64,000 bases of DNA from Phycisphaerae bacterium (GTDB lineage Bacteria; Planctomycetota; Phycisphaerae; SM23-33). Shown in pieces: positions 1 to 64,000 of this stretch. Made by a program: the position numbers and the translations under genes. The stretch is from NCBI GenBank assembly GCA_011050235.1, contig DRGC01000049.1, forward strand, positions 1 through 64,000, written 5' to 3'. Each line of letters begins with the position of its first letter. Positions within the stretch are counted from its first letter, which is position 1. Below the pieces are notes generated by a model. That model saw only the letters and a program-made list of their open reading frames with translations. It ran no database searches and was not told the DNA's origin.

Positions 1-222
<222 letters not shown>

Positions 223-239
223 TCAATTGTGCAACGAGC

Positions 240-875
240 CTACTTCCGCCGCTTCAGCAGGGCAACGGCGCCGATGCCCAGCAGGCTCATGGTCATCGGT
301 TCGGGCACGCACTCATGCCAAATCGTTCCCGCCACGTGGATCTGGTTGGGATTCAACAGCATGTCCGGGTCGGCGCGAACGTCGATGGACACCCATTCCG
401 GGTTGAAGTCCGGAATGATGAAAAGGTCGTCCAAGTTCGACAGCGTGAATGCCTCGGTGAATGTGCCGGCGAAGAGGACATATCGCTCAAGGTAGGGCAC
501 GTCCAACGGGGGCAGCGGCGGCGGGCCGACCTCCCCCGACTCGGGGAACGCCATGGTGCTCCAGTTCAGGGCTATCTCAATGTAGTTTGGTACGCCCGAC
601 GTGATCGGCGCGACATGGATGTCGTAGAGGATCTCCTTCCAGCGAGTCTCATCCGGCGGATCGTTATAGAACCACTGGTTCCACCACGACGGGTCAGAGC
701 CCTGGGGGTATTCGAAGAACGTATCCGCATAACCCGACCCGAAGCCCGGAACGGCCGAAACAGTGTTGCCAGGCTCAACGATGGCGTAGAACGTGTCCTC
801 CCGGACAACCGCCGATGCCGCCGCGGCCAGCACACCCACCAGGACAACACACATCAACAACTGAGTCTTCCTCAT
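240..875 (-). CDS. PEP-CTERM exported protein, function unknown
   Basis: A 211-residue exported protein. Residues 1-22 form a signal peptide with a basic start, a hydrophobic core and an ASA-type cleavage site. The C-terminus has VPEP near residue 190, then a short hydrophobic helix and LLKRRK, which is the PEP-CTERM sorting signal handled by exosortase in many Planctomycetota. No exosortase is in this window. The body is acidic and rich in Trp, Tyr and Pro, and I recognise no catalytic domain. The start ATG is preceded by a good ribosome binding site (aaggag, 6-7 bases upstream). It is transcribed away from glnS. The role is probably extracellular or cell-surface, unassigned. Confidence 0.85.
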   Translation of the reverse strand: MRKTQLLMCVVLVGVLAAAASAVVREDTFYAIVEPGNTVSAVPGFGSGYADTFFEYPQGSDPSWWNQWFYNDPPDETRWKEILYDIHVAPITSGVPNYIEIALNWSTMAFPESGEVGPPPLPPLDVPYLERYVLFAGTFTEAFTLSNLDDLFIIPDFNPEWVSIDVRADPDMLLNPNQIHVAGTIWHECVPEPMTMSLLGIGAVALLKRRK

Positions 876-1213
876 GATTCATCTCCTTTTTCGAGGCGCC
901 CTTTGGGCCTCTCTTCATGTAGAACTGAAAAAGACAGCACATGACAGAGTCAGTCTGACTTGACCTCCACCGACCCATCCTGAACGTGACTTGTCATTAC
1001 CTGGATGGCCCGACGTGGAACACACCAAGCCACCTGGTTGGGTATTATCCCCCCCCAAACTCCGCCGATGTCAAGATAAATCCTGATAATAACTTACCGT
1101 CCTTCCGCCGCCTGCGCCGGTGCTGGCGGACAGCCGTGATTGAATCGCCACCTGTCAACACATAGAATCTATCGCTCGCCACATCGTCGGCTGCATCGTT
1201 AAGTGGACCGACC
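876..1213. other. Divergent intergenic region between PEP-CTERM gene and glnS
   Basis: This 338-bp stretch separates two divergent genes and should hold both promoters. It contains the ribosome binding site of the PEP-CTERM gene near 885-893 and a C-run near 1051-1057. I see no tRNA, riboswitch or convincing -35/-10 pair. Confidence 0.5.
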
Positions 1214-2935
1214 ATGACAAAACCTGACACAGCAGACAACGAGAACACCGATGCCCCCCCCGAGCGTCTGGACTTCGTCCGCCAGATCGTGGCTGACGAC
1301 TGCACCAGTGGCAAGTGGGACGGCCGGGTGGTGACGCGGTTCCCGCCCGAGCCAAACGGCTATCTGCACATCGGCCACGCCAAGAGCATCTGCCTGAACT
1401 TCGGCATCGCGGCCGAGTTCGGCGGCGCGTGCCATCTGCGATTCGACGACACCAACCCGGTGGCCGAGGAAGAGGAATACGTCCACTCCATCCAGCAGGA
1501 TGTGCGCTGGCTGGGCTGGGACTGGGGCGAGCACCTGTACTTCGCCTCGGACTACTTCGGCCAGCTCTACGAGTGGGCCGTCCAACTCGTTGAGGCCGGC
1601 AAGGCGTACGTGGACGATCAGTCGGCTGAGCAGGTCAGCGCCAACCGCGGCACGCTCACCAGCCCCGGCACCGACAGCCCCTACCGCGACCGGTCCGTCG
1701 AGGAGAACCTCGACCTGCTGACGCGGATGAAGGCGGGCGAGTTCCCCGACGGCAGCCGTGTGCTGCGAGCCAAGATAGACATGGCCTCGCCCAACGTGCT
1801 GCTGCGGGACCCGGTGATGTACCGCATTATGCACACGCCCCACCACCGCACGGGCGACGCGTGGTGCATCTACGCCACCTACGACTGGGCCCACGGACAG
1901 AGCGATTCGATCGAGCGGGTCACGAACTCGATCTGCACGCTGGAGTTCGAGAACCATCGGCCGCTGTATGATTGGTATCTCGACGCACTGGGCGTCTACC
2001 ACCCCCAGCAGACCGAGTTCGCGCGACTGAACCTGACCTACACGATCATGAGCAAGCGCAAGCTGCTGCGGCTGGTCGAGGAGCGGCTGGTGAGCGGCTG
2101 GGACGACCCGCGCCTGCCGACGATCCAGGGCCTGCGACGGCGCGGCTATACGCCTGTGGCCATCCGCGAGTTCTGCAAAACCGTCGGCGTGGCCAAGTTC
2201 AACAGCACGATCGATGTCGCCCTGCTGGAGCATTGCCTGCGGCAGGATCTCAACAAGCACAGCCCCCGACGAATGGCTGTGCTCGACCCGATCAAGGTCG
2301 TCATCGACAACTACCCCGAAGCCCAGGTCGAACAGCTCGATGCGATCAACAACCCCGAAGACCCTTCGGCCGGCACGCGGCAGACGCCCTTCTCGCGGGA
2401 GTTCTACATCGAGCGGGAAGACTTCATGGAGGACCCGCCCAGGAAGTTCTTCCGCCTCACGCCCGGCCGGGAGGTGCGGCTGCGGTATGCGTACTTCATC
2501 ACCTGCACCGATGTCGTCAAAGATGCCGACGGCAACGTGGTCGAACTGCACTGCACCTACGACCCAGCCACCCGCGGCGGCGACAGCCCCGACGGGCGGA
2601 AGGTCAAAGGCACGCTGCACTGGGTCTCCGCGGCCGAGGCAATTCCGGCTGAGGTGCGGCTGTACGACCACCTGTTCACCACCGAAGACCCCGAGGATGT
2701 GGCCGAGGGCGAGGATTTCACCGCCAATCTCAACCCCGACTCGCTGGTGACGCTGACGGGCTGCATGCTGGAGCCGTCCCTGGCGGCGGCCGAGCCCGGC
2801 AGCCGTTACCAATTCGAACGCAAAGGCTACTTCTGCGTCGACCCCGACTCGGCCGCTGACAAGCCAATCTTCAACCGCACCGTCACGCTCAAAGACACCT
2901 GGGCCAAGCTCAAAAAGAAGGGCAAGACGCATTGA
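1214..2935 (+). CDS. glnS: Glutaminyl-tRNA synthetase
   Basis: Class I synthetase that attaches Gln to tRNA-Gln in the cytoplasm. The protein is 573 residues, close to the usual 550-580. [14 protein letters not shown] near residues 45-58 carries the HIGH motif in the GlnRS-specific context, and MSKRKL near residue 279 is the KMSKS equivalent. The C-terminal half (about residues 350-560) matches the two beta-barrels that bind the anticodon. A GlnRS implies direct Gln-tRNA charging rather than sole reliance on GatCAB. The start ATG follows a weak Shine-Dalgarno; an in-frame downstream start would remove conserved sequence. A small hypothetical gene follows 23 bp after the stop and is probably cotranscribed. 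Confidence 0.97.
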
Positions 2936-2958
2936 TTGCGGACTGCGGAGTGTGGAAT

Positions 2959-3444
2959 ATGATGGACCAACCGGACTTCACGGACCTGTTCAACACCTAC
3001 TTCGCGTCAACGTCGCGGCCGATTTGTTACGAGGTGCGGCGCGATGCGAATAGGGGGCACGATCTGGTGTTCCTGTCCTCCCTGGTGCACGATGCGAGGT
3101 TCCCCCGGGATGCCGTCAGCCTCGACGGTCAAACGTTGACGATCCCCATGGACCGTGACCGCTGGGAAGACTTTCGGGAGAAGAACGCGCTGTGGTCGGT
3201 GGCCGCTACGCTGACCATCGGTGGCGTCGTGTCGCACGAATGGCGACTCACGGGCGACGGCCCGCCCTCCGCTGACGACGCCGAGTTTTGCCTTCGCGAT
3301 CTCTACATAGGCGAAAGAGAATTCCGCGCCGACGATGACGCCACACCCACCTTCCCCCTGATCCTGACCGGGTGTTTCGAATGGGAACTGGCTATCGAAT
3401 TGGACAAACGCACATGGTCCATTCGCCTAGCGGATGCGGAATAA
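2959..3444 (+). CDS. Hypothetical protein downstream of glnS
   Basis: A 161-residue cytoplasmic protein with no signal peptide or membrane segment. It is acidic, with beta-strand-like alternation and many Trp/Asp pairs, and I do not recognise a family. The start is chosen at the ATG at 2959 because GGAG lies about nine bases upstream; an upstream start would overlap the glnS stop without a ribosome binding site. The 23-bp gap to glnS suggests cotranscription. A local repeat begins 12 bp after its stop. Confidence 0.7.
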   Translation: MMDQPDFTDLFNTYFASTSRPICYEVRRDANRGHDLVFLSSLVHDARFPRDAVSLDGQTLTIPMDRDRWEDFREKNALWSVAATLTIGGVVSHEWRLTGDGPPSADDAEFCLRDLYIGEREFRADDDATPTFPLILTGCFEWELAIELDKRTWSIRLADAE

Positions 3445-3455
3445 AGGCCGAGGGA

Positions 3456-3545
3456 AATGACCAATTCCCAATGACCAATGTCCAAACCGACACCCCCTCG
3501 ATGGCGATTACTCTTGGACATGGGACATTGGTCCTTGGGCATTAG
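3456..3545. repeat. Dispersed ~90-bp repeat, copy 1
   Basis: A non-coding block built from short iterations of ccaat, gaccaatg and ttggacat that can fold back on itself. Its central part is nearly identical to 7006-7102, in the same orientation. The two copies bracket the tandem paralogues at 3690-6983. It resembles intergenic repeats common in planctomycete genomes. Confidence 0.8.
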
Positions 3546-3566
3546 AAACGTAGGCTGGGACGGTTT

Positions 3567-3660
3567 GCCTTTCAGCCTGAAAGGCTGACATACGTCAGCC
3601 CAGGGCAACGCCCTGGGTAATGGGCGCCAATAGCGGGAAGCCCTGAAGGGGCGTAATGAA
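3567..3660 (+). repeat. Composite palindromic element, single copy
   Basis: Three parts in order: hairpin A CAGCCTgaaAGGCTG (3573-3587), hairpin B CCCAGGGCaacGCCCTGGG (3599-3617), and a terminal block aagccctgaaggggcg then taatga (3638-3659). The same three-part order recurs twice, as an inverted pair, at 55851-56036. The element lies just upstream of the 3690 gene, so it may affect its leader, but its role is unknown. Confidence 0.8.
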
Positions 3661-3689
3661 CGACGCGCGATAATAACGGGAGCGACACG

Positions 3690-5309
3690 ATGGCTGATGG
3701 TTCAGACTGGCAGAACGTCATGACAACGGACAAGCGCAAGCGGCGGCGTTGGCTGTGGGGGGTGGGTGTGTTGCTGGTTTTTCTGGTGTGGAACTACTGG
3801 CCGGTGGCCAGCACGATCACCATCTCGCCGGAAACCACTGTCATCACCGAACCGCTCAACCCCGACGGCACGGTCAACTACTTCCAGGCAATCGTCGACC
3901 GCTACAGCGAAGGCGTCACCCCCGAAAACAACGCCGCCGTCCTCCTCGTCCGCGCCCTGGGGCCGAAGGCATTCGACGAGGAGGTCCGCTCCGAATCCCT
4001 CCGCCAACTCGGCCTGACGGAAGAGGAACTCAAGAAGGACACGCCATACTTTGAGGAGCTTACGGACTTCTACCGAAAGCACCCATCCGCGGAAGACGAC
4101 GACGCATGGAAGATGCAGGAACTCCTGGCCGAACTAGCGCGCCGGCCATGGACAGCCGAAGACTATCCCCTTGTCGCCGCGTGGCTGGAGGCCAATGAGA
4201 AGCCGTTGCAGTTGATTGTCGAAGCGTCGCGAAGGGAACGGCTGTACTGCCCGCTGGTCTCTCAAAGCGACCCTCCGCTTCTGCTGGATACCAAGCTACA
4301 GGGCCTCGTAGGAGTACGCCGGATCAGACAGGCCGTTGCAGCGCGCGCCATGTTGCGATTGGGCTCCGGCGATATCGAAGGAGCCCGGGAGGATGCACTG
4401 GCCGTGCATCGTGTGGGAAGAGGCCTGATGACCAATCCGACGTTGATCCAGACGATAATGGGGCTGAGCCTGGACCGGAAAGCCAACCGAGTTGATCGCG
4501 CGATGATCGCCAGTGCCGATCTATCAACGAGCGATGTCCGCTTGATGCTGAAGGATCGGAAAGCTCTCGGAGAAATGGGGACATTGACAAAGCTATTTGA
4601 GATTGAGCGATTCGTCATGCTCGATATGGTGATGTTTGTCCATCGCCGGGGCATCGGTTCGCTCGCAACCCTCCAGTCGTCATCTCCCGAAAAACATGCC
4701 GTACGCACGTCAGCACCATTCGACGGAGACGTCACTCTCAGGATAGTGAACCATTGGTGGGATCGCCTAATGGACGCACTGACGGCGACAAGCTTCTCTG
4801 AACATCTTGACAGGATGCAGGAATTCGATGATGCACTCGGCAGCGCATGTGCCCGTTGGGGGGAGTCACAGGCCAAGCTTACGATCTGCTCCGTGGGAGG
4901 GCGAATTCTGAAACGTCCTCGAGGCAGGTACTTTGCAAGAGCGTTGGTCCAAATAATGATGCCCTCGCTCAGCACGGCCCGATCGCTCTGGGAGTCTGCT
5001 GGCGCTGAAAACGACATCCTCACACTCGCTCTGGCGGCGAAGCTGTACAAGGCCGAGAAAGGTCAATGGCCGGCCGATCTGGCGGCTCTTGCGCCGGAGT
5101 ATGTGGCGGCGATCCCGGCCGACCGATTCACGGACGAGCCGTTGCGGTACCTTCGCACCGACGGCGGCGTGACCATCTACAGCCTCGGGGTGAATATGAC
5201 CGACGACGGTGGACTGAACTACAACGAGGCACTCGCTGACGACGTCGACGGAAACGCGGAGACCGATATCCCCAAAGACGCCGACGATATCGGCATTGCC
5301 ATACAATGA
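3690..5309 (+). CDS. Membrane-anchored hypothetical protein, mosaic paralogue A
   Basis: A 539-residue protein with one N-terminal membrane segment (about residues 22-38) after a basic KRKRRR stretch, so most of it is probably periplasmic. The last ~100 residues (LAAKLYKAEKGQWPADLAAL and following) resemble the C-terminal module of planctomycete pilin-like or GspG-like proteins, where a helix with KAEKGxWPxxL precedes a small beta domain. The middle is helical with no known catalytic motif. The ATG follows gggagcgacac, a fair ribosome binding site. A paralogue starts 39 bp after the stop. The two genes are almost identical at both ends but differ through the centre. Function unknown. Confidence 0.85.
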   Translation: MADGSDWQNVMTTDKRKRRRWLWGVGVLLVFLVWNYWPVASTITISPETTVITEPLNPDGTVNYFQAIVDRYSEGVTPENNAAVLLVRALGPKAFDEEVRSESLRQLGLTEEELKKDTPYFEELTDFYRKHPSAEDDDAWKMQELLAELARRPWTAEDYPLVAAWLEANEKPLQLIVEASRRERLYCPLVSQSDPPLLLDTKLQGLVGVRRIRQAVAARAMLRLGSGDIEGAREDALAVHRVGRGLMTNPTLIQTIMGLSLDRKANRVDRAMIASADLSTSDVRLMLKDRKALGEMGTLTKLFEIERFVMLDMVMFVHRRGIGSLATLQSSSPEKHAVRTSAPFDGDVTLRIVNHWWDRLMDALTATSFSEHLDRMQEFDDALGSACARWGESQAKLTICSVGGRILKRPRGRYFARALVQIMMPSLSTARSLWESAGAENDILTLALAAKLYKAEKGQWPADLAALAPEYVAAIPADRFTDEPLRYLRTDGGVTIYSLGVNMTDDGGLNYNEALADDVDGNAETDIPKDADDIGIAIQ

Positions 5310-5348
5310 AAAACGCAGGGCAGGGCTAACCGATAACGGAGCGACACA

Positions 5349-6983
5349 ATGGCTGATGGTTCAGACCGGCAGGACGTCACGACAGCGGACAAGCCCAAGC
5401 GGCGGCATTGGCTGTGGGTGGTGGCGGCGTTGCTGGTTTTTCTGGTGTGGAACTACTGGCCGGTGGCCAGCACGATCACCATCTCGCCGGAAACCACCTA
5501 CATCACCGGGCCGCTCAACCCCGACGGCACGGTCAACTACTTCCAGGCGATTGTCGACCGCTACAGCGAAGGCGTCACCCCCGAAAACAACGCCGCCGTC
5601 CTCCTCGTCCGCGCCCTGGGGCCGAAGGTATTCGACGAGGAGGTCCGCACAGAATCCCTACGCCAACTCGGCCTGACGGAAGAGGAGTTGGCCAAGGACA
5701 GGCCGTATTTCGAAACATTCGAGGACTTCCACAAGAGACACGTTTTGGATGAAGCTGCCGACAGCGACGGGGCTGACCCAACCTATGTTCTCGACGAGTT
5801 GAACCGCAGGCCATGGTCGGCCAAGGACCACCCGCTTGTCGCAGCGTGGTTGGAGGCCAATGAGAAGCCGTTGGAGTTGATTGTCGAAGCGTCACGCCGA
5901 GAACGTTTCCACTTCCCCCTGGTCGCCATAGGGGATCCTCCGAACATACTGGATAGCTGGCAATTCCATTTTCAAGCCCCCTACGAAGGTATCAGGCCTC
6001 TGCTTGTCCGTGCGATGCTCAAGCTCGGTTCGGGCCGGCCCCAGCAGGCCTATGCCGACCTGGTTGCCGCACACACCCTGGCCAGGGGCCCGGGGGATGG
6101 CAGCATGCCTTCCCTGATGCTCGCCATAGGGGTGCAGACGATGGTTAACGAGGCTGATCACGCTATCCTTCAGAGCGACCTGACTTCCCACGATCTCCGT
6201 TCGATACTGGCCGCACGACAGGCCCTGCCGACAATTCCTTCTTTTGCATCGGTCTTTGACAATGAGCGGCTTTTCGCGTTGGACTGCGTAATGCTCGTCT
6301 ATCGACGAGGGCTGCACGCCATCACGGGCGCCGACTCGCCTTCCCAAAAAGTGATCATGGGCTCGGTCTTGGCCGTCGACTGGGACGAGGTGTTGAAGAC
6401 AACGAATTACTGGTGGGGGCGCAAGATCGCAGCGACGACCGAGGAGAACTACGCTGACCACCTTCGCAGGACAAGAGAATGTGATGCAGCCGTTGAAAGG
6501 TCACTGGGCATTGGTGATGATTTCAATTCTGACGATGGGCTATCCATCAAGCTCCTGCTATACGGGCTCGGCGGGCGGTTATTCACCGGCCCCCGCACGC
6601 GATACGTCACTCGGACCTTGTTTCGCCTACTTTGGCCCACGACCGAAGCCCTGCGCAAACATTATGAAATCTCAGCTGCCGAAAACGATATCCTCACACT
6701 CGCTCTGGCGGCGAAGCTGTACAAGGCCGAGAAAGGTCAATGGCCGGCCGATCTGGCCGCACTTGCGCCGGAGTATGTGGAGGCGATCCCGGCAGACCGA
6801 TTCACGGACGAGCCGTTGCGATACATCCGCACCGACGACGGTGTGACCATCTACAGCCTCGGGCCGAATATGACCGACGACGGTGGGCTGAACTACAGCG
6901 AGTCACGCGCTGACGACGCCGACGGAAACGCGGAGACCGATATCCCCGAAGAGGCCGACGATATCGCCATTGCCCTGGAATAG
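5349..6983 (+). CDS. Membrane-anchored hypothetical protein, mosaic paralogue B
   Basis: A 544-residue paralogue of the preceding gene. Residues 1-115 and the last ~100 are almost the same as in paralogue A, including synonymous positions. The block from about residue 120 to 440 is clearly diverged, though it keeps shared landmarks such as LVAAWLEANEKPL and EASRRERF. It has one membrane segment near residues 22-38 and a GspG-like C-terminal module. GGAG lies 7 bases before the ATG. The pair is presumably one operon that arose by tandem duplication. It is followed by a copy of the dispersed repeat and then by a convergent gene. Substrate and role are unknown. Confidence 0.85.
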   Translation: MADGSDRQDVTTADKPKRRHWLWVVAALLVFLVWNYWPVASTITISPETTYITGPLNPDGTVNYFQAIVDRYSEGVTPENNAAVLLVRALGPKVFDEEVRTESLRQLGLTEEELAKDRPYFETFEDFHKRHVLDEAADSDGADPTYVLDELNRRPWSAKDHPLVAAWLEANEKPLELIVEASRRERFHFPLVAIGDPPNILDSWQFHFQAPYEGIRPLLVRAMLKLGSGRPQQAYADLVAAHTLARGPGDGSMPSLMLAIGVQTMVNEADHAILQSDLTSHDLRSILAARQALPTIPSFASVFDNERLFALDCVMLVYRRGLHAITGADSPSQKVIMGSVLAVDWDEVLKTTNYWWGRKIAATTEENYADHLRRTRECDAAVERSLGIGDDFNSDDGLSIKLLLYGLGGRLFTGPRTRYVTRTLFRLLWPTTEALRKHYEISAAENDILTLALAAKLYKAEKGQWPADLAALAPEYVEAIPADRFTDEPLRYIRTDDGVTIYSLGPNMTDDGGLNYSESRADDADGNAETDIPEEADDIAIALE

Positions 6984-7005
6984 AAGGTGGAGGCGCCTCT
7001 TTGAT

Positions 7006-7102
7006 AATGCCCAATTCCCAATGACCAATGTCCAAACCGACACCCCCTCGATGGCGATTATTCTTGGACATTGGGCATTGGACATTGGTCCTTAGGTATT
7101 AG
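7006..7102. repeat. Dispersed ~90-bp repeat, copy 2
   Basis: Same orientation as 3456-3545 and nearly identical across the central accgacaccccctcgatgg region, with a small extra gggcattgg-like insertion. It sits between the convergent genes ending at 6983 and 7144, where its self-complementary arms could act as a transcript terminator. That function is inferred. Confidence 0.8.
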
Positions 7103-7143
7103 CGCCTCAGCCCTCAACTGATATCCCCGCTCTGCAATCGCAC

Positions 7144-8094
7144 TCACTCGAGGTCGTCGGTGATTTCGTTGTAGAAGGTGACGAACTCGTGTTTCTGATC
7201 GCACTTCATCCACTTCATGGCCGCCAGGGGGTGCTGGTTCAGCATGCCGGTGACCATGTAGGGGATGTGATAGCCCCAGTCGATCTCGCGCCGCAATGGG
7301 AGGATGGTGTGGCCGATGGTCTCAAGGACGGGCATGAGGTTGAACTTGGGGTTTTTGAGGAAGCTGAGGAGCAGTTCCAGCGGGCAATTGCCGGCCCCCC
7401 TGCCCAACCCGTACAACGTGCCGTCGACGAAATTGGCGTCCTTGATGATGCCCTCGATCGTGTTGGCGAAGGCGAGCTGCTGATTGTTGTGGAAGTGCAC
7501 GCCCACCTCCTTGGTCTTGAGGTGCTTCTTGAACTTCGCAACCAATTCGTGGACCTCTTCGCTATACAGCGCCCCAAAACTGTCGACGACATAGACGGCC
7601 AGGGCGTCAGTCTCCTCTTCCATCTGCTGCAGCGCCTCGTCGAGGAAATGCGAGCCCTCGACGGAAATGGCCATGATGTTGATCGTGCACTCATAGCCTT
7701 TGTCGGTGGCATTGCGGGCGAGGTGAATGGCCTTGTCGACGTCCTTGACGTAGGTGGCCACGCGGATCATGTCCACGACCGATTCGTCGGCGGGGAGAAC
7801 ATCCTCGGCGACGGCCTTGTGGGCGTCCTGCATGACGGCGATCTTCGTCCCGTTGGGGTCGACGCCGTCGGTGACCTTCCGCAGCATGTCCTCGTCGCAG
7901 AATCGCCACGGGCCGAACTCGGTGGGCGGGAACAGCTTCTTGCTGTTGCGATAGCCCAACTCGACATAGTCCACGCCCGCGGCGCAGATCGCCCGGTAGA
8001 CGGCCTGGACCATCTCGAGAGCAAAGTGCGAGTCGTTCGTCAGTCCGCCGTCGCGGATCGTGCAGTCGACAACCTTAATTTGCGGCCGAAACAT
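7144..8094 (-). CDS. DRE-TIM metallolyase / aldolase-type TIM barrel protein
   Basis: A 316-residue cytoplasmic enzyme of the HMG-CoA lyase-like (DRE-TIM) superfamily, related to 4-hydroxy-2-oxovalerate aldolase. CTIRDGG near residue 13 gives the DRE-type metal/substrate Asp and Arg, HFHNN near residue 195 is the HxH metal site with the following Asn, and LYGLGRGAGNCPLE near 225 is the family glycine-rich loop. These enzymes cleave or form C-C bonds next to a keto group using a divalent metal; the substrate cannot be set from sequence. I start at the ATG whose upstream GGAG is 6-7 bases away; a TTG four codons earlier is less likely. It stands alone, convergent with paralogue B. Confidence 0.85.
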   Translation of the reverse strand: MFRPQIKVVDCTIRDGGLTNDSHFALEMVQAVYRAICAAGVDYVELGYRNSKKLFPPTEFGPWRFCDEDMLRKVTDGVDPNGTKIAVMQDAHKAVAEDVLPADESVVDMIRVATYVKDVDKAIHLARNATDKGYECTINIMAISVEGSHFLDEALQQMEEETDALAVYVVDSFGALYSEEVHELVAKFKKHLKTKEVGVHFHNNQQLAFANTIEGIIKDANFVDGTLYGLGRGAGNCPLELLLSFLKNPKFNLMPVLETIGHTILPLRREIDWGYHIPYMVTGMLNQHPLAAMKWMKCDQKHEFVTFYNEITDDLE

Positions 8095-8233
8095 GGGTCG
8101 CTCCAATCGCAGCTGTCCAGAAGCCCAGCCTCCGGCCGGGGGCCGTCAGCGACGGACAACCAACCGGGGCGAATAATTTAGTCTATACCACATCGGCGAT
8201 GCTGTGTCCCCCCCTTTGGCTAGATTGCCCGCG

Positions 8234-9349
8234 CTAGGGCTGTGAGGTGGGCGCCGAATCGGACCCCGGGGCCGTGGCGGGCGACGCCGGGTGACGCCAC
8301 AGCTGCGTTTTGGGGTGCATGGCGACCCAATCGAACCAGAAGGTGTAAACGATGCGGGCTTCCTCGGGCATGGCGACTACGGCCAGTTCGTCTTGACCGT
8401 CGCCGACTTTCACGACCAGCACGCCTTCATCGAAGGTCTCGGTGATGGTCCCATCGGGGGCCTTCCGGATCTCATCCAGCGGATACGCCCGCACGATATC
8501 ACCGATTTTGACGCCGAGGATGCGGCTCTTGGCCGGCAGGCGGGCGTCCGTGTGGGTCACGGGGAACCACACCGCGTCGGTCGCAAAATAGCCTACATAG
8601 GGATTGGCGCGATAGTCTCGCTTATGGCCCGTTCGCTCGGACAGCACAGTCGCATTGGGCTGGGCGGCCTTGAAGGCCTCGAAGGTCATGATCTCGAAAG
8701 GCAGGTGCTTGAGCGATCGGCCCACGTAGGGTCCGCTGATCGCGGTCAGGCCCACCTGCGACCACAGCGCCTGGTCCGTCCGGTCGTACAGGACAACGTT
8801 GGAGTTGTGCAGCAATCCTGAGACGCCGAACGTGAGCGTCTTGTCGTCGATGCGGCGGTCGATGATGCTGGCCGAGTTGCACAGGGGACAATAGATCACG
8901 GCGATCGGCACGCCGCCCAGCTCATCATTGGCGATCTCGTGCCAGTTGAGAATCCCGATCGGATACGCGCGGGTCTGGTCACCGACGGTGACGCGGATGA
9001 CGAGGGCGTCGGGGTCGGGGAACGTTGCCTTCCCTGCCGCGACCGTCTTGGGATTCACCAGGGCCGGGATACCGTCCTTGGCCGGCCCGCCCCGCAGCAA
9101 CTGGTCGCGCGGGACCGTCAAGCCCGTCGTGTTGAACTGGTCCAGAAAGCTTGCTGCTTTGCCCGTTGGCGCCGCCGGCATGGTCGCCGGTGTTGTCGTC
9201 GGCGACCCATTACAATTTGGCCCGGCGGCGGCGTCGATGGCGGTCAGAATGGCCAGGGCAGCGACGACAATGCTCGCCCAGACGGCGGCCATTGGGGCAA
9301 CGCGGCTTGGGCGATCGAGCTTTCTAAACGATTTTCCGCTGTCCGCCAT
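8234..9349 (-). CDS. DUF3179 domain-containing membrane-anchored protein
   Basis: A 371-residue protein with an N-terminal membrane segment (about residues 20-42) followed by a Pro/Thr/Ala-rich linker and a DUF3179 domain (about residues 80-345). Family landmarks are ILNWHEIANDELGG, the CPLCNSA cysteine motif near residue 155 and SGLLHNSNVVLYDR. DUF3179 proteins have no established activity; the paired Cys and conserved His suggest metal or redox chemistry, but this is inference. The ATG follows caggagacg, a good ribosome binding site. The gene is divergent from the radical SAM gene, so the ~95 bp between them should hold both promoters. Confidence 0.85.
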   Translation of the reverse strand: MADSGKSFRKLDRPSRVAPMAAVWASIVVAALAILTAIDAAAGPNCNGSPTTTPATMPAAPTGKAASFLDQFNTTGLTVPRDQLLRGGPAKDGIPALVNPKTVAAGKATFPDPDALVIRVTVGDQTRAYPIGILNWHEIANDELGGVPIAVIYCPLCNSASIIDRRIDDKTLTFGVSGLLHNSNVVLYDRTDQALWSQVGLTAISGPYVGRSLKHLPFEIMTFEAFKAAQPNATVLSERTGHKRDYRANPYVGYFATDAVWFPVTHTDARLPAKSRILGVKIGDIVRAYPLDEIRKAPDGTITETFDEGVLVVKVGDGQDELAVVAMPEEARIVYTFWFDWVAMHPKTQLWRHPASPATAPGSDSAPTSQP

Positions 9350-9444
9350 GGCGCGTCTCCTGTTTGTGTCGATTATAATCTTCTGTTGCGTTGCGGCAAG
9401 CTCCTGACTCCTACGGCCCGCAGCGAGTGTTGGACGGACCGTTC

Positions 9445-10371
9445 ATGGCCCAGCGCCCGGAACAATTGAATATCACGGGTGACCATCGTCGCCAGTGGCG
9501 GGATTGTGTGTACGTCTATCCTGTCATCTCCCGGCGCGCGGGTGGGTTGAGCGTGGGGGTGAACCTCAACCTCGACAAGTCATGCACCTTTTCGTGCGTG
9601 TATTGTCAGATCGACCGCGGCCTTGATCGCCAGGGGGCGGCGACGGGGCAACCCCATCGCCAAGCCATCGACTTGGACGTGCTGGCCGAAGAACTGACGC
9701 TCGCGCTGACCGCCGGCGTGGATGGGGACCTGTGGGCCGAAGAGCGGTTCGCCGAAACCCCGCTCGAACTCCGGCGGATCAACGACATCGCCTTCAGCGG
9801 CGACGGCGAACCGACGTGCCTGCCCCGCTTCGACGAGGCCGTCGCGGTTGCGGCAAGGGTCAAGGCGGACCTGGCCCTGGCCGACGTCAAGATCATCGTG
9901 ATCACCAACGCCACGCAACTGCACCGCCCGCCGTTTCAACGGGCGATACCGATCCTCGAAGGCGCCAATGGCGAAGTCTGGGCCAAGCTCGACGCCGGAA
10001 TGGAGGAGATGTTCCAGCAGATCAATCGCCCCCATGGCCCGGTGACGCTCGATGAGATATGCGAGCACATCACCGCCCTTGGCCGCCGGATGCCGGTCGT
10101 CATCCAGACGCTCTTCGCCCGGCTGCACGACCAGGACCCATCCCCGCAAGAGATCGACGCCTACATCGCCCGCCTCCGCCGGATGCTGGCCGATGGCGCA
10201 ACCGTCAAGCAGGTCCAACTGCACACCATCGCCCGTTCGCCAGCCGAGCCCTACGTCCACTGGCTGACCGACGCCCAGCTTGATACGATGGCCTCGACTG
10301 TCCGCCGCGCCCTGCCGGAGCTGGACATCACCGTCACCTACGGCGCCGACATGCCGCCCCAATCCCGCTAG
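9445..10371 (+). CDS. Radical SAM protein
   Basis: A 308-residue cytoplasmic radical SAM enzyme. CTFSCVYC near residue 50 is the CxxxCxxC motif that binds the 4Fe-4S cluster used to cleave S-adenosylmethionine, and the GDGEPT block near residue 118 fits the SAM-binding GGE-type motif. The rest fits a partial TIM barrel. The substrate is unknown; there is no obvious SPASM or TRAM domain. The start is set at the ATG at 9445 because the only earlier in-frame start is a TTG without a ribosome binding site. It is monocistronic, convergent with apt, with a hairpin-rich spacer after it. Confidence 0.85.
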   Translation: MAQRPEQLNITGDHRRQWRDCVYVYPVISRRAGGLSVGVNLNLDKSCTFSCVYCQIDRGLDRQGAATGQPHRQAIDLDVLAEELTLALTAGVDGDLWAEERFAETPLELRRINDIAFSGDGEPTCLPRFDEAVAVAARVKADLALADVKIIVITNATQLHRPPFQRAIPILEGANGEVWAKLDAGMEEMFQQINRPHGPVTLDEICEHITALGRRMPVVIQTLFARLHDQDPSPQEIDAYIARLRRMLADGATVKQVQLHTIARSPAEPYVHWLTDAQLDTMASTVRRALPELDITVTYGADMPPQSR

Positions 10372-10713
10372 GAGGATGGTGGGTGGCACGGCTTGCTTGC
10401 AAGCCGTGTAGCACGTCGGATGCCGGCAGACCTTCCGGGGTAAGGCACACCAAAACAACACGGCTTGCAAGCAAGCCGTGCCACCCGCCGATGTTCCGGC
10501 CACGTCTGAGTCCCTGCAGGGACGACTGAAGCGGTCGTGGCCTTCAAGCGTCCCTGACCCGGCGCGATCCAATTTGGGGCCCATGTATTCCCGGGGATGA
10601 ATCCCCGGGCTATTTTCAAGCCTACCTGACGGCAGGCTTCGCGAAGGCCCCGCGTCCCCCCCCCTTTTGCGGACATCTCACCTGCGCGATGACGTTCAGC
10701 ATTCCTATGGCCC
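10372..10713. other. Hairpin-rich spacer between convergent genes
   Basis: This 342-bp gap between the radical SAM gene and apt holds no ORF I believe. It contains the 29-bp inverted repeat listed separately, then GTCCCTGCAGGGAC (10510-10523) and CCCGGGGATgaATCCCCGGG (10590-10609). Its make-up matches the repeat-packed spacers seen elsewhere between convergent genes. Confidence 0.7.
10381..10486. repeat. Perfect 29-bp inverted repeat, each arm itself a hairpin
   Basis: The arms 10381-10409 and 10458-10486 are exact reverse complements. Within the first arm CACGGCTTG (10387-10395) pairs with CAAGCCGTG (10400-10408) around cttg, and the second arm does the same. It can therefore form either one long stem or two short ones. 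It lies directly after the radical SAM stop codon, which fits a bidirectional terminator or an inserted REP-like pair. Confidence 0.85.
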
Positions 10714-11238
10714 CTATTCGCCCTGGATCTGGATCAGGGAGTGGATATCAACGCCCGGCAGTTTGTCCCGGCCGCTCAGAAAGCAAAGCTCGACCAGGAA
10801 TGACGCGCCGAGGATGTCCCCGCCCAGTTGCTCCACAAGCTGGCGCACGGCCGAGATCGTTCCACCGGTGGCGATCAGATCGTCGATCAGGACAACCTTT
10901 TGGCCGGGCGTGATCGCATCGGCGTGCATTTCCAGCGCGTCCGTGCCGTATTCGAGTTCGTAGCTGGCGCTGATGGTCTTGGCCGGCAGCTTGCCGGGCT
11001 TGCGCGTGGGGACGAAGCCCGCGTCCAGCGCGCACGCGACGGCCGGGCCGAAAATAAAGCCGCGACTCTCCACCCCGACCACCACGTCGACCTCCAGGTC
11101 GTGATACGGCTGGGCCAGCAGGCGCACCGCCTCTTTCAGAGCGTCGGTGTCAGCCAGCAGTGGGGTGATATCCTTGAAGATAATGCCCTTCTTGGGGAAA
11201 TCGGGCACGTCGCGAATGAATGCATCCAGTGAGGCCAT
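10714..11238 (-). CDS. apt: Adenine phosphoribosyltransferase
   Basis: Purine salvage enzyme that makes AMP from adenine and PRPP in the cytoplasm. The 174-residue length is typical. RDVPDFPKKGIIFKDITPLL near the N-terminus and GVESRGFIFG near residue 60 are Apt signatures, and VVLIDDLIATGGT near 120 is the PRPP-binding loop. The start is the ATG preceded by aaggag five bases upstream; longer in-frame versions lack one. It is encoded alone, convergent with the radical SAM gene, with about 130 bp to the next gene upstream. Confidence 0.95.
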   Translation of the reverse strand: MASLDAFIRDVPDFPKKGIIFKDITPLLADTDALKEAVRLLAQPYHDLEVDVVVGVESRGFIFGPAVACALDAGFVPTRKPGKLPAKTISASYELEYGTDALEMHADAITPGQKVVLIDDLIATGGTISAVRQLVEQLGGDILGASFLVELCFLSGRDKLPGVDIHSLIQIQGE

Positions 11239-11371
11239 CGTCGCTCCTTCTGGGTCTGACATCTTCGGGAGGGGCTCGCCGGTCCGGCGACAAGCTGCAC
11301 CCACTCCTACGACCCAACAAGGATAGAGACGGCCCGCGCATCACGCAAGGCCCAGGCGGCGTGGGCGAGAG

Positions 11372-11824
11372 TCAACGCGCCGTCAGCAGGGCCTCTTTGA
11401 TCGCCTTTTGCCGGGAAAGGAAGACCTTGGCAGGTCCGCCGGCTTCGGCGACGAGGACCGCGCGGCCGGGGACGAACACCGCCACCATGTAGGCCCACTC
11501 GCCCATCCCTTTCTTGGCCGAGAACGTCATCAACTCACCGGCCTCCCCCGTGGCGGATGAGACGTCATCCGTCGTGACCAGCACGTAGCCGCGACGCTGC
11601 GTGAGCTCGATCTTGATCGCCTGCGACCAGAACGCCAGATTGCCTTCGTCGGGGTTCTCTTCGCTGCGCAGGCCGATCACGACCCCGTCGGCCGACACGC
11701 CGCGAATGTCGTACTCCCAGCCGGCGTCGGCTTTGACGAAGCCTTGCGGCAAGTCGAGTTCGTGTTGACAGCCGATGGAGGCGGCCACAGCCAGCAGGAT
11801 CGTCAGAATCAGTGTATGTCGCAT
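11372..11824 (-). CDS. Small putative lipoprotein
   Basis: A 150-residue protein with a lipoprotein signal: hydrophobic residues 4-17 ending in ASIGC, so Cys19 is the likely lipidated residue. The mature part is an alpha/beta-looking domain with no motif I recognise. aagga lies just before the ATG. It follows the DUF4349 lipoprotein gene by 32 bp on the same strand, so the two are probably one operon and may act together in the envelope. Confidence 0.8.
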   Translation of the reverse strand: MRHTLILTILLAVAASIGCQHELDLPQGFVKADAGWEYDIRGVSADGVVIGLRSEENPDEGNLAFWSQAIKIELTQRRGYVLVTTDDVSSATGEAGELMTFSAKKGMGEWAYMVAVFVPGRAVLVAEAGGPAKVFLSRQKAIKEALLTAR

Positions 11825-11856
11825 GAGTGTTTCCTTCGGTCAGTGACCCGAGGCAG

Positions 11857-12579
11857 TCAGAATTCCATGAGAACATCCAGCCCGAGGCGGCCAAGCCACC
11901 AGAAAGGCAGTCGCACCTGGAACTCGGGCGGGGTCCGTTCCGTTCGGATAAAGGCCACGGACAGTGTCGCGTAGGCCAGTTGGCTCTTCATGCGGTTCAG
12001 CCGGCCCTGGAGCTTCTCGATCTCGGTGCGGACCCGAGCCATCTCCCGCTCGACGGCCAACACCTGCTTGACATCCTCGGTCTTTTGCAGCAGGCCGTGG
12101 AACTTCGTCAGCAGTGCCTTGGCGTTTCGAAGGCGAATGTCCAGGTCTTCGTACTGCTCGGTGACATCCCGGGCGGTGAGCTGCTTGGCGATCACCGTGC
12201 CCATTTGCCCAAGGCGGATAAGGGCCTGGTCGAAGGCTGCCGCCGGAACGCGAATCACGATCGTCTCGGCCGTCATCTGCTGCATGTACCCGCCCAACTG
12301 CTCGGCAAGCTTCTTGGTCTGGATGACGGCCTGATCGACATCGGCTGTCGCGATCTTCAGTGCGCCCGTGTAGACGACCTTCCGCGGCTGGACGGCTGAT
12401 AGCATCGGCATGTCGTCGACGGGGATCGGCGGGGCAGCCGGATTCTCGGCCTCGACGTCAACGGACTGATCAGCTTGTGAGGCCCGGTCCTGACTGACGA
12501 CCTCCCATGACTGCATCGCCGAGCACCCACACCAGAGAATCGCCAGGCCCATCGCGGCAACGGCAACAAGAGTTCGCAT
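11857..12579 (-). CDS. DUF4349 lipoprotein
   Basis: A 240-residue envelope protein. The signal peptide ends in LWCGC, giving a lipobox with Cys19. Residues about 65-225 match DUF4349: VVYTGALKIATADVDQAV, then LGGYMQQM, IVIRVPAAAFDQAL, a DVTEQYEDLDIRLRN segment and a long coiled coil (about residues 155-200), then a final beta strand and a hydrophobic tail. The family's function is unknown; the coiled coil suggests oligomers. aaaggg precedes the ATG. It is the first gene of a two-gene unit with the small lipoprotein. Confidence 0.88.
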   Translation of the reverse strand: MRTLVAVAAMGLAILWCGCSAMQSWEVVSQDRASQADQSVDVEAENPAAPPIPVDDMPMLSAVQPRKVVYTGALKIATADVDQAVIQTKKLAEQLGGYMQQMTAETIVIRVPAAAFDQALIRLGQMGTVIAKQLTARDVTEQYEDLDIRLRNAKALLTKFHGLLQKTEDVKQVLAVEREMARVRTEIEKLQGRLNRMKSQLAYATLSVAFIRTERTPPEFQVRLPFWWLGRLGLDVLMEF

Positions 12580-12843
12580 GGTTGCACCCTTTCCGGTTTC
12601 CCCAACCGGCCGATCCGGCGGGGGGACGCTGACCTATACCCCCGTCCCGTGTGGATGCGCAGGAGATGTGAAAGTACCGTTCCAGGCGAGCGGTGATGGG
12701 TCTCTGGAGTGGGCCGAAGCGACAACGGTGTAGATAGGGCGTGGCTCGGGCCTTGTCCAAATCGGGGCGGAAGGTCCACACCGTAAGGGGCCCGGCCCAC
12801 GACAACGCCGCAAGACACCTCACGGCGAGTTTCGCACTAGATC

Positions 12844-13668
12844 CTACGCCACATCTTCCGACAGCGTCCGCAACTGCTGAAGGGCCTCTTTTTCAAGTTG
12901 GCGGACGCGTTCGCGAGTCAGGCCGATCAGTTCACCGATTTCCTTGTAGGTTCGCTGTGGACCCTCGTAGCCGTTGAAACCGAACCGAAGCTCCAGGATG
13001 TGTCGCTGGCGCAGGGGCAGGCGGCTCAGAAGGCCCTCGACCAGCGGCGCGTTCGATTCGTCGAGCAAGTGCTGCTCCGGCGCGGGGGTGTGCGTGTCAG
13101 CCAGCATCTGAGAAGCGGCGTCGGAATCGTCGCTGTCCACTTGCGATGGTGTGTTGACGGCCCGCAGGCCTTCCTGGACGACGGCCATCTTCTTCTTGGA
13201 GAGTTTGAGCTTCTCGCCAATTTCATCGACGCTGGGAGTGCGTCCCAGTTCCACCGCCAGTTGACTGGCCGTCCGGCGCCATTTGCCGATCAGTTTGGCC
13301 ATGTATTCGGGCACATGGATCGACTGGGAGGTATTGTTCAGCGCGTGCTTGATGGCCTGTTTAATCCACCAGGCGCCATAGGTGCTGAACCGCACGCCGG
13401 CGTCGGGGTCGAACTCCTCGACCGCGCGGATCAGGCCGAGGTTCCCCTCGGCCACCAAGTCAGCCAACGTCATCCCCGTGCCGATGTACTCACTGGCGAT
13501 CTTCACGACCAAGCGAAGGTTGGCCCGGATCATCTGTTCGCGGGCGACGATATCGTTATGCTCCTGGATTCGTCGGGCAAGTTGCTTCTCCTGCTTCGCC
13601 GTCAGCAGTTCGGTGGACTTAATCTGGTTGAGGTACCAAGACAACTCACTGGGCGCACGGGTAGCCAT
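12844..13668 (-). CDS. RNA polymerase sigma factor, sigma-70 group 1/2 type
   Basis: A 274-residue sigma factor with regions 1.2 (SELSWYLNQIKSTELLTAKQE), 2 (ANLRLVVKIA, GNLGLIRAVEEFDPDAGVRFSTYGAWWIKQAI), 3 and 4 (EIGELIGLTRERVRQLEKEAL). It lacks the long acidic N-terminal region of full RpoD, so it is a short primary-like or group 2 sigma, possibly a stationary-phase or alternative factor. The region 2.4 and 4.2 helices look intact. I use the inner ATG because GGAG is five bases upstream; an ATG 12 codons earlier lacks one. It sits downstream of rpsA on the same strand, separated by a terminator. Confidence 0.93.
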   Translation of the reverse strand: MATRAPSELSWYLNQIKSTELLTAKQEKQLARRIQEHNDIVAREQMIRANLRLVVKIASEYIGTGMTLADLVAEGNLGLIRAVEEFDPDAGVRFSTYGAWWIKQAIKHALNNTSQSIHVPEYMAKLIGKWRRTASQLAVELGRTPSVDEIGEKLKLSKKKMAVVQEGLRAVNTPSQVDSDDSDAASQMLADTHTPAPEQHLLDESNAPLVEGLLSRLPLRQRHILELRFGFNGYEGPQRTYKEIGELIGLTRERVRQLEKEALQQLRTLSEDVA

Positions 13669-14009
13669 ATTGTCTCCTTGCTCCTCCGTTGGCGTCCGCG
13701 CCACACGGCGACGAGACCCATTACCATTACAAGCATTCGGTCAGTTTCGGGGGGCACTTAACTAGCGGCTGTTTGGGCAAGACCTGCCCCACCACCGCCC
13801 CCGCGCACAACTCGACAGCCGGCATCGTCGGAACTGAGGGATTGAGCAATAGGTTTCGACCAACCCCCTATAAATACACGAGTTATCGAACTTCTACGGG
13901 CCAAGGCCCTCTCAGCGGAGCAGACGCCCTTTCAGCACAAAAGAAAGGCCCCGGCCAATCATGACCGGGGCTTTCGTTTTTTCACATCCTGACGCAGAAA
14001 GAGGGGGCG
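13669..14009. other. Spacer between rpsA and sigma factor gene
   Basis: A 341-bp region that should hold the sigma gene promoter on the minus strand and does hold the rpsA terminator (13941-13980). It has one A+T-rich island around 13870-13885 (ctataaatacac) in otherwise GC-rich DNA, a possible promoter element, but I could not match a -35 box with confidence. Confidence 0.45.
13941..13980 (-). terminator. Intrinsic terminator of rpsA
   Basis: GCCCCGG (13948-13954) pairs with CCGGGGC (13965-13971) around a 10-base loop. Reading the minus strand the stem is followed by CTTTCTTTTG; on the plus strand by TTTCGTTTTTT. It is 30 bp beyond the rpsA stop and could work in both directions. Confidence 0.8.
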
Positions 14010-16037
14010 TTACGCCGACCCGTCAGTCTCTTCTTTGGTCGGCTCATCGGTCGACTTGGCCGGCTCGTCAGTCTTTTCTTTGGTCGGCTCATCGGTCGAC
14101 TTGGCTGGCTCGTCAGTCTTTTCTTTGGTCGGCTCATCGGTCGACTTGGCTGGCTCGTCAGTCTTTTCTTTGGTCGGCTCATCGGTCGACTTGGCCGGCT
14201 CGTCAGTCTTTTCTTCGGTCGGCTCATCGGTCGACTTGGCCGGCTCGGCGTCTTCGCGGACGGAGGAGATGATCTGCTCGCCCAGCCCCCCCTCGGGCCC
14301 GCCTTGACTTGCCAGGCCGCCACGTCGCTTGACGGGCGTGTCCGCGTCGAACGATGCCTCGCTCGCCATCTCATCGCCATCCTCGTCCAGGCCTGGTCGT
14401 TGGGCCCGCTTGAGGCTCAGGCCGATCTTCCGCTCTTCCATGTCCACGCGGAGGATTTTGACTTCCAGTTCGTCACCGGACTTGACCACGTCTTGGGGAT
14501 TGTCGACCTTCTGCTCCGACAGTTCGCTGACATGCAGAAGGCCTTCGAGGCCCTCTTCCAGTTCGATGAACACGCCGAAATTGGTAATCTTGGTCACCTT
14601 GCCGCGAACGATCTGCCCGGGCAGGTAGTTCGCGGGGATCATTCGCAACCACGGGTCTTCGCTGAGTTGCTTGAGACCCAGCGACACTCGCATTTTCTCT
14701 TCGTCGACGGCCAAGACGACACACTGAAGCTCCTGGCCTTTCTGGAGCATCTCAGACGGATGGCCGATGCGGCGCGTCCACGACAGGTCCGACACGTGCA
14801 GCATGCCGTCGATGCCCGGCTCGATCTCCACGAATGCTCCGAAGCTGGTCATATTCTGCACGTTCCCGTCGACGACGGTTCCCGGTGGGTACTTCTCCTT
14901 GACGATCATCCAGGGATTCTCGGCGGCCTGTTTCATGCCGAGCGAAATCTCCTGCTTGTCCTTGTCGATGTCGAGGACGACCACGTCGATCTCCTCCCTT
15001 TCGGAAACCAGCTCGCTGGGGTGTGAGACACGGCGGGTCCAACTCATCTCGGAGATATGCACCAGGCCTTCCAGGCCGTCTTCAAGCTTCACGAACGCAC
15101 CATAGCTCATGATCGAAACGACCTGGCCGCGGACCTTTGTGCCCACGGGGTAGTGCTCGCCGACCTTGGACCAGGGGTTCTCCGTCAGTTGCTTCAGGCC
15201 CAGGGCGACCTTTTCCTTCTCTCGGTCGATGTTGAGGATCTTCACCTCGATGTCCTGCTCGACCTTGACGCGCTCGGACGGATGGCCGATTCGCCCCCAA
15301 CTCATGTCCGTGATATGCAGCAGCCCGTCCAGGCCGCCCAGGTCGATGAAGACGCCGAAATCGGCGATGTTCTTGACCACGCCCTTGCGAACCTGGCCCT
15401 CCGCCAGCTCGGCCAGGAGTGATTCTTTGGCAGCACTGCGGCGCTGCTCGAGCAGCTTGCGTCGCGAGATCACGATGTTGCGCCGATCCATATCGATCTT
15501 GAGAATCTGCGCATCGATTTTCTGCCCGATGAATTCGCTGATGTCGCCGGGGCGGCGAATGTCGACCTGGCTGGCGGGGAGGAAGGCGGGCACGCCGATG
15601 TCGACCAGCAGGCCGCCTTTGATCTTTCGCGTCACCTTGCCGCTGACGTCGTCGCCTTCCTTCTTGGTCTCGCAGATCCACTGCCACCCGCGAATGCGGT
15701 CGGCCTTGCGCTTGGAGAGCACGACCAGCCCGCCGTCGGATTCGATCTCTTCCAGCAGGACTTCCACTTCCAACCCGATGACGACTTCGGAGGGGTCGTC
15801 GAACTCATGCAGGTCCACGGCGCCTTCGCTCTTGAGGCCGACCTCGACGACAGCCTGGTCGCCGGTGATGCTGATGACGTGGCCTTTGAGAATCGCGCCG
15901 ACTTGGTGGCTGGTTCTTTCCGCCACGAGGTCGTTGAACGCATCCTCGGAGAACGTCTCCCCCAGCACACCGGCTAACTGCTTCTGAACGTCCTCGTCAC
16001 TGACGTCCAAGGCGTTGATAAGATTGTTGTCAACCAT
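14010..16037 (-). CDS. rpsA: 30S ribosomal protein S1 with repeated acidic tail
   Basis: A 675-residue RNA-binding protein of the small subunit that helps mRNA bind the ribosome. Six S1 (OB-fold) domains can be read in order at about residues 48-116, 132-200, 217-288, 305-375, 392-462 and 478-548; domains 3-6 carry the classic GxVxxixxfGaFVxl...GLLHiSe pattern. Six domains match the long S1 form. After domain 6 comes a linker and a tail of about 75 residues made of a repeated 15-residue unit rich in Glu, Asp, Lys, Thr and Pro. caggtg precedes the ATG. An intrinsic terminator follows. Confidence 0.96.
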   Translation of the reverse strand: MVDNNLINALDVSDEDVQKQLAGVLGETFSEDAFNDLVAERTSHQVGAILKGHVISITGDQAVVEVGLKSEGAVDLHEFDDPSEVVIGLEVEVLLEEIESDGGLVVLSKRKADRIRGWQWICETKKEGDDVSGKVTRKIKGGLLVDIGVPAFLPASQVDIRRPGDISEFIGQKIDAQILKIDMDRRNIVISRRKLLEQRRSAAKESLLAELAEGQVRKGVVKNIADFGVFIDLGGLDGLLHITDMSWGRIGHPSERVKVEQDIEVKILNIDREKEKVALGLKQLTENPWSKVGEHYPVGTKVRGQVVSIMSYGAFVKLEDGLEGLVHISEMSWTRRVSHPSELVSEREEIDVVVLDIDKDKQEISLGMKQAAENPWMIVKEKYPPGTVVDGNVQNMTSFGAFVEIEPGIDGMLHVSDLSWTRRIGHPSEMLQKGQELQCVVLAVDEEKMRVSLGLKQLSEDPWLRMIPANYLPGQIVRGKVTKITNFGVFIELEEGLEGLLHVSELSEQKVDNPQDVVKSGDELEVKILRVDMEERKIGLSLKRAQRPGLDEDGDEMASEASFDADTPVKRRGGLASQGGPEGGLGEQIISSVREDAEPAKSTDEPTEEKTDEPAKSTDEPTKEKTDEPAKSTDEPTKEKTDEPAKSTDEPTKEKTDEPAKSTDEPTKEETDGSA
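14021..14247 (-). repeat. In-frame 45-bp tandem repeats in rpsA
   Basis: Four complete 45-bp units (14037-14081, 14082-14126, 14127-14171, 14172-14216) with partial units on each side. They are nearly identical in DNA and encode a 15-residue unit of the type STDEPTKEKTDEPAK. Identity at third positions points to recent slippage or unequal crossing-over. Confidence 0.92.
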
Positions 16038-16325
16038 TGAGTATTCACCTGTCTACCTACTCGTCTTCGATGTCGCGCCGCGGCCCCAACTGCCGGTCAG
16101 TTGGGCGACGCGCCCGCCTCAATCCCGGCGGCCAGGAGGCCGGACCGTCCAGCCTTCGCGCAGCATCCGCCCCTTTGCGGGGCGGCAAACATTGGATTCT
16201 AGTCGCTTCACTGACGGGTCGCCAAAGAATTCTGACCCCCATCTTTGGCCGGGAGAAAACACCGAACGACCGACATGTCTGCGGACTTCCGTTGGTGGGG
16301 CCGGGCGCGGCCGACACGATGGCGC

Positions 16326-17348
16326 TTATGGATGGATTTCAGCCAAGTTGCCGAACACGATTGTCTGGTTCTTGCCGCGCCCTTTGGCCGCATACATGGC
16401 TCGATCCGCCATCGACAGCAGATCGTCTGCACAGGACGGGTCGTCCGCCTGCAGCGAGGCGATCCCGACCGACAACGTTAACAGGCGATCCAGCAACTCG
16501 ATGCGACTGCCTGAATGGATGAGTTCCTGGCGAATACGGTCGCATACGGTCGCGGCCCGTTCCACCGAGGTGTGCGGCAGAAACAGCACGAACTCATCGC
16601 CGCCATAACGGGCCGCCACGTCGCTTATCCGCAGCGACTGGCGAATCACATCAGCCGTGACCACCAACGCCTGGTCACCCGTCTGGTGGCCCAGCGAATC
16701 GTTCAGCTCTTTATAGCAATCCAGATCGCACATGCAGCAGGACAGATCGTACCCGTACCGTTGGGCTTCGTTGAAGTCGATCTCGGCGACCTCGGCAAAC
16801 TTGCGCCGGTTGGCCAGCCCGGTCAGGTGATCGGTCTCGGCCATGGTCTGCAGCTTCTGGAGGGACTCCTCCAACTGGATGTTCTTGACGCGCAACTCAC
16901 TGAGCATCGTCTCCAGTTCATCCTGCAGCCGTTGGTTCTCCCGCCAGATGCGAAACTGCCGTAGATTCTTTTCGATGATGGCCGGAATTCCAAACAGGTA
17001 GTCGCCCAGCTTGAGAACGTAGTCCTGGGCCCCGCACCGAAGGGCTTCCCCGACCGCAATCGGCGTATCCTGGCCTGTCAGAAAGACCACCGGCACGTCG
17101 GCACGCCGGCGGACACGCTGGACCAGATCCAATCCCGAGACGTCCGGAAGATTCGGGGCAAGAAGGATAATGGCGAACTCTTCCAGAGGCTGGGCCAGAC
17201 AGTCCTCGCCTGTTGTGACACTGACGATCTGCTCCGTATCCGCCGCCAACCCATAATGGGCCAAGAGCGTCTCGACCAGCAGCCCGCGCTGCTCGGGGTC
17301 ATTCTCGACAATCAGAATCTTCGGCACGTCGCTAATCGGTCCGCTCAC
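16326..17348 (-). CDS. Pseudo-receiver / GGDEF diguanylate cyclase
   Basis: A 340-residue protein: receiver-like domain (residues 8-125), coiled-coil linker (about 135-175) and GGDEF domain (about 178-335). The cyclase side looks active: DHLTGLANRR, CDLDCYKELND, RYGGDEF, and an inhibitory RISD site five residues before GGDEF. In the receiver the acidic END cluster and the YVLK lysine are present, but the phospho-acceptor Asp at the end of strand 3 is Ala (LLAPNLPDVSG, about residue 64), so normal phosphorylation is unlikely. The start is the GTG with AGGAGG six bases upstream; a longer GTG start 26 codons earlier lacks one. Probably makes c-di-GMP. Confidence 0.88.
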   Translation of the reverse strand: MSGPISDVPKILIVENDPEQRGLLVETLLAHYGLAADTEQIVSVTTGEDCLAQPLEEFAIILLAPNLPDVSGLDLVQRVRRRADVPVVFLTGQDTPIAVGEALRCGAQDYVLKLGDYLFGIPAIIEKNLRQFRIWRENQRLQDELETMLSELRVKNIQLEESLQKLQTMAETDHLTGLANRRKFAEVAEIDFNEAQRYGYDLSCCMCDLDCYKELNDSLGHQTGDQALVVTADVIRQSLRISDVAARYGGDEFVLFLPHTSVERAATVCDRIRQELIHSGSRIELLDRLLTLSVGIASLQADDPSCADDLLSMADRAMYAAKGRGKNQTIVFGNLAEIHP

Positions 17349-17586
17349 TGCGGGCCTCCTGGCGCTGTTGCTGGACTGAGCATGGCCCGACGGCGCCGCC
17401 CCGGTTGCGTGGGGGCAGACGACCACTGCACATGACGGGCCCTTCCACAGAGATTATCGGCAGCGGCGGGGCCGAGCTTTGACTGGCAGTGGGATAAGAT
17501 TGGCAGGAACCCCTCTTTGCCCGGCCCCCATGCTGCGGTATGCTTTGCTCCTATCTGTCACACCAGTCGACCTGTTATCCTGAGCG

Positions 17587-18450
17587 ATGCAACACAAAAT
17601 AAAAACAGGACTTACATTCCTCGATATCGTCAAGGCCGCCGGCGCGGTTGGTCTGGTTACGCTGTGTGGGGGCCTCCGACGGGCCCTGCGCGAGCCCGGT
17701 TGGATCGAGAAAGTCGAGGTCTCCCTGCCGATGACCGACCTGCCGCCGGCGTGGCGAGGGGCCCGCATCGCCCTGCTGGCCGACCTCCACGTCCGCCCCC
17801 AAGAGGGGACCTCGCGGGCGGCCCACATCGTGGAAATGACCCGGGCCTGTGACAGCGATCTCATCATTCTCGGCGGCGACGTCCTCGTGCACGGTCGTTG
17901 GGTCGACAGCCTGGAAGGCGAATTGGCCAAGCTATCGGCCCCGTTGGGCGTGTTCGCCGTGCTGGGCAACCAGGACTACCCCCGACCAGCGCGTCTGATC
18001 AAGATGCTGGCCAATGCCGGCATCGAGACGCTCGTCAATGCTCACAGGATACTTTTTCGCAACGGTCAGCCGTTGTGTCTGGCCGGGCTGGCCGACCTGC
18101 GTTGGGACCGGCCCGATATCCAAGCCGCTCTGGGCGAGGTGGCTCCGGCTGTCCCGCGAATCCTGATCTGTCACAACCCCGATATCGCCGAAGACCTGCC
18201 TTCCGACGTCCGGATCGATGCGATGCTGTCCGGCCACACCCATGGCGGCCAGGTCCGCCTGTGGGGATGGGGCCCTGCCGCCCTGCCGATTCGCGATCCC
18301 CGCTACGCGGCCGGATTGGTGCGGGGGGAACGTTTTGCGACGTACGTATCGCGGGGATTGGGCACGGCGGGCCTGCCGCTCCGGTTTCACTGCCTGCCCG
18401 AGCTGACGGTCCTGACGCTGACACACACAGGCGGCGAGCCGAAGGAATAG
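17587..18450 (+). CDS. Membrane-anchored metallophosphoesterase (YkuE/YaeI type)
   Basis: A 287-residue calcineurin-type phosphoesterase with an N-terminal hydrophobic segment (about residues 12-30), so it probably faces the periplasm or inner membrane surface. Metal-site motifs occur in order: DLH (66-68), GGD (96-98), GNQD (127-130), HNPD (about 195) and GHTHGG (about 218). Relatives include YaeI, a UDP-2,3-diacylglucosamine pyrophosphatase relative, and YkuE. The usual GNHD is GNQD here: the metal-binding Asn stays but the catalytic His is Gln. The ribosome binding site is weak (tgag). dapA follows about 100 bp later. Confidence 0.85.
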   Translation: MQHKIKTGLTFLDIVKAAGAVGLVTLCGGLRRALREPGWIEKVEVSLPMTDLPPAWRGARIALLADLHVRPQEGTSRAAHIVEMTRACDSDLIILGGDVLVHGRWVDSLEGELAKLSAPLGVFAVLGNQDYPRPARLIKMLANAGIETLVNAHRILFRNGQPLCLAGLADLRWDRPDIQAALGEVAPAVPRILICHNPDIAEDLPSDVRIDAMLSGHTHGGQVRLWGWGPAALPIRDPRYAAGLVRGERFATYVSRGLGTAGLPLRFHCLPELTVLTLTHTGGEPKE

Positions 18451-18548
18451 CGGTTGTCATCCTCGTCGGGGCGTCTTAGAATCGCCGGGCCTGATCGAGT
18501 CGGGTCGGACGCCTGCAATCGGACTGTCTGTCAGGAAAGGCGATAGAC

Positions 18549-19439
18549 ATGGCAAACCCCATACAACTCGAAGGTTCCATGGTCGCGTTGGTTACGCCGT
18601 TTGCCGGCGGAGAGGTGGACTACGAGACACTGGGCAAGCTCATCGATATGCAGATCGAGGCGGGCACGATGGGTCTCGTTCCGTGCGGCACGACGGGGGA
18701 ATCGCCCACGCTCAGCCACGACGAGCACAACCGGGTGGTGGCCTTCACGGTTGAGCACGCCGCCGGGCGGGCGATTGTGATCGCCGGGACCGGCAGCAAC
18801 TCCACCGCCGAGGCCGTTCGACTGACCGAGCACGCCGAGAGCGTCGGGGCCGATGCGTGCCTCGTGGTCAATCCGTATTACAACAAGCCGCCTCAGCGCG
18901 GAATGTTCGATCACATCCAGCGGCTGGCCGAGGCCGAGTTGCCGATCGTTCTCTACAACATCCCGGGCCGGACGTCCATCGAGCTGACGGTGGAAACGAT
19001 GGTCGCCATGTACGAGAAGATCGACATGGTCGTGGCCGTCAAGGAAGCCACCGGCAAGCTCGACGTCGCCAGCGGCCTGGCGGCGGCGTGCGATATCACG
19101 ATCCTTTCCGGTGACGACTCGCTCACGCTGCCGATCGGCGCCGTCGGCGGGCGCGGCGTCATCAGCGTGCTGGCCAACATCCTGCCGGGCAAGATCCGCA
19201 AGCTGTGCGATGCGATCCTCAGAGGTGACATGGCCGACGCGACGGCCCGGCACGTGAGGCTGTTCCCGCTGTTCAAGGGCATTTTCGTGGAGACCAACCC
19301 GATCCCGATCAAGGCGTTGATGGCCATGGCGGGGCTCATCGGGCCGGAGATCCGCCTGCCGCTGGCGCCGCTGGCGGATGAGCATCGGCCCAAGCTTGCG
19401 GCGATGCTAAAGACGTTTAGGATCGAGGCCAAGCTCTAG
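18549..19439 (+). CDS. dapA: 4-hydroxy-tetrahydrodipicolinate synthase
   Basis: First committed enzyme of lysine/diaminopimelate synthesis; condenses pyruvate with aspartate semialdehyde in the cytoplasm. At 296 residues it has the usual length. GSMVALVTPF at the start, PCGTTGESPTL near residue 43, YYNKPPQ near 111, YNIPGRT near 137 and VAVKEATG near 163 (with the Schiff-base Lys) are all present. GVISVLANILPG is the later family motif. aggaaagg precedes the ATG. The ftsK gene converges on it with only 21 bp between stops. Confidence 0.96.
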   Translation: MANPIQLEGSMVALVTPFAGGEVDYETLGKLIDMQIEAGTMGLVPCGTTGESPTLSHDEHNRVVAFTVEHAAGRAIVIAGTGSNSTAEAVRLTEHAESVGADACLVVNPYYNKPPQRGMFDHIQRLAEAELPIVLYNIPGRTSIELTVETMVAMYEKIDMVVAVKEATGKLDVASGLAAACDITILSGDDSLTLPIGAVGGRGVISVLANILPGKIRKLCDAILRGDMADATARHVRLFPLFKGIFVETNPIPIKALMAMAGLIGPEIRLPLAPLADEHRPKLAAMLKTFRIEAKL

Positions 19440-19460
19440 CCCCCCCCCAAGCGGGCCGGC

Positions 19461-21800
19461 TCAAACGCTGGTGGGTTGGCCGTCTGCCGCTGAAGCCCCG
19501 GACCTGTCGGATGCAATCGACGTCTGCAGCGACTGCCAGTCGTCCAGCGTGATCAGACATTCGCGGGCCTGGCTGCCCTTGTACTCGCCCAGAAGGCCGA
19601 CTTCGGCCATCTGGTCGACAATTCGGCTCGCCCGCCCATAGCCGATCTGGAGGCGCCGCTGCAATAAGCTTACGCTGCCGCGCTGAGCGGTGAGGATCAC
19701 CTCGACGGCCTTGTCGAACATGCCGTCCTTTTCTCCGTCACCGCCGTCGCTATCGATACGGGTGCTGTTGATCTGCACCAGTTCCTGATTGAACTCCGGC
19801 CCGCCGGCGGCTTTGAGCTGGTGGACGACGCGATAAATTTCCGCCTCGTCGACATACGTTCCCTGAGCGCGAATGAGGTTGCTGCTGCCCGGCAGCAGAA
19901 GCAGCATGTCGCCGCGCCCCAGGAGGACCTCGGCGCCGTTCTGGTCGAGGACAATGCGGCTCTCCTGCCGTGAGGCGACCTGGAAACTGATCCGGCAGGG
20001 CATGTTGGACTTGATCAGGCCGGTCACCACGTTCACGCTGGGTCTCTGGGTGGCCAGGATCAGGTGGATGCCGACGGCCCGGGCTTTCTGCGCAATGCGA
20101 ATGATGTACGTCTCGACCTCCTTGCTGGAGGTCATGATCAGATCGGCCAATTCGTCAATGATGATGATGTAATGCGCCAGCCGGGTCGGCATGCGGGCCT
20201 TCTCGTCATTTTCGGTGACGCCAAGGCGTTCGTGACGCTCGGCGTCGGTGAGTTCGTTGTAGCCGGCGATGTTCCTGACGCCCATTTCCTTGAGCAACGT
20301 GTATCGCTCATCCATTTGGATCGTTGCCCAATCGAGGATGCTTTCGGCCTTGCGCATGTCATTGACGATCGGGCACAGCAAGTGCGGGAGGGTCTCGAAG
20401 GCCGCCATCTCCACCATTTTCGGATCGGCCAGGATCAGGCGCACGTCTTCCGGCCGGCGAGTCAACAGCAGGGACATGATGATGCTGTTGATGCACACGC
20501 TCTTGCCCGATCCGGTGGTCCCGGCGATCAACAGGTGAGGCATGGCGGCCAGATCGGCGATGATGGGCTCGCCGCCGCCGTCCTTGCCGAGATACAACGG
20601 CAGGTGCTGGCGCTGGGAGGCGTCGGGCGCCTGGGTCATCAGGTCCTTCAGACGGACGATCTCCTTCTCGTCGTTGGGCACCTCAATGCCGATCGTGTCT
20701 CGCCCCGCCAGGTGCGGCACGATGCGGACGCCGGCGACGGCCAGGGCGCGGGCGATATCGGTGGACAGCGACGCCACCTGAGAGACCTTCACCCCCGGGG
20801 AAAGCGCCAACTCGAACAAGGTGATCACCGGCCCGGTCTGGTAGGCCACCACCTCCGCGTGGACGTTGAAGTCGTTCAACGTCTGCTGCAGGACGACGCG
20901 CCGCTGGGTGGCGAGGGCTTCCTGGGTCTGGAGATAGCCGGTCTCGGCATCGGCCAGAAGATCGATCGACGGAAGGACGGCCTGTCCGCTCTTGGCGGGC
21001 GGGGCCTCCTTGACCGCAGGCGGCTTGGCTGGGCTCGGTGGCGCAGGCGTCTTGGGGGGCGTCAACGTCGCCGGTGGAACAGCGGCTGCGACGGCTGGCG
21101 CGGGGGCGGGCCGAGCAATCGAGGCGGCCTTGACACCAGCAACGGCGCCACTGGCCCCGGTGGCCAACTGGGCCTTACGTCGAAGCAGCGGCGTTTGCCC
21201 GGCGAAGTGCGCGAGTTTTCCGCCGGCGGTCTTTGCCGCATGCGGCAACGAGAGCACGAGCTTGTCCGCCGTGAACATCACGCCGATCAACCCGATGCTG
21301 CAGACAATCAACCAGGCGCCTTTGACGTGGAACTTGTCCAGAAGCAGCGAGCCGATGGTATGGCCAAGAACGCCGGCCGCACCTTGAGTGACGGTCGTTA
21401 CGCCACCGGGGTTTCGCAGGTAAATGGCCGTACTGGTCGCCACCACAAGCAGCAGCGTGCCCACCATTCGCCACGGCATGTCGTCGAGTCGACCGCCGAA
21501 GACCAGGATCACGGCGGCCCCGGTCGCAAAGAGCAGGCCCATGTAGGCCCCGCCGCCCAGCCAGTATCGCAACGTGTGGGCGACCAACGCCCCCACCTTA
21601 CCGGCGGCGTTCTGCGTTTTCGCCGGCGGGTACTGCCACGTCGCCCCGTCGTCGGTCGGGCTGTAGCTCAGCAGGCTCATCCACGACAGCAGCACCAGCG
21701 CACAAAATGCGAGCACCCAGCCGTATCGCAGGTACCGGCGAGCGGGGCCGATGTCCCCCTGCCGATCTTCGGAAGTGTGATTTTTTTTCTTGGTCGCCAT
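19461..21800 (-). CDS. ftsK: DNA translocase FtsK
   Basis: Septum-anchored ATPase that pumps DNA toward dif during chromosome segregation. The 779-residue protein has four or five N-terminal membrane helices (about residues 28-190), a Pro/Ala-rich linker (about 215-275), the alpha domain, a RecA-like beta domain with Walker A GTTGSGKS (about residue 430) and Walker B-type LILADPK and IIIIDELADL, then a winged-helix gamma domain (about 700-760, LLQRRLQIGYGRASRIVDQM). The layout and length are standard. No strong ribosome binding site precedes the ATG. It is the last gene of a trpC-dut-ftsK run on the minus strand and converges with dapA. Confidence 0.96.
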   Translation of the reverse strand: MATKKKNHTSEDRQGDIGPARRYLRYGWVLAFCALVLLSWMSLLSYSPTDDGATWQYPPAKTQNAAGKVGALVAHTLRYWLGGGAYMGLLFATGAAVILVFGGRLDDMPWRMVGTLLLVVATSTAIYLRNPGGVTTVTQGAAGVLGHTIGSLLLDKFHVKGAWLIVCSIGLIGVMFTADKLVLSLPHAAKTAGGKLAHFAGQTPLLRRKAQLATGASGAVAGVKAASIARPAPAPAVAAAVPPATLTPPKTPAPPSPAKPPAVKEAPPAKSGQAVLPSIDLLADAETGYLQTQEALATQRRVVLQQTLNDFNVHAEVVAYQTGPVITLFELALSPGVKVSQVASLSTDIARALAVAGVRIVPHLAGRDTIGIEVPNDEKEIVRLKDLMTQAPDASQRQHLPLYLGKDGGGEPIIADLAAMPHLLIAGTTGSGKSVCINSIIMSLLLTRRPEDVRLILADPKMVEMAAFETLPHLLCPIVNDMRKAESILDWATIQMDERYTLLKEMGVRNIAGYNELTDAERHERLGVTENDEKARMPTRLAHYIIIIDELADLIMTSSKEVETYIIRIAQKARAVGIHLILATQRPSVNVVTGLIKSNMPCRISFQVASRQESRIVLDQNGAEVLLGRGDMLLLLPGSSNLIRAQGTYVDEAEIYRVVHQLKAAGGPEFNQELVQINSTRIDSDGGDGEKDGMFDKAVEVILTAQRGSVSLLQRRLQIGYGRASRIVDQMAEVGLLGEYKGSQARECLITLDDWQSLQTSIASDRSGASAADGQPTSV

Positions 21801-21823
21801 CCGTAGCGTCCATGGGCCCAGCG

Positions 21824-22276
21824 CTACAAGCCCGTATGTCCGAAGCCCCCTTCGCCGCGCGCCGTTTCAGCCAGCTGATCCACCTCGGCGATTTCGGCGC
21901 GGACGACCGCCGCGATCACCATTTGGGCGATACGCATGCCTCGTCTGATCACAAAGTCCTGGAAGCTGATATTAGCCAAGATCACACACACCTCGCCGCG
22001 ATAGTCAGCGTCAATCGTCCCGGGCGCATTGGGCAAAAGAATCCCATGCTTCAGCGCCAGTCCGCTTCGGGGCCGGATCTGGGCCTCGTAGCCAACCGGC
22101 AGGGCCATGAAAAACCCACACGGGATCAGCTTCACCTGTCCCTGACCCAGTGTCACCGAGTTGTCACACGCCGCCCGCAAATCCATCCCCGCTGCGTGGT
22201 CCGACATATGCGTCGGCAACGGGATGTCTTCGCAACCTTCTCGGCGACGAATCTGTATGGTTATCGGACTATCCAT
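21824..22276 (-). CDS. dut: dUTP diphosphatase
   Basis: Trimeric dUTPase that hydrolyses dUTP to dUMP, keeping uracil out of DNA and feeding thymidylate synthesis. The 150-residue length is typical. The five family motifs are present: [41 protein letters not shown] and a C-terminal GEGGFGHTG (P-loop-like). The start is the second of two overlapping ATGs; it is in frame and has GGAGG seven bases upstream. It lies 19 bp after trpC and 23 bp before ftsK, suggesting one transcript. Confidence 0.95.
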
Positions 22277-22295
22277 CCATCTTCCTCCAGCCCAA

Positions 22296-23114
22296 TCAAC
22301 GCGAACGCTGCGGGCCAATCAGTCGATCTATTTCACCTGTTATATCATCACTTCGCATCAATGTCTCGCCGACAAGGATAGCCTTGACGCCCGCCCCCGC
22401 CAGGCGGCGCACATCCTCGGCGGTCCGAATGCCCGACTCGCTCACCAGCGGCACCCCTTCGGCCATGTCGGCCAGGCGAAGCGTGGTGGCGATGTCGACC
22501 TCGAACGTGGTCAGATCCCGGTTGTTGATCCCCAGCAGGCTGTATCGCCGATGCGGGAACCCCACCGCCGACCGCACGGCCAGCAGTTCGTCGGCGTCGT
22601 GGACTTCCACCAGCGTCGTCATTCGCAGTTCGGTGGACAGGATCATCAGGTCCAGCAGCGCAGCCGGCTTAAGGGCAGCGGCAATGAGCAGGATCGCATC
22701 GGCCCCGGCGGCGCGGGATTCGTAGACCTGAATGGGATCGACGATGAAATCTTTTCGCAGGATCGGCAGCGTGACCGCCTCTCGAATGGCCGTCAAATCA
22801 TCCAGGTGGCCCTGGAAGTAGGGCTGGTCCGTCAGCACGCTCAAGGCCGCAGCACCGCCGGCCTCGTACTGGCGGGCAATGGCCACCGGGTCGAAATCCG
22901 GCCGAATCACACCCGCCGACGGCGAGGCCTTCTTAACCTCGGCGATCAGGTTGACCGTGCCGTCAGGGCCCTTCGTGACGGGGGCGAAGAAGTTCCGCGC
23001 CCGCGGCGCGGCGCCCGCCCGGGCAGCCCACTCGGCCGGGGCGACCTTCGATCGAAGCGAGGCGACTTCTTTGCGCTTGGTTTCCAGGATCGTGTCTAAT
23101 ATATTCTTCGCCAT
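22296..23114 (-). CDS. trpC: Indole-3-glycerol phosphate synthase
   Basis: Tryptophan biosynthesis enzyme that closes the indole ring from CdRP. A 272-residue TIM barrel: [13 protein letters not shown] at the start, [15 protein letters not shown] near residue 55 with the catalytic Lys, [11 protein letters not shown] near 135, LLGINNRDL near 190 and VSESGI near 218. No other trp genes are adjacent, so the pathway is probably scattered. It leads a close-packed minus-strand run with dut and ftsK, an odd functional mixture. No clear Shine-Dalgarno precedes the ATG, but the start matches homologues. Confidence 0.95.
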
Positions 23115-23185
23115 TATTCTATGTAATCAAGCGGGCGCATAATGATGCCGGTCAATGCCGGCAGCGAAGATCGAACCTTAACGCG

Positions 23186-24121
23186 ATGCGCGGAATGTTG
23201 TCAAACGCTTTGTCGATGCTGGCCCAGACGTCAGCCCCAGCCACGCAGCCCAGCAGCGACAGCGATCTGGGCCCGCTGCTGATGGTCCTCGTTCCCGCGG
23301 GGATCCTGCTAGGGATCGTGTGGCTGTTTCGCCGAATTGCCTATCCTCGCAAGGTCACCCTTACCCGCACGCCCGGGCGTCCCAACACCCTCCACCCGGT
23401 CGTGCTCGTGGTCCTGCTTGGTTTGCTGCTGCTGCTGTGGGACGCATCAGGGTGGTTATGGTCGAACTGGTTCACCGGTCCCCCCAAGTCTCCGGGCCAC
23501 TACCAGCAACTGGTCCTGACGGCCAATACCGTCCAGGTGCTCTTCTTGGCGATCTGCCTTGCGGTCGCGGCTGTGACATTTCGCCACGGCCTGGCGCGGG
23601 GGTTCGGGCTGACCGTGCGCCACTGGCGATACGATCTGCTTCGCGGGGTCATCGCCATGTTGATCGCCCTGCCGATTTGCATCGGGCTGAAGCTGGCGAC
23701 GTTTGCGATGATCCGTTGGATCTACGCGTCGGACCCCCAGCAGATCGAGCAGCTCACACGCGCCCCCGGCCTGATGGAGGCCCTGAAGGCCCTGGCGGAC
23801 TTGCCCGCTGCCGATGCCTGGCGGATCGCCGTGGTGACGGCGGCGGTGGTCCTGGCGCCGCTGAGCGAAGAGGTCTTCTTCCGCGGGCTCGTCCAATCCA
23901 GCCTCCGCCAGGTGACGGGCCGGCCCTGGGTGGCCATTATCGTTGCGTCGGGGTTGTTCGCCTATATGCACGTCGAATGGGTCAACCGCCCCGCCCTGCT
24001 GGCGCTGGGGTTGGTGCTGGGCTACAACTACGAGCGGACAGGACGGCTGATGCCGGCGATCGTGATCCACTCGCTGTTCAACGCGACGTTCATCGCCAAT
24101 CAATTATTCCAAGGCGAGTAG
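23186..24121 (+). CDS. CPBP (CAAX/Abi) family intramembrane protease
   Basis: A 311-residue polytopic membrane protein with about seven hydrophobic helices. The CPBP motif 1 is SEEVFFRG (about residue 228; Glu-Glu-x-x-x-Arg), motif 2 is the FAYMHVEW segment (about 255) with a conserved His, and the final helix carries IVIHSLFNAT with another His. These are the glutamate and histidine residues used in Rce1-like peptidases. Members process prenylated proteins or bacteriocin-like peptides; the target here is unknown. It is divergent from trpC with about 70 bp between starts. Confidence 0.88.
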   Translation: MRGMLSNALSMLAQTSAPATQPSSDSDLGPLLMVLVPAGILLGIVWLFRRIAYPRKVTLTRTPGRPNTLHPVVLVVLLGLLLLLWDASGWLWSNWFTGPPKSPGHYQQLVLTANTVQVLFLAICLAVAAVTFRHGLARGFGLTVRHWRYDLLRGVIAMLIALPICIGLKLATFAMIRWIYASDPQQIEQLTRAPGLMEALKALADLPAADAWRIAVVTAAVVLAPLSEEVFFRGLVQSSLRQVTGRPWVAIIVASGLFAYMHVEWVNRPALLALGLVLGYNYERTGRLMPAIVIHSLFNATFIANQLFQGE

Positions 24122-24392
24122 TCCTGCCGCCCATCGACTGCGCCCAGACACCTCTGGCGATATTCATTTGCCTTTTCGGGGAGGATATGTGATAATAGGA
24201 ATGCGTTGGTGAGGTCTCCCCCTACCTTGTCGGCGTGTTTTTTTCGGCAAGGTCCAACCCACCTTGTCGAATACGTGGCCCAGCATGGGATCTCCTCCTT
24301 GTTGGGCTGCCCCGGGCCTGCTGGCTTTTCTCTCCTTTCGCCGGCAGGTCCTTTTTTTTTTGCGTCGCCCTACGCCGAGGCCGAATCGGTCG

Positions 24393-24956
24393 TCATGACA
24401 AGACTGCGGCCAATTCCGACATCATCGCGTCGCGGTCTACGGGCTTGGGGAAGTAGGCCTGGGCCCCGCACTGAAGGATCCGCTTCTCCGCCTCATCTGA
24501 AGGATACGCCGTCACGGCGATCACGACCGTGCTTTGGCTCTCGGTTCTGGCCTTGATGCGTCGGCAGACCTCGAAGCCATCCATTTTCGGCATCTTCAGG
24601 TCCAGAATGACGACGTCTGGTTTCGACGTCGCGACGATCTCCCCGGCGGCAAATCCGTCATGGGCGACCAGGACCTCGCACTGCGGATACAGATCATGGA
24701 TTTCGTCGACAACCCACTTCGCAAAAGACGGCTCGTCGTCGACGACAAGTACGCGAGGGGGTTTGTGGGTCAACTCCGGCGGGATGGGCAACTTCTGCCG
24801 GTCAAGAAAAGCGACGAGTTCATGGCTCTCCACGCGCCGATGTCCGCCCGGGGTGCGTCCGGCCTTGAGTTTGCCCGCGTCGATCCAGTTCGACACGGAA
24901 CGAACGGCGACCCCCAACATGCGAGCAACCGTAGATGTCGAAAGCGTGCTCTTCAC
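24393..24956 (-). CDS. HTH-receiver protein (MerR-like DNA-binding domain plus REC)
   Basis: A 187-residue protein with an N-terminal winged HTH of the MerR/excisionase type (residues 5-55; STVARMLGVAVRSVSNWIDAG then TPGGHRRV) followed by a receiver domain (about 66-185). The receiver keeps VDDE, the phospho-acceptor Asp in VVILDLKMPKMDG and the FPKP lysine, so it should be phosphorylated. The DNA-binding domain precedes the receiver, opposite to most response regulators. I choose the GTG start with aaggg seven bases upstream; an ATG 11 codons earlier has none. It is divergent from the CHASE hybrid kinase gene, a likely partner. Confidence 0.85.
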   Translation of the reverse strand: MKSTLSTSTVARMLGVAVRSVSNWIDAGKLKAGRTPGGHRRVESHELVAFLDRQKLPIPPELTHKPPRVLVVDDEPSFAKWVVDEIHDLYPQCEVLVAHDGFAAGEIVATSKPDVVILDLKMPKMDGFEVCRRIKARTESQSTVVIAVTAYPSDEAEKRILQCGAQAYFPKPVDRDAMMSELAAVLS

Positions 24957-25430
24957 TGCCCGACCCTTATGAAAAGCATGGGGACACATTTTAACAACAA
25001 GACAACTTGCGGGATTCTAGCAAAGCTCTGACAAAAAGCCAGTATTTGATTGACAATTTCTTTCATGAAATTTACCGGTGGCCAACTTCGCCCTTGATTC
25101 TCCCCGCAGCCTGGCCTATAGCCTTGTTATAGATATGCTGTCCGTGTAGGTGCGCTCCGAGCAGGCACAGCATTGGATAGATTTGGGGGTTCAGCGCGGC
25201 AAGGATTTTCCGGATTGGTAGGTCCGGCCGGGCGCACGGACACGGGGACTGGGATGTTGTGGGGCATAGGCCCCAAGCGGCTAGCACCGCTGAAGACACA
25301 TCGGTTGTCACAGAGCACTTTCAGGCGTCCAGATGCTCACGTGAAGGGCTGTGAGCGGGCGATCATGCCCCCCCTGTGAGCGCGGCGGCGCCAACGGCGG
25401 CGTGCCTGTGGCGGGAAGGAAGCAACGGAT
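24957..25430. other. Regulatory gap upstream of the signalling island
   Basis: A 474-bp divergent gap. Part of it (about 24985-25080) is clearly more A+T-rich than its surroundings, with TTGACA at 25050-25055 and an inverted repeat AATTTC (25055-25060) / GAAATT (25067-25072) that could be an operator. No matching -10 box is convincing. Short plus- and minus-strand ORFs here do not look coding. Confidence 0.4.
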
Positions 25431-28400
25431 ATGCGACTTCCGGCGATGTCACAAAGGATGGCTCGGCGGATCAGGCGATACGGCGCCGCGTTGGTAGCCT
25501 TGTCTGTGGGGATCGCGCTGTCTTTCGCGCTGCTGGGCTATTTGCGGTGGCAGGAACGGGACACACTGCAAGGGCACTTCAATGTCGCGGCCTCTGAGCG
25601 CGTCGATACAATCCGGATGGAAATTGACCGGCACGCACTCATCCTGCACTCCCTTGCCACCTTCCTGGATGGTCGCGATCGAATGAGCGTAGAAGAGTTC
25701 AACAGGTCCGCCACCCATCTGCTTTCGGAGTGCCGATGTCTCCAGGCGTTCGAATGGGCCCCCCGCGTGACGGACCGCCAACGGGAGACATTTGAGACCT
25801 CATGCAACTATGAAGGTTGCCGCCGATGTGAGATTGTCGAACGAAATGGTCACGGCCAAATGGTTCGGGCGGCGCGGCGAGATGAGTACTTTCCCGTGAC
25901 ACATATTGTACCGGACGAGGGGCACGCAAGAGCGAGAAAGTTCGACCTTGCCTCGACGGAGGTCCGGCGTAAAGCGCTCGATCGCGCCCGTGATCTCGGC
26001 GACGCGGCGATGACCGGGCAAATCACCCTCGCACAGGGGGATGGCGATCAGGTGGGGTGTCTGCTGGTGTTCCCGGTCTATCGGAAAGATATGCTGACCG
26101 TCTCGATCCCACAGCGTCGCGAGGCATTGGCGGGCTTTGTGGTGGGGGCGTTTCAATTCAATGACGTGGTCGACTGTGCGTTGAAGCGGCTCCGGCCGTT
26201 TGGGATCGATATCCATCTCTACGATCGGTCGGCGCCGGTCGGGAAGCAACACCTCTATGGTCATCTTTCGCGGACACACCCTTCTGCCGGCCCGCGGTCA
26301 CCGCCCCAAAGAGACGATGCAACTGAAATGATGGCTTACGCCGAGCTGTACGATGTCGGCGGCAGAACGTGGGAGATTGTCTGCACCGCATCGCCGGGCC
26401 TGATCGCAGCCAACACGACGTGGCTTCCCTTTGGCGGGCTGGCGGCGGGCCTGGTGTGCACGGGGTTGCTGACGGTCTATCTGGGTAGCCTGACTCGACA
26501 GTCCACCCGCAGAGGCCGTCTGCTGGCAAGGGTGTCCAGGACAAACAAGCGGCTGGAGAAGGAAGTGGCCGAGCGAAGGGAGACGGAGAATCGCATCAGA
26601 AGCATCGCCAGGTTTCCCTCGGAGAACCCCGATCCCGTGCTGCGAGTGTCGCGGAGCGGAGAGATATTGTACGCCAATGACGCCGGTGGACGGGTCCTCC
26701 AGACGCTGAGCGCCGACGTCGGCCAACATGTGGGGCAAGCGTGGCTGGACAGGCTCTTCGACGCCCAGCAGTCCACTGCGAGAAAAGAGATCGACCTTGA
26801 ACAAGACGGCCAACGTTTCGTATTATCCATCACGCCGGTCGAGGGCGAAGACTACGCCAACATCTACGCCCGGGACGTCACGGAGAAAAAACAGGCCGAG
26901 GAAGAGCTTCGCAATCGCGCCCACATCAACCAGATGCTGCTGGACAGCCTGCCCTGCGTGGCGCTGCTGTTGCGGCCGATAACGCGGGAGATCGTCGCCT
27001 GTAGTCAGGCCGCCCTCGACGCCGGCGCCGAGGTCGGCAAGACGTGCTGGGCTACCTGGCGGAAGCTCGAACAGCCGTGTCCGTGGTGTCTGGCGCCAGA
27101 TTTATGGGCCACGGGTGATCCCCAACACAGAGAACTTGAGGCCTCGGACGTCGTTTGGGACGCCCACTGGGTCCCGGTCTCCGAGGAGCTTTACCTCTAC
27201 TATGCCTTCGACATCACCGAGCGAAGGCAGATGGAACGCCATGTCCGTCAGTCCGGGAAGATGGAGGCCGTCGGCAAACTGGCCGGGGGAATCGCTCACG
27301 ATTACCGTAACCAGTTGGCCGTCATCCAGGGATTCGGGGAAATGCTCGATCGCCGGTCGCTCGTCAACGAGGAGGGCCGCGACAAGCTGCAGGAAATTCT
27401 CGGCGCCGCCGAAAGGTCGACGAAGCTGGTCGCCCAGTTGCTGACCTTCAGCCGCGAAAGCTCCCTGAACCCGCGCGTCGTCCGCCTGAAGAACGTCGTC
27501 TCTGAGCTAAACCAGATCCTGCCGTCGATATTGGGCGAACACATTCGTGTGTCGACCACCTCAGGCGATGCCCCTGCCGCTCGTGTCGATCCAATCGCCC
27601 TGGAACAGGCGATGATGAATCTGGTCATCAACGCCCGCGATGCCATGCCCTTCGGCGGCGACCTGACGATCGCCACAGACTGCGCAGAGGTAGATGCTCA
27701 GATCGCCGCGCGGTATGAGGGCATCTCTGCCGGGCGGCACGCCATGCTGACCATCAGCGACACCGGCGTGGGAATGGACGAGACGACCCGCTCGCACGTG
27801 TTCGATCCATACTTCACCACCAAGGGGCCTGGCGAAGGCACGGGGTTGGGACTGGCGATGGTGTATGGCTTCGTCACACAAAGCGGCGGATTCATCGACT
27901 GCCAAAGCCGGCCCGGCGAAGGAAGCGTCTTCCGCCTGTACTTCCCAGCCGCCGCGGAGGCCGTCGACGCCCCCCCAGCCGCCAAGACAATTGGAACTGT
28001 CCTGGGCGGCTCGGAAACAATCCTGGTGGTCGAGGACGACGAGCCTGTTCGGCAGGTCCTCGTGGAATCGCTGCGCGAAGCCGGCTACCGCGTCCTCGAA
28101 ACTGCCAACGCCGCCGAGGCCCTGCCCCTCGGCGAGTACTATGAAGGCCGGATCGACATGCTCGTCACCGACGTCATCATGCCCGGCAAGGACGGTGTCG
28201 CCCTGGCCGATCGCGTTCGCAGGATCAGGCCGAAGATCGCCGTTCTGTACGTGACCGGCTATGGCGGCAAGGAACTCGCCCGCCACGGCCTGCCGGATAA
28301 GGACACCCACCTGCTCATCAAGCCGTTCCGCCACGAAGAACTGTTGATCCGGGTCCGCCAGGCCCTGGAGGCACCGCAGTATCAGTCCGTCGACCCCAAT

Positions 28401-28448
28401 CCGGAGTCCCGGGTGAGTACGAAATATGACGCTGATGGGGGTGGTTAA
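25431..28448 (+). CDS. CHASE-PAS hybrid sensor histidine kinase
   Basis: A 1005-residue membrane sensor. Domains in order: TM helix (about 17-38), periplasmic CHASE domain (about 75-300), TM helix (about 322-347), PAS with the ARFPSENPDPVLR signature (about 385-485), a second PAS with paired cysteines (GKTCW... PCPWC, about 500-600), HisKA with the phospho-accepting His in GGIAHDYRNQL (about 622), HATPase (NLVINARDAM, DTGVGM, GTGLGLAM) and a C-terminal receiver with Asp in LVTDVIMPG (about 914). The usual HDFNN after the His reads HDYRN. CHASE domains sense small extracellular ligands; the ligand is unknown. aggaag precedes the ATG. First of five co-directional signalling genes. Confidence 0.92.
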   Translation: MRLPAMSQRMARRIRRYGAALVALSVGIALSFALLGYLRWQERDTLQGHFNVAASERVDTIRMEIDRHALILHSLATFLDGRDRMSVEEFNRSATHLLSECRCLQAFEWAPRVTDRQRETFETSCNYEGCRRCEIVERNGHGQMVRAARRDEYFPVTHIVPDEGHARARKFDLASTEVRRKALDRARDLGDAAMTGQITLAQGDGDQVGCLLVFPVYRKDMLTVSIPQRREALAGFVVGAFQFNDVVDCALKRLRPFGIDIHLYDRSAPVGKQHLYGHLSRTHPSAGPRSPPQRDDATEMMAYAELYDVGGRTWEIVCTASPGLIAANTTWLPFGGLAAGLVCTGLLTVYLGSLTRQSTRRGRLLARVSRTNKRLEKEVAERRETENRIRSIARFPSENPDPVLRVSRSGEILYANDAGGRVLQTLSADVGQHVGQAWLDRLFDAQQSTARKEIDLEQDGQRFVLSITPVEGEDYANIYARDVTEKKQAEEELRNRAHINQMLLDSLPCVALLLRPITREIVACSQAALDAGAEVGKTCWATWRKLEQPCPWCLAPDLWATGDPQHRELEASDVVWDAHWVPVSEELYLYYAFDITERRQMERHVRQSGKMEAVGKLAGGIAHDYRNQLAVIQGFGEMLDRRSLVNEEGRDKLQEILGAAERSTKLVAQLLTFSRESSLNPRVVRLKNVVSELNQILPSILGEHIRVSTTSGDAPAARVDPIALEQAMMNLVINARDAMPFGGDLTIATDCAEVDAQIAARYEGISAGRHAMLTISDTGVGMDETTRSHVFDPYFTTKGPGEGTGLGLAMVYGFVTQSGGFIDCQSRPGEGSVFRLYFPAAAEAVDAPPAAKTIGTVLGGSETILVVEDDEPVRQVLVESLREAGYRVLETANAAEALPLGEYYEGRIDMLVTDVIMPGKDGVALADRVRRIRPKIAVLYVTGYGGKELARHGLPDKDTHLLIKPFRHEELLIRVRQALEAPQYQSVDPNPESRVSTKYDADGGG

Positions 28449-28852
28449 CTCCGGGGACGTGAACGGCCCCGCCACGTGACGCACCGGGGTGGCTAGCACC
28501 TGCCAAAGCCGATGACCACGACATCGGGCCGATCAAGGGGCCTGCCGGTAAAAGAGTTAATTTCCGCAAAATTGGATCGCCCATAAACATGCCGGCAGTT
28601 TCGTCCGAAATAGATCAAGGAGGCCGTTCGTCCCGCGAGAACCAAGACTTGGCGTAATGACCAACGATTGATGACGTGAGGGTAACCGTTTTTCAGGACT
28701 GTACTTGAAAGACGAGGAATACTACTGATGTTCTTGGGTCCGCCTCGGCCTCACTGAGACCATGCGGCACAGGCCGACGGAGACCTGCCGGAGGCGACGA
28801 TTAGCCACGTTGAGCCGTATGCTCTGGCGCTGGGACATTGGAAGGGAAAAAT
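28449..28852. other. Gap between the CHASE kinase and GGDEF-HD-GYP genes
   Basis: A 404-bp gap. I looked for a c-di-GMP riboswitch (GEMM-I or II) because of the downstream gene and saw no match to its conserved core. Some short G+C hairpins occur around 28485-28500. The region probably carries a separate promoter for the next gene. Confidence 0.4.
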
Positions 28853-31800
28853 ATGCGAATGGGCGGCAAGACGTCACCGGAGGGCTGGCGCTTCCTGTGG
28901 GGCTCGAAGCGTCGACGGATTTCTTCCATCCCGGGGCAGGCCAACTACGTTCGAATGCGCGTGCTGCTGCCCTTGATGTGCGCGATCGCTGGGCTGATCG
29001 TCGCCTTTGCCGTCGCTCTCTACATCATGAAAAGGATCGAAATCCGCAAGGATTGCGAACAGGTGTTTTCCTCCATCCCCGGGGCGTTGGGAGCAGAACT
29101 CGACCGGGACACCAGGATGATGACAGACATCCTCGACATGGTCGCCAGGGACAAGGGGTTCCGCTCAGCGTTTCTGGCCGGCGACAGGGCGTCACTCCTG
29201 GAGCAGGCCTCACCGATGTTTGAGAGCCTTCGTAAACAACACCGGATTACGCATTTCTATTTTCTTCGGCCCGACCGCGTCTGTTTCCTGCGCGTGCACC
29301 AACCGGATCGGCACGGCGACACGATCGACAGGCTGACGGCCATCGAGGCCCAAGAGACTGGGAGGTCGTCGTATGGACTGGAGCTGGGTTCGTTGGGCAC
29401 GATCGCGCTGCGAATGGTTCGCCCTTGGTACCACGATGGGACTCTCATCGGGTACATCGAGCTGGGTGAAGAAATCGAACACATCACCGAGCACCTGTGC
29501 GATCTGTTTGGGATTGAGGTCTACGTTGCCATCCACAAGGATCTTCTCGACCGCACGGACTGGTCGATCGGGATGCTTATGCTTGGCAGGGAGACCGACT
29601 GGGACCAATTTCCTTCTTCCGTGATCACGAGCCAGACCCTCCCGGAAATACCGGAAGGGCTGGCGAACTACATCAGCAAGGACCATCACGATGATTCCAT
29701 GACCAGCGATGTGGAAGTGTCTCTGGCTGGGCAGACCTACCGCGTTGGCTTTTGGGAACTGAAAGATGTCGCAAGTAGAGAAATCGGCGACCTGATCATC
29801 CTGCGCGATGTGACGTATACGCACGCGACGTTCAGCAGAACGATGTTGGTTGTTGCCCTGATCAGCCTTTGCGTGGGGGGTACGCTGTTCGCGCTCTTTT
29901 CGATCTTCCTTCGACGGGTCGATCATTCTCTTGTCGCCAAGACATCCGAACTCCGAACGGAAATCGACCGGCGAAAGCAAGCCGAGGCCGACGTTCACAG
30001 GTCGAGAGACTTCCTGCGCACCATCATCGATGCAACGCCCGACGCCATGCTTGTCATCGACAGAGACCACCGGGTCGTCCTGGCCAACCAGGCCGCGCAC
30101 GATTTGATTGGCGGGCGAGACCCCGTCGTCGAAGGCATGACCTGCCATCAGGTCTTTCACGGCCGCGACCTCCCCTGCCTCGGCCAGGACGAGCCATGTC
30201 CCTTGGAGCAGGTCGTGGCGACCAAGGCGCCGGTGACTGTTGTCCACACCCACTGCGACGCAAGCGGCAACGAACGCGACGTCGAAATCACCGCCGCACC
30301 GATCTTCGATGAAACCGGGGACGTCATCCAGATGATCGAGGCCTGTCGAGACATCACCGACCGCCTCCGGGCCGAGGAGCAAATCAGGGACTTGGCCAGG
30401 TTCCCCGACGAAGATCCCAATCCGGTCCTTCGCATTGCCTCCGGGGGCGGGGTCCTCTATGCCAATAAGGCGGGTGTGACGCTCCTGGATGCGTGGGGGT
30501 GCGGCCCGGACACGCTTGTCACGGATCGCTGGCGCGAACTGGTCCTGGATGCGCTGGCGTCCGAGCAAAGCCAACAGGTGGAAGTTGTCTGCCGCGAGCA
30601 GATGTTCTCCCTCGTCCTTGCGCCGGTGGTCGACAGCAACTACGTCAACGTTTACGCCTATGACATCACCCAGCGAAAACGAGCTGAAAACGAGGGCGCA
30701 AAGCTCGTCTGGAAACTGGGGGAACGCCTCAAGGAACTCCAATGCCTCTATGGCCTGAGCAGCCTGGTCAGAAACTCCGAGACCTGGGAAGAGGCCCTGT
30801 GGGAACTGGTCTATCTGATTCCGCCGGCGTGGCAGTACCCCGACATTACGTGTTGCCGCATCCGTCTTGAAGGCCGGGAGTATGTCTCCGAGCCGTTTAT
30901 GAGCACCTCCTGGCGCCAATCGAGCGATCTTGTCGTCAACGGCAGGCCCGTCGGGACGATCGAGGTGTTCTACACGCAGCAGCGCCCCGAAGCGGACGAG
31001 GGGCCGTTCCTCATGGAGGAACGTCGCCTGATCGACACCCTGGCGGCCAATCTCAGCCAGGCGGCTCAGCGCAGAGAAGCTGAAAAGGCCGTCGCGGACC
31101 TGGCCCGTTTCCCCGACGAGGACCCCAGCCCGGTCCTTCGGATCGCCGCCGATGGGGCCGTCCTTTATGGCAATGACGCCAGCGGGCCTTTGCAGGAAGC
31201 GTGGGGCTGTGGTCCGGAGGCGCCTGTGACGGGGCAATGGCATCGCCTGGTTCGCAACGCCCTGGAGTCGAACCAAAGTCAGTCGGCGGAAGCGCAATGC
31301 GAAGGAAGTACCTACCATCTTGTCTTCGCGCCCATCGCCGAAAGCGATTACGTCAACGTCTATGCCCACGACATCACCGAACGCAAGAACGCCGAGCAAG
31401 ACCTGCAGGACGTGAACGCGCAGCTTGAGGGTCTTGTGATGACGGATCCGCTGACGGGGCTTCGCGATCGCCGCTATTTCGGCGAGATGATCGAACATGA
31501 ACTGGGGGAAATGCAGCGATACGGAGGGGAACTTGCCCTGATGATGCTTGATGTCGATCATTTCAAAGCCGTCAACGACACCTACGGGCATCAATTTGGC
31601 GACAAGGTGCTGATCGAGGTGGCCAAGTTGCTGTTCGCCGAGGCGCGCCGTGCCGATTTCGTCGCGCGTTGGGGTGGGGACGAGTTCGTTGTCCTCATGC
31701 CCCATACCCCCCTGGAGGCCGCTGCCGCCGCTGCCGATCGAATCCGTGAAAAAGTCTCCGCCACGACGATCTCTGACGGCAAGCAGGCCGCCCGCATCAC

Positions 31801-32701
31801 CGTCAGCGCCGGCATCGGCGTGATCGATGCCACCGAAGGCAAGAACGCCTCGGGCTTGTTGCGACTGTCCGACGACGCGCTCTACGCGGCGAAGCACTCG
31901 GGGAGGAACTGTACGCGAACGTGGAAGGACATCCAACAGGGCGCCCCCCCGACCGATGACAACGCCCCGGACGCCGGCCGCGTGGAAGAACTGCAATTGC
32001 AGATGGCCGAGCTAAAACACCGCGCGAGGGAAGTGTCCGTCCAGGGCATTTGGACCCTGATTCAGGCCCTCGAGGCCCGCGATCCCTTCACACGAGGTCA
32101 TGCCGAGAATGTCACGCGCTACGCCGTCGGCATCGCCGAAACGATGGGCCTCGAGCCGGCGAATATCGAGGTCCTTCGTTGGGCATCCATGGTCCACGAC
32201 ATCGGCAAGATCGGCGTGCCCGACGATATCCTGAAAAAGAAGACACCGTTTACCGAATGGGAACGGGGCCAGATGCAATCGCACGTCCTCACGGGCGTCC
32301 GCATTCTCCAGGAGATGCGGCTTCTCGAGTCGGAAATCCCACTTGTGCGATGCCACCACGAGCGCTGGGACGGAAAAGGATACCCCCAGGGCCTCGCGGG
32401 CTCGGCCATCCCGATCAGTTCGAGGATTATGGCCGTCGCCGACACACTGGATGCGATCACGTCGGAACGTGTCTACCGCAAGGGCCGCGATCTGTCGACG
32501 GCGCTGCAGATCATCGCGGATGAATCGGGCAAGAAGTTCGACCCGCTGGTGGTGGATGCGCTCATTCGCTGGGTCACGGCCGTCAGGGTCGGCCGCCAGT
32601 GTGAGGGCGCCTTGACCGCCAAAGAGCTTCTCGAGACAAAAATGGATGCGGCGGAACTGAGTGCAGACCCGGTGACGGACCAGCCTGATGTCGCCGCCTG
32701 A
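28853..32701 (+). CDS. Membrane sensor with PAS, GAF, GGDEF and HD-GYP domains
   Basis: A 1282-residue protein that could both make and break c-di-GMP. N-terminal TM (about 37-60), a periplasmic sensor region (about 61-325), second TM (about 327-350), PAS with cysteines (TCHQVFHGRDLPC...EPCPLE, about 385-505), PAS with ARFPDEDPNPVLR, a GAF-like region (about 620-740), another ARFPDEDPSPVLR PAS, GGDEF (RWGGDEF about residue 940 with inhibitory RRAD site) and HD-GYP (MVHDIGKIG about 1115, HHERWDGKGYP about 1165). Both catalytic motifs look intact. The start is the ATG after gaaggg; a TTG five codons earlier is less likely. The membrane PAS protein follows 15 bp later. Confidence 0.92.
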   Translation: MRMGGKTSPEGWRFLWGSKRRRISSIPGQANYVRMRVLLPLMCAIAGLIVAFAVALYIMKRIEIRKDCEQVFSSIPGALGAELDRDTRMMTDILDMVARDKGFRSAFLAGDRASLLEQASPMFESLRKQHRITHFYFLRPDRVCFLRVHQPDRHGDTIDRLTAIEAQETGRSSYGLELGSLGTIALRMVRPWYHDGTLIGYIELGEEIEHITEHLCDLFGIEVYVAIHKDLLDRTDWSIGMLMLGRETDWDQFPSSVITSQTLPEIPEGLANYISKDHHDDSMTSDVEVSLAGQTYRVGFWELKDVASREIGDLIILRDVTYTHATFSRTMLVVALISLCVGGTLFALFSIFLRRVDHSLVAKTSELRTEIDRRKQAEADVHRSRDFLRTIIDATPDAMLVIDRDHRVVLANQAAHDLIGGRDPVVEGMTCHQVFHGRDLPCLGQDEPCPLEQVVATKAPVTVVHTHCDASGNERDVEITAAPIFDETGDVIQMIEACRDITDRLRAEEQIRDLARFPDEDPNPVLRIASGGGVLYANKAGVTLLDAWGCGPDTLVTDRWRELVLDALASEQSQQVEVVCREQMFSLVLAPVVDSNYVNVYAYDITQRKRAENEGAKLVWKLGERLKELQCLYGLSSLVRNSETWEEALWELVYLIPPAWQYPDITCCRIRLEGREYVSEPFMSTSWRQSSDLVVNGRPVGTIEVFYTQQRPEADEGPFLMEERRLIDTLAANLSQAAQRREAEKAVADLARFPDEDPSPVLRIAADGAVLYGNDASGPLQEAWGCGPEAPVTGQWHRLVRNALESNQSQSAEAQCEGSTYHLVFAPIAESDYVNVYAHDITERKNAEQDLQDVNAQLEGLVMTDPLTGLRDRRYFGEMIEHELGEMQRYGGELALMMLDVDHFKAVNDTYGHQFGDKVLIEVAKLLFAEARRADFVARWGGDEFVVLMPHTPLEAAAAAADRIREKVSATTISDGKQAARITVSAGIGVIDATEGKNASGLLRLSDDALYAAKHSGRNCTRTWKDIQQGAPPTDDNAPDAGRVEELQLQMAELKHRAREVSVQGIWTLIQALEARDPFTRGHAENVTRYAVGIAETMGLEPANIEVLRWASMVHDIGKIGVPDDILKKKTPFTEWERGQMQSHVLTGVRILQEMRLLESEIPLVRCHHERWDGKGYPQGLAGSAIPISSRIMAVADTLDAITSERVYRKGRDLSTALQIIADESGKKFDPLVVDALIRWVTAVRVGRQCEGALTAKELLETKMDAAELSADPVTDQPDVAA

Positions 32702-32716
32702 CATGGAGACAGACAC

Positions 32717-33541
32717 ATGAAACCATTGCTTCCCATAACTCATGTGCCTTTAATACGATCGAGTAAGCACGCGTTCGTTTACATTGTGCTGACGCTTGTC
32801 GTTTGCGAGGCCGCCATCATGGGGGCGCTTCATCTATTTGACCTTCGAGGCCCCTGGGTTATCGTCCTGGACCCCATTCTGCTGGCCTTGATGAGCACGC
32901 CTCTGCTGTACCAGCTCCTGGTTGTTCCTCTGGCCGAACATCTCCGAGATCAGCGGCGAGCCACAGCCCGAATCCAGCGCCAACAGAAGATGCTCGAAGC
33001 CATCTTCCGGGCCGCGCCGTTCGGACTGCTGCTGCTCGACAAGGATCTGACCATCACACGAGTCAACGACGTCGCCGCAAAGCTGGCTGACAAGACCCCA
33101 TCGGAAATGACTACTGTCCAGCCTGGCGAGGGATTCAACTGCATCCATGCACACGACGATCAGCAGGGCTGCGGCCACGGGGAGATGTGCCAAGTGTGTC
33201 CGATTCGCAACGCCCTGCAGAGCGTCCTGGAGGCAGGACAGTCGGTCCGCGAGCTTGAGGTCCGACCGACCCTCCAGCTCGGCCGATCTCGGATCAATCC
33301 GTGGCTCGAGATCACCGCGGTCCCCATGCCGATTGACGGAGACACCCACGTGCTGGCGACGATCATCAACATTGCCGAGCGCAAAGAGTGCGAAGAACGC
33401 GTAGCCCAAACGCACCGCGAGCAGGAGCGGATCAACCGGCTGATGATCGGGCGCGAACAGCGGGTCCTCGAACTGAAGAAGCAGGTCAACGGCCTGCTGG
33501 CCAACATGGGCAAGAACGAGGCGTATGAAACAACCGCGTAG
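32717..33541 (+). CDS. Membrane PAS protein without an output domain
   Basis: A 274-residue protein with two membrane helices (about 18-38 and 45-70), one PAS domain (about 92-225) and a C-terminal coiled coil (about 230-265). The PAS contains a cysteine cluster, FNCIHAH then GCGHGEMCQVCPIRNAL, that resembles the cysteine-bearing PAS domains in both neighbouring kinases. There is no kinase, cyclase, phosphodiesterase or DNA-binding domain, so it must signal through a partner, perhaps by the coiled coil. GGAG precedes the ATG. It lies 15 bp after the GGDEF-HD-GYP gene and 45 bp before the haem-sensor kinase. Confidence 0.85.
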   Translation: MKPLLPITHVPLIRSSKHAFVYIVLTLVVCEAAIMGALHLFDLRGPWVIVLDPILLALMSTPLLYQLLVVPLAEHLRDQRRATARIQRQQKMLEAIFRAAPFGLLLLDKDLTITRVNDVAAKLADKTPSEMTTVQPGEGFNCIHAHDDQQGCGHGEMCQVCPIRNALQSVLEAGQSVRELEVRPTLQLGRSRINPWLEITAVPMPIDGDTHVLATIINIAERKECEERVAQTHREQERINRLMIGREQRVLELKKQVNGLLANMGKNEAYETTA

Positions 33542-33586
33542 AATCCTGGGCTGTATCGCGCGGAGTCGCTTTCGAGGGAAGATGCC

Positions 33587-36202
33587 ATGAAGAGCATAGG
33601 GACAAAAGTCGCCATTATCGTCGGTGTCCTTCTGGCCGTCGTATCCATCTTTGCCGTCTATGAGAGGTGGACGACCTGTCGTGCACACAACGAAACCATG
33701 CTGGACAGACAAGCAGCCTTGGCGCTGGAGTTCGATCTGGCGATCCGCAGCTATGTCGCCGATGAAATTCGCCCGGCCATGGAGAAACGAATCCACAAGG
33801 GAGAGTTCATCCCCGAGGCCATGTCCACCTCCTTCGTTGCCCGCAGTATCTTCGACCGGGTCGGTGACAAGTTCCCCGACTACTTGCTGAAGTTCTCATC
33901 GGACAACCCAAGGAACCCGGCCAACATGGCCGGCCCCGACGAACAGAAGGTCCTCGAGTACTTCAGGGCCCACCCCGAGGCTTCCAAGTGGACTGGTGAG
34001 ATCGATGTGAACGGTCGCCAATACTACGCGCATTTCGCTCCCCGACGGATGAAAGAAAGCTGCCTTCGCTGCCACGGCGACCCGGCCGACGCTCCCGCCG
34101 GCCTAGTCCAGCACTACGGCGACAGCGCCGGTTTCCATCGCAAGGTGGGGGATATCGTCGCGTTGGACACCGTCGCCATTCCGCTCGATCAGATCCAAGC
34201 CGCGCTGACGAGGGAAGTCCTCCAGGAGTCCGGGATCATGCTCGCGGCGATCGGCATCATCTTTGTCGGGGTGATTCTCACCCTTCGCTACATCGTCTTG
34301 CGGCGGCTGAGCATCATCAGTGCCCATGCTTCACGCCTCGCCGACCAGCCCGATATCGCCGCTCTCCGCCCGGTCGAGGTCCGGGGAAACGACGAAATCG
34401 GCACCTTGGCCTCCGGCTATAACGCGATGCTGGCCAAACTACAGGGCCTGTACGGGTCCATGGAGGACACGGTCCACCAGCGGACGGCCGAACTGACCGA
34501 GAGCAACGACCTGCTCAAGACACGCGCAGAAGAGCTCGACAAGAGTCACCGGATCATTCTGAGCATGATGGAAGACACCCAGACGGCCAACGAGAACGCG
34601 CAGCAGGCCAACCAGGATCTCCAAGAGGCCCTCGAACACTCCAGGCGCCTCGCCCTCGAGGCCGAATCCGCCAATGTCGCCAAAAGCGAATTTCTAGCCA
34701 ACATGAGCCACGAAATCCGCACACCATTGACGGCCATCCTCGGTTTCACCGACATGCTGATGGAGCCCAATCACTCCGGGGCCCAACAGAAGGAATGGCT
34801 CCACGTGATCTCGCGCAACGGCAACCACCTGCTGATGCTGGTCAACGATATTCTCGACCTGTCCAAGATCGAAGCCGGCAAGCTCACACTTCTGCCGCAG
34901 CGGTGCGACCTCTGCGCCGCCATCAGCGAAGTCGCCAGCATGATGCGCGTCCGAGCCGAACAGGCCGGCCTGTTCCTGTCCATGGAGTACTGCACCGAGA
35001 TCCCCGAGACGATCCTTGCCGACGGCGCCCGCTTGCGGCAGGTGCTCGTGAATCTGACCGGAAATGCCCTGAAGTTCACCCGCCGCGGCGGCGTCCATAT
35101 CGCCACCTCGTTCCTGCCGGCCTGGCACGACGATCAGCCCGCAATTCAGATCAAGATTGTCGACACCGGCATTGGCATCGCGCAGGAGCACGTGGAGCAT
35201 CTGTTCGATTCCTTTTACCAGGTCGATGCATCCAGCTCGCGAAAGTATGGCGGGACAGGCCTGGGACTGGCCATTACCCACCGGATTGTCGAGATGATGG
35301 GCGGTGAGGTGGCCGTCACGAGCAAGGCCGGCAGCGGCAGCACCTTCACTGTCACAATCCCCACCGGGCCCCTCGACGGGGTCGCGATGCTGGACCAGCC
35401 CAGCGAGGCGGTTCGGGACATGCCGGACAGCGAATTATGCCCGACCCTCGCGCACAGCCTGGAAGGGGTCCGAGTTCTGGTCGCCGAGGATGGCCCGGAC
35501 AATCAGAGACTCATCGAGGCCCTGCTCAACAAGGCCGGCGCCGAGGTCGAGATGGTTCCCAATGGGGTCCTCGCCGTCCAACGAGCCTTGGCCGAGCCCT
35601 TCGATCTGATCCTCATGGACATGCAGATGCCGGAAATGGACGGGTATCAGGCCACCCGCACGCTCCGCAGCAAAGGCTACGACCGTCCCATTATCGCCCT
35701 GACCGCTCACGCACTGGCCGATGACTGTGACAAGTGTCTGACGGCCGGCTGCACGGCCTACTTGGCCAAACCGATCGACCACAACCGGCTGCTCGATGCC
35801 GTCGCCACCTGTAGCGGCGCCCACAGCATGCCGATGTCGGAGAGTGCGCCCCCCCCTGCCCCCTCGGCTCAACAGGCCGCTTCGCAGTTCGCCGATGACC
35901 CGGCGATGACCGACATCCTCGAACCATTTGTCCACGGCCTGGCCGGCCAAGTGGACGGCATGCGACAGGCGCTGGCCAGCGGGGTGTTCGATGAAGTCAG
36001 GGCGCTGGCGCATCAACTCAAAGGCAGCGGGGGAAGTTACGGCTATCCCACAATCACCGAGATCAGCACGCGGCTGGAGAACGCCGCCAAGATAAATGAC
36101 CTGGAAGACGCACAACTGGTCCTGGCCGAACTGGACACGTTTTGCCAAGTCGTCGCCGACGTCTGGCGGCAGCAGCAATTTTCCGAAAGGGCCGAATCAT
36201 GA
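33587..36202 (+). CDS. DUF3365 haem-sensor hybrid kinase with receiver and HPt
   Basis: An 871-residue phosphorelay protein. TM (about 5-25), a periplasmic Tll0287/DUF3365-like domain (about 40-205) with CLRCH near residue 158 for covalent c-type haem, TM (about 214-236), HAMP (about 237-300), coiled coil, HisKA with His in NMSHEIRTPL (about 375), HATPase (about 480-600), receiver with Asp in LMDMQMPEMDG (about 678) and HPt with His in AHQLKGSGGSYG (about 808). All phosphotransfer residues are present. A redox or gas cue at the haem is a reasonable inference. agggaag precedes the ATG. The stop overlaps the next gene's start (ATGA). Confidence 0.93.
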   Translation: MKSIGTKVAIIVGVLLAVVSIFAVYERWTTCRAHNETMLDRQAALALEFDLAIRSYVADEIRPAMEKRIHKGEFIPEAMSTSFVARSIFDRVGDKFPDYLLKFSSDNPRNPANMAGPDEQKVLEYFRAHPEASKWTGEIDVNGRQYYAHFAPRRMKESCLRCHGDPADAPAGLVQHYGDSAGFHRKVGDIVALDTVAIPLDQIQAALTREVLQESGIMLAAIGIIFVGVILTLRYIVLRRLSIISAHASRLADQPDIAALRPVEVRGNDEIGTLASGYNAMLAKLQGLYGSMEDTVHQRTAELTESNDLLKTRAEELDKSHRIILSMMEDTQTANENAQQANQDLQEALEHSRRLALEAESANVAKSEFLANMSHEIRTPLTAILGFTDMLMEPNHSGAQQKEWLHVISRNGNHLLMLVNDILDLSKIEAGKLTLLPQRCDLCAAISEVASMMRVRAEQAGLFLSMEYCTEIPETILADGARLRQVLVNLTGNALKFTRRGGVHIATSFLPAWHDDQPAIQIKIVDTGIGIAQEHVEHLFDSFYQVDASSSRKYGGTGLGLAITHRIVEMMGGEVAVTSKAGSGSTFTVTIPTGPLDGVAMLDQPSEAVRDMPDSELCPTLAHSLEGVRVLVAEDGPDNQRLIEALLNKAGAEVEMVPNGVLAVQRALAEPFDLILMDMQMPEMDGYQATRTLRSKGYDRPIIALTAHALADDCDKCLTAGCTAYLAKPIDHNRLLDAVATCSGAHSMPMSESAPPPAPSAQQAASQFADDPAMTDILEPFVHGLAGQVDGMRQALASGVFDEVRALAHQLKGSGGSYGYPTITEISTRLENAAKINDLEDAQLVLAELDTFCQVVADVWRQQQFSERAES

Positions 36203-37092
36203 AAGTCCTGATCATTGACCACGATGAGGCGTCCGCGGCTGTCGCCAGAAAACGCCTCAGTCAAGAACATATCGAGGTGCTGTGTGCACATGACGGGCAG
36301 GACGGTCTGACAATGGCCGCCGCGACGAAGCCCGACCTGATCCTCCTGGATGTCAGCCTGCCGCGGGTGTCCGGTTTCGATGTATGCAGACGTCTCAAGT
36401 CACAGCCGGACCTGGCTGCGATCCCCATCATCTTTCTGGCCTCAGCCGATGATGCCGACGAAAGGGCCCGCGGGTTGGAACTGGGCGCCGTGGACTACAT
36501 CGCCAAACCGTTCGACGATGTCGAACTCGAGGCGCGCGTCAAAGCAACATTGCGCACGAAGCATTTCGCGGACATGTTGTCCGAATACGCCGAGGTGGAC
36601 CCGCTGACAGATCTTCCCAATCGCCGGGCGATGGCCAGACAGCTCCGAAAGGAATGGGCCTGCCTGCGCCGAAAGGGCCCGCCGTTTTCCTTCATCTTGC
36701 TGGACCTGGATCATTTCCAGGCCATCATCGATCGACACGGCCATATCGCCGCCGATAGGGTGCTCAAAGAGGTCGCTCGGGTCATCTCCAGCCAGTGCCG
36801 CCGACTCGACACGCTCTCCCGCTATAATGGGCAGGAGTTCGCCATCCTCCTGCCAAATGAAACCGTCGCCAGCGGAAACCGAGTGGCCGAGCGATGCCGC
36901 CAAGCCATCGAGCAGATGTCCCTCCATCTCAAAGACGGCGACATCCACGTCACCGCCAGTTTGGGGGTGGCCGACACGACCGGGGCCGAATCGTTGCAGG
37001 GCCTGATCGAAATGGCCGACCGATCGCTTCACGAAGCCAAGGCCGCCGGACGAAACACCGTCCGCTGCGCCAACTATCCCCTCGCAGCATAA
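36199..37092 (+). CDS. Receiver-GGDEF protein with degenerate active site
   Basis: A 297-residue cytoplasmic protein: receiver (residues 1-120) with intact acidic residues, phospho-acceptor Asp in LLDVSLPRVSG (about 51) and the YIAKPF lysine; then a GGDEF-fold domain (about 132-295). The signature motif reads RYNGQEF (about residue 210) instead of RYGGDEF, and the GHxxGD loop reads GHIAAD, so cyclase activity is doubtful. The inhibitory-site motif RRLD five residues before it is retained. That combination is known for c-di-GMP receptors. The start overlaps the previous stop by ATGA, so it is probably the cognate output of the haem-sensor kinase. Confidence 0.9.
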   Translation: MKVLIIDHDEASAAVARKRLSQEHIEVLCAHDGQDGLTMAAATKPDLILLDVSLPRVSGFDVCRRLKSQPDLAAIPIIFLASADDADERARGLELGAVDYIAKPFDDVELEARVKATLRTKHFADMLSEYAEVDPLTDLPNRRAMARQLRKEWACLRRKGPPFSFILLDLDHFQAIIDRHGHIAADRVLKEVARVISSQCRRLDTLSRYNGQEFAILLPNETVASGNRVAERCRQAIEQMSLHLKDGDIHVTASLGVADTTGAESLQGLIEMADRSLHEAKAAGRNTVRCANYPLAA

Positions 37093-37188
37093 CAAAGCAG
37101 CCTCGTGCGAGAACACCGGGCAGACCATCCTGGGTTGATCGGGACCGGTCCATTTATCGACAACCTTCGTCGTTGCCGCCACCCACGG

Positions 37189-39630
37189 CTACTGTAGCGT
37201 GAAGGCGACGCCTTTTCGCAGTTCGTCGGCGTCGAGCTTGCCCAGTTCTTGCCCGTTCCCGCGGATGAGATAGGCCCCGTCGGCGAGCCGGCCGAACTTC
37301 ACCACCAGCTCGCGCGGCTGGGTGTAAGGCGACGGCAGTTTCGCCAGGTTGGATTCGATCAGCAGATCGACCGTCTCGCCCGACCAGGCGACCACGCACG
37401 CACTGACGCCGTCGATGCCGACGGCCAGTTTCGACTCGCCGTCGATCCAGACGTCGCCGAAGCGTTTGTGCAGGTCGGCGGCGCTGGTCATGCCCCCGCC
37501 GGCCTCCCAGTTGAAGCCGCTGTATCCGCCGACGGTGTCGGTGGGCCCGCAGTGGTAGACATTCTCGGGCGCCTTGCCGGGCCAGCCGTCGGGGCCCTGC
37601 CCGACCGTGGTGACATTGATCCCGTTGGCGTGGTTCTCTTCCATGTCCATCAGGGCGAAGCTCGCCCGGGCGGCCGCGACCGCCCGCTCAAGGTACTCCA
37701 GGTTGCCGGTCGCCTGGTAGTAATCGGCGTAGGTATGGACGAACCGGGCCTGCCGGCCGTCGTTCCACTCACCGTCGGTGTTCATCACGCCGAACCCGCC
37801 GTAGAGGTTGCCCAGGTAGTACGACGGCGACCAGACCTGGTGATACAGGCTCAGCAGGTCCAGTACGAACAGCCCGCGGTCGAGCCAGTACTGATCGCCC
37901 GTCAATTTGTACAGGGCCAGGAACTGATCGGCCGCCCACTGCACCGCCAGGTTGTTCTGCGGCGGCTGGCCGCTGACGGGGTCGATCCATGTGATCGGCT
38001 TGGGGCTGCAGGAGTAGAACGTCTCGAAGTCGTAGAACTTCTGCGTGGAGACCACGTGGATGTCGACAAATCGCCCGGCCGCCAGGGCCGCTTCCTTGAG
38101 GCGCTCGTCGCCGGTCAGCGCCGCCGCTTTGGCCAGCACCGCCCCGCTGATCGCGCTGGTGCCGGATTCCAGCAGATGCTTGAACGGCTTGAGGTTCGCG
38201 TCCAAGTACGTCGCCACCGCACCCGAGGGGAGCTGATTGTCAGCCAGGAAGTTGGCGTAGCTCGTGACCCGAGCGACGAAGTCCTCATCGCCGCCGAAGT
38301 GCTCATGCCAATAGCACATCCACCAGGCGGTCACGCCCATGGCTGCGGTATCGTAACCGTTGAGGTAGTCGGCGGCGCGGGTGGTCCAGTGCAGTGAGCC
38401 CTCGAACTGCTTGGCGGCGAAGTTGTAGATGCACTTGAAGGCGCCGTCTTTGCCCGGCGAGGACAGAATCATATTACGAATGCCGTCGGCGACGCCGCGC
38501 AGATCCGCATCTCCCCAGCGGTCGCCGTAGTGACGCATGCCGAAGCCCATCACCAGGTCGTTTTCCCAGGCGTGGAAATTCGCCCCGTGTCGGTACTCGT
38601 TGTTGATGCCGGCGCACTCCTTGCCGTCGATGGTCGTCCTGGCCAGCAGCCTCGGCAGTTCGTGCACGTAGGCGTACTTTCGGCCGTAGTCTTCCAGCGG
38701 CAAGACCTGTGGGAGGCCCTTGGCGAGATTGGGCGAGCCGTAGCGCTGCCAGAGGGTGTCGTTGACGCGGCGGCAGACTTCTTCCGGCCCGTCGGATTCG
38801 CCGAGCAGTAGATCGAACCCGTAGCTCAGATCGCCCGGCGATAGGATGACCTGGTCGGCCGGGCTGTGCTTGTAGTAGACGTGCAGGTACGGCCGCCACG
38901 TGCAGAAGCCGTAATACAGCCGCGGCGACTGGCCGGCCGGGAACGGTTCTTCGCCATAGTTGTGCCACCCCGCTCGCCGCAGGTCCATCGCGTGACGGAT
39001 CGTGGGCCGCGATTCTTCCAGCAGGTCAATGTCCGGCAGGAGTGCGGCGTATAGGCCGTTGCCTTGCACGATCGTCGCCGGCGAGCGGAAGACGTGATCG
39101 CCGACGACGTCATCCTGGGCCCGGTGCAATGTGGGGATCCAGGCGAACTCCAGCGGCTCGGCCACGTTTCGGCCGACGCCGTCGGGAACGAATAACAGGC
39201 AGCTCATCAGCTTCGACAGGCCCTGTTCGCTGCAGCCCGTCGTGGTGTGCGTGACTTTCACGCGAACGGTCCGGTCGGTCAGGCTCACGCGCTGCGTGAC
39301 GATGAACATCGGCTTGCCCGGCCCCCAGAACGATATCGTCCCTCGCAACACGATCTCGTTGCCGTCGCCCGACAGCTCGCCGTCGCTGAAGAAGCCCTGA
39401 TGCCGCAGGTCGTCATCGTACGGATGGGTCTCCATGATCGGATCGAGCACGAAGCCGTCCTCGCCGCTTGTGGGCACATTATGGCCGAGCGCATTCAACC
39501 CCGTCGACAGCACCGTCCGCCAATCGTCCCCGCCGCGATGCTGGAAGAGAAGGCACCACGATTCCCCGACCTTGTCGGCCTGGACGCGAAGCGCGCCGTT
39601 TTCGATCACGAGCGGTTCAGCAGCAGCCAT
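37189..39630 (-). CDS. Alpha/alpha-toroid glycosidase-like protein, uncharacterised
   Basis: An 813-residue protein with no signal peptide. The N-terminal ~300 residues look like a beta-sandwich and the centre (about 330-690) like an alpha/alpha six-hairpin toroid, as in many polysaccharide-acting enzymes; the C-terminal ~70 residues look like a small beta domain. Aromatic-rich segments (HAWENDLVMGFGMRHYGDRW; WMCYWHEHFGG) and NTDGEWNDGRQARFVHTYADYY are plausible substrate-binding stretches. I cannot place it in a numbered GH family or name catalytic residues. The start is set at the ATG with aggag 6-7 bases upstream. It is alone, convergent with the signalling island. Confidence 0.75.
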   Translation of the reverse strand: MAAAEPLVIENGALRVQADKVGESWCLLFQHRGGDDWRTVLSTGLNALGHNVPTSGEDGFVLDPIMETHPYDDDLRHQGFFSDGELSGDGNEIVLRGTISFWGPGKPMFIVTQRVSLTDRTVRVKVTHTTTGCSEQGLSKLMSCLLFVPDGVGRNVAEPLEFAWIPTLHRAQDDVVGDHVFRSPATIVQGNGLYAALLPDIDLLEESRPTIRHAMDLRRAGWHNYGEEPFPAGQSPRLYYGFCTWRPYLHVYYKHSPADQVILSPGDLSYGFDLLLGESDGPEEVCRRVNDTLWQRYGSPNLAKGLPQVLPLEDYGRKYAYVHELPRLLARTTIDGKECAGINNEYRHGANFHAWENDLVMGFGMRHYGDRWGDADLRGVADGIRNMILSSPGKDGAFKCIYNFAAKQFEGSLHWTTRAADYLNGYDTAAMGVTAWWMCYWHEHFGGDEDFVARVTSYANFLADNQLPSGAVATYLDANLKPFKHLLESGTSAISGAVLAKAAALTGDERLKEAALAAGRFVDIHVVSTQKFYDFETFYSCSPKPITWIDPVSGQPPQNNLAVQWAADQFLALYKLTGDQYWLDRGLFVLDLLSLYHQVWSPSYYLGNLYGGFGVMNTDGEWNDGRQARFVHTYADYYQATGNLEYLERAVAAARASFALMDMEENHANGINVTTVGQGPDGWPGKAPENVYHCGPTDTVGGYSGFNWEAGGGMTSAADLHKRFGDVWIDGESKLAVGIDGVSACVVAWSGETVDLLIESNLAKLPSPYTQPRELVVKFGRLADGAYLIRGNGQELGKLDADELRKGVAFTLQ

Positions 39631-39904
39631 GACTATCTCCTGTTCACCTGAACTGGGGCCAATGCCTCTGAAGCATCCCTTGCCCATCTTCAGCAACAGC
39701 GGCAATCATAGGCCGTCGGGCATAACGTTGCCAATGGCTTCGTGATACCGGCGACTATGGCAGCAGCCGGTGAGCGGGAAAATTTCGACGCGAGCACCGC
39801 ATCGCAACGGCTCGCACGGCCTCCAGAGGATGAAGCGGGAACGCCCTGCTTTCGAGACGCTGCGAAATAAAGCAGCCCCATGCTGAGAGCACGGGGTTGG
39901 GTGA

Positions 39905-39978
39905 TGGGCGATACAGGGCTCGAACCTGTGACCTTGCGGGTGTGATCCGCACGCTCTAGCCAACTGAGCTAATCGCCC
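39905..39978 (-). tRNA. tRNA-Val (anticodon CAC)
   Basis: A complete 74-nt cloverleaf read on the minus strand: acceptor GGGCGAT/ATCGCCC, D arm GCTC...GAGC, anticodon stem TGCGG/CCGCA with loop ATCACAC (CAC in positions 34-36), variable AGGTC, T arm ACAGG/CCTGT with TTCGAGC, discriminator A. The CCA end is not encoded. CAC reads GUG valine codons. Confidence 0.95.
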
Positions 39979-40045
39979 GAAGTCGGTGCATTATACTCAC
40001 GCGCCTGCCGGGTTCAACCGTTTTGCCCAATCGGTCCGCCGATCA

Positions 40046-40537
40046 TTATTCCGTTGGGAGGGCATGCCTGACTTCTTGCACGAGGGTCAAGAGGATCGGC
40101 CTCATGTCGTCAGCCAATTGCGCATTCCTAGCCTTGTCGACGGAGGACGATTGCGACAGCAAATGGCGAGTGTATGTGCCATACATCGGGCCGGAGCAGG
40201 ACACCATGAATCTGTCCCCCAAGCTCCATGCACGAAGCTCCACATTCTCGCTTGTCCAGCCCTCGAGGATGGAGGCGTGCTGTGGCAGGGCCTCCCGCAG
40301 ACGTTCGAGAAAGGAGGGACTATCAAGGCGGCGCTGAACGTCGGGAATGTTCTCTTTCCAAACGCCCCCTTCCCACCACGTAACAATGTGCTCTCGCGGC
40401 CACTGTATCGGCAGTTCGATATTCAGGTGGTACTCGGAAGGAACATCAAATGTACCAAGCGATCTAACGACCCGCATGACGAGCAGCGCAACAATCAGAA
40501 GCACAAGAGCGACGGCAACGGAAGTCTTTCGCTTCAT
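40046..40537 (-). CDS. Small membrane-anchored hypothetical protein
   Basis: A 163-residue protein with one N-terminal hydrophobic helix (about residues 6-25) after KRK, then an extracytoplasmic domain of about 135 residues. I recognise no motif. aaaggag precedes the ATG. It follows the pseudouridine synthase gene by 12 bp on the same strand and so is probably cotranscribed with it, but no functional link is evident. Confidence 0.75.
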   Translation of the reverse strand: MKRKTSVAVALVLLIVALLVMRVVRSLGTFDVPSEYHLNIELPIQWPREHIVTWWEGGVWKENIPDVQRRLDSPSFLERLREALPQHASILEGWTSENVELRAWSLGDRFMVSCSGPMYGTYTRHLLSQSSSVDKARNAQLADDMRPILLTLVQEVRHALPTE

Positions 40538-40549
40538 GAGGGGCTCCTT

Positions 40550-41680
40550 TCAATCCGCTCCCTTCGCATAGGTATCCAGGACCTCCAGCGTCTCGGCGAA
40601 ATCGGCGGGCCAGGGGGCTTGGAGCGTCATCGGCTCGCCGGTGCGCGGGTGGCGGAACTCGATGGTGTGGGCGTGCAGCGCCTGGCGGATGATGAGGGGG
40701 CCTTCGGCGACGTCGTGGCGGCCTTCGAGCTGGCTGCGATAGAGGGGCCCGCCGCCGTACATCTTGTCGCCGACGATGGGGTGGCCGATGAAGCTCGCGT
40801 GGACCCGCAATTGGTGCGTTCGCCCGGTCTTCGGATAAAACTCCACGAGCGTGAACGACATTCGGCTGCGCCCGACGTTCGCCAGCCGCCGTAAGACCTT
40901 GTAACGCGTGACGGCCTCCTTGGTCGCCACCGGGTACGGGCGGCCCGTCTTGCGGTGGACGGCGTATTTCTCGCGAATCTTCGGATGCTTGCCGATCGGC
41001 GCGTCGATCACGTCCTCGTCCAGCGGCATCAGCCCGTGAACGATGGCGGTGTAGGTCTTGGTGATCTTGCGGTGCTCGAACTGCCATCCCAGCCGCCACA
41101 GAGCCAGTTCGCTCTTGGCGACCAACATGACGCCCGTCGTGTCGCGGTCCAGCCGGTGAACGATACCGGGACGAAAGGCCTCGCCGCTGTCCGGCAGCTC
41201 ACAAATATCGCGCCAGTTCGTCTTGAAGTAGTACGCCAGCGCATTGACGAGCGTGCCGGTCCAGTTTCCTCGGGCCGGGTGGACGATCAGGTTCGCCTGC
41301 TTGTTCACGGCGATCAGGTCATCGTCTTCATAGACGATCTCCAGCGGGATCGGTTCGGGCGGGATCTCCTGCGGCTTGATGATCGGCAGCATCATGTCGA
41401 TCGAGTCGCCGGCGGTGATCTTGTAGCTGGGCTTGACGATCTGGTCGTTGACGGTGACGGCCCCTTCGCGAATATAGCTCTGCAGGGCCGTGCGGGAAAC
41501 GTCCTTGCCCAGTCGTCCCGAGAGATACTTGTCCAGCCGGCGGCCGGGCAGGGCGCGGCGGATGTCGATGCGCACGTGCCGCAGGCCGTCGGCTTCCGCC
41601 TCGGCGGCCGTTTCAACGACCTCCAGCCCGCTATCGGGCTCGGGCGGCTGCGGTTGATCGTTATCCCGGGCGTCGCTCAT
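40550..41680 (-). CDS. RluA-family 23S rRNA pseudouridine synthase
   Basis: A 376-residue enzyme that isomerises uridine to pseudouridine in large-subunit rRNA. An acidic N-terminal extension (about residues 1-35) is followed by an S4 RNA-binding domain (about 48-105) and the synthase domain. HRLDRDTTG near residue 172 holds the catalytic Asp, and the GRTHQLRVH block near 310 is the other family signature. The S4 plus synthase layout fits RluD (or RluC) best, but the target site cannot be fixed from sequence. The small membrane gene follows closely. Confidence 0.92.
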   Translation of the reverse strand: MSDARDNDQPQPPEPDSGLEVVETAAEAEADGLRHVRIDIRRALPGRRLDKYLSGRLGKDVSRTALQSYIREGAVTVNDQIVKPSYKITAGDSIDMMLPIIKPQEIPPEPIPLEIVYEDDDLIAVNKQANLIVHPARGNWTGTLVNALAYYFKTNWRDICELPDSGEAFRPGIVHRLDRDTTGVMLVAKSELALWRLGWQFEHRKITKTYTAIVHGLMPLDEDVIDAPIGKHPKIREKYAVHRKTGRPYPVATKEAVTRYKVLRRLANVGRSRMSFTLVEFYPKTGRTHQLRVHASFIGHPIVGDKMYGGGPLYRSQLEGRHDVAEGPLIIRQALHAHTIEFRHPRTGEPMTLQAPWPADFAETLEVLDTYAKGAD

Positions 41681-41819
41681 GGCCGTTCATGGGTATCGGC
41701 GTCGTGTCCTCGGCGGACGATGACGAAAACAAAGCCGCAACCCCAGGCTTGCAGCAGCGCGTCGCGCAGCGGCGGCCTGTGATCACGGCTTGCCGTGTAA
41801 TCGTATGGTTCGACGCGTG

Positions 41820-42446
41820 CTAGCCCAGCAGCGTCAGGGCCACTTCGGCGGCACTGGCGGCATCAGCGGCGTAGCCGTCGGCGCCGATCTCATCGGCGTA
41901 GTTCTGCGTGACCGGAGCGCCACCGATCATGGTCTTGGTCGATACGCCGGCGTCTTTGATCGCCTTGACGATCTCGCTCATCTGCGGCATCGTGGTCGTC
42001 AGCAGTGCGCTCATCGCGCACACGCCCGCGCCGCTTTCCTTGCAGGCCTCGACGAACTTCTCGGGCGACACATCGGTTCCGACGTCCACAACCTTCAGCC
42101 CGGCGCCTGTGAACATCATACCCACGAGGTTCTTGCCGATATCGTGCAGGTCGCCCTTGACCGTGCCAATAACGACCGACCCGACGGGCTCGACACCCGC
42201 TTCGACGAGCTTCGGCTGAAGCACATCGAGGCCGGCGTGCATTGCGCGGGCGGCAATCAGCACCTCAGGCACGTACACTTCGTTCGCCTTGAACCGTTTG
42301 CCGATGACGTTCATACCCGCGATCAGTCCCTGCTCCAGGACGTCCTTGGGCCCAACGCCTTCGCTAAGCGCCGCTTCGACCAACTCACTCACCTTGTTGC
42401 GGTCGCCCTTGATCAGTGCATCAGCCAATGCTTGCAAGTCTGCCAT
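41820..42446 (-). CDS. Corrinoid (B12-binding) methyltransferase protein
   Basis: A 208-residue cobalamin carrier of the MtaC/MtbC/MttC type. The N-terminal helical cap (about residues 1-85) ends in EVLIAARAMHAG, followed by a Rossmann-like B12 domain with GTVKGDLHDIGKN (about 95-107; DxHxxG supplies the His ligand to cobalt), ALLTTTM and the GGAP loop near 175. It shuttles methyl groups between two methyltransferases. The start is the ATG with GGAGG eight bases upstream. No methyltransferase is adjacent, but a URO-D-family gene at 49976-51088 could be a partner. Confidence 0.93.
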   Translation of the reverse strand: MADLQALADALIKGDRNKVSELVEAALSEGVGPKDVLEQGLIAGMNVIGKRFKANEVYVPEVLIAARAMHAGLDVLQPKLVEAGVEPVGSVVIGTVKGDLHDIGKNLVGMMFTGAGLKVVDVGTDVSPEKFVEACKESGAGVCAMSALLTTTMPQMSEIVKAIKDAGVSTKTMIGGAPVTQNYADEIGADGYAADAASAAEVALTLLG

Positions 42447-42659
42447 GCCAGCTACCTCCACCTGTCTCGTGACGGCGGCCTGTGCCACCTCGTCAACGTT
42501 TGTCTTTGACGGTCACCCGGTCAGACCGCCGTGGTTCGTGTGATTAGAGCGGAAATCTATCTCGCAAAGTCGGCATTGTAAACGTCTTTTCGCCAGAATC
42601 ATCCAAATAATTTCCCGCCGCCGGGCCACGTGGAAATCGGCCCGCACTGGCGGATGTCT

Positions 42660-43364
42660 TTACGGAATCGGCTCGGGAGCGAAGTCGGGAACCATTGCCC
42701 GCGCCGGCGGGGCCAGGGAGGGCGGCATCGTCGGCGGCGCCATGCGGGCCTTCTTGCGCAGATCCGGCAGCGAAAGCATTCGCTGCGCTGCCAGAACCGT
42801 CGCCGGCGTCCCTGCCGCACCTTCGATAGCCAATGCGGCCTCATAATGTTGCCGAGCCCGCGCGAACTCGGCCGGCCTGCCGAACGCCGTCAGGTTCTCC
42901 GACACGGTCGCCAGACCGACGTGCGCCTTGGCCAACAGGATGGGAAAATCGCTGAAACGGTCGACCACCCGCTGATAATGCTCAGCCGCCTGCCCCATCG
43001 CTTGGGTCGGCGGGACCGACGAGCCGCCCAGCATCACCTCGCGGAGCCCCTCGTCGCCCAGCGTGATCGACGCCATCGCCGCAATCCGCCGGTCGGTGCT
43101 CTGCTCGGTCAGTGCCTCGAGACGGGCTCGGCGGTCCTCGGCCGTCAAAGACCGATCGCTTAGCGTCGCCTCGAACTCAAATTCAGCCGCGTGTTGCCGC
43201 CTGTTGGCGCGTTGATGAAAGAACATGACAGCCATGAACACCACCGCCGCAATAATCACGCACCAGAAAATCGTGTTGCCGTGCTTGCGGAAGAACGAAA
43301 TGGTTTTCGCCAGTTCGTTGTCCAGCGTGTTATGTTCCAACTCGTGGCGTCGCTCGGCTTTCAT
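42660..43364 (-). CDS. Membrane-anchored TPR-like protein
   Basis: A 234-residue protein with an acidic/basic N-terminus (1-28), one membrane helix (about 32-50) and a helical region (about 60-195) with TPR-like pairs, including AEHYQRVVDRF and ARQHYEAALAIEG. The tail is Pro/Ala/Met-rich. This matches the layout of YfgM-like ancillary proteins that present TPRs outside the membrane, though similarity at sequence level is weak. aggaaagc precedes the ATG. The neighbouring lipoprotein gene lies 18 bp upstream on the same strand, suggesting an operon. Confidence 0.8.
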   Translation of the reverse strand: MKAERRHELEHNTLDNELAKTISFFRKHGNTIFWCVIIAAVVFMAVMFFHQRANRRQHAAEFEFEATLSDRSLTAEDRRARLEALTEQSTDRRIAAMASITLGDEGLREVMLGGSSVPPTQAMGQAAEHYQRVVDRFSDFPILLAKAHVGLATVSENLTAFGRPAEFARARQHYEAALAIEGAAGTPATVLAAQRMLSLPDLRKKARMAPPTMPPSLAPPARAMVPDFAPEPIP

Positions 43365-43382
43365 ACCAATCAGGCTTTCCTG

Positions 43383-43889
43383 CTATGGGGCCGCCGGTTT
43401 CCCGTCCGAGGGGAGGGCCGGTTCCATCGGCGCCGCCACGTGAGAACTCGTCCAGATCACCTGCACCGAAATGTAGGTCGGACTGATCCAACTGCCGGCC
43501 CCATTCACCGTCAACAGGCATTCTTCCGAGCCTTTTCGGAAAATCAGAATATATGAGCCCTGGGCGAACCGATCGGTCACCAGTTGCCAGCGTGAGTTGG
43601 GCATGTACTGGCGGTAGAACCGCGCGACCGAGAATTTATTCGCCCGGCCTTTGTACAGGTAGTCGATCATGCGCGAGTCACCGGCGGCGACGTGCCGGCT
43701 GCGACTCTCGACCAGATGAAAGCCCAGCGGCAGCGGGACGTCGGGAATGGCTGCATCGAGACTGGGCAGCAACATCCCGGTGTCTGCCAGCTCCTGGTCG
43801 CCGGGGCCGATCGGGTTCTTGCCGTTACATCCACCCAGAATCAGAAAGCACGCAACGGCCAGTGTCGTGATAACTCGTTGCCTGTTCAT
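43383..43889 (-). CDS. Putative lipoprotein
   Basis: A 168-residue envelope protein with a lipoprotein signal peptide ending in LILGGC (Cys at about 21). The mature domain contains a VPLPLGF strand, a YKGRANKFSVARFYRQYM segment and a GSYILIFRKGSEECLLTV strand, resembling small alpha/beta outer-membrane lipoproteins of unknown role in planctomycetes. Its C-terminal tail is Pro/Ala-rich. aggga precedes the ATG. It is upstream of and probably cotranscribed with the TPR-like gene. Confidence 0.8.
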   Translation of the reverse strand: MNRQRVITTLAVACFLILGGCNGKNPIGPGDQELADTGMLLPSLDAAIPDVPLPLGFHLVESRSRHVAAGDSRMIDYLYKGRANKFSVARFYRQYMPNSRWQLVTDRFAQGSYILIFRKGSEECLLTVNGAGSWISPTYISVQVIWTSSHVAAPMEPALPSDGKPAAP

Positions 43890-44104
43890 CGCTAGCTCCC
43901 TAGGGGCTGGCCGCGACCCTGCGCGGCATTCAAACCGACGCTAGGGTTGCCGATTCCAAAGGGCTTGTCAAGCCCATTCGCCGGGACCGGGCCGCGATAC
44001 GTCGATGATAGCGAAGATTTAATATTGTCAAACCGTCTATCGAAACGTAGGGTAACGCGACCCAGCCGTCTTCTTGGTCGCTGCATTCGTCATGGAGAAT
44101 CGCC

Positions 44105-44449
44105 GTGATCGTTGTGTTGAACCTGTTCGACATCATTCCGGGCCGCCAGCACCAGTATGCCGAGTACCTTCGCCGCGTTCAACCCATTCTCGATCGCTAC
44201 GGCGCGTCGGTCGTGCTGTACGGCCTGACGCGGATGATCTACATGGGCAAATGCACACAACAGTACTGCGGCCTGATCGGCTACAACAGCCTTCGGGACC
44301 TCCGCACGCTGTCCCACGACCCCGAATTCGTCGAGATTCGCCCCTTGCGGGACAAGTCGACTACCAATTACGTGCTGACGGCCGTCGAGGCGTTTGGCTG
44401 CCTCAACGACGCCGTCGCCTACCTGGAAAACAGCGGCGAGGCCGACTAG
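44105..44449 (+). CDS. Small protein with dimeric alpha/beta-barrel look
   Basis: A 114-residue protein. A first strand MIVVLNLFDI, a helix HQYAEYLRRVQPILDRYGAS, then VVLYGLTRMIYM and later strands resemble the ferredoxin-like fold of DUF1330/NIPSNAP-type small proteins, but I cannot assign it firmly. The start is a GTG with GGAG about six bases upstream. It lies 37 bp before ilvD on the same strand and so may be cotranscribed with it. No catalytic residues can be named. Confidence 0.7.
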   Translation: MIVVLNLFDIIPGRQHQYAEYLRRVQPILDRYGASVVLYGLTRMIYMGKCTQQYCGLIGYNSLRDLRTLSHDPEFVEIRPLRDKSTTNYVLTAVEAFGCLNDAVAYLENSGEAD

Positions 44450-44486
44450 CCGCCCCACAACGCCGTCTGTCGGGAAGGACCGGACC

Positions 44487-46412
44487 ATGCGCAGCGACCA
44501 GATCAAGAAAGGCCTGCAGCGCGGCCCTCACCGCAGCCTGCTGAAGGCGACCGGCCTGTCCGACGCCGACATCCGACGCCCCTTCATCGCCGTCGTCAAC
44601 AGCTACACCGACATCATCCCCGGCCACATCCACCTCGACGCCGTCGGCCACCTGATCGCCTGCCACATCCGCGCCGCCGGCGGAACGCCGTTCGTGTTCA
44701 ACACCATCGGCGTCTGCGACGGGCTGGCGATGGGGCACCGGGGCATGAAATACTCGCTGGCCTCACGCGAGCTGATCGCCGACTGCGTGGAAACCATGTG
44801 CGAGGCCCACTGCTTCGACGCGATGATCTGCATTCCCAATTGCGACAAGATCACGCCCGGCATGCTGATGGCGTCGCTGCGAATCAACGTGCCGACGATC
44901 TTCGTCTCCGGCGGGCCCATGGAGGCCGGCCGAGTCGACGGCCGCGACGTCGATCTCATCGATCAGTTCTACGCCGTCGCCCAGCAGACGATCGGCAAGA
45001 TGTCGGCCCGGAAGGTCAAACAGTTCGAAGCCAACACCTGCCCGACCTGCGGCTCGTGCAGCGGGTTGTTCACGGCCAACAGCATGAACTGCCTGTGCGA
45101 GGCCATCGGCATAGCCCTGCCCGGCAACGGCACGTGCCTGGCCACCAGCCCGGTGCGAACGGGCCTGTATATCGAGGCCGCCCGCCGAATCGTCACGATG
45201 GCCTCGCAGTGGGTCCGCGGCGGTTCCCGAAAAACCTTCCCCATGCTGCCGCGGCGGATCATGACCAAGAAGGCCTTCGCCAACGCCTTCATCCTGGACA
45301 TGGCCATGGGCGGCTCCAGCAACACCGTCCTGCACCTGCTGGCGATGGCCAACGAGGCCGGCGTGCCGTTTTCGCTCGACGACATCGACCGCATCTCGAA
45401 ACGGACGCCCAACATCTGCCGCGTCGCCCCCTCGTCCACGCCCGAGGGGAAGAGCTATCACATCCAGGACATCCACAAGGCCGGCGGCGTCCACACCATC
45501 CTGGGGCAGCTCGCCGCCGACAAGCCCAACCTCCTTCATGCCCAGGCCGCCACCGTCACCGGCAAGACCCTCGGGCAGAATATCAACGCCTGGTCCCTAC
45601 GGGCCCGCCGCGTCCGTCCCGCCGTCAAGACGTTCTATCGCCGCGGTTCACAACCCACCGGGCGAAACGTCACGGCCGTCCGGCTAATGCTCATGGCCGA
45701 TGACGTCCTGCCCAACGGAAAGCGGATTCACCCCCCCGCCATCCGCAAGACCTTCATCGGCAACGACCGGTTCCCACCCCGCACGGGCCGGCGAATCGAC
45801 GCGCTGGACGTCATCCGGCCGGTCGATAACGCCTTCACCAAACGAGGCGGGCTCGTCATCCTGCGCGGCAACATCGCCCGCAACGGCGCGATCGTGAAAC
45901 TGGCCGGCCTGGACCCGACCATGTACCGCTTCGCCGGCAAGGCGAGAATCTGCGAATCGCAGGAGGACGCCTGCGAGGCGATCCTGGCCGGCAGGATCAA
46001 ACCCGGCGACGTCGTCGTCATTCGCAACGAAGGGCCCAAGGGCGGGCCCGGCATGCAGGAAATGCTGGCCCCCACCAGTTACATGAAGGGCCTCGGCCTC
46101 TACGACAAGTGCTACATGATCACCGACGGCCGCTACAGCGGCGGCACGAGCGGGCCCTGCATCGGCCACGTCGCCCCCGAGGCCGCCAGCGCGGGCGAGA
46201 TCGGCCTGCTGAAAAACGGCGACCTCATCGAGATTGATATCCTCACCGGCAAGCTCAACGCGAAGGTCTCCGCCGCGGAGTTCGCACGCCGGCGCAAGCG
46301 GTTCAAGCCCCGCCCGCCCCAGATCCGCCACGGCGCCCTAGGCCGATACGCCGCCCACGCCACCAGCGCCGACACCGGCGCGGTCCTAGACTGGCCCGGC
46401 AAGAACACATAA
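44487..46412 (+). CDS. ilvD: Dihydroxy-acid dehydratase
   Basis: Fe-S enzyme of branched-chain amino acid synthesis that dehydrates 2,3-dihydroxy acids. The 641-residue protein is of the long type. The N-terminal MRSDQIKKGLQRGPHRSLL is typical of IlvD; Fe-S cysteines are in GVCDG (about 74), IPNCDKITPGM (about 117) and NTCPTCGSCSG (about 190). GGSSNTVLHLLAM and DGRYSGGTSGPCIGHVAPEA follow. The segment at about residues 368-438 is an Arg/Pro-rich insertion relative to short IlvDs. Related sugar-acid dehydratases exist, so substrate is not absolutely certain. gggaagg precedes the ATG. A terminator follows. Confidence 0.92.
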   Translation: MRSDQIKKGLQRGPHRSLLKATGLSDADIRRPFIAVVNSYTDIIPGHIHLDAVGHLIACHIRAAGGTPFVFNTIGVCDGLAMGHRGMKYSLASRELIADCVETMCEAHCFDAMICIPNCDKITPGMLMASLRINVPTIFVSGGPMEAGRVDGRDVDLIDQFYAVAQQTIGKMSARKVKQFEANTCPTCGSCSGLFTANSMNCLCEAIGIALPGNGTCLATSPVRTGLYIEAARRIVTMASQWVRGGSRKTFPMLPRRIMTKKAFANAFILDMAMGGSSNTVLHLLAMANEAGVPFSLDDIDRISKRTPNICRVAPSSTPEGKSYHIQDIHKAGGVHTILGQLAADKPNLLHAQAATVTGKTLGQNINAWSLRARRVRPAVKTFYRRGSQPTGRNVTAVRLMLMADDVLPNGKRIHPPAIRKTFIGNDRFPPRTGRRIDALDVIRPVDNAFTKRGGLVILRGNIARNGAIVKLAGLDPTMYRFAGKARICESQEDACEAILAGRIKPGDVVVIRNEGPKGGPGMQEMLAPTSYMKGLGLYDKCYMITDGRYSGGTSGPCIGHVAPEAASAGEIGLLKNGDLIEIDILTGKLNAKVSAAEFARRRKRFKPRPPQIRHGALGRYAAHATSADTGAVLDWPGKNT

Positions 46413-46422
46413 GCGCCCAAAA

Positions 46423-46455
46423 CCCACGCACAGCAGTGCGTGGGCTTTTGCTTTT
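46423..46455 (+). terminator. Intrinsic terminator after ilvD
   Basis: CCCACGCAC (46423-46431) pairs with GTGCGTGGG (46436-46444) around agca, followed by CTTTTGCTTTT. It starts 11 bp after the ilvD stop and ends 17 bp before the next gene, separating the two transcripts. Confidence 0.9.
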
Positions 46456-46471
46456 ACGCTGCGATAACGCC

Positions 46472-47794
46472 ATGCCTCAGACGAACACCATCACGCTCCT
46501 CTACGGCAAGGGCGGGATGCCTCTCCGCATCCCCGCCGGCGCCACGATCCTGACCGGCCAGCATATCCCGGCCCTCCCGGACGCCCGCCAGGCGGTCGCC
46601 GACGCTCTGGCAAATCCGATCGGCTCGCCGCCGCTGGCCGACCTGGTCGCCCGCAAGCGGCCCAAGGCCGTCGCCATCACGATCTCCGACATCACCCGCC
46701 CGGTCCCCAACAAGCTGTTCCTCCCAGCGATGCTGGATACGCTCAATGCCGCCGGCGTCGCCGACGGGCGGATCGTCATCATCGTCGGCACGGGCCTGCA
46801 TCGGCCCAGCACGGCCGACGAACTCGACGTCATCGTCGGGTCGGACATTCTGCGGCGCGTCGAGGTGATCGACCACACCGCCGATAAGCCCGAGACGCTC
46901 ACCAAAGTCAGCGACGACCCGCCCGTCAGTGTCTGCACTCGCTTTGTCGAGGCGGACCTTCGGATCGTGACCGGCTACATCGAGCCGCACTTCATGGCCG
47001 GTTTTTCCGGCGGGCGAAAGGGCCTCTGCCCGGCCCTGGTGGACCTCAAGACGCTTCAGCGTTTCCACGGCTACGACACGCTGGCCGACCCGCGGGCCGA
47101 TAACGGCATCCTCGACGACAACCCGTGTCACACGATCGCCCTGACCGTCGCGCGGACGGTGGGTGTGGACTTCCTGTTCAATGTCGCGATTACGCGCGAC
47201 CGGCAGATCGCGGGCATCTATTGCGGCGACCTCGAGCAGGCCCACCTCGTCGGCTGCCGACAGGTGGCCGAGTGGACGACGGCCGAGATCGACGGGCCGT
47301 TCGATTTTGTCATCACCTGCGGCGGCGGCTATCCGCTGGACCAGACCTTCTACCAGACCGTCAAAGGCATGTGCACCGCCCTGCCCGCCCTGGGCGCCGC
47401 TACGACGCTCCTGCAGGTCTCCGGCTGCGCCGAGGGCGTCGGCAGCGCCGCCTATGCGGAGCTGATGCTGAAATGGGCCGGCAACTGGCGCGGCTTCCTG
47501 GCCGATATCCAGGCCAACCGCCACGAAACCAAGCTCGACCAATGGGAGTTGCAGATGCAGTGTCGGGTCCTCGAGCGGATCGGCGTCGAGAAGCTCTGGC
47601 TGGTCACCGACGGCATCGACCCCGACACCCAGAGACGCATGAACCTCAGCCCGATCCTCGGCGACGGCCCAGCCCCCACCCGCGCCCAACGCGCCATCGA
47701 CACCTACACCGCCTCCCACCCCAACGCCCGCACAGCCATAATCCCCGAAGGCCCCTACACCATGCTCCGCATCGCCCCCGACGACAGTAAGTAG
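46472..47794 (+). CDS. LarA-family (nickel-pincer) racemase-like enzyme
   Basis: A 440-residue enzyme of the lactate racemase catalytic-subunit family, which uses a nickel-pincer nucleotide covalently bound to a Lys to racemise or epimerise 2-hydroxy acids. DITRPVPN near residue 70, GLHRPS (about 109), IEPHFMAGFSGGRKGLCPAL (about 171-190; His and Lys) and a DNPCH segment (about 215) carry the His/Lys ligands known for the family. The substrate is unknown; lactate is only one option. larB, larC and larE are not in the window. The start ATG at 46472 follows the ilvD terminator. No strong ribosome binding site. Confidence 0.87.
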   Translation: MPQTNTITLLYGKGGMPLRIPAGATILTGQHIPALPDARQAVADALANPIGSPPLADLVARKRPKAVAITISDITRPVPNKLFLPAMLDTLNAAGVADGRIVIIVGTGLHRPSTADELDVIVGSDILRRVEVIDHTADKPETLTKVSDDPPVSVCTRFVEADLRIVTGYIEPHFMAGFSGGRKGLCPALVDLKTLQRFHGYDTLADPRADNGILDDNPCHTIALTVARTVGVDFLFNVAITRDRQIAGIYCGDLEQAHLVGCRQVAEWTTAEIDGPFDFVITCGGGYPLDQTFYQTVKGMCTALPALGAATTLLQVSGCAEGVGSAAYAELMLKWAGNWRGFLADIQANRHETKLDQWELQMQCRVLERIGVEKLWLVTDGIDPDTQRRMNLSPILGDGPAPTRAQRAIDTYTASHPNARTAIIPEGPYTMLRIAPDDSK

Positions 47795-47933
47795 GGCTAT
47801 GCAAGCCGGGCCAGTCGCGATACCATATTCCCGCAGAACAGGGGCCGTTGGTTGTCCCTCTGGGAAAGCACAAGCCATTCTGATTGGAACACGGTGGGTT
47901 AGACAATTGGCTTAGGTCGCGAAGCGAAAGGGC

Positions 47934-48905
47934 ATGCGAAGGATGCCGCAAGACAGATTCTACTTCATTCTTACCGTTATGACGCCCGAAGTGGACACGC
48001 CCTATGAGATAGTCGCTGGGCATCATCTCCAAAAGGCCACTGCGGAACAGATTGAAAGAATCAAGCCGTTGCTTGACGCTTTTGCTCCCGGTCCACCATT
48101 GGATCCCCAAATCAAGGACATGATCCAGCCGTCTCGCTACGAGTTCAATTGTGTTGAGAAAAGGGACAGTGCAGGTACGAGCACGACGTTGGCCTATGAA
48201 GGTCTGCCGAAGGGGGATTGGCGATATTGGATTATCTCCTTTGAAGGGCCGAACAGTGAAGCAACGGATCTTGGGTATGCACTATCTTTGATGGCGCACG
48301 ATATAGAACTGGGGTTTCATCTTCTGGAAGGGGGGTTCGCATATCAGCCCCTGGAAATGAGCACGTTTCTCGGTGACGCCGCGCGAAGGAGCTATTTACC
48401 AAGAACAGTTTCTAAAGAGGATCTTGATCTGGCGGCCCACTGCTACGCAAAGCTGAAAGAGCTTCCAAAGAAATATAAACACATTGTGCGGGGCTTTAGA
48501 CGGTTCAAGAGTCTGCGTTGCCTGCCTTCCTATTCAGAACTGGTGACCATTGGGCTCTTCTCAATAATCGAGTCGCTGCTAACGCATGCACCTAAAACCA
48601 CGGAAGGGTCAGACTCTTTGACACATCAGCTCAAATACAAGATTCCTTTGGTCAGGAGACGTTGTACTAGAACTGTCGATAACCAGAAGTTTTTTGGTTC
48701 GCTCAATGAAGAGAAGCTTTGGAAGAAGCTTTACGGATACCGGAGTCAAATCGTTCATGGCGAAACCGGAACAGTAGCCTCAGGCGACAAGCAGATACTA
48801 AAGGGCAAGGACAACATTGACTGTTTCCTTAGGGAGATCGTGAAATTGCTTCTCATACAAGCTCTGGAAGAACCGGTGCTGATGACGGATCTCAAGGAGT
48901 GCTAG
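47934..48905 (+). CDS. Orphan protein with HEPN-like C-terminal domain
   Basis: A 323-residue protein. The N-terminal ~180 residues are unrecognised. The C-terminal part (about 190-310) is helical and resembles Apea-like HEPN domains: SELVTIGLFSIIESLL, then YRSQIVHG near 269-276, which gives the R-x4-H pattern of HEPN ribonucleases. HEPN proteins are often toxins or defence nucleases. Its codon use and composition are more A+T-rich than neighbours, suggesting recent acquisition. GTTAGAC lies 30 bp before the ATG. It is unrelated to the flanking metabolic genes. Confidence 0.7.
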   Translation: MRRMPQDRFYFILTVMTPEVDTPYEIVAGHHLQKATAEQIERIKPLLDAFAPGPPLDPQIKDMIQPSRYEFNCVEKRDSAGTSTTLAYEGLPKGDWRYWIISFEGPNSEATDLGYALSLMAHDIELGFHLLEGGFAYQPLEMSTFLGDAARRSYLPRTVSKEDLDLAAHCYAKLKELPKKYKHIVRGFRRFKSLRCLPSYSELVTIGLFSIIESLLTHAPKTTEGSDSLTHQLKYKIPLVRRRCTRTVDNQKFFGSLNEEKLWKKLYGYRSQIVHGETGTVASGDKQILKGKDNIDCFLREIVKLLLIQALEEPVLMTDLKEC

Positions 48906-49086
48906 TCCTGGAACAATGTCCAGTTCTTAAGTAAGCCGGGCGTGCAACTTGTTTGCACGCAGAATGCAAGGGCTCCGTAACTGGCATGCACAGCACGAGT
49001 TACACGCCGCATGGCCTAGTTGTCTCCGTACGCGGCGAACGACGCCGACGATGCTAGGCGTTAGGACAAACAAGGAAGCGATCTGC

Positions 49087-49905
49087 ATGGGCATCATCTC
49101 TCCCATCCCGAATGAAGACGGAATGGTCTACTACGGGGGAAGCGGCCGGAATGTCCAAAGGGTCTTCGGCGTCTGCCCTGCCGACTTTCTGCAAATGCAT
49201 ACGGACCTCGTTGGCCGTGGCCTGAAGGTCAGGGCTCCCCACGCCGGCGCTCAGATAGATTTCGTCTTCTACTGTCACGCGCTTGTAGGAGCTGGCGCAG
49301 ACGTTGAGACGCTGATACGCGAATACAATGCCGCTCAGAAAGGCGACGGTGCCGAGCTGATGCACGCGCTGTCTCTTGCGAAGCTCTACTACCACTACAA
49401 CGCGGCGGGCTATTGCGTCCGCATCCAGAGGACCCACAAGAGCGTATCAACAGCCGATCTAGCGATAGATGATATCGAGTGCGAGCTCAAGGTCAGACAT
49501 GATCAGACATGGCGGCGGATGGAAAAGCATCGCGAGCTTCTGTATGCCGGGAGAGATGATGAGTACTACGATATCCTATGGGGCGAGATTCGCTCAAGGG
49601 AGCAGGATCTGGCATCAGCTCTGAAGAACAGAGCGGCGGAAGGCTTCGATCAAGCTGCGTGTGTGATTCTCGACTTGTCGGACCACTTCGACAGCTGGAA
49701 CTACCATCGTCTGAAGTACCTGCAACAGGAAGGCCACATACGGGGACTATCGACTCGCCCCGTCCCCCCCGTCGCCGACGCGTGCGTTCTCTTCTCGCCA
49801 TACAACGCAGTAAACCTGAACCGGGTTGGATTCAACCCTAAAGCATACTGGGGTTATCTTCCGACTGATGGCAGGCTCATTCAGGGCTCGAGCGGCGATG
49901 GCTAA
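49087..49905 (+). CDS. Orphan protein with possible PD-(D/E)XK-type core
   Basis: A 272-residue protein. Between about residues 95 and 135 a helix (ELMHALSLAKLYYHYNAAGY) is followed by VRIQRTHKS, STADLAIDDIECELKV, a layout of the kind seen in PD-(D/E)XK nucleases (Asp in one strand, Glu-x-Lys in the next). The match is by eye and not proof of nuclease activity. The rest is unrecognised. ggaag lies just before the ATG at 49087; longer starts upstream lack one. It lies 181 bp after the HEPN-like gene on the same strand, and the pair form an atypical insert. Confidence 0.6.
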   Translation: MGIISPIPNEDGMVYYGGSGRNVQRVFGVCPADFLQMHTDLVGRGLKVRAPHAGAQIDFVFYCHALVGAGADVETLIREYNAAQKGDGAELMHALSLAKLYYHYNAAGYCVRIQRTHKSVSTADLAIDDIECELKVRHDQTWRRMEKHRELLYAGRDDEYYDILWGEIRSREQDLASALKNRAAEGFDQAACVILDLSDHFDSWNYHRLKYLQQEGHIRGLSTRPVPPVADACVLFSPYNAVNLNRVGFNPKAYWGYLPTDGRLIQGSSGDG

Positions 49906-49975
49906 CTTGGTGATGCCCCCCTGCCAACTCCGAAGTCTGGGTCCCGACGTACATCGGGATTGCCCACGCAAGCCC

Positions 49976-51088
49976 TTACGCGCCTCGGCGCGTGAGGATG
50001 TTGACGGCTAGTTGGAGTTTCTCGGGGGGGGTGCCGGCGACGGCGGCGTCGGCGGTGGCGAAGATTGCGTGGCGGTCGCCGAAGACGGCCCGAAAAAGTT
50101 CCAACTGCCTTCGGCACTCGTCGATGTCGTTGTACCACAGGGCCATCGGATCGACGCCGAGGCACATCAGCAGTTTGCCCCGCCACTCGTCGGCCAGATC
50201 GCGCAGGCCGGCGGCGCTATCGGGGGTCAGATTGATCCCGTACAGAAAGTCCATACCGGACGCCTCGAACTGCTCGGCGAACGGAATCACATCGTGGCCG
50301 CTGATGTGGTCGCCCGAGAACGTGCCGGTTTCGTGGAGGATATCGGTGTACTCTCGCAGGTACGGCACGTAGTACTCGCCGAACAGGGCCGGGCTGAGTT
50401 GGCCGATGTCCCAACTGGCCTGGTGGTTGATCGCCTTGATGGGCGATTCGGCGAGCGCCTGGGCCTGGGCGATCCCCTGGGCGTGAATGACCGGGAAGAG
50501 ATCCATGACCGTCTGGGACAGCCCTTCCATGGCCATGACGAGGAACTTCTCCGGCCCGAACGAGTAGAGCAGTCGGTGGAACGGCTGGCAGCACCCCGGC
50601 TGCATCGCCACGCCGGCCCCGCCGACGGTGTCCAGCCATTTGTGGGCGGCTTCGGGCGTGGGGATGACGGTCTCGGCCTCGATGATGTAGCGATAGACGC
50701 GCAGGTCCGCCTCGCTCTCAAGCATGGGCTTGACGATGTATCCCGCATTGAGGTCCGGCCGCCGCTCAAAGATCTGGGTCAGCGAGCCGACGGGAGTCTC
50801 GAACGTTTCGATGCCCCGCAGGCCGTCGTTTTCGTCGGCCATGGTGACCTTCACCGACGGATCGGTCTCGCCGCGGTAGGCGTTGCCCCCGCACCAGTCC
50901 ATGAAGGTCGCGCCGATGGACTCATAGAACGCGACGCGGAAGGCCAGTTCGTCGTCGGCCTCTTTGTAGCCCGGCATATCGGTGAAGTAGTCGAAAAAGC
51001 ACAGCGGCATGAACAGGTCGCACGTGGGCTCTTTGGTCCGAAAAGCGTCGAGCACACTCGCCCGCATCGTCGCAACGTCTGTCGCCAT
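49976..51088 (-). CDS. Uroporphyrinogen decarboxylase-family methyltransferase
   Basis: A 370-residue protein of the URO-D superfamily, which includes corrinoid-dependent methyltransferases (MtaA, MtbA). Typical blocks are the PLCFFDYFTDMPGY start, GPEKFLVMAMEGLSQTVMDLF (about 180), HETGTFSGDHISGHDVIPFAEQFEASG (about 255-280) with metal-ligand candidates His and Asp, and GVDPMALWYND near 315. True HemE motifs are absent, so a methyltransferase or related role is likelier than haem synthesis. aggag precedes the ATG. It lies near the fucosidase/rhamnose genes and could act with the corrinoid protein at 41820. Confidence 0.82.
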   Translation of the reverse strand: MATDVATMRASVLDAFRTKEPTCDLFMPLCFFDYFTDMPGYKEADDELAFRVAFYESIGATFMDWCGGNAYRGETDPSVKVTMADENDGLRGIETFETPVGSLTQIFERRPDLNAGYIVKPMLESEADLRVYRYIIEAETVIPTPEAAHKWLDTVGGAGVAMQPGCCQPFHRLLYSFGPEKFLVMAMEGLSQTVMDLFPVIHAQGIAQAQALAESPIKAINHQASWDIGQLSPALFGEYYVPYLREYTDILHETGTFSGDHISGHDVIPFAEQFEASGMDFLYGINLTPDSAAGLRDLADEWRGKLLMCLGVDPMALWYNDIDECRRQLELFRAVFGDRHAIFATADAAVAGTPPEKLQLAVNILTRRGA

Positions 51089-51257
51089 CCTGTGGATCTC
51101 CTTGTTTCGGCCAGCGTATCAGGCGACGCTGGCCGCGGCAAGAACTCGCTCGATCTGTGCGCCAAGCATGAGCTGATGGGGCGGGTAGCTTCTTGCGGTC
51201 GCCCTTCACGCGCAGCTGTCGGCCGTCGCGCGGGACGATTGGTCGGGGGGGCTTCCC

Positions 51258-52241
51258 CTATCCGGCCCCGCGCAGACGTTTGCCCACTTCCCGCAGCGTC
51301 TTGGCATCCTGCTTGTCGATGGCCCCGTCCGGAAGAGGGCCGGTATTGAGCAGCAAATTGGCTGAGAGCCCTGATGCATACTCCAAGTCCGCCATGACGG
51401 AATCCGCGCCGCGATGTTTGCCCTCCTCGGCCTTGATGTATCCCCATCCGGCGATGTGATGACAGACTTCGATCGGCTTGCCGCTCTGGCGGACGTGCAC
51501 CATCTCTTCGGGCATATGCTCGGGCCAGCCATATTCGGGCGCGTAGAAATCTTCTGTTCCGGTAATGCCAAACTTGTAGGAAATCAGACACTCCGGCTGA
51601 AGCCTGCGAATCGTTTCGTACAGCTCCGGGATGTGCAGTTCGCTCTGCCACGGGCCCGACTTGGGTGTGCCCCAGCCGTCAAACCATATGTTGGCGATGG
51701 GGCCGTAGTTCGTCAGCAGCTCGGTGATCTGTGCCTGACAATAGGCCACGTACTTGCTGATGTCGTGGCTATCTCCGGTGGCGTAGGTCGGCTCGGGCGT
51801 CTCGTACTCCGGCCGTGCCGATTCGTCGTATTTCCCCGGCGTCATAGCGTGGGGATGACGCCATTGTCGCCCATGCGAGTAGTACAGACACAGCCCCAGG
51901 TCCTTCTTGCCGCACTGCTGGGCCAGTTCCGCGATCAGGTCCCGCCCGGCCGCCGAGTTGACGCTGTTGAAATCGGTCTCCTTCGTCTCGAACAGACAAA
52001 AGCCGTCATGGTGCATGGTCGTGATGTTCACGTACTTCATTTCCGCTTCGAGCGCCAAGTCCGTGATAAAGTCGGCGTCGAAGTCTCTTGCGGTGAACTG
52101 GTCTTTGAGTTTCTCGTACTCCTTGAGCGGAATCTTCTCGACGTACTGCACCCACTCCCCTCGCCCCAATAGGCTATACAGCCCATAGTGCATAAACAGG
52201 CCAAACTTGGCGTTTTTAAACCACTCAATTCCCGTTCGCAT
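51258..52241 (-). CDS. GH29-type alpha-L-fucosidase, no signal peptide
   Basis: A 327-residue (GH29-core) enzyme that would remove terminal alpha-L-fucose. WFKNAKFGLFMHYGLYSL at the start, VNITTMHHDGFCLFETK near 70 and ANIWFDGWG near 170 (nucleophile Asp in WFDG) are GH29 hallmarks. The general acid position is not fixed from sequence. It lacks a signal peptide and a C-terminal sugar-binding domain, so it is a minimal catalytic unit that probably works in the cytoplasm. The start follows a weak ribosome binding site; an ORF continuing far upstream is only antisense to the next gene. Divergent from the GH106-like gene. Confidence 0.88.
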   Translation of the reverse strand: MRTGIEWFKNAKFGLFMHYGLYSLLGRGEWVQYVEKIPLKEYEKLKDQFTARDFDADFITDLALEAEMKYVNITTMHHDGFCLFETKETDFNSVNSAAGRDLIAELAQQCGKKDLGLCLYYSHGRQWRHPHAMTPGKYDESARPEYETPEPTYATGDSHDISKYVAYCQAQITELLTNYGPIANIWFDGWGTPKSGPWQSELHIPELYETIRRLQPECLISYKFGITGTEDFYAPEYGWPEHMPEEMVHVRQSGKPIEVCHHIAGWGYIKAEEGKHRGADSVMADLEYASGLSANLLLNTGPLPDGAIDKQDAKTLREVGKRLRGAG

Positions 52242-52709
52242 AATACGTGTCACGTCCCTTCTTCTTTCAGCCCGTAGCGCATGCAAACCGCCACAGCGGA
52301 CCTTCGCCTCGCTTGCACGCGGGTCGGCCGCGGCGCCTTTGCTCCATCTGAGCACACTATGGCCGTTGGCCCGGCGATGCAAGCGACGTGACCTCCCTCC
52401 CCCACCAACGGCCCGTCGGCAAGCGTTCAGATATCGATCTCCCTGCGATTTCTTCTGGCGATAAGCAGGGCCGGTACAAATCCGACGAGGCTGCCAGCCA
52501 GCGATGGCGACGGGCTGTTTATATGCGCCCCAGAAGGCGGACCGAAGGCCGTTGCAGGCAGGATCATGGCCTGATGTCGGCCCAATCACCCCTGCCGAAG
52601 TTTCGGAAGTTCTTGACGGCGGCCGGAGAGGTGATAGAAATATCCGAACAGCAGAATAGTCCAGCAGTCTTCGCGGCAGAGGCCTGACGGAAAAGCAGCA
52701 GGAGACCCG
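52242..52709. other. Divergent spacer between GH29 and GH106-like genes
   Basis: A 468-bp region that should hold both promoters. On the minus strand a 46-codon ORF (52427-52567) would encode a peptide ending in a hydrophobic stretch and RRNRRE, like a membrane-anchor tail, but it has no ribosome binding site and mixed third positions, so it may be a decayed gene end. Nothing else is clear. Confidence 0.4.
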
Positions 52710-55700
52710 ATGATGACCACGACCTGGCTCGATGAGTTTCACAACCCTTCCAGCGCGTACCGTGGCAAGCCGTTTTGGGCGTGGAACGGCCTGTTGGAGC
52801 CCGATGAACTCCGCCGACAAATCCGCGTGATGCGGGCGATGGGGCTGGGAGGGTTCTTCATGCACTCGCGGGTTGGGCTGGCGACGCCCTACCTGTCCGA
52901 TCGATGGTTCGAGTGCATCGACGCCTGCATCGATGAGGCCGCCAAGTGCGATATGGAGGCCTGGATGTACGACGAGGACCGCTGGCCCAGCGGCGCCGGC
53001 GGCGGGCTGGTTACGAGAGAGGAGCGTTACCGCAAGCGCGACCTCACGCTGACCATCGTCGATAACGCAAGCAAGTTGAAATGGTCCAAGGACGTGCTGG
53101 CCGCGTTCACGGCCACGGTCGACGGTTATGTCGCCCGCAGCGTGCGGCGCATCGCACGCGGCAAGCGGCCCAAGCTCGCCAAGGGCGAATCGCTCCTGAT
53201 CTTCACGGTCAACCTGTCGACCCCCAGCGATTGGTATAACGGCCAGACCTATCTGGATGTGCTGAATCCCCAGGCCGTCGAGCGCTTCATGGAAGTCACC
53301 CACGAGACCTACCGCAAGCGCTGTGGCGACGCGTTCGGCAAGACCGTGCCCGGAATGTTCACCGATGAGCCCAACTACGGCCCGCAGTTCTTCGACCCCG
53401 CGCGCCCGGGCGCCCAGGGCTCGAGCCCCTGGACCGGCCGCCTGCGGCGCGTCTTCCGCGAACGCTACGGGTATGATCTCCTGCCGCGACTGCCGGAACT
53501 GTTCTTCGACGTCGACGGCCGCGAGGTCACGCCCGCTCGGCGCGACTATCACGACTGCCTCACGCACCTGTTCGTCGAGGCGTTCTCCAAGCCCCTCAGC
53601 CAGTGGTGCGAAGACAACGGCCTGCTCCACACCGGCCACGTGCTGCTCGAACAGCCTCTGGCCGCTCAGGCCAATGTGGTCGGCAGCGCCATGCGGTTCT
53701 ATGAATACATGCAGGCCCCGGGCATGGACCTGCTGATGCAGTGCTCCCGCGAGGTCGACACCGCCAAGCAGGTCTCCAGCGCCGCCCGCCAGTTCGGCCG
53801 CACGTGGCGACTGACGGAAACCTACGGCTGCACGGGGTGGGACTTCAACTTCGCCGGGCACAAGGCCCTGGGCGACTGGCAGGCGGCGATGGGCATCAAC
53901 CTGCGCTGCCCGCACCTGTCGTGGTACACCATGGAGGGTCAGGCCAAGCGCGACTACCCCGCGAGCATCTCGTATCAGTCGCCGTGGTGGCGAGACTACC
54001 GCACCGTGGAGGACTACTTCGCCCGCATCCACCTGACGATGACCCGCGGCGTCGAGGTCCGCGATCTGCTGCTCGTGCATCCGATCGAGAGCGTCTGGCT
54101 GACCTGCGCCCGATGGCCGCACGGCAACGACCCCATCGACGTCGCCTTCACGGAACTGCGCGACACGCTGCTGACAGCCAACATCGACTTCGACTACGGC
54201 GACGAGGATATTCTCGCCCGCCACGGCAAAGTCCGCCGCGGCGACCGGCCCACCTTGCGTGTGGCCAAGGCCGAGTACAAAGCGGTCGTCGTCCCCCCCA
54301 TGCGGACGATCCGCAAGTCCACGCTGGCGCTGCTGAAGCGTTTCCAGGCGGCGGGCGGGCTGGTGGTCTTCGCCGGGGACGTTTCGGCCCACGTCGACGC
54401 CCGTCCGTCACGGGCTGCGGCCGAATTGGCGGCCGAATGTGTCCGCACGCCGCGCAAGGGCGCCAAGCTGGTCCGCGCGGTCGAGGAGACGACGCGGCGC
54501 GTGTCGATCGCCGACGCCGACGGCCAGGAGATCCCCGCCACGCTGCATCTGCTGCGTGAGGATCGCGACGCGATGTACCTGTTCGTCTGCAATACGGGCT
54601 ATCGGTTCGAGCGGAACCGTTTCGACATACCCGAGCCGACGGTGGCCCAGCGGACGCAGAGCTTCGACGACGTTCGCATACGGGGCTTTGCCGAGTGTGC
54701 GGGCGCGCCGGTCGAGCTGGACGCGGCCACGGGCGAGCGATTCACCGCCGACGCCCGCTGCAAGAAAGATGGCTGGGAGATCCGCACCTCCCTGCCGCAA
54801 CTCGGCAGTCGATTGTTCGTGATCCCCAAGCGCCCCAGCCGCCGCAAGCTCGCGTCGCGGCCGAAGCTTAAACAGGTCAGCTCGCGGGCAATCAATCCCA
54901 AGCGGTGGGAGCTGACGCTGTCGGAGTGCAACTGCCTGGTCCTGGACCGCCCGGCCTATCGCATCGGCTCGGGCCGCTGCAAGAGGGCGGACGACATCCT
55001 CTACATCGACGACATGGTCCGCGAGAACCTCGGCCTGACCCACCGCGGCGGCCAGATGGTCCAGCCCTGGGCCCGGACCCCCAGCCCCACGCCCAAGTGC
55101 ACCGGCGTGGAACTTCTCTACACGTTCGACGTTCACTCGATCCCGAGCGGCGACCTGTTTGTCGGCATCGAACGGCCGGAGCTGTATTGCATCGAACTCA
55201 ATGGCGAAGCCGTCAACACCGACGCCGCGAGCGGGTGGTGGACGGACAAGTCGCTGCGACGCGTGCCGATCGATCCGGCCCTGTTGCGACCGGGCGCTAA
55301 CGAGCTTCGATTGACGTGCGATTACGATGAAAACCATCCGGGATTGGAGATCGTCTATCTGCTGGGCGATTTCGGCACGGCCGTCCGCGACACCGAGGTG
55401 GCTGTGACGGCCCTCCCAACACACCTGCGCCTCGGCGACTGGACCAAGCAGGGATTGGCGTTTTTCGGCGGCTCGACCACCTACCGCTGCACGATCCGCC
55501 CGAAGGTCAGCGGCAAGCAGCGTGTGTTCGTTCAAGTGGACGGCTACCGCGGCACGGCGGCGGCCGTCAGCATCAATGGCAAACGGGCGGGCGTCACGGC
55601 GTGGGCCCCGCATGAAGTGGAGATCACCCCCCTGCTGGACGGCGGCCCGGCGGAGTTGAGCATCGAGATCCTCGGCAGCCGGCGAAACTCGCACGGCCCG

Positions 55701-55832
55701 CTGCACGTGAAGCGGATGCCCCTCTGGGTCGGCCCCGCGGCGTTCAAGGACCGCACCGACAATCGCAACGAGGGCTACACCCTTGTCCCCAGCGGCCTGA
55801 TGACGCCGCCCCGACTGATCGTGCGACGCTAG
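52710..55832 (+). CDS. GH106-like glycosidase (rhamnosidase-like)
   Basis: A 1040-residue glycoside hydrolase-like protein. PFWAWNGLLEPDELRRQI and MGLGGFFMHSRVGLATPYL near the N-terminus, MYDEDRWPSGAGGG near 91 and MFTDEPNY near 220 match a TIM-barrel family close to GH106 (alpha-L-rhamnosidases) that is frequent in Bacteroidetes and Planctomycetota. The C-terminal ~180 residues look like a galactose-binding jelly roll. There is no signal peptide. Catalytic acids are probably Glu residues in the TDEPNY and LTETYG motifs (inference). agcaggag precedes the ATG. The L-rhamnose isomerase gene nearby supports a rhamnose substrate. Confidence 0.8.
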   Translation: MMTTTWLDEFHNPSSAYRGKPFWAWNGLLEPDELRRQIRVMRAMGLGGFFMHSRVGLATPYLSDRWFECIDACIDEAAKCDMEAWMYDEDRWPSGAGGGLVTREERYRKRDLTLTIVDNASKLKWSKDVLAAFTATVDGYVARSVRRIARGKRPKLAKGESLLIFTVNLSTPSDWYNGQTYLDVLNPQAVERFMEVTHETYRKRCGDAFGKTVPGMFTDEPNYGPQFFDPARPGAQGSSPWTGRLRRVFRERYGYDLLPRLPELFFDVDGREVTPARRDYHDCLTHLFVEAFSKPLSQWCEDNGLLHTGHVLLEQPLAAQANVVGSAMRFYEYMQAPGMDLLMQCSREVDTAKQVSSAARQFGRTWRLTETYGCTGWDFNFAGHKALGDWQAAMGINLRCPHLSWYTMEGQAKRDYPASISYQSPWWRDYRTVEDYFARIHLTMTRGVEVRDLLLVHPIESVWLTCARWPHGNDPIDVAFTELRDTLLTANIDFDYGDEDILARHGKVRRGDRPTLRVAKAEYKAVVVPPMRTIRKSTLALLKRFQAAGGLVVFAGDVSAHVDARPSRAAAELAAECVRTPRKGAKLVRAVEETTRRVSIADADGQEIPATLHLLREDRDAMYLFVCNTGYRFERNRFDIPEPTVAQRTQSFDDVRIRGFAECAGAPVELDAATGERFTADARCKKDGWEIRTSLPQLGSRLFVIPKRPSRRKLASRPKLKQVSSRAINPKRWELTLSECNCLVLDRPAYRIGSGRCKRADDILYIDDMVRENLGLTHRGGQMVQPWARTPSPTPKCTGVELLYTFDVHSIPSGDLFVGIERPELYCIELNGEAVNTDAASGWWTDKSLRRVPIDPALLRPGANELRLTCDYDENHPGLEIVYLLGDFGTAVRDTEVAVTALPTHLRLGDWTKQGLAFFGGSTTYRCTIRPKVSGKQRVFVQVDGYRGTAAAVSINGKRAGVTAWAPHEVEITPLLDGGPAELSIEILGSRRNSHGPLHVKRMPLWVGPAAFKDRTDNRNEGYTLVPSGLMTPPRLIVRR

Positions 55833-55850
55833 CCGACCATCGATCGGCAA

Positions 55851-56036
55851 GAGCCCAAAGGGCTCATATGAACCAGCCTGGGGCGAAGCCCCAGGTGACT
55901 GTGCCATGGGTGTGGTGAAGCCCTGACGGGGCGCAATGATGCCTCCACTTCATTGCGCCCCGTCAGGGCTTAGCCAATGGACTCCCCTTATCCTGGGGCG
56001 TTGCCCCAGGCTGATGCCTTTCAGCCCGTTGGGCTG
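55851..56036. repeat. Composite palindromic element, head-to-head inverted pair
   Basis: Two copies of the 3567-3660 element face each other. Unit 1: GAGCCCaaaGGGCTC (55851-55865), CCTGGGGCgaaGCCCCAGG (55877-55895), aagccctgacggggcg... (55918-55939). Unit 2, inverted: 55950-55971, CCTGGGGCgttGCCCCAGG (55992-56010), CAGCCCgttGGGCTG (56022-56036). The inner 22-bp blocks are perfect reverse complements around 10 bp. It fills the gap between two convergent genes. Confidence 0.9.
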
Positions 56037-56042
56037 CAGGAA

Positions 56043-57311
56043 CTACGTCCGTTTGGCCAGGACCGTGCGTTCGTAGTCGCGGACCTCCTCCAGCCAGGCC
56101 GGGCCCACGGGGACGGCCTGCTTGAGACAATGCGCATCCCACACGGCCGACCACGGCAGTGCCTTGGCCTGTTCCATCAAGGCCAGTCGGCCCGTGAGGT
56201 CGCCGTCGGCCTCGCGCTCACGCAGCGCATCGATCGGCTCGAGCAGCGCGATCAGCAGCGCCTTCAGGACGGCCCGCGTGCCGATCACCCAGGCGGCCAC
56301 GCGGTTGATGCTGGCGTCGAAAAAGTCCAGCCCCACGTGCACGCGGCCGAGGTAGTCGCCGCGGACGATCTCTTGCGCGATGGCGCGGGTCTCGTCGGTC
56401 AGCGTGACCACGTGGTCGCTGTCCCACCGCACGGGGCGGCTGACGTGCAGGAGGATCTCGTCCACAAAGCACATCACCGCTGAAAGCTTGTCGGAGATGA
56501 CCTCGGTCGGGTGGAAGTGCCCGGCGTCCAGGCACAGCAGTTTGCCCGTCGCCACGGCGTAGCCCAGGTAGAACTCGTGCGAGCCGACGGTGTAGCTTTC
56601 GGCCCCGAGGCCAAACAGTTTGCTTTCGACGGCGTCGAGGTTGAGGGTCGGGTCGATCGGGTCGGCGAAAACCGCATCCAGCGACGCCTTCAGCCGCTCG
56701 CGCGGGCCCTTGCGGTCGGCGGGCGTATCCTTCCAACCGTCGGGGACCCAGAAATTCGTCACGCACGCGCTGCCCAACGCCTTGCCGACCTCGGCCCCGA
56801 TGCGGCGGCAGGCGATGCCATGATCGATCCAGAACTGTCGAATCCCGTCATTGGCGCAGGACAGCGTGAACCCATCGGCCGCCTTGGGGTGCGAGAAAAA
56901 CGTCGGGTTGAAGTCCATCCCGCCCCCGGCGGCCTTGGCCCAGTCGATCCAGCGGGAGAAGTGCTCAGCCGTCAGCTCGTCCCGCTCCACAGCCTTGCCG
57001 CCCGTCTCCGCGTACATCGCGTGCAGATTGACACGATGCATACCGGGAATCAGCGATAGGGCCTTATCCAGATCGCCGCGCAGCTGGTCGCCGTTACGGG
57101 CCTTGCCGGGATAGTCGCCGGTCGCAGCCAATCCCCCACCAAGCTCGCCGCCGGCCGGCTCGAACCCGCCAACATCGTCGCCCTGCCAGCAATGAATGCT
57201 GATCGGGATTGTCGCCAGCACGTCGGCGGCCCGCTCGACGTCAACGCCGACGGCGGCGTATTGATCCTTGGCCAGTTCGTAGGCTTTGGCAATGCGATCG
57301 GCACAGGTCAT
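56043..57311 (-). CDS. rhaA: L-rhamnose isomerase
   Basis: Metal-dependent isomerase that turns L-rhamnose into L-rhamnulose, first step of rhamnose use. The 422-residue length is typical. [15 protein letters not shown] near residue 37 and [11 protein letters not shown] near 135 are RhaA signatures, and [20 protein letters not shown] (about 260) with DSDHVV (about 300) supply metal and substrate residues. No rhaB or rhaD kinase/aldolase genes lie in the window. It is convergent with the GH106-like gene, which probably supplies rhamnose, and has a weak ribosome binding site. Confidence 0.95.
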
Positions 57312-57394
57312 AGCTAGAGCCTAGCGTCATAAGCGTTGGCGGGCAAGCGGGCGGCCCAATCCCCCTTGCTCAGGCCGCGCAGGCCGCGAGGACC

Positions 57395-57422
57395 TTGTAA
57401 TTCACTGGAATCTTGATAGAAT
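57395..57422 (+). promoter_or_regulatory. Candidate promoter of first dockerin gene
   Basis: TTGTAA (57395-57400) and TAGAAT (57417-57422) are spaced by 16 bp and sit upstream of the gene. The equivalent place in the duplicated unit has TATAAT (59006-59011) before the same ggagagccaccgta-like block, supporting a conserved -10. The match to consensus is only fair. Confidence 0.35.
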
Positions 57423-57546
57423 GATCAAGGAGCCACCGTAGCTGGACTTTCGGGGGGGGGAGGCAGTGGCGATCTCTTGAGCGGATCATAATCGAGGCGT
57501 CTTATCCTGGATAATGGAGCCGCGCGCTCCCCACAACAGAAAGAGA

Positions 57547-58824
57547 ATGAACGTGAGAACATTTGCGATCGCGTTGATGGCAGTGACGATGGTCTTCGCT
57601 GCGACAGCACAGGCGTATGCCCCCAGTTCGGCGTCCGGCAAGTATGGCATATCCACGCAGGTCTCGGCCAAGTGGCTGGGCGACGGTCAGTGGGAATACG
57701 CCTACGACATCTTCGGCGAAGGTTCCGCAAACCTCTGGTACGACTACCTCATAATGAAGTTCGAGTTCGGTGACGGCGGCGCGTCCACGGACCACATCCT
57801 GAACCTGTACGATCCCGGCGCGGGCCCCGAGCTGCGCGAATTCTGGACCGTCAACGGTATGATCGGCAACAGAGGCGGCCACTGGTTTTGGGGTGGGGTA
57901 GAAACCGGCGTGCAGGCGTCCTACGGCGATTTGGCCACGAATACATGGATCACAAACCCAACGTCTGGCCAGGCCAGCGGCCAGAGGTGGCTCCTCGATC
58001 CGGTCTATGCCGCCGCCGAAGGGATGGCCAACCCGTTCCACGACCCCCTCGATTACGGGCGATGGGCCGGCAACGATTACTACACCGGCCAGGGCGATAG
58101 CGCCTTCGGGCTCATCGGCGGTCGGGCCGGTGAGTATGACAGCGACGGCATCGCCGACGACATCTTCTACGACATGACTTGGTTCCTGGGCGGCCACATC
58201 TACAACGCCACCGGGCCGCAGCTCATGGCCACCATCCGCGTAGTCAGCGACCTGGGCCCCTACGGCGCCATGCAGTTCCAGTACTACGGCTCCGGGTCGC
58301 AGCGCGTCGGCCCGGTGATGGCCCCCGGCGTGACCCCCGACGGGCTGGGCGACTTCGATACCGACGGCGACGTCGACGCCGACGACATCGACATCCTCTG
58401 CGCCAACATGGGCGGTGACCCGGCCACCTACGACCTCGACGGCGACGGCGACGTTGATATAGACGACATGATCGTCCTGATCGAAACGCTGGCTGAATGG
58501 GACAACGGCGTGACGAGCGGCGTGGGCACGAAGCGAGGCGATTTCAACCTCGACGGGGTCGTCGACGGCATCGACTTGGCGCTGATGAAGACCGCCTTCG
58601 GCGAGCCGGACATGGGGTATGCCGACGCCAACGCCAACTGCGACGCTTTCGTCGACGGCACGGACCTGGCGATCCTGAAGACCAACTTCGGCTTCATCGC
58701 CCCCACAGGCGGCTCGGCTGGGCTCGCCACAGGCGGTGCCGTTCCCGAGCCGATGACGCTTCTCGTCATGGCGGCCGCAGGCCTTCCTGTATTGCTGAAG
58801 CGTAAGCGGAAGTCCCAAGCGTGA
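57547..58824 (+). CDS. PEP-CTERM protein with dockerin-like repeats, copy 1
   Basis: A 425-residue exported protein. Signal peptide (about residues 1-22, cut after AQA), a beta-rich domain with WEYAYDIFGEGS and AAEGMANPFHDP, then two dockerin-type Ca2+ modules, each made of a pair of calcium loops: DTDGDVDADDIDIL and DGDGDVDIDDMIVL; DFNLDGVVDGIDLAL and NANCDAFVDGTDLAIL (about 275-385). The C-terminus has VPEPMTLLVM, a hydrophobic stretch and KRKRKS, the PEP-CTERM anchor. Its function may be as a scaffold or structural surface protein. The start ATG follows agaaaga. A paralogue begins 362 bp downstream. Confidence 0.85.
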   Translation: MNVRTFAIALMAVTMVFAATAQAYAPSSASGKYGISTQVSAKWLGDGQWEYAYDIFGEGSANLWYDYLIMKFEFGDGGASTDHILNLYDPGAGPELREFWTVNGMIGNRGGHWFWGGVETGVQASYGDLATNTWITNPTSGQASGQRWLLDPVYAAAEGMANPFHDPLDYGRWAGNDYYTGQGDSAFGLIGGRAGEYDSDGIADDIFYDMTWFLGGHIYNATGPQLMATIRVVSDLGPYGAMQFQYYGSGSQRVGPVMAPGVTPDGLGDFDTDGDVDADDIDILCANMGGDPATYDLDGDGDVDIDDMIVLIETLAEWDNGVTSGVGTKRGDFNLDGVVDGIDLALMKTAFGEPDMGYADANANCDAFVDGTDLAILKTNFGFIAPTGGSAGLATGGAVPEPMTLLVMAAAGLPVLLKRKRKSQA

Positions 58825-59186
58825 CTCGGGGCTATCACTGGCCTGGTCCTGCTCCGGCGACGGCGGTCGTAGATCCGCCGGGGCGGGAAGTAGACGCGCC
58901 CTTTCATCTCAGCATCAACGCGCCGGGCGACCCAACTCCCCTTGCTTGGCCCGGAAGGGACCTACAAATTTCTGGAATCAAGAGAGAATTATCCAAGATG
59001 GCCTGTATAATCATTTACGGAGAGCCACCGTAACCGGTAACCGGTTTTTTGGGGGGAGGCAGTGGCGATCTCTTGAGCATGTCATAATCGAGGCGTTTTG
59101 TGGAAACGCCATAACTTCAGCCGTGTTAGCGTCTTATCTTGGATCATGGCGCCGCGCACGGTCCCCATTTCAGAAGGAGAATAAGC
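58825..59186. other. Duplicated spacer between the two dockerin genes
   Basis: A 362-bp region that repeats the upstream flank of the first dockerin gene: the ggcgacccaactccccttgc-like block, the ccaccgta block and an identical 22-bp stretch at 59057-59078 that also occurs at 57461-57482. It also contains the 58-bp tail repeat and a candidate -10 TATAAT (59006-59011). It shows that the duplication included the promoter region. Confidence 0.75.
58872..58929 (+). repeat. 58-bp tail repeat, copy 1
   Basis: Starts gatccgccggggcgggaagt, then about 35 more bases ending cgggcg. It follows the first dockerin gene. The equivalent at 60495-60552 follows the second gene and differs at only a few positions. 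Confidence 0.85.
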
Positions 59187-60482
59187 ATGAGAACACTTGC
59201 GACTGTATTGATGGCAGTGACGATGGTGTTCGCTGCGACGGCGCAGGCCGTCCCCGACTGGGGGGACGGCGGCTATGGCATGTCGTGGTCGGTGACGTAC
59301 CAGCAGTTGGGCGACGGCACGTGGGAGTACGGCTACGACCTCTACGCCGAAGGTAGCGTCACCTACTATGATTACCTCGCGTTGAAGTTTGATTTCATCG
59401 GGACCGGCACGGTCACGGACCACGTACTGAACATGTACGATCCCGGCGGGGGGCCCGCCGAGCTTCGCGAGTTCTGGACCGTCAACGGTATCATCGGCAA
59501 CAACGGCGGTCATTGGTACTGGGGTGGTTCGCAAACCGGCGTGCAGGCGTCCTATGGCGATTTGGCCACAGATACATGGGACACCAACCCAACGCAGGCC
59601 CAGGGCAACGCGGAGAGATGGCTTATCGATGCGGTCTATGCCGCCGCCGAAGGGATAGCCAACCCGTTCCACGACCCCTCGGATTACGCCCGGTGGGCGG
59701 GCAACGGCAGCACGCAGGGCGACGCGGCCTACGGTCTGTATGCCGGGATGCAGGGCGACGAGTGGACCGCGGGGGGATCCTATTACACCCCGCTCGACAC
59801 CCACCTGGCGTTCGACATGACCTGGTTCGTCGGCGGCCACATGTACAACGGCAGCTACGGCCCGGAACTGATGGCGACGATTCGCATCGTCAGCGACCTC
59901 GGCCCGTACGGTTCGGTGACCGCCCAGTCCTATGCCTCCGGCACGTTTTGGTTTGACCCAATCGTGGGCCCCGGCTTGTCCCCCGCCGATTTCGACCTCG
60001 ACGGCGATGTTGACGCCGATGACATTGCCATCCTCTGCGCCAACATGGGCGGCGACGTGGGCACCTATGATCTGGACGACAGCGGCACGGTCGATGAAGA
60101 CGACATGATCTACATGATCGAGTTCATGGTCGAGTTGCAGGACGGCTCCGGCCGGGTCGGCACGAAGCGAGGCGACTTCAATCTGGATGGTCTCATCGAC
60201 GGCACGGACCTGGCGCTGATGAAGACCGGCTTCGGCCAGCCGCTCATGGACTATGCCGACGGCAACGCCAACTGCGACGCCTTCGTCGACGGCACGGACC
60301 TGGCGATCTTGAAGACGAACTTCGGCTTCATCGCCACCACAGGCGGTGTCCCCGAACCGATGACCATCGGTCTGTTATCACTGGCCGCGCCGGCCCTCTT
60401 GAGACGACGTCGTAGATCCGCCGTGGTGGATCGAAGATCCGCCGTGGCGGAAAGTCGTAGACGCGCCGGGGTGGGCCGTTAG
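59187..60482 (+). CDS. PEP-CTERM protein with dockerin-like repeats, copy 2
   Basis: A 431-residue paralogue of the preceding gene with the same order: signal peptide (1-22), beta-rich domain, four Ca2+-loop motifs (DLDGDVDADDIAIL; DDSGTVDEDDMIYM; NLDGLIDGTDLALM; NANCDAFVDGTDLAIL), and VPEPMTIGLLSLAAP before an arginine run. After the normal PEP-CTERM end, about 23 extra residues (RRSAVVDRRSAVAESRRR...) are encoded by gatccgccgtgg-type repeats, as if the original stop was lost. aaggag precedes the ATG. Together with copy 1 it is a tandem duplication. Confidence 0.85.
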   Translation: MRTLATVLMAVTMVFAATAQAVPDWGDGGYGMSWSVTYQQLGDGTWEYGYDLYAEGSVTYYDYLALKFDFIGTGTVTDHVLNMYDPGGGPAELREFWTVNGIIGNNGGHWYWGGSQTGVQASYGDLATDTWDTNPTQAQGNAERWLIDAVYAAAEGIANPFHDPSDYARWAGNGSTQGDAAYGLYAGMQGDEWTAGGSYYTPLDTHLAFDMTWFVGGHMYNGSYGPELMATIRIVSDLGPYGSVTAQSYASGTFWFDPIVGPGLSPADFDLDGDVDADDIAILCANMGGDVGTYDLDDSGTVDEDDMIYMIEFMVELQDGSGRVGTKRGDFNLDGLIDGTDLALMKTGFGQPLMDYADGNANCDAFVDGTDLAILKTNFGFIATTGGVPEPMTIGLLSLAAPALLRRRRRSAVVDRRSAVAESRRRAGVGR

Positions 60483-60494
60483 GCGGAGACGCTT

Positions 60495-60552
60495 GATCCG
60501 CCGGGGCGGGAAGTAGACGCACCGCTTCATCTCAGCATCAACGTAGCGGGCG
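60495..60552 (+). repeat. 58-bp tail repeat, copy 2
   Basis: Nearly the same sequence as 58872-58929, 13 bp after the stop of the second dockerin gene. Upstream, 60412-60475 already has several gatccgccg and gtagacgcgcc segments, read as coding sequence in the end of that gene. Confidence 0.85.
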
Positions 60553-60702
60553 GCCCCAACGGGGCCGCCCGCTTTCAATAGCAGCACGGCAACAGCTTCA
60601 CCACAAAGATCACGCCGAAGCTTCCGGCTTCGCTGCAGCTACGCTGGACGGGTCGCAGGACAGGTTTGACATTCGGCGCCGGATGCGTCAGCATCTTCGG
60701 CC

Positions 60703-61680
60703 ATGCGAGTTCTATCAGGTATTCAGCCTTCGGGTCGGCTGCATATTGGCAACTACTTCGGCGCGACGCGGCAGCACTTGCGGCTGCAGGATGAGGGGCA
60801 TTCGTGCTTCTATTTCATCGCCAACTACCATGCGCTGACCAGCATCCAGGACCGCGCCGAGCTGGAGGACGTCTGCATGCACGTGGCGACGGCCTACCTG
60901 GCGATGGGGCTGGATCCGGACAAGAGCGTGTTCTTCATGCAGTCCGACGTGCCGCAGGTGACCGAGCTGTGCTGGATTCTGAACTGCCAGTGCCCGGTCA
61001 GCCTGATGGCCAAGGCCACCAGCTACAAGGACAAGGTCGCCCGCGGGCTGCCCGCCAATATGGGGCTGTTGGACTACCCGGTGCTGCAGGCGGCCGACAT
61101 CATCATCTACGACGCCGAGAGCGTGCCCGTCGGGGCCGACCAGAAGCAGCACGTCGAGATGACGCGCGACATCGCGGGCAAGTTCAACCGCACGTACGGC
61201 CAGGATGTCCTCGTCCTGCCCGAGCCCTATATCGTGCCGGAAGTGGCGGTCGTGCCCGGCATCGACGGGCAAAAGATGTCCAAGAGCTACGGCAACACGA
61301 TCGAGATCTTCGCCACCGACAAGCAGACGACAAAACGCTGCGCCGCGATCGTGACCGACTCGACCCCGCTGGAAGACCCCAAGGACCCGGACACCTGCAA
61401 CGTGTTCGCGCTGCTCAAGCTGTTCGTCGAGCCGGCCGAGCTGGACGAGATCGCAGCCAGCTATCGCGCGGGCGGCTACGGCTACGGCCACGCCAAGGGC
61501 CGCCTCGCTGAACTCGTCAACGAGCAATTCGCCGACGCCCGCGAGAAATACCCCAAGCTCGAGAAACAGCCTGATTATGTGCGCGACGTCCTTCGCGAAG
61601 GCGGCCGAAAGGCCCGCGAAGTCGCCGACGCCACCATGGCCCGCGTCCGAGACGCCTGCGGCCTGCTGACGCATCGGTAG
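60703..61680 (+). CDS. trpS: Tryptophanyl-tRNA synthetase
   Basis: Class I synthetase charging tRNA-Trp. The 325-residue length is normal. SGIQPSGRLHIGNYFG at the start holds the HIGH equivalent HIGN, ADQKQHVEMTRDIA near 146 is typical, and GQKMSKSYGN near 188 is the KMSKS loop. The dimer and Trp-binding core look intact. It leads a plus-strand run that continues with scpA about 107 bp later. The Shine-Dalgarno is weak. Confidence 0.96.
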   Translation: MRVLSGIQPSGRLHIGNYFGATRQHLRLQDEGHSCFYFIANYHALTSIQDRAELEDVCMHVATAYLAMGLDPDKSVFFMQSDVPQVTELCWILNCQCPVSLMAKATSYKDKVARGLPANMGLLDYPVLQAADIIIYDAESVPVGADQKQHVEMTRDIAGKFNRTYGQDVLVLPEPYIVPEVAVVPGIDGQKMSKSYGNTIEIFATDKQTTKRCAAIVTDSTPLEDPKDPDTCNVFALLKLFVEPAELDEIAASYRAGGYGYGHAKGRLAELVNEQFADAREKYPKLEKQPDYVRDVLREGGRKAREVADATMARVRDACGLLTHR

Positions 61681-61787
61681 ATTCTCGCGTGCAACAAGGT
61701 GCACGTCCTACGAGCTGACGCGCCGGTTGCCGCCATTGGGCAAAAACATCTCCTGCATCCCGCACATCCCTGCTAATATTTGCCGTC

Positions 61788-62642
61788 ATGGACGAAGACT
61801 ACCGCGTTGAACTGGATGTCTATAACGGCCCGCTGGATCTGCTGCTCTACTTGATCCGCCGGGACGAGATCGACATCCATGATATCCCCATCGCCCGCAT
61901 CACCGAGCAGTACGTTCAGTATGTCGAGCTGATCACGCAGTTCGACCCGAACATGGCCGGCGATTTTCTCGTGCTGGCGGCGACGCTGATTGCGATCAAG
62001 ACGCGGATGCTGCTGCCGCCGGGAACCGAGGGCGACGGCGACGAGGACGACGAGTTCGGCATCGACCCGCGGTCGGAGCTGGTCCGCCAACTGCTGGAGT
62101 ACAAGAGGTTCAAGGACGCCGCGGGCGATCTGCTTGCCGCGGCCCAGTTACAGACGATGCAGCACGCTCGCAACGCCCCCACGCTGAAGCTCGAAACCGA
62201 CGATCTGGACATCGAGGATGCGCAGGTCTGGGACCTGATGGACGCCTTCAGCAAGGTGCTGACGGCCATCGGGCAAAATGCCGCCTTTCACGAGGTCATC
62301 TACGACGACACGCCCATCGAACTGTACGAGGTGGACATCGTCGACCGCCTGCAGCGCGATGGGGCGATGACGTTCGAGAAGGTATTCGAAGGCTGCCTGA
62401 ACCGCGGGCAACTGGTGGGGCTGTTCATGGCCCTGCTGGAACTGGTGCGGCTGCAGAAGGTGCTGACGCGGCAGGAGCACAACTTCGGGACGATCACGAT
62501 CGAGCTGAACCCCAAGCCGCCAACCGAAGAGCAACTGGCCGCCATGGCTCAGCCGGCAAGCGACGAAGCAGCCGAGCAGCATGCTCCCGATGATGCGGTG
62601 ATTCCCGGAGACAGTGATGAGCATCGAGACACGTCTGACTGA
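61788..62642 (+). CDS. scpA: Segregation and condensation protein A
   Basis: Kleisin subunit of the SMC-ScpAB condensin that compacts and separates chromosomes. A 284-residue protein: the N-terminal YNGPLDLLLYLIRRDEIDIHDIPI motif region is diagnostic, followed by AATLIAIKTRMLLPP (about 65-80) and a C-terminal winged helix (about 190-250). The tail (about 255-284) is acidic and Pro/Ala-rich. ScpB and SMC are not in the window. The last 26 bp overlap the RidA-family gene, suggesting translational coupling. Confidence 0.94.
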   Translation: MDEDYRVELDVYNGPLDLLLYLIRRDEIDIHDIPIARITEQYVQYVELITQFDPNMAGDFLVLAATLIAIKTRMLLPPGTEGDGDEDDEFGIDPRSELVRQLLEYKRFKDAAGDLLAAAQLQTMQHARNAPTLKLETDDLDIEDAQVWDLMDAFSKVLTAIGQNAAFHEVIYDDTPIELYEVDIVDRLQRDGAMTFEKVFEGCLNRGQLVGLFMALLELVRLQKVLTRQEHNFGTITIELNPKPPTEEQLAAMAQPASDEAAEQHAPDDAVIPGDSDEHRDTSD

Positions 62643-63075
62643 GTTGGGTATCGATCTACCTTCGCCGGCCAAGCCCGTCGGCGCCTACGTGGCGGCCGTG
62701 CGTACGGGCGATCTGGTCTTCACGGCCGGTCAGTTGCCGCTGACCGACGGCGAGCTCATCGCCGCCGGCCACGTGCCGAGCGATGTCGACATCGCGGCCG
62801 CCCAGGCCGGCGCGCGTCAGGCCGCTCTCAACGCCCTGGCCGCCATCAAGGCCGAGGTGGGGTCGCTCGACGCCGTGCGGCGGATCGTTCGGGTCAACTG
62901 TTTCGTCAATAGCGACGCCGGCTTCACCGATCAGGCGAAAGTCGCCAACGGGGCCAGCGACGTGCTCAAGGAGATCTTCGGCGATGTAGGCGTGCATACC
63001 CGCTGCGCGATCGGGGCGGCCGAGCTGCCGCTCAACGCCGCCGTTGAACTGGACCTGATCGTCGAGGTGGCCTAG
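62617..63075 (+). CDS. RidA/YjgF-family protein
   Basis: A 152-residue cytoplasmic protein of the RidA (YjgF/YER057c/UK114) superfamily, of the longer 'endoribonuclease L-PSP-like' subgroup. ELGIDLPSPAKPVGAYVAAVRTGDLVFTAGQ at the start, AALNALAAIKAEVG (about 70) and TRCAIGAAELPLNAAVELDLI at the end are typical. The Arg in TRCAIG matches the residue used by imine deaminases. Specific substrate unknown. ggagacag precedes the ATG. It overlaps scpA by 26 bp and its stop overlaps that of the convergent gene by 4 bp. Confidence 0.9.
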   Translation: MSIETRLTELGIDLPSPAKPVGAYVAAVRTGDLVFTAGQLPLTDGELIAAGHVPSDVDIAAAQAGARQAALNALAAIKAEVGSLDAVRRIVRVNCFVNSDAGFTDQAKVANGASDVLKEIFGDVGVHTRCAIGAAELPLNAAVELDLIVEVA

Positions 63076-63965
63076 CCGGCCGAGCTGTCGGCGTCCGGTT
63101 GGCTTGTCGGCTGGTCGAGGCCGAGAATGTGGGGTTGGGTCGTCAGGGCCGGGGCGGTATTGGCCGGGCGGCCGCGGGAGGGGTCGATCTTATCGGGGAT
63201 AGTGAAGGTGAGCGGCTGGCTACTGCCGTCGGCATCGACGAAGACGCTCAACTCGGGCCGGAACTCGTGAGCGATCTTTCGCCAATCGTCGACCGGGCCG
63301 CGAAAACGGTGAAGCACTCGATCCTGGTTCGCCACCCGTTGCCAGCCGCCGGCTTGGTATTCGAAATACCACAACTCCACGCGCCAGATGATATCGCCGC
63401 CGTCGGCGTGGAACTCGCGCGTTCGCAGCAGCTCGACCAGCATCGTGGCCCGCCGGCCGTGGCCCTGGATATACAGCACGCGGCGGGTGTCCATGAAGTC
63501 CTTCATCTCGGCGATAAACTTGAGCAGCCAGTCAGCGTCGGCCTGCGTGAACTCCCGCCCGGGCTCGGGCGCCATGCCGAGCTGCTCCCGCCGCGTGGCC
63601 GCCATCCGAAGCAATCGGGCATCGACGAACGATAGATCGACCCCCTCGATAATCCGGCCCTTGCCGACGATGACGAGATCGTAGGCCGCATCTCCTGGAA
63701 GGTCGGCGAATCGAAACGTCCCGGTTGCCGGGTCGAAGTGCGACGGCTGATACGCCCGGCCGCTCTGGCGGGAAACGAGCGAGACGCCCTGGACCTGCTC
63801 GGCCGGCGTGATCGTACCCGTCACATCGCCAGCCGTGGGCGCGGGGATAGTGGGCTGATCTTCGGTCAGATCGACCTCGGCCAGTCCAACGCCAAGCAGC
63901 CCCACCAGCATGACCGTCGCCAAAGCGATGGCGGTTCGGCGGCCGAATTGGGCAGCGATCATCAT
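63072..63965 (-). CDS. Exported hypothetical protein
   Basis: A 297-residue protein with a signal peptide or anchor (about residues 10-29, cut near GLA). About residues 45-105 look like a carboxypeptidase-regulatory-like beta-sandwich (GTITPAEQVQGVSL ... FRFADLPG), followed by a predicted alpha/beta domain and a Thr/Pro/Asp-rich tail. I do not recognise a family or catalytic motif. It overlaps the last 4 bp of the convergent RidA-family gene, so the two transcripts share a terminator zone. Confidence 0.75.
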   Translation of the reverse strand: MMIAAQFGRRTAIALATVMLVGLLGVGLAEVDLTEDQPTIPAPTAGDVTGTITPAEQVQGVSLVSRQSGRAYQPSHFDPATGTFRFADLPGDAAYDLVIVGKGRIIEGVDLSFVDARLLRMAATRREQLGMAPEPGREFTQADADWLLKFIAEMKDFMDTRRVLYIQGHGRRATMLVELLRTREFHADGGDIIWRVELWYFEYQAGGWQRVANQDRVLHRFRGPVDDWRKIAHEFRPELSVFVDADGSSQPLTFTIPDKIDPSRGRPANTAPALTTQPHILGLDQPTSQPDADSSAG

Positions 63966-63974
63966 CGGCCCTCG

Positions 63975-64000
63975 CTACCCGCCCAGCAGCTTGGCTGCAT
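63975..64000 (-). CDS. Possible C-terminal end of an upstream minus-strand gene
   Basis: Reading from the right edge on the minus strand, one frame gives AAKLLGG and a TAG stop (63975-63977), ten bases before the next gene's start. This would fit the end of a gene that continues beyond the window. The fragment is too short to name. Confidence 0.3.

Follow-up and report, generated by a model that had tools for sequence, protein, structure and literature searches.

We analysed a window of 64,000 nucleotides, which is the whole stretch of DNA under study. Within it, positions 57340-60560 hold two tandemly duplicated genes, with a unit length of about 1.6 kb and with upstream and tail repeats in common. 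The features of this region, all on the forward (+) strand, are as follows:

57340-58933 (+): tandem unit 1, comprising the upstream region, gene 1 and the tail repeat (approximate ends, from repeat families)
57455-57503 (+): first copy of the upstream repeat block (49 nt, 92%, the leading 28 nt being identical), with a G9 run (57452-57460) in front
57547-58824 (+): gene 1, 425 aa, with a signal-peptide-like start, N-domain, double dockerin and PEP-CTERM tail
58351-58743 (+): double-dockerin cassette of gene 1, to the PEP motif (domain matches)
58741-58812 (+): PEP-CTERM tail of gene 1, residues 399-422
58872-58933 (+): tail repeat, copy 1, containing GATCCGCCGGGGCGG of a dispersed element
58915-60560 (+): tandem unit 2 (approximate ends, from repeat families), overlapping unit 1 at the junction motif
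59051-59099 (+): upstream repeat block, copy 2, with a G6 run at the corresponding place
59187-60482 (+): gene 2, 431 aa, laid out as gene 1, with an Arg-rich extension behind the tail
59250-59975 (+): N-domain of gene 2, behind the signal-peptide-like stretch (Pfam and class-genome searches)
59988-60350 (+): double-dockerin cassette of gene 2, to the PEP motif (with four predicted Ca-loop/helix units)
60213-60338 (+): part of the last dockerin of gene 2 that is most alike synonymously across unrelated genes (0.81-0.95)
60348-60416 (+): PEP-CTERM tail of gene 2, residues 388-410
60417-60482 (+): Arg-rich extension and stop of gene 2
60495-60556 (+): tail repeat, copy 2
60545-60573 (+): predicted hairpin of 13 pairs behind gene 2 (-20.4 kcal/mol, z -6.2, DNA parameters)

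Direct repeats run across the duplicated stretch at spacings of 1576-1643 bp, which bears out the period of about 1.6 kb that the first-pass annotation had given for the duplicated cassettes. The longest repeats between the units measure 260 nt (82%), 196 nt (88%) and 160 nt (75%), and another of 94 nt (82%) lies over the start codons of both genes. The 22-bp stretch previously described as identical (57461-57482 and 59057-59078) is indeed exact and extends to 28 identical bp (57455-57482 and 59051-59078); a 27-bp piece of this upstream repeat matches the window at these two places alone when up to three mismatches are allowed, where 0 matches were expected. A short GCGGGCGRCCCAA-like motif occurs at about 57346, 58922 and 60546 (the repeat listing gives the first two), as a tandem duplication would be expected to leave it. 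Genes 1 and 2, whose products are 66% identical, probably arose by an old tandem duplication of a gene for a secreted protein specific to this lineage. An alternative in-frame ATG is possible upstream of gene 1, at 57514. A consensus promoter scan gave one row (57395-57422), which is within chance (1 found, 0.7 expected).

The tail repeat, previously reported as 58 bp long, is a genuine repeat of 62 nt at 89%, and its copies are therefore similar, not identical. Furthermore, it is a dispersed element and not part of the dockerin cassette: in the search for further copies which had been suggested, the core of the element occurred 22 times without mismatch in the assembly, seven of these copies lying no more than 75 bp from a cassette match. 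The element is also present in the Arg-rich extension of gene 2 (exact at 60436-60450, with a one-mismatch copy at 60415-60429); this basic extension of 21 residues is unusual. The hairpin behind gene 2 appears terminator-like, and is not among the rows of the consensus terminator scan. No match was found in plasmid records.

The domain content of both proteins agrees with the earlier assignment. The PEP-CTERM model TIGR02595 scores 16.2 bits in gene 1 (barely above the cut-off of 16) and 20.1 in gene 2, and the type I dockerin model PF00404 matches two stretches in each, with 38.2 bits for gene 1 and 22.9 for gene 2, the latter exactly at the gathering cut-off (22.9). Both proteins have hydrophobic, signal-peptide-like N-terminal starts (MNVRTFAIALMAVTMVFAATAQA and MRTLATVLMAVTMVFAATAQA). 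The N-domain of gene 2 gave no Pfam match at E 0.01 and was matched in one of 248 genomes of the class (its own, in two copies). The assembly encodes an exosortase, found as a single PF09721 match (E 3.7e-55) and by TIGR02602 at 135.6 bits (cut-off 105.55). Since dockerins, sorting tail and exosortase are all present, it is well supported from sequence that both products would be calcium-binding surface proteins.

The predicted model of the double dockerin of gene 2 (pLDDT 70.9, pTM 0.48) contains four loop-helix units; prediction of the whole protein reached only pLDDT 28.5. The best Foldseek match of the double-dockerin model was 2y3n_B (E 3.2e-3, probability 1.00), followed by a weak match to 8x39 (E 0.074, rmsd 10.1), with no PDB match at E 0.001 or below. 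At the sequence level, the last dockerin is similar to cellulosomal dockerins of solved structure (2vn5, E 3.7e-8).

A genome-wide cassette and its homogenisation

The double dockerin and PEP-CTERM tail form a genome-wide cassette, which recurs on dozens of secreted proteins that are unrelated in their other parts. The gene 2 protein gave 55 matches in the assembly (fragments included), from which 51 frames were extracted, the four weakest matches being excluded. A PEP motif was present near the end of 42 frames, and 31 of these were retained as complete cassettes (11 were cut off, diverged or had a single dockerin). The complete cassettes fall into 19 N-domain groups, and Pfam matches of the N-domains include FGE-sulfatase, Peptidase_S8 (subtilase) with P-domain, Pro_isomerase (cyclophilin), FG-GAP_2 and Trypsin. 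The cassette profile (A1), which was built from this genome and so favours its own copies in the search, also matches seven giant proteins encoded here that are devoid of a PEP tail; the dockerin module is therefore not tied to exosortase sorting. A giant frame of 24,536 aa at contig C51 was rejected, its upstream part being masked N read as open.

This arrangement resembles the PEP-CTERM/exosortase system as presented by Haft et al. 2006 (PMC1569441), with regard to the signal-peptide-like start, PEP motif, hydrophobic stretch, basic end and exosortase, the many unrelated N-domains, and a similarity that is stronger within than between species; paralogous expansion of the module within lineages was already inferred there. 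In contrast, about 120 residues of double dockerin before the tail are also in common here, and synonymous homogenisation is strongest in the last dockerin rather than in the PEP tail.

In the 22 most alike cassettes (the first 22 of the 31 ranked by similarity to gene 2, a ranking which raises their agreement), synonymous agreement between N-domain groups was 0.898 in the last Ca-loop (expected 0.501). The same cassettes gave 0.770 in the first loop of the last dockerin, 0.669 in the first dockerin and 0.462 in the PEP tail (expected 0.352). Agreement in the last loop was 0.79 over all 31 cassettes, and the nine more diverged ones showed little homogenisation (0.566 versus 0.480 expected). 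In every segment, agreement within N-domain groups exceeded that between groups by at most 0.06. Exact tracts of at least 60 nt were found in 41 of 465 gene pairs, 35 of them across N-domain groups. A PHI-type recombination test gave z -8.07, against a lowest value of -4.82 in 40 recombination-free simulations; only this comparison was used, because the test is anti-conservative on these data (mean z -2.67 in the simulations). Taken together, the synonymous agreement, exact tracts and recombination test point to ectopic gene conversion among the cassette paralogues. The synonymous-site pattern suggests that sets of PEP-CTERM proteins can spread by the exchange of pieces between existing genes, besides duplication.

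The window pair itself gave no clear signal of conversion. Gene 1 has no exact 60-nt tract in common with any other cassette gene. Trees do not place the two genes together in the last dockerin, where the AU test does not reject their pairing (p 0.086); for the first dockerin, the test of genes 1 and 2 as sisters gave p 0.28.

Cohesins and dockerin dialects

A dockerin is usually regarded as one half of a lock-and-key pair. The first-pass annotation had called for a genome search for cohesins, and had named the lack of a cohesin-like partner as one half of what would speak against its proposal of a calcium-dependent surface assembly. The cohesin model PF00963 had no match in the assembly holding the window, and a profile built from ten cohesins of class relatives gave a best E of 0.351 over 32 of 124 positions, so that this half applies and an assembly based on cohesins is not supported, whereas the dockerins, sorting tail and exosortase of that proposal are in place. 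Neither search found a cohesin-bearing scaffoldin of the cellulosome type, or the cohesin anchoring and adaptor proteins of a Planctosome.

The dockerins resemble cellulosomal type I dockerins (2vn5/2vn6, 2y3n) in their predicted paired Ca-loop/helix units and putative species-specific recognition residues. They differ in that no cohesin scaffold was recognised in the genome, that tandem dockerins precede an exosortase tail, and that the passengers, among those scanned, are mostly not glycoside hydrolases. The Clo1313_0689 module of C. thermocellum (8x39) likewise has two tandem dockerins (and protease in its PDB molecule name), but is cellulosomal, with cohesins. The Planctosome (PMC6461901) also concerns planctomycete cohesin/dockerin proteins outside cellulose degradation, together with peptidases; that proposal rests on same-genome cohesins, none of which were recognised here, and the text of that paper gave no match for PEP-CTERM or exosortase.

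Across the class, dockerins were found in 211 of 248 genomes and cohesins in 40, with 172 of the 211 lacking a PF00963 match. The relatives sampled have their own dockerin “dialects”, one per genome, and the version of this genome is peculiar to itself; the relatives listed in the profile search include no member of its genus. In 15-residue helix segments the two halves of one protein agree at 0.67-0.78 in seven of ten genomes (G001, G107 and G205 have unlike halves), and the same half compared between genomes at 0.26-0.39; a consensus test gave 0 of 20000 permutations. The rows compared were the best-scoring places of the own-genome profile, not all places, for G001, G004, G005, G015 and G016, PF00404 matches for G007, G019 (best 22 of 69), G107 and G205, and those among the matches listed for G196, G215 and G168. 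Four rows of G004 were omitted from one comparison, and seven of 80, including all three of G010, from the ten-genome test.

The idea that mirrored halves mark cohesin-free genomes was rejected. It had arisen post hoc, from the unlike halves seen in three genomes with cohesin, namely G001, G107 and (judged by eye) G168, with G205 as an exception without cohesin. In a test fixed beforehand (10 class genomes with cohesin and 10 without, each represented by one dockerin), agreement was 0.48 in the nine readable cohesin genomes and 0.46 in the ten without (p 0.52). Mirrored halves are not general across the class genomes tested for this link.

Proposed working and alternative explanations

We infer calcium binding, surface display and a common partner for the cassette. 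Its proteins would be exported by Sec and their PEP tails processed at the surface by the single exosortase; calcium would fold the dockerin pair, which dozens of enzymes and surface proteins of different kinds would display, and the helix face of the dockerins would bind one common partner, not a Pfam-type cohesin, in a single surface or matrix assembly. The alikeness of the cassettes might stem partly from conversion among the paralogous genes, which would act most strongly on the last dockerin, and also from selection for the genome's own recognition dialect. We give about an even chance to such a common docking module, with a partner missed by cohesin profiles, being kept by conversion and dialect selection. 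Since the module recurs throughout the genome and has a dialect, surface assembly through another partner is more likely than the pair alone would make it. A more specific form, which we put forward only tentatively, is a cohesin-free surface-recognition code, in which each lineage of these planctomycete relatives would maintain a two-fold mirrored dialect on dozens of its secreted proteins. The dialect would be read by a receptor or through dockerin-dockerin pairing, and changes in it would pass among the paralogues by conversion of the last dockerin.

So many orphan dockerins in the class, yet with genome-specific dialects, make their binding target directly testable: the dialect names the residues to swap, and the common cassette provides a single bait in each genome. 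A new receptor family, should there be one, would constitute a second system by which surface enzymes dock in dependence on calcium, and would be useful in protein assembly.

The main rival to a docking module, which we consider possible but somewhat unlikely, is that the dockerins bind nothing particular and serve as calcium-stabilised stalks or folding modules in front of the sorting tail, the dialects being a by-product of cassette spread and conversion inside each lineage. This would agree with the lack of a recognised cohesin here, the class-wide occurrence of dockerins without cohesins, the conversion signal, and a synonymous excess likewise seen in G001, G005 and G015 (smaller in G016). 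However, in the single-contig genome G196 all eight sampled dockerins (among the matches listed), from proteins without N-domain similarity, follow one dialect with synonymous sites near saturation (0.623 versus 0.566 expected), and G004 retains its protein dialect at 0.493 versus 0.470; selection therefore seems to maintain the dialect, at least in G196. Moreover, the two halves change together between genomes, and the positions which vary between genomes and are constant within one include 10 and 17, which PMC5590126 names as predicted recognition sites in a cellulosomal dockerin.

A second rival is that an ordinary cohesin exists but is too diverged for the profiles, or lies in the few percent that the assembly (95.5% complete) lacks or in its masked stretches. 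We regard this as improbable, although the family relatives G001, G048 and G107 have PF00963 matches and PMC11557425 describes cohesins missed by sequence profiles and revealed only by AlphaFold2: PF00963 and the class-specific profile both recognise no cohesin in this genome, and of the single-contig genomes of the class eleven carry dockerins but no PF00963 match, against two with both. Finally, contigs C60, C64, C71 and C82 end inside or beside a cassette, showing that the repeats did break the assembly, but it is very improbable that the mosaic cassettes are chimeras of a draft genome, as such breaks are what genuine near-identical copies cause, the dialect pattern, unlike the conversion signal, is also seen in single-contig G196, and both window genes lie at 57-60 kb within a contig of 159.5 kb.

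The tandem pair and its genome-wide cassette

The pair consists of two genes, each ending in a cassette of a double type I dockerin and a PEP-CTERM tail:

57547-58824 (+), gene 1, protein of 425 aa
59187-60482 (+), gene 2, protein of 431 aa

A repeat search confirmed the tandem duplication proposed in the first-pass annotation (spacing 1576-1643 bp, about 57340 to 60560). Both coding regions lie inside the duplicated stretch, and a short motif marks the unit boundaries at its three occurrences (about 57346, 58922 and 60546). The upstream block is likewise duplicated (49 nt at 92%, identical over the first 28 nt), as is the tail repeat, which was reported as 58 bp and proved to be 62 nt at 89%. 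The proteins are 66% identical, and in both the predicted dockerin (Pfam) and PEP-CTERM tail score above the cut-offs, narrowly for the dockerin of gene 2 and the tail of gene 1. No Pfam family matches their N-domain at E 0.01, and this domain occurs in one of 248 class genomes, namely our own genome, solely as these two copies.

At equivalent sites, about 90 and 130 bp 5' of the start codons, copy 1 carries a G9 run (57452-57460) and copy 2 a G6 run (59051-59056). If variable in length, such a run could influence expression of the pair. Runs of at least seven G number 26 across the window (19.9 expected) and are hence not unusual.

The window makes up the first 64 kb of contig C49. In its own assembly (4.01 Mb, 98 contigs, 95.5% complete) the gene 2 protein gave 55 matches at E 0.001, fragments counted, most of them restricted to its C-terminal part. 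The PEP motif lies near the end of 42 of the 51 extracted frames; the other nine comprise seven giants that lack it, one fragment and one frame truncated where its contig stops. The 31 complete cassettes form 19 N-domain groups; among their passengers Pfam recognises FGE-sulfatase, subtilase with P-domain, cyclophilin, FG-GAP repeats and trypsin. As the tail is found on many unrelated carriers, the window pair is one duplicated passenger among many. Related loci in named genomes bear planctomycete names in 15 of 19 cases, mostly Phycisphaerae or Phycisphaerales, so the host probably belongs to that class or stands close to it.

The largest group, of FGE-sulfatase type, comprises six of the 31 cassettes plus a cut-off copy on contig C82 (loci L003, L005, L008, L009, L043, L018 and L026; contigs C60, C34, C6 and C82, four of them on C60). 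A 24,536-aa open frame (G000:C51, L023) was rejected, masked N having been read as open.

The tail repeat is part of a dispersed element. The core of this element, GATCCGCCGNGGCGG, occurs 22 times exactly in the assembly, and 61 times with at most one mismatch (7 for the reversed control). Of the 22 exact copies, seven are no more than 75 bp away from a cassette match. The element is GC-rich and placed in or behind gene ends (60417-60482; loci L055 and L043). Gene 2 reads it (60417-60482) as an Arg-rich protein end, and a fragment at C55:16491 has a similar end.

Likeness between cassette copies

Among the 22 most alike of the 31 complete cassettes, DNA identity hardly depends on whether two copies share an N-domain group (last loop, 0.880 if they do, 0.850 if not), and the closest copy differs by segment. 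Gene 2, for instance, has gene 1 as its closest copy over the first dockerin (0.764); over the first half of the last one C83_37242 takes that place (0.974), and beyond it C61_7509 and C60_19481 (0.938). Exact tracts of at least 60 nt join 41 of 465 cassette-gene pairs, 35 of these across N-domain groups. Gene 2 is joined in this way to C60_19481 (FGE-sulfatase type) and to C49_120793; gene 1 is joined to no other cassette gene. Synonymous agreement, here for the 22 most alike copies, was counted only at codons for the same amino acid, with the expectation taken from codon usage.

Synonymous agreement between N-domain groups (observed; expected)
First dockerin: 0.669; 0.506
Linker: 0.598; 0.403
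Last dockerin, first part: 0.770; 0.479
Last dockerin, second part: 0.898; 0.501
PEP tail: 0.462; 0.352

In sliding windows the agreement is highest (0.95) over residues 349-360 of gene 2 and drops to 0.52 over 385-396. For the last part it is 0.789 in all 31 copies and 0.566 in the nine less alike. A PHI-type test gave z -8.07, the lowest of 40 simulations without recombination being -4.82 (mean -2.67). Because of the synonymous excess, the exact tracts and the PHI-type result, we read this likeness as the work of ectopic gene conversion that has affected part of the copies, with its centre in the last dockerin. For the window pair by itself, a tree test did not reject joint placement of genes 1 and 2, be it in the last dockerin (p 0.086) or in the first (p 0.28). 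Assembly error is a weaker alternative; four contigs end in or adjoining cassettes.

PEP-CTERM is described by Haft et al. 2006 (PMC1569441) as a module on unrelated proteins with greater likeness within than between species. In the part of the literature searched, no text joined PEP-CTERM with dockerin or with gene conversion, nothing was found on dockerin with concerted evolution, and dockerin with gene conversion occurred together in one unrelated paper. The parts (dockerins, sorting tail) are ordinary; no description of their arrangement and evolutionary mode was found in the literature searched.

Helix dialects

A profile made from our own genome was searched in that genome and 30 relatives, and matched 22 of these 31 at 1e-10; 45 of 50 own-genome matches score above the best relative, a ranking favoured by the profile's origin. 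Sequence comparison revealed that the relatives' dockerins carry different helix words.

Helix words of each genome (first half / second half of a dockerin)
G000 (own genome): VDGTDLALMKT / VDGTDLAILKT
G004: VDGSDLALMGG in both halves
G005: VGPEDFGILKD / IGPEDFGLLKD
G007 and G015: F.DY..LEANFG in both halves
G016: VDGLDYNVWSLHY / ..NY
G019: VDGVDFLIWQ in both halves
G001, G107 and G205: halves unlike

Compared over 15 residues, the halves of a single protein reach an agreement of 0.67-0.78 in seven of the ten genomes; in the remaining three it is 0.32-0.38. The same half compared across genomes agrees at 0.26-0.39. Consensus halves match at 0.70 within genomes versus 0.393 when permuted (0 of 20000 permutations). 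In the single-contig genome G196, all eight sampled dockerins carry VDLLDLSILASNF in both halves; no N-domain similarity was found among the proteins that bear them, and synonymous sites are near saturation (0.623 versus 0.566 expected). G004 resembles it (0.493 versus 0.470).

Gene conversion alone could spread a dialect. Its constancy in G196 and G004, though synonymous sites are near saturation or expectation, points to selection on the protein as what would maintain it. The positions that vary between genomes and are nearly fixed inside most include 10 and 17 of the loop-helix unit, which PMC5590126 names as predicted to act in recognition by a cellulosomal dockerin.

Partner and anchoring

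No cohesin partner was recognised: PF00963, the Pfam cohesin profile, has no match in the assembly, and a profile of ten cohesins from class relatives reached a best E of only 0.351. Among 248 class genomes, 211 have dockerins, 40 have cohesins (PF00963) and 39 have both; dockerins therefore stand alone in 172, eleven of which are single-contig genomes. Cohesins can escape sequence profiles (PMC11557425), and the proposed planctosome is built on cohesins (PMC6461901). An expected link between mirrored halves and a missing cohesin was rejected in a pre-set test (0.46 without versus 0.48 with cohesin, p 0.52). From the same test it is seen that strong mirroring is no general trait of the class. 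One class dockerin match (G190:C142:140187-140342) lies within a putative 14,875-aa open frame.

The genome encodes one exosortase, on contig C43, adjoining a polysaccharide-export-like gene. The seven giant proteins (about 1,400 to more than 3,300 aa; loci L043, L044, L045, L047, L042, L049 and L051) lack the PEP tail and match the cassette profile; thus the dockerin appears to serve more than one anchoring route, the giants' own tail possibly being a second surface-anchoring route. Several of them begin LEPRLLL-like; all seven end in this different tail, and comparable non-PEP tails occur in G007, G107 and G205. In the order-level relative G019 (L267-L286), many proteins stop right after the mirrored dockerin (…NYHG stop), without a PEP tail.
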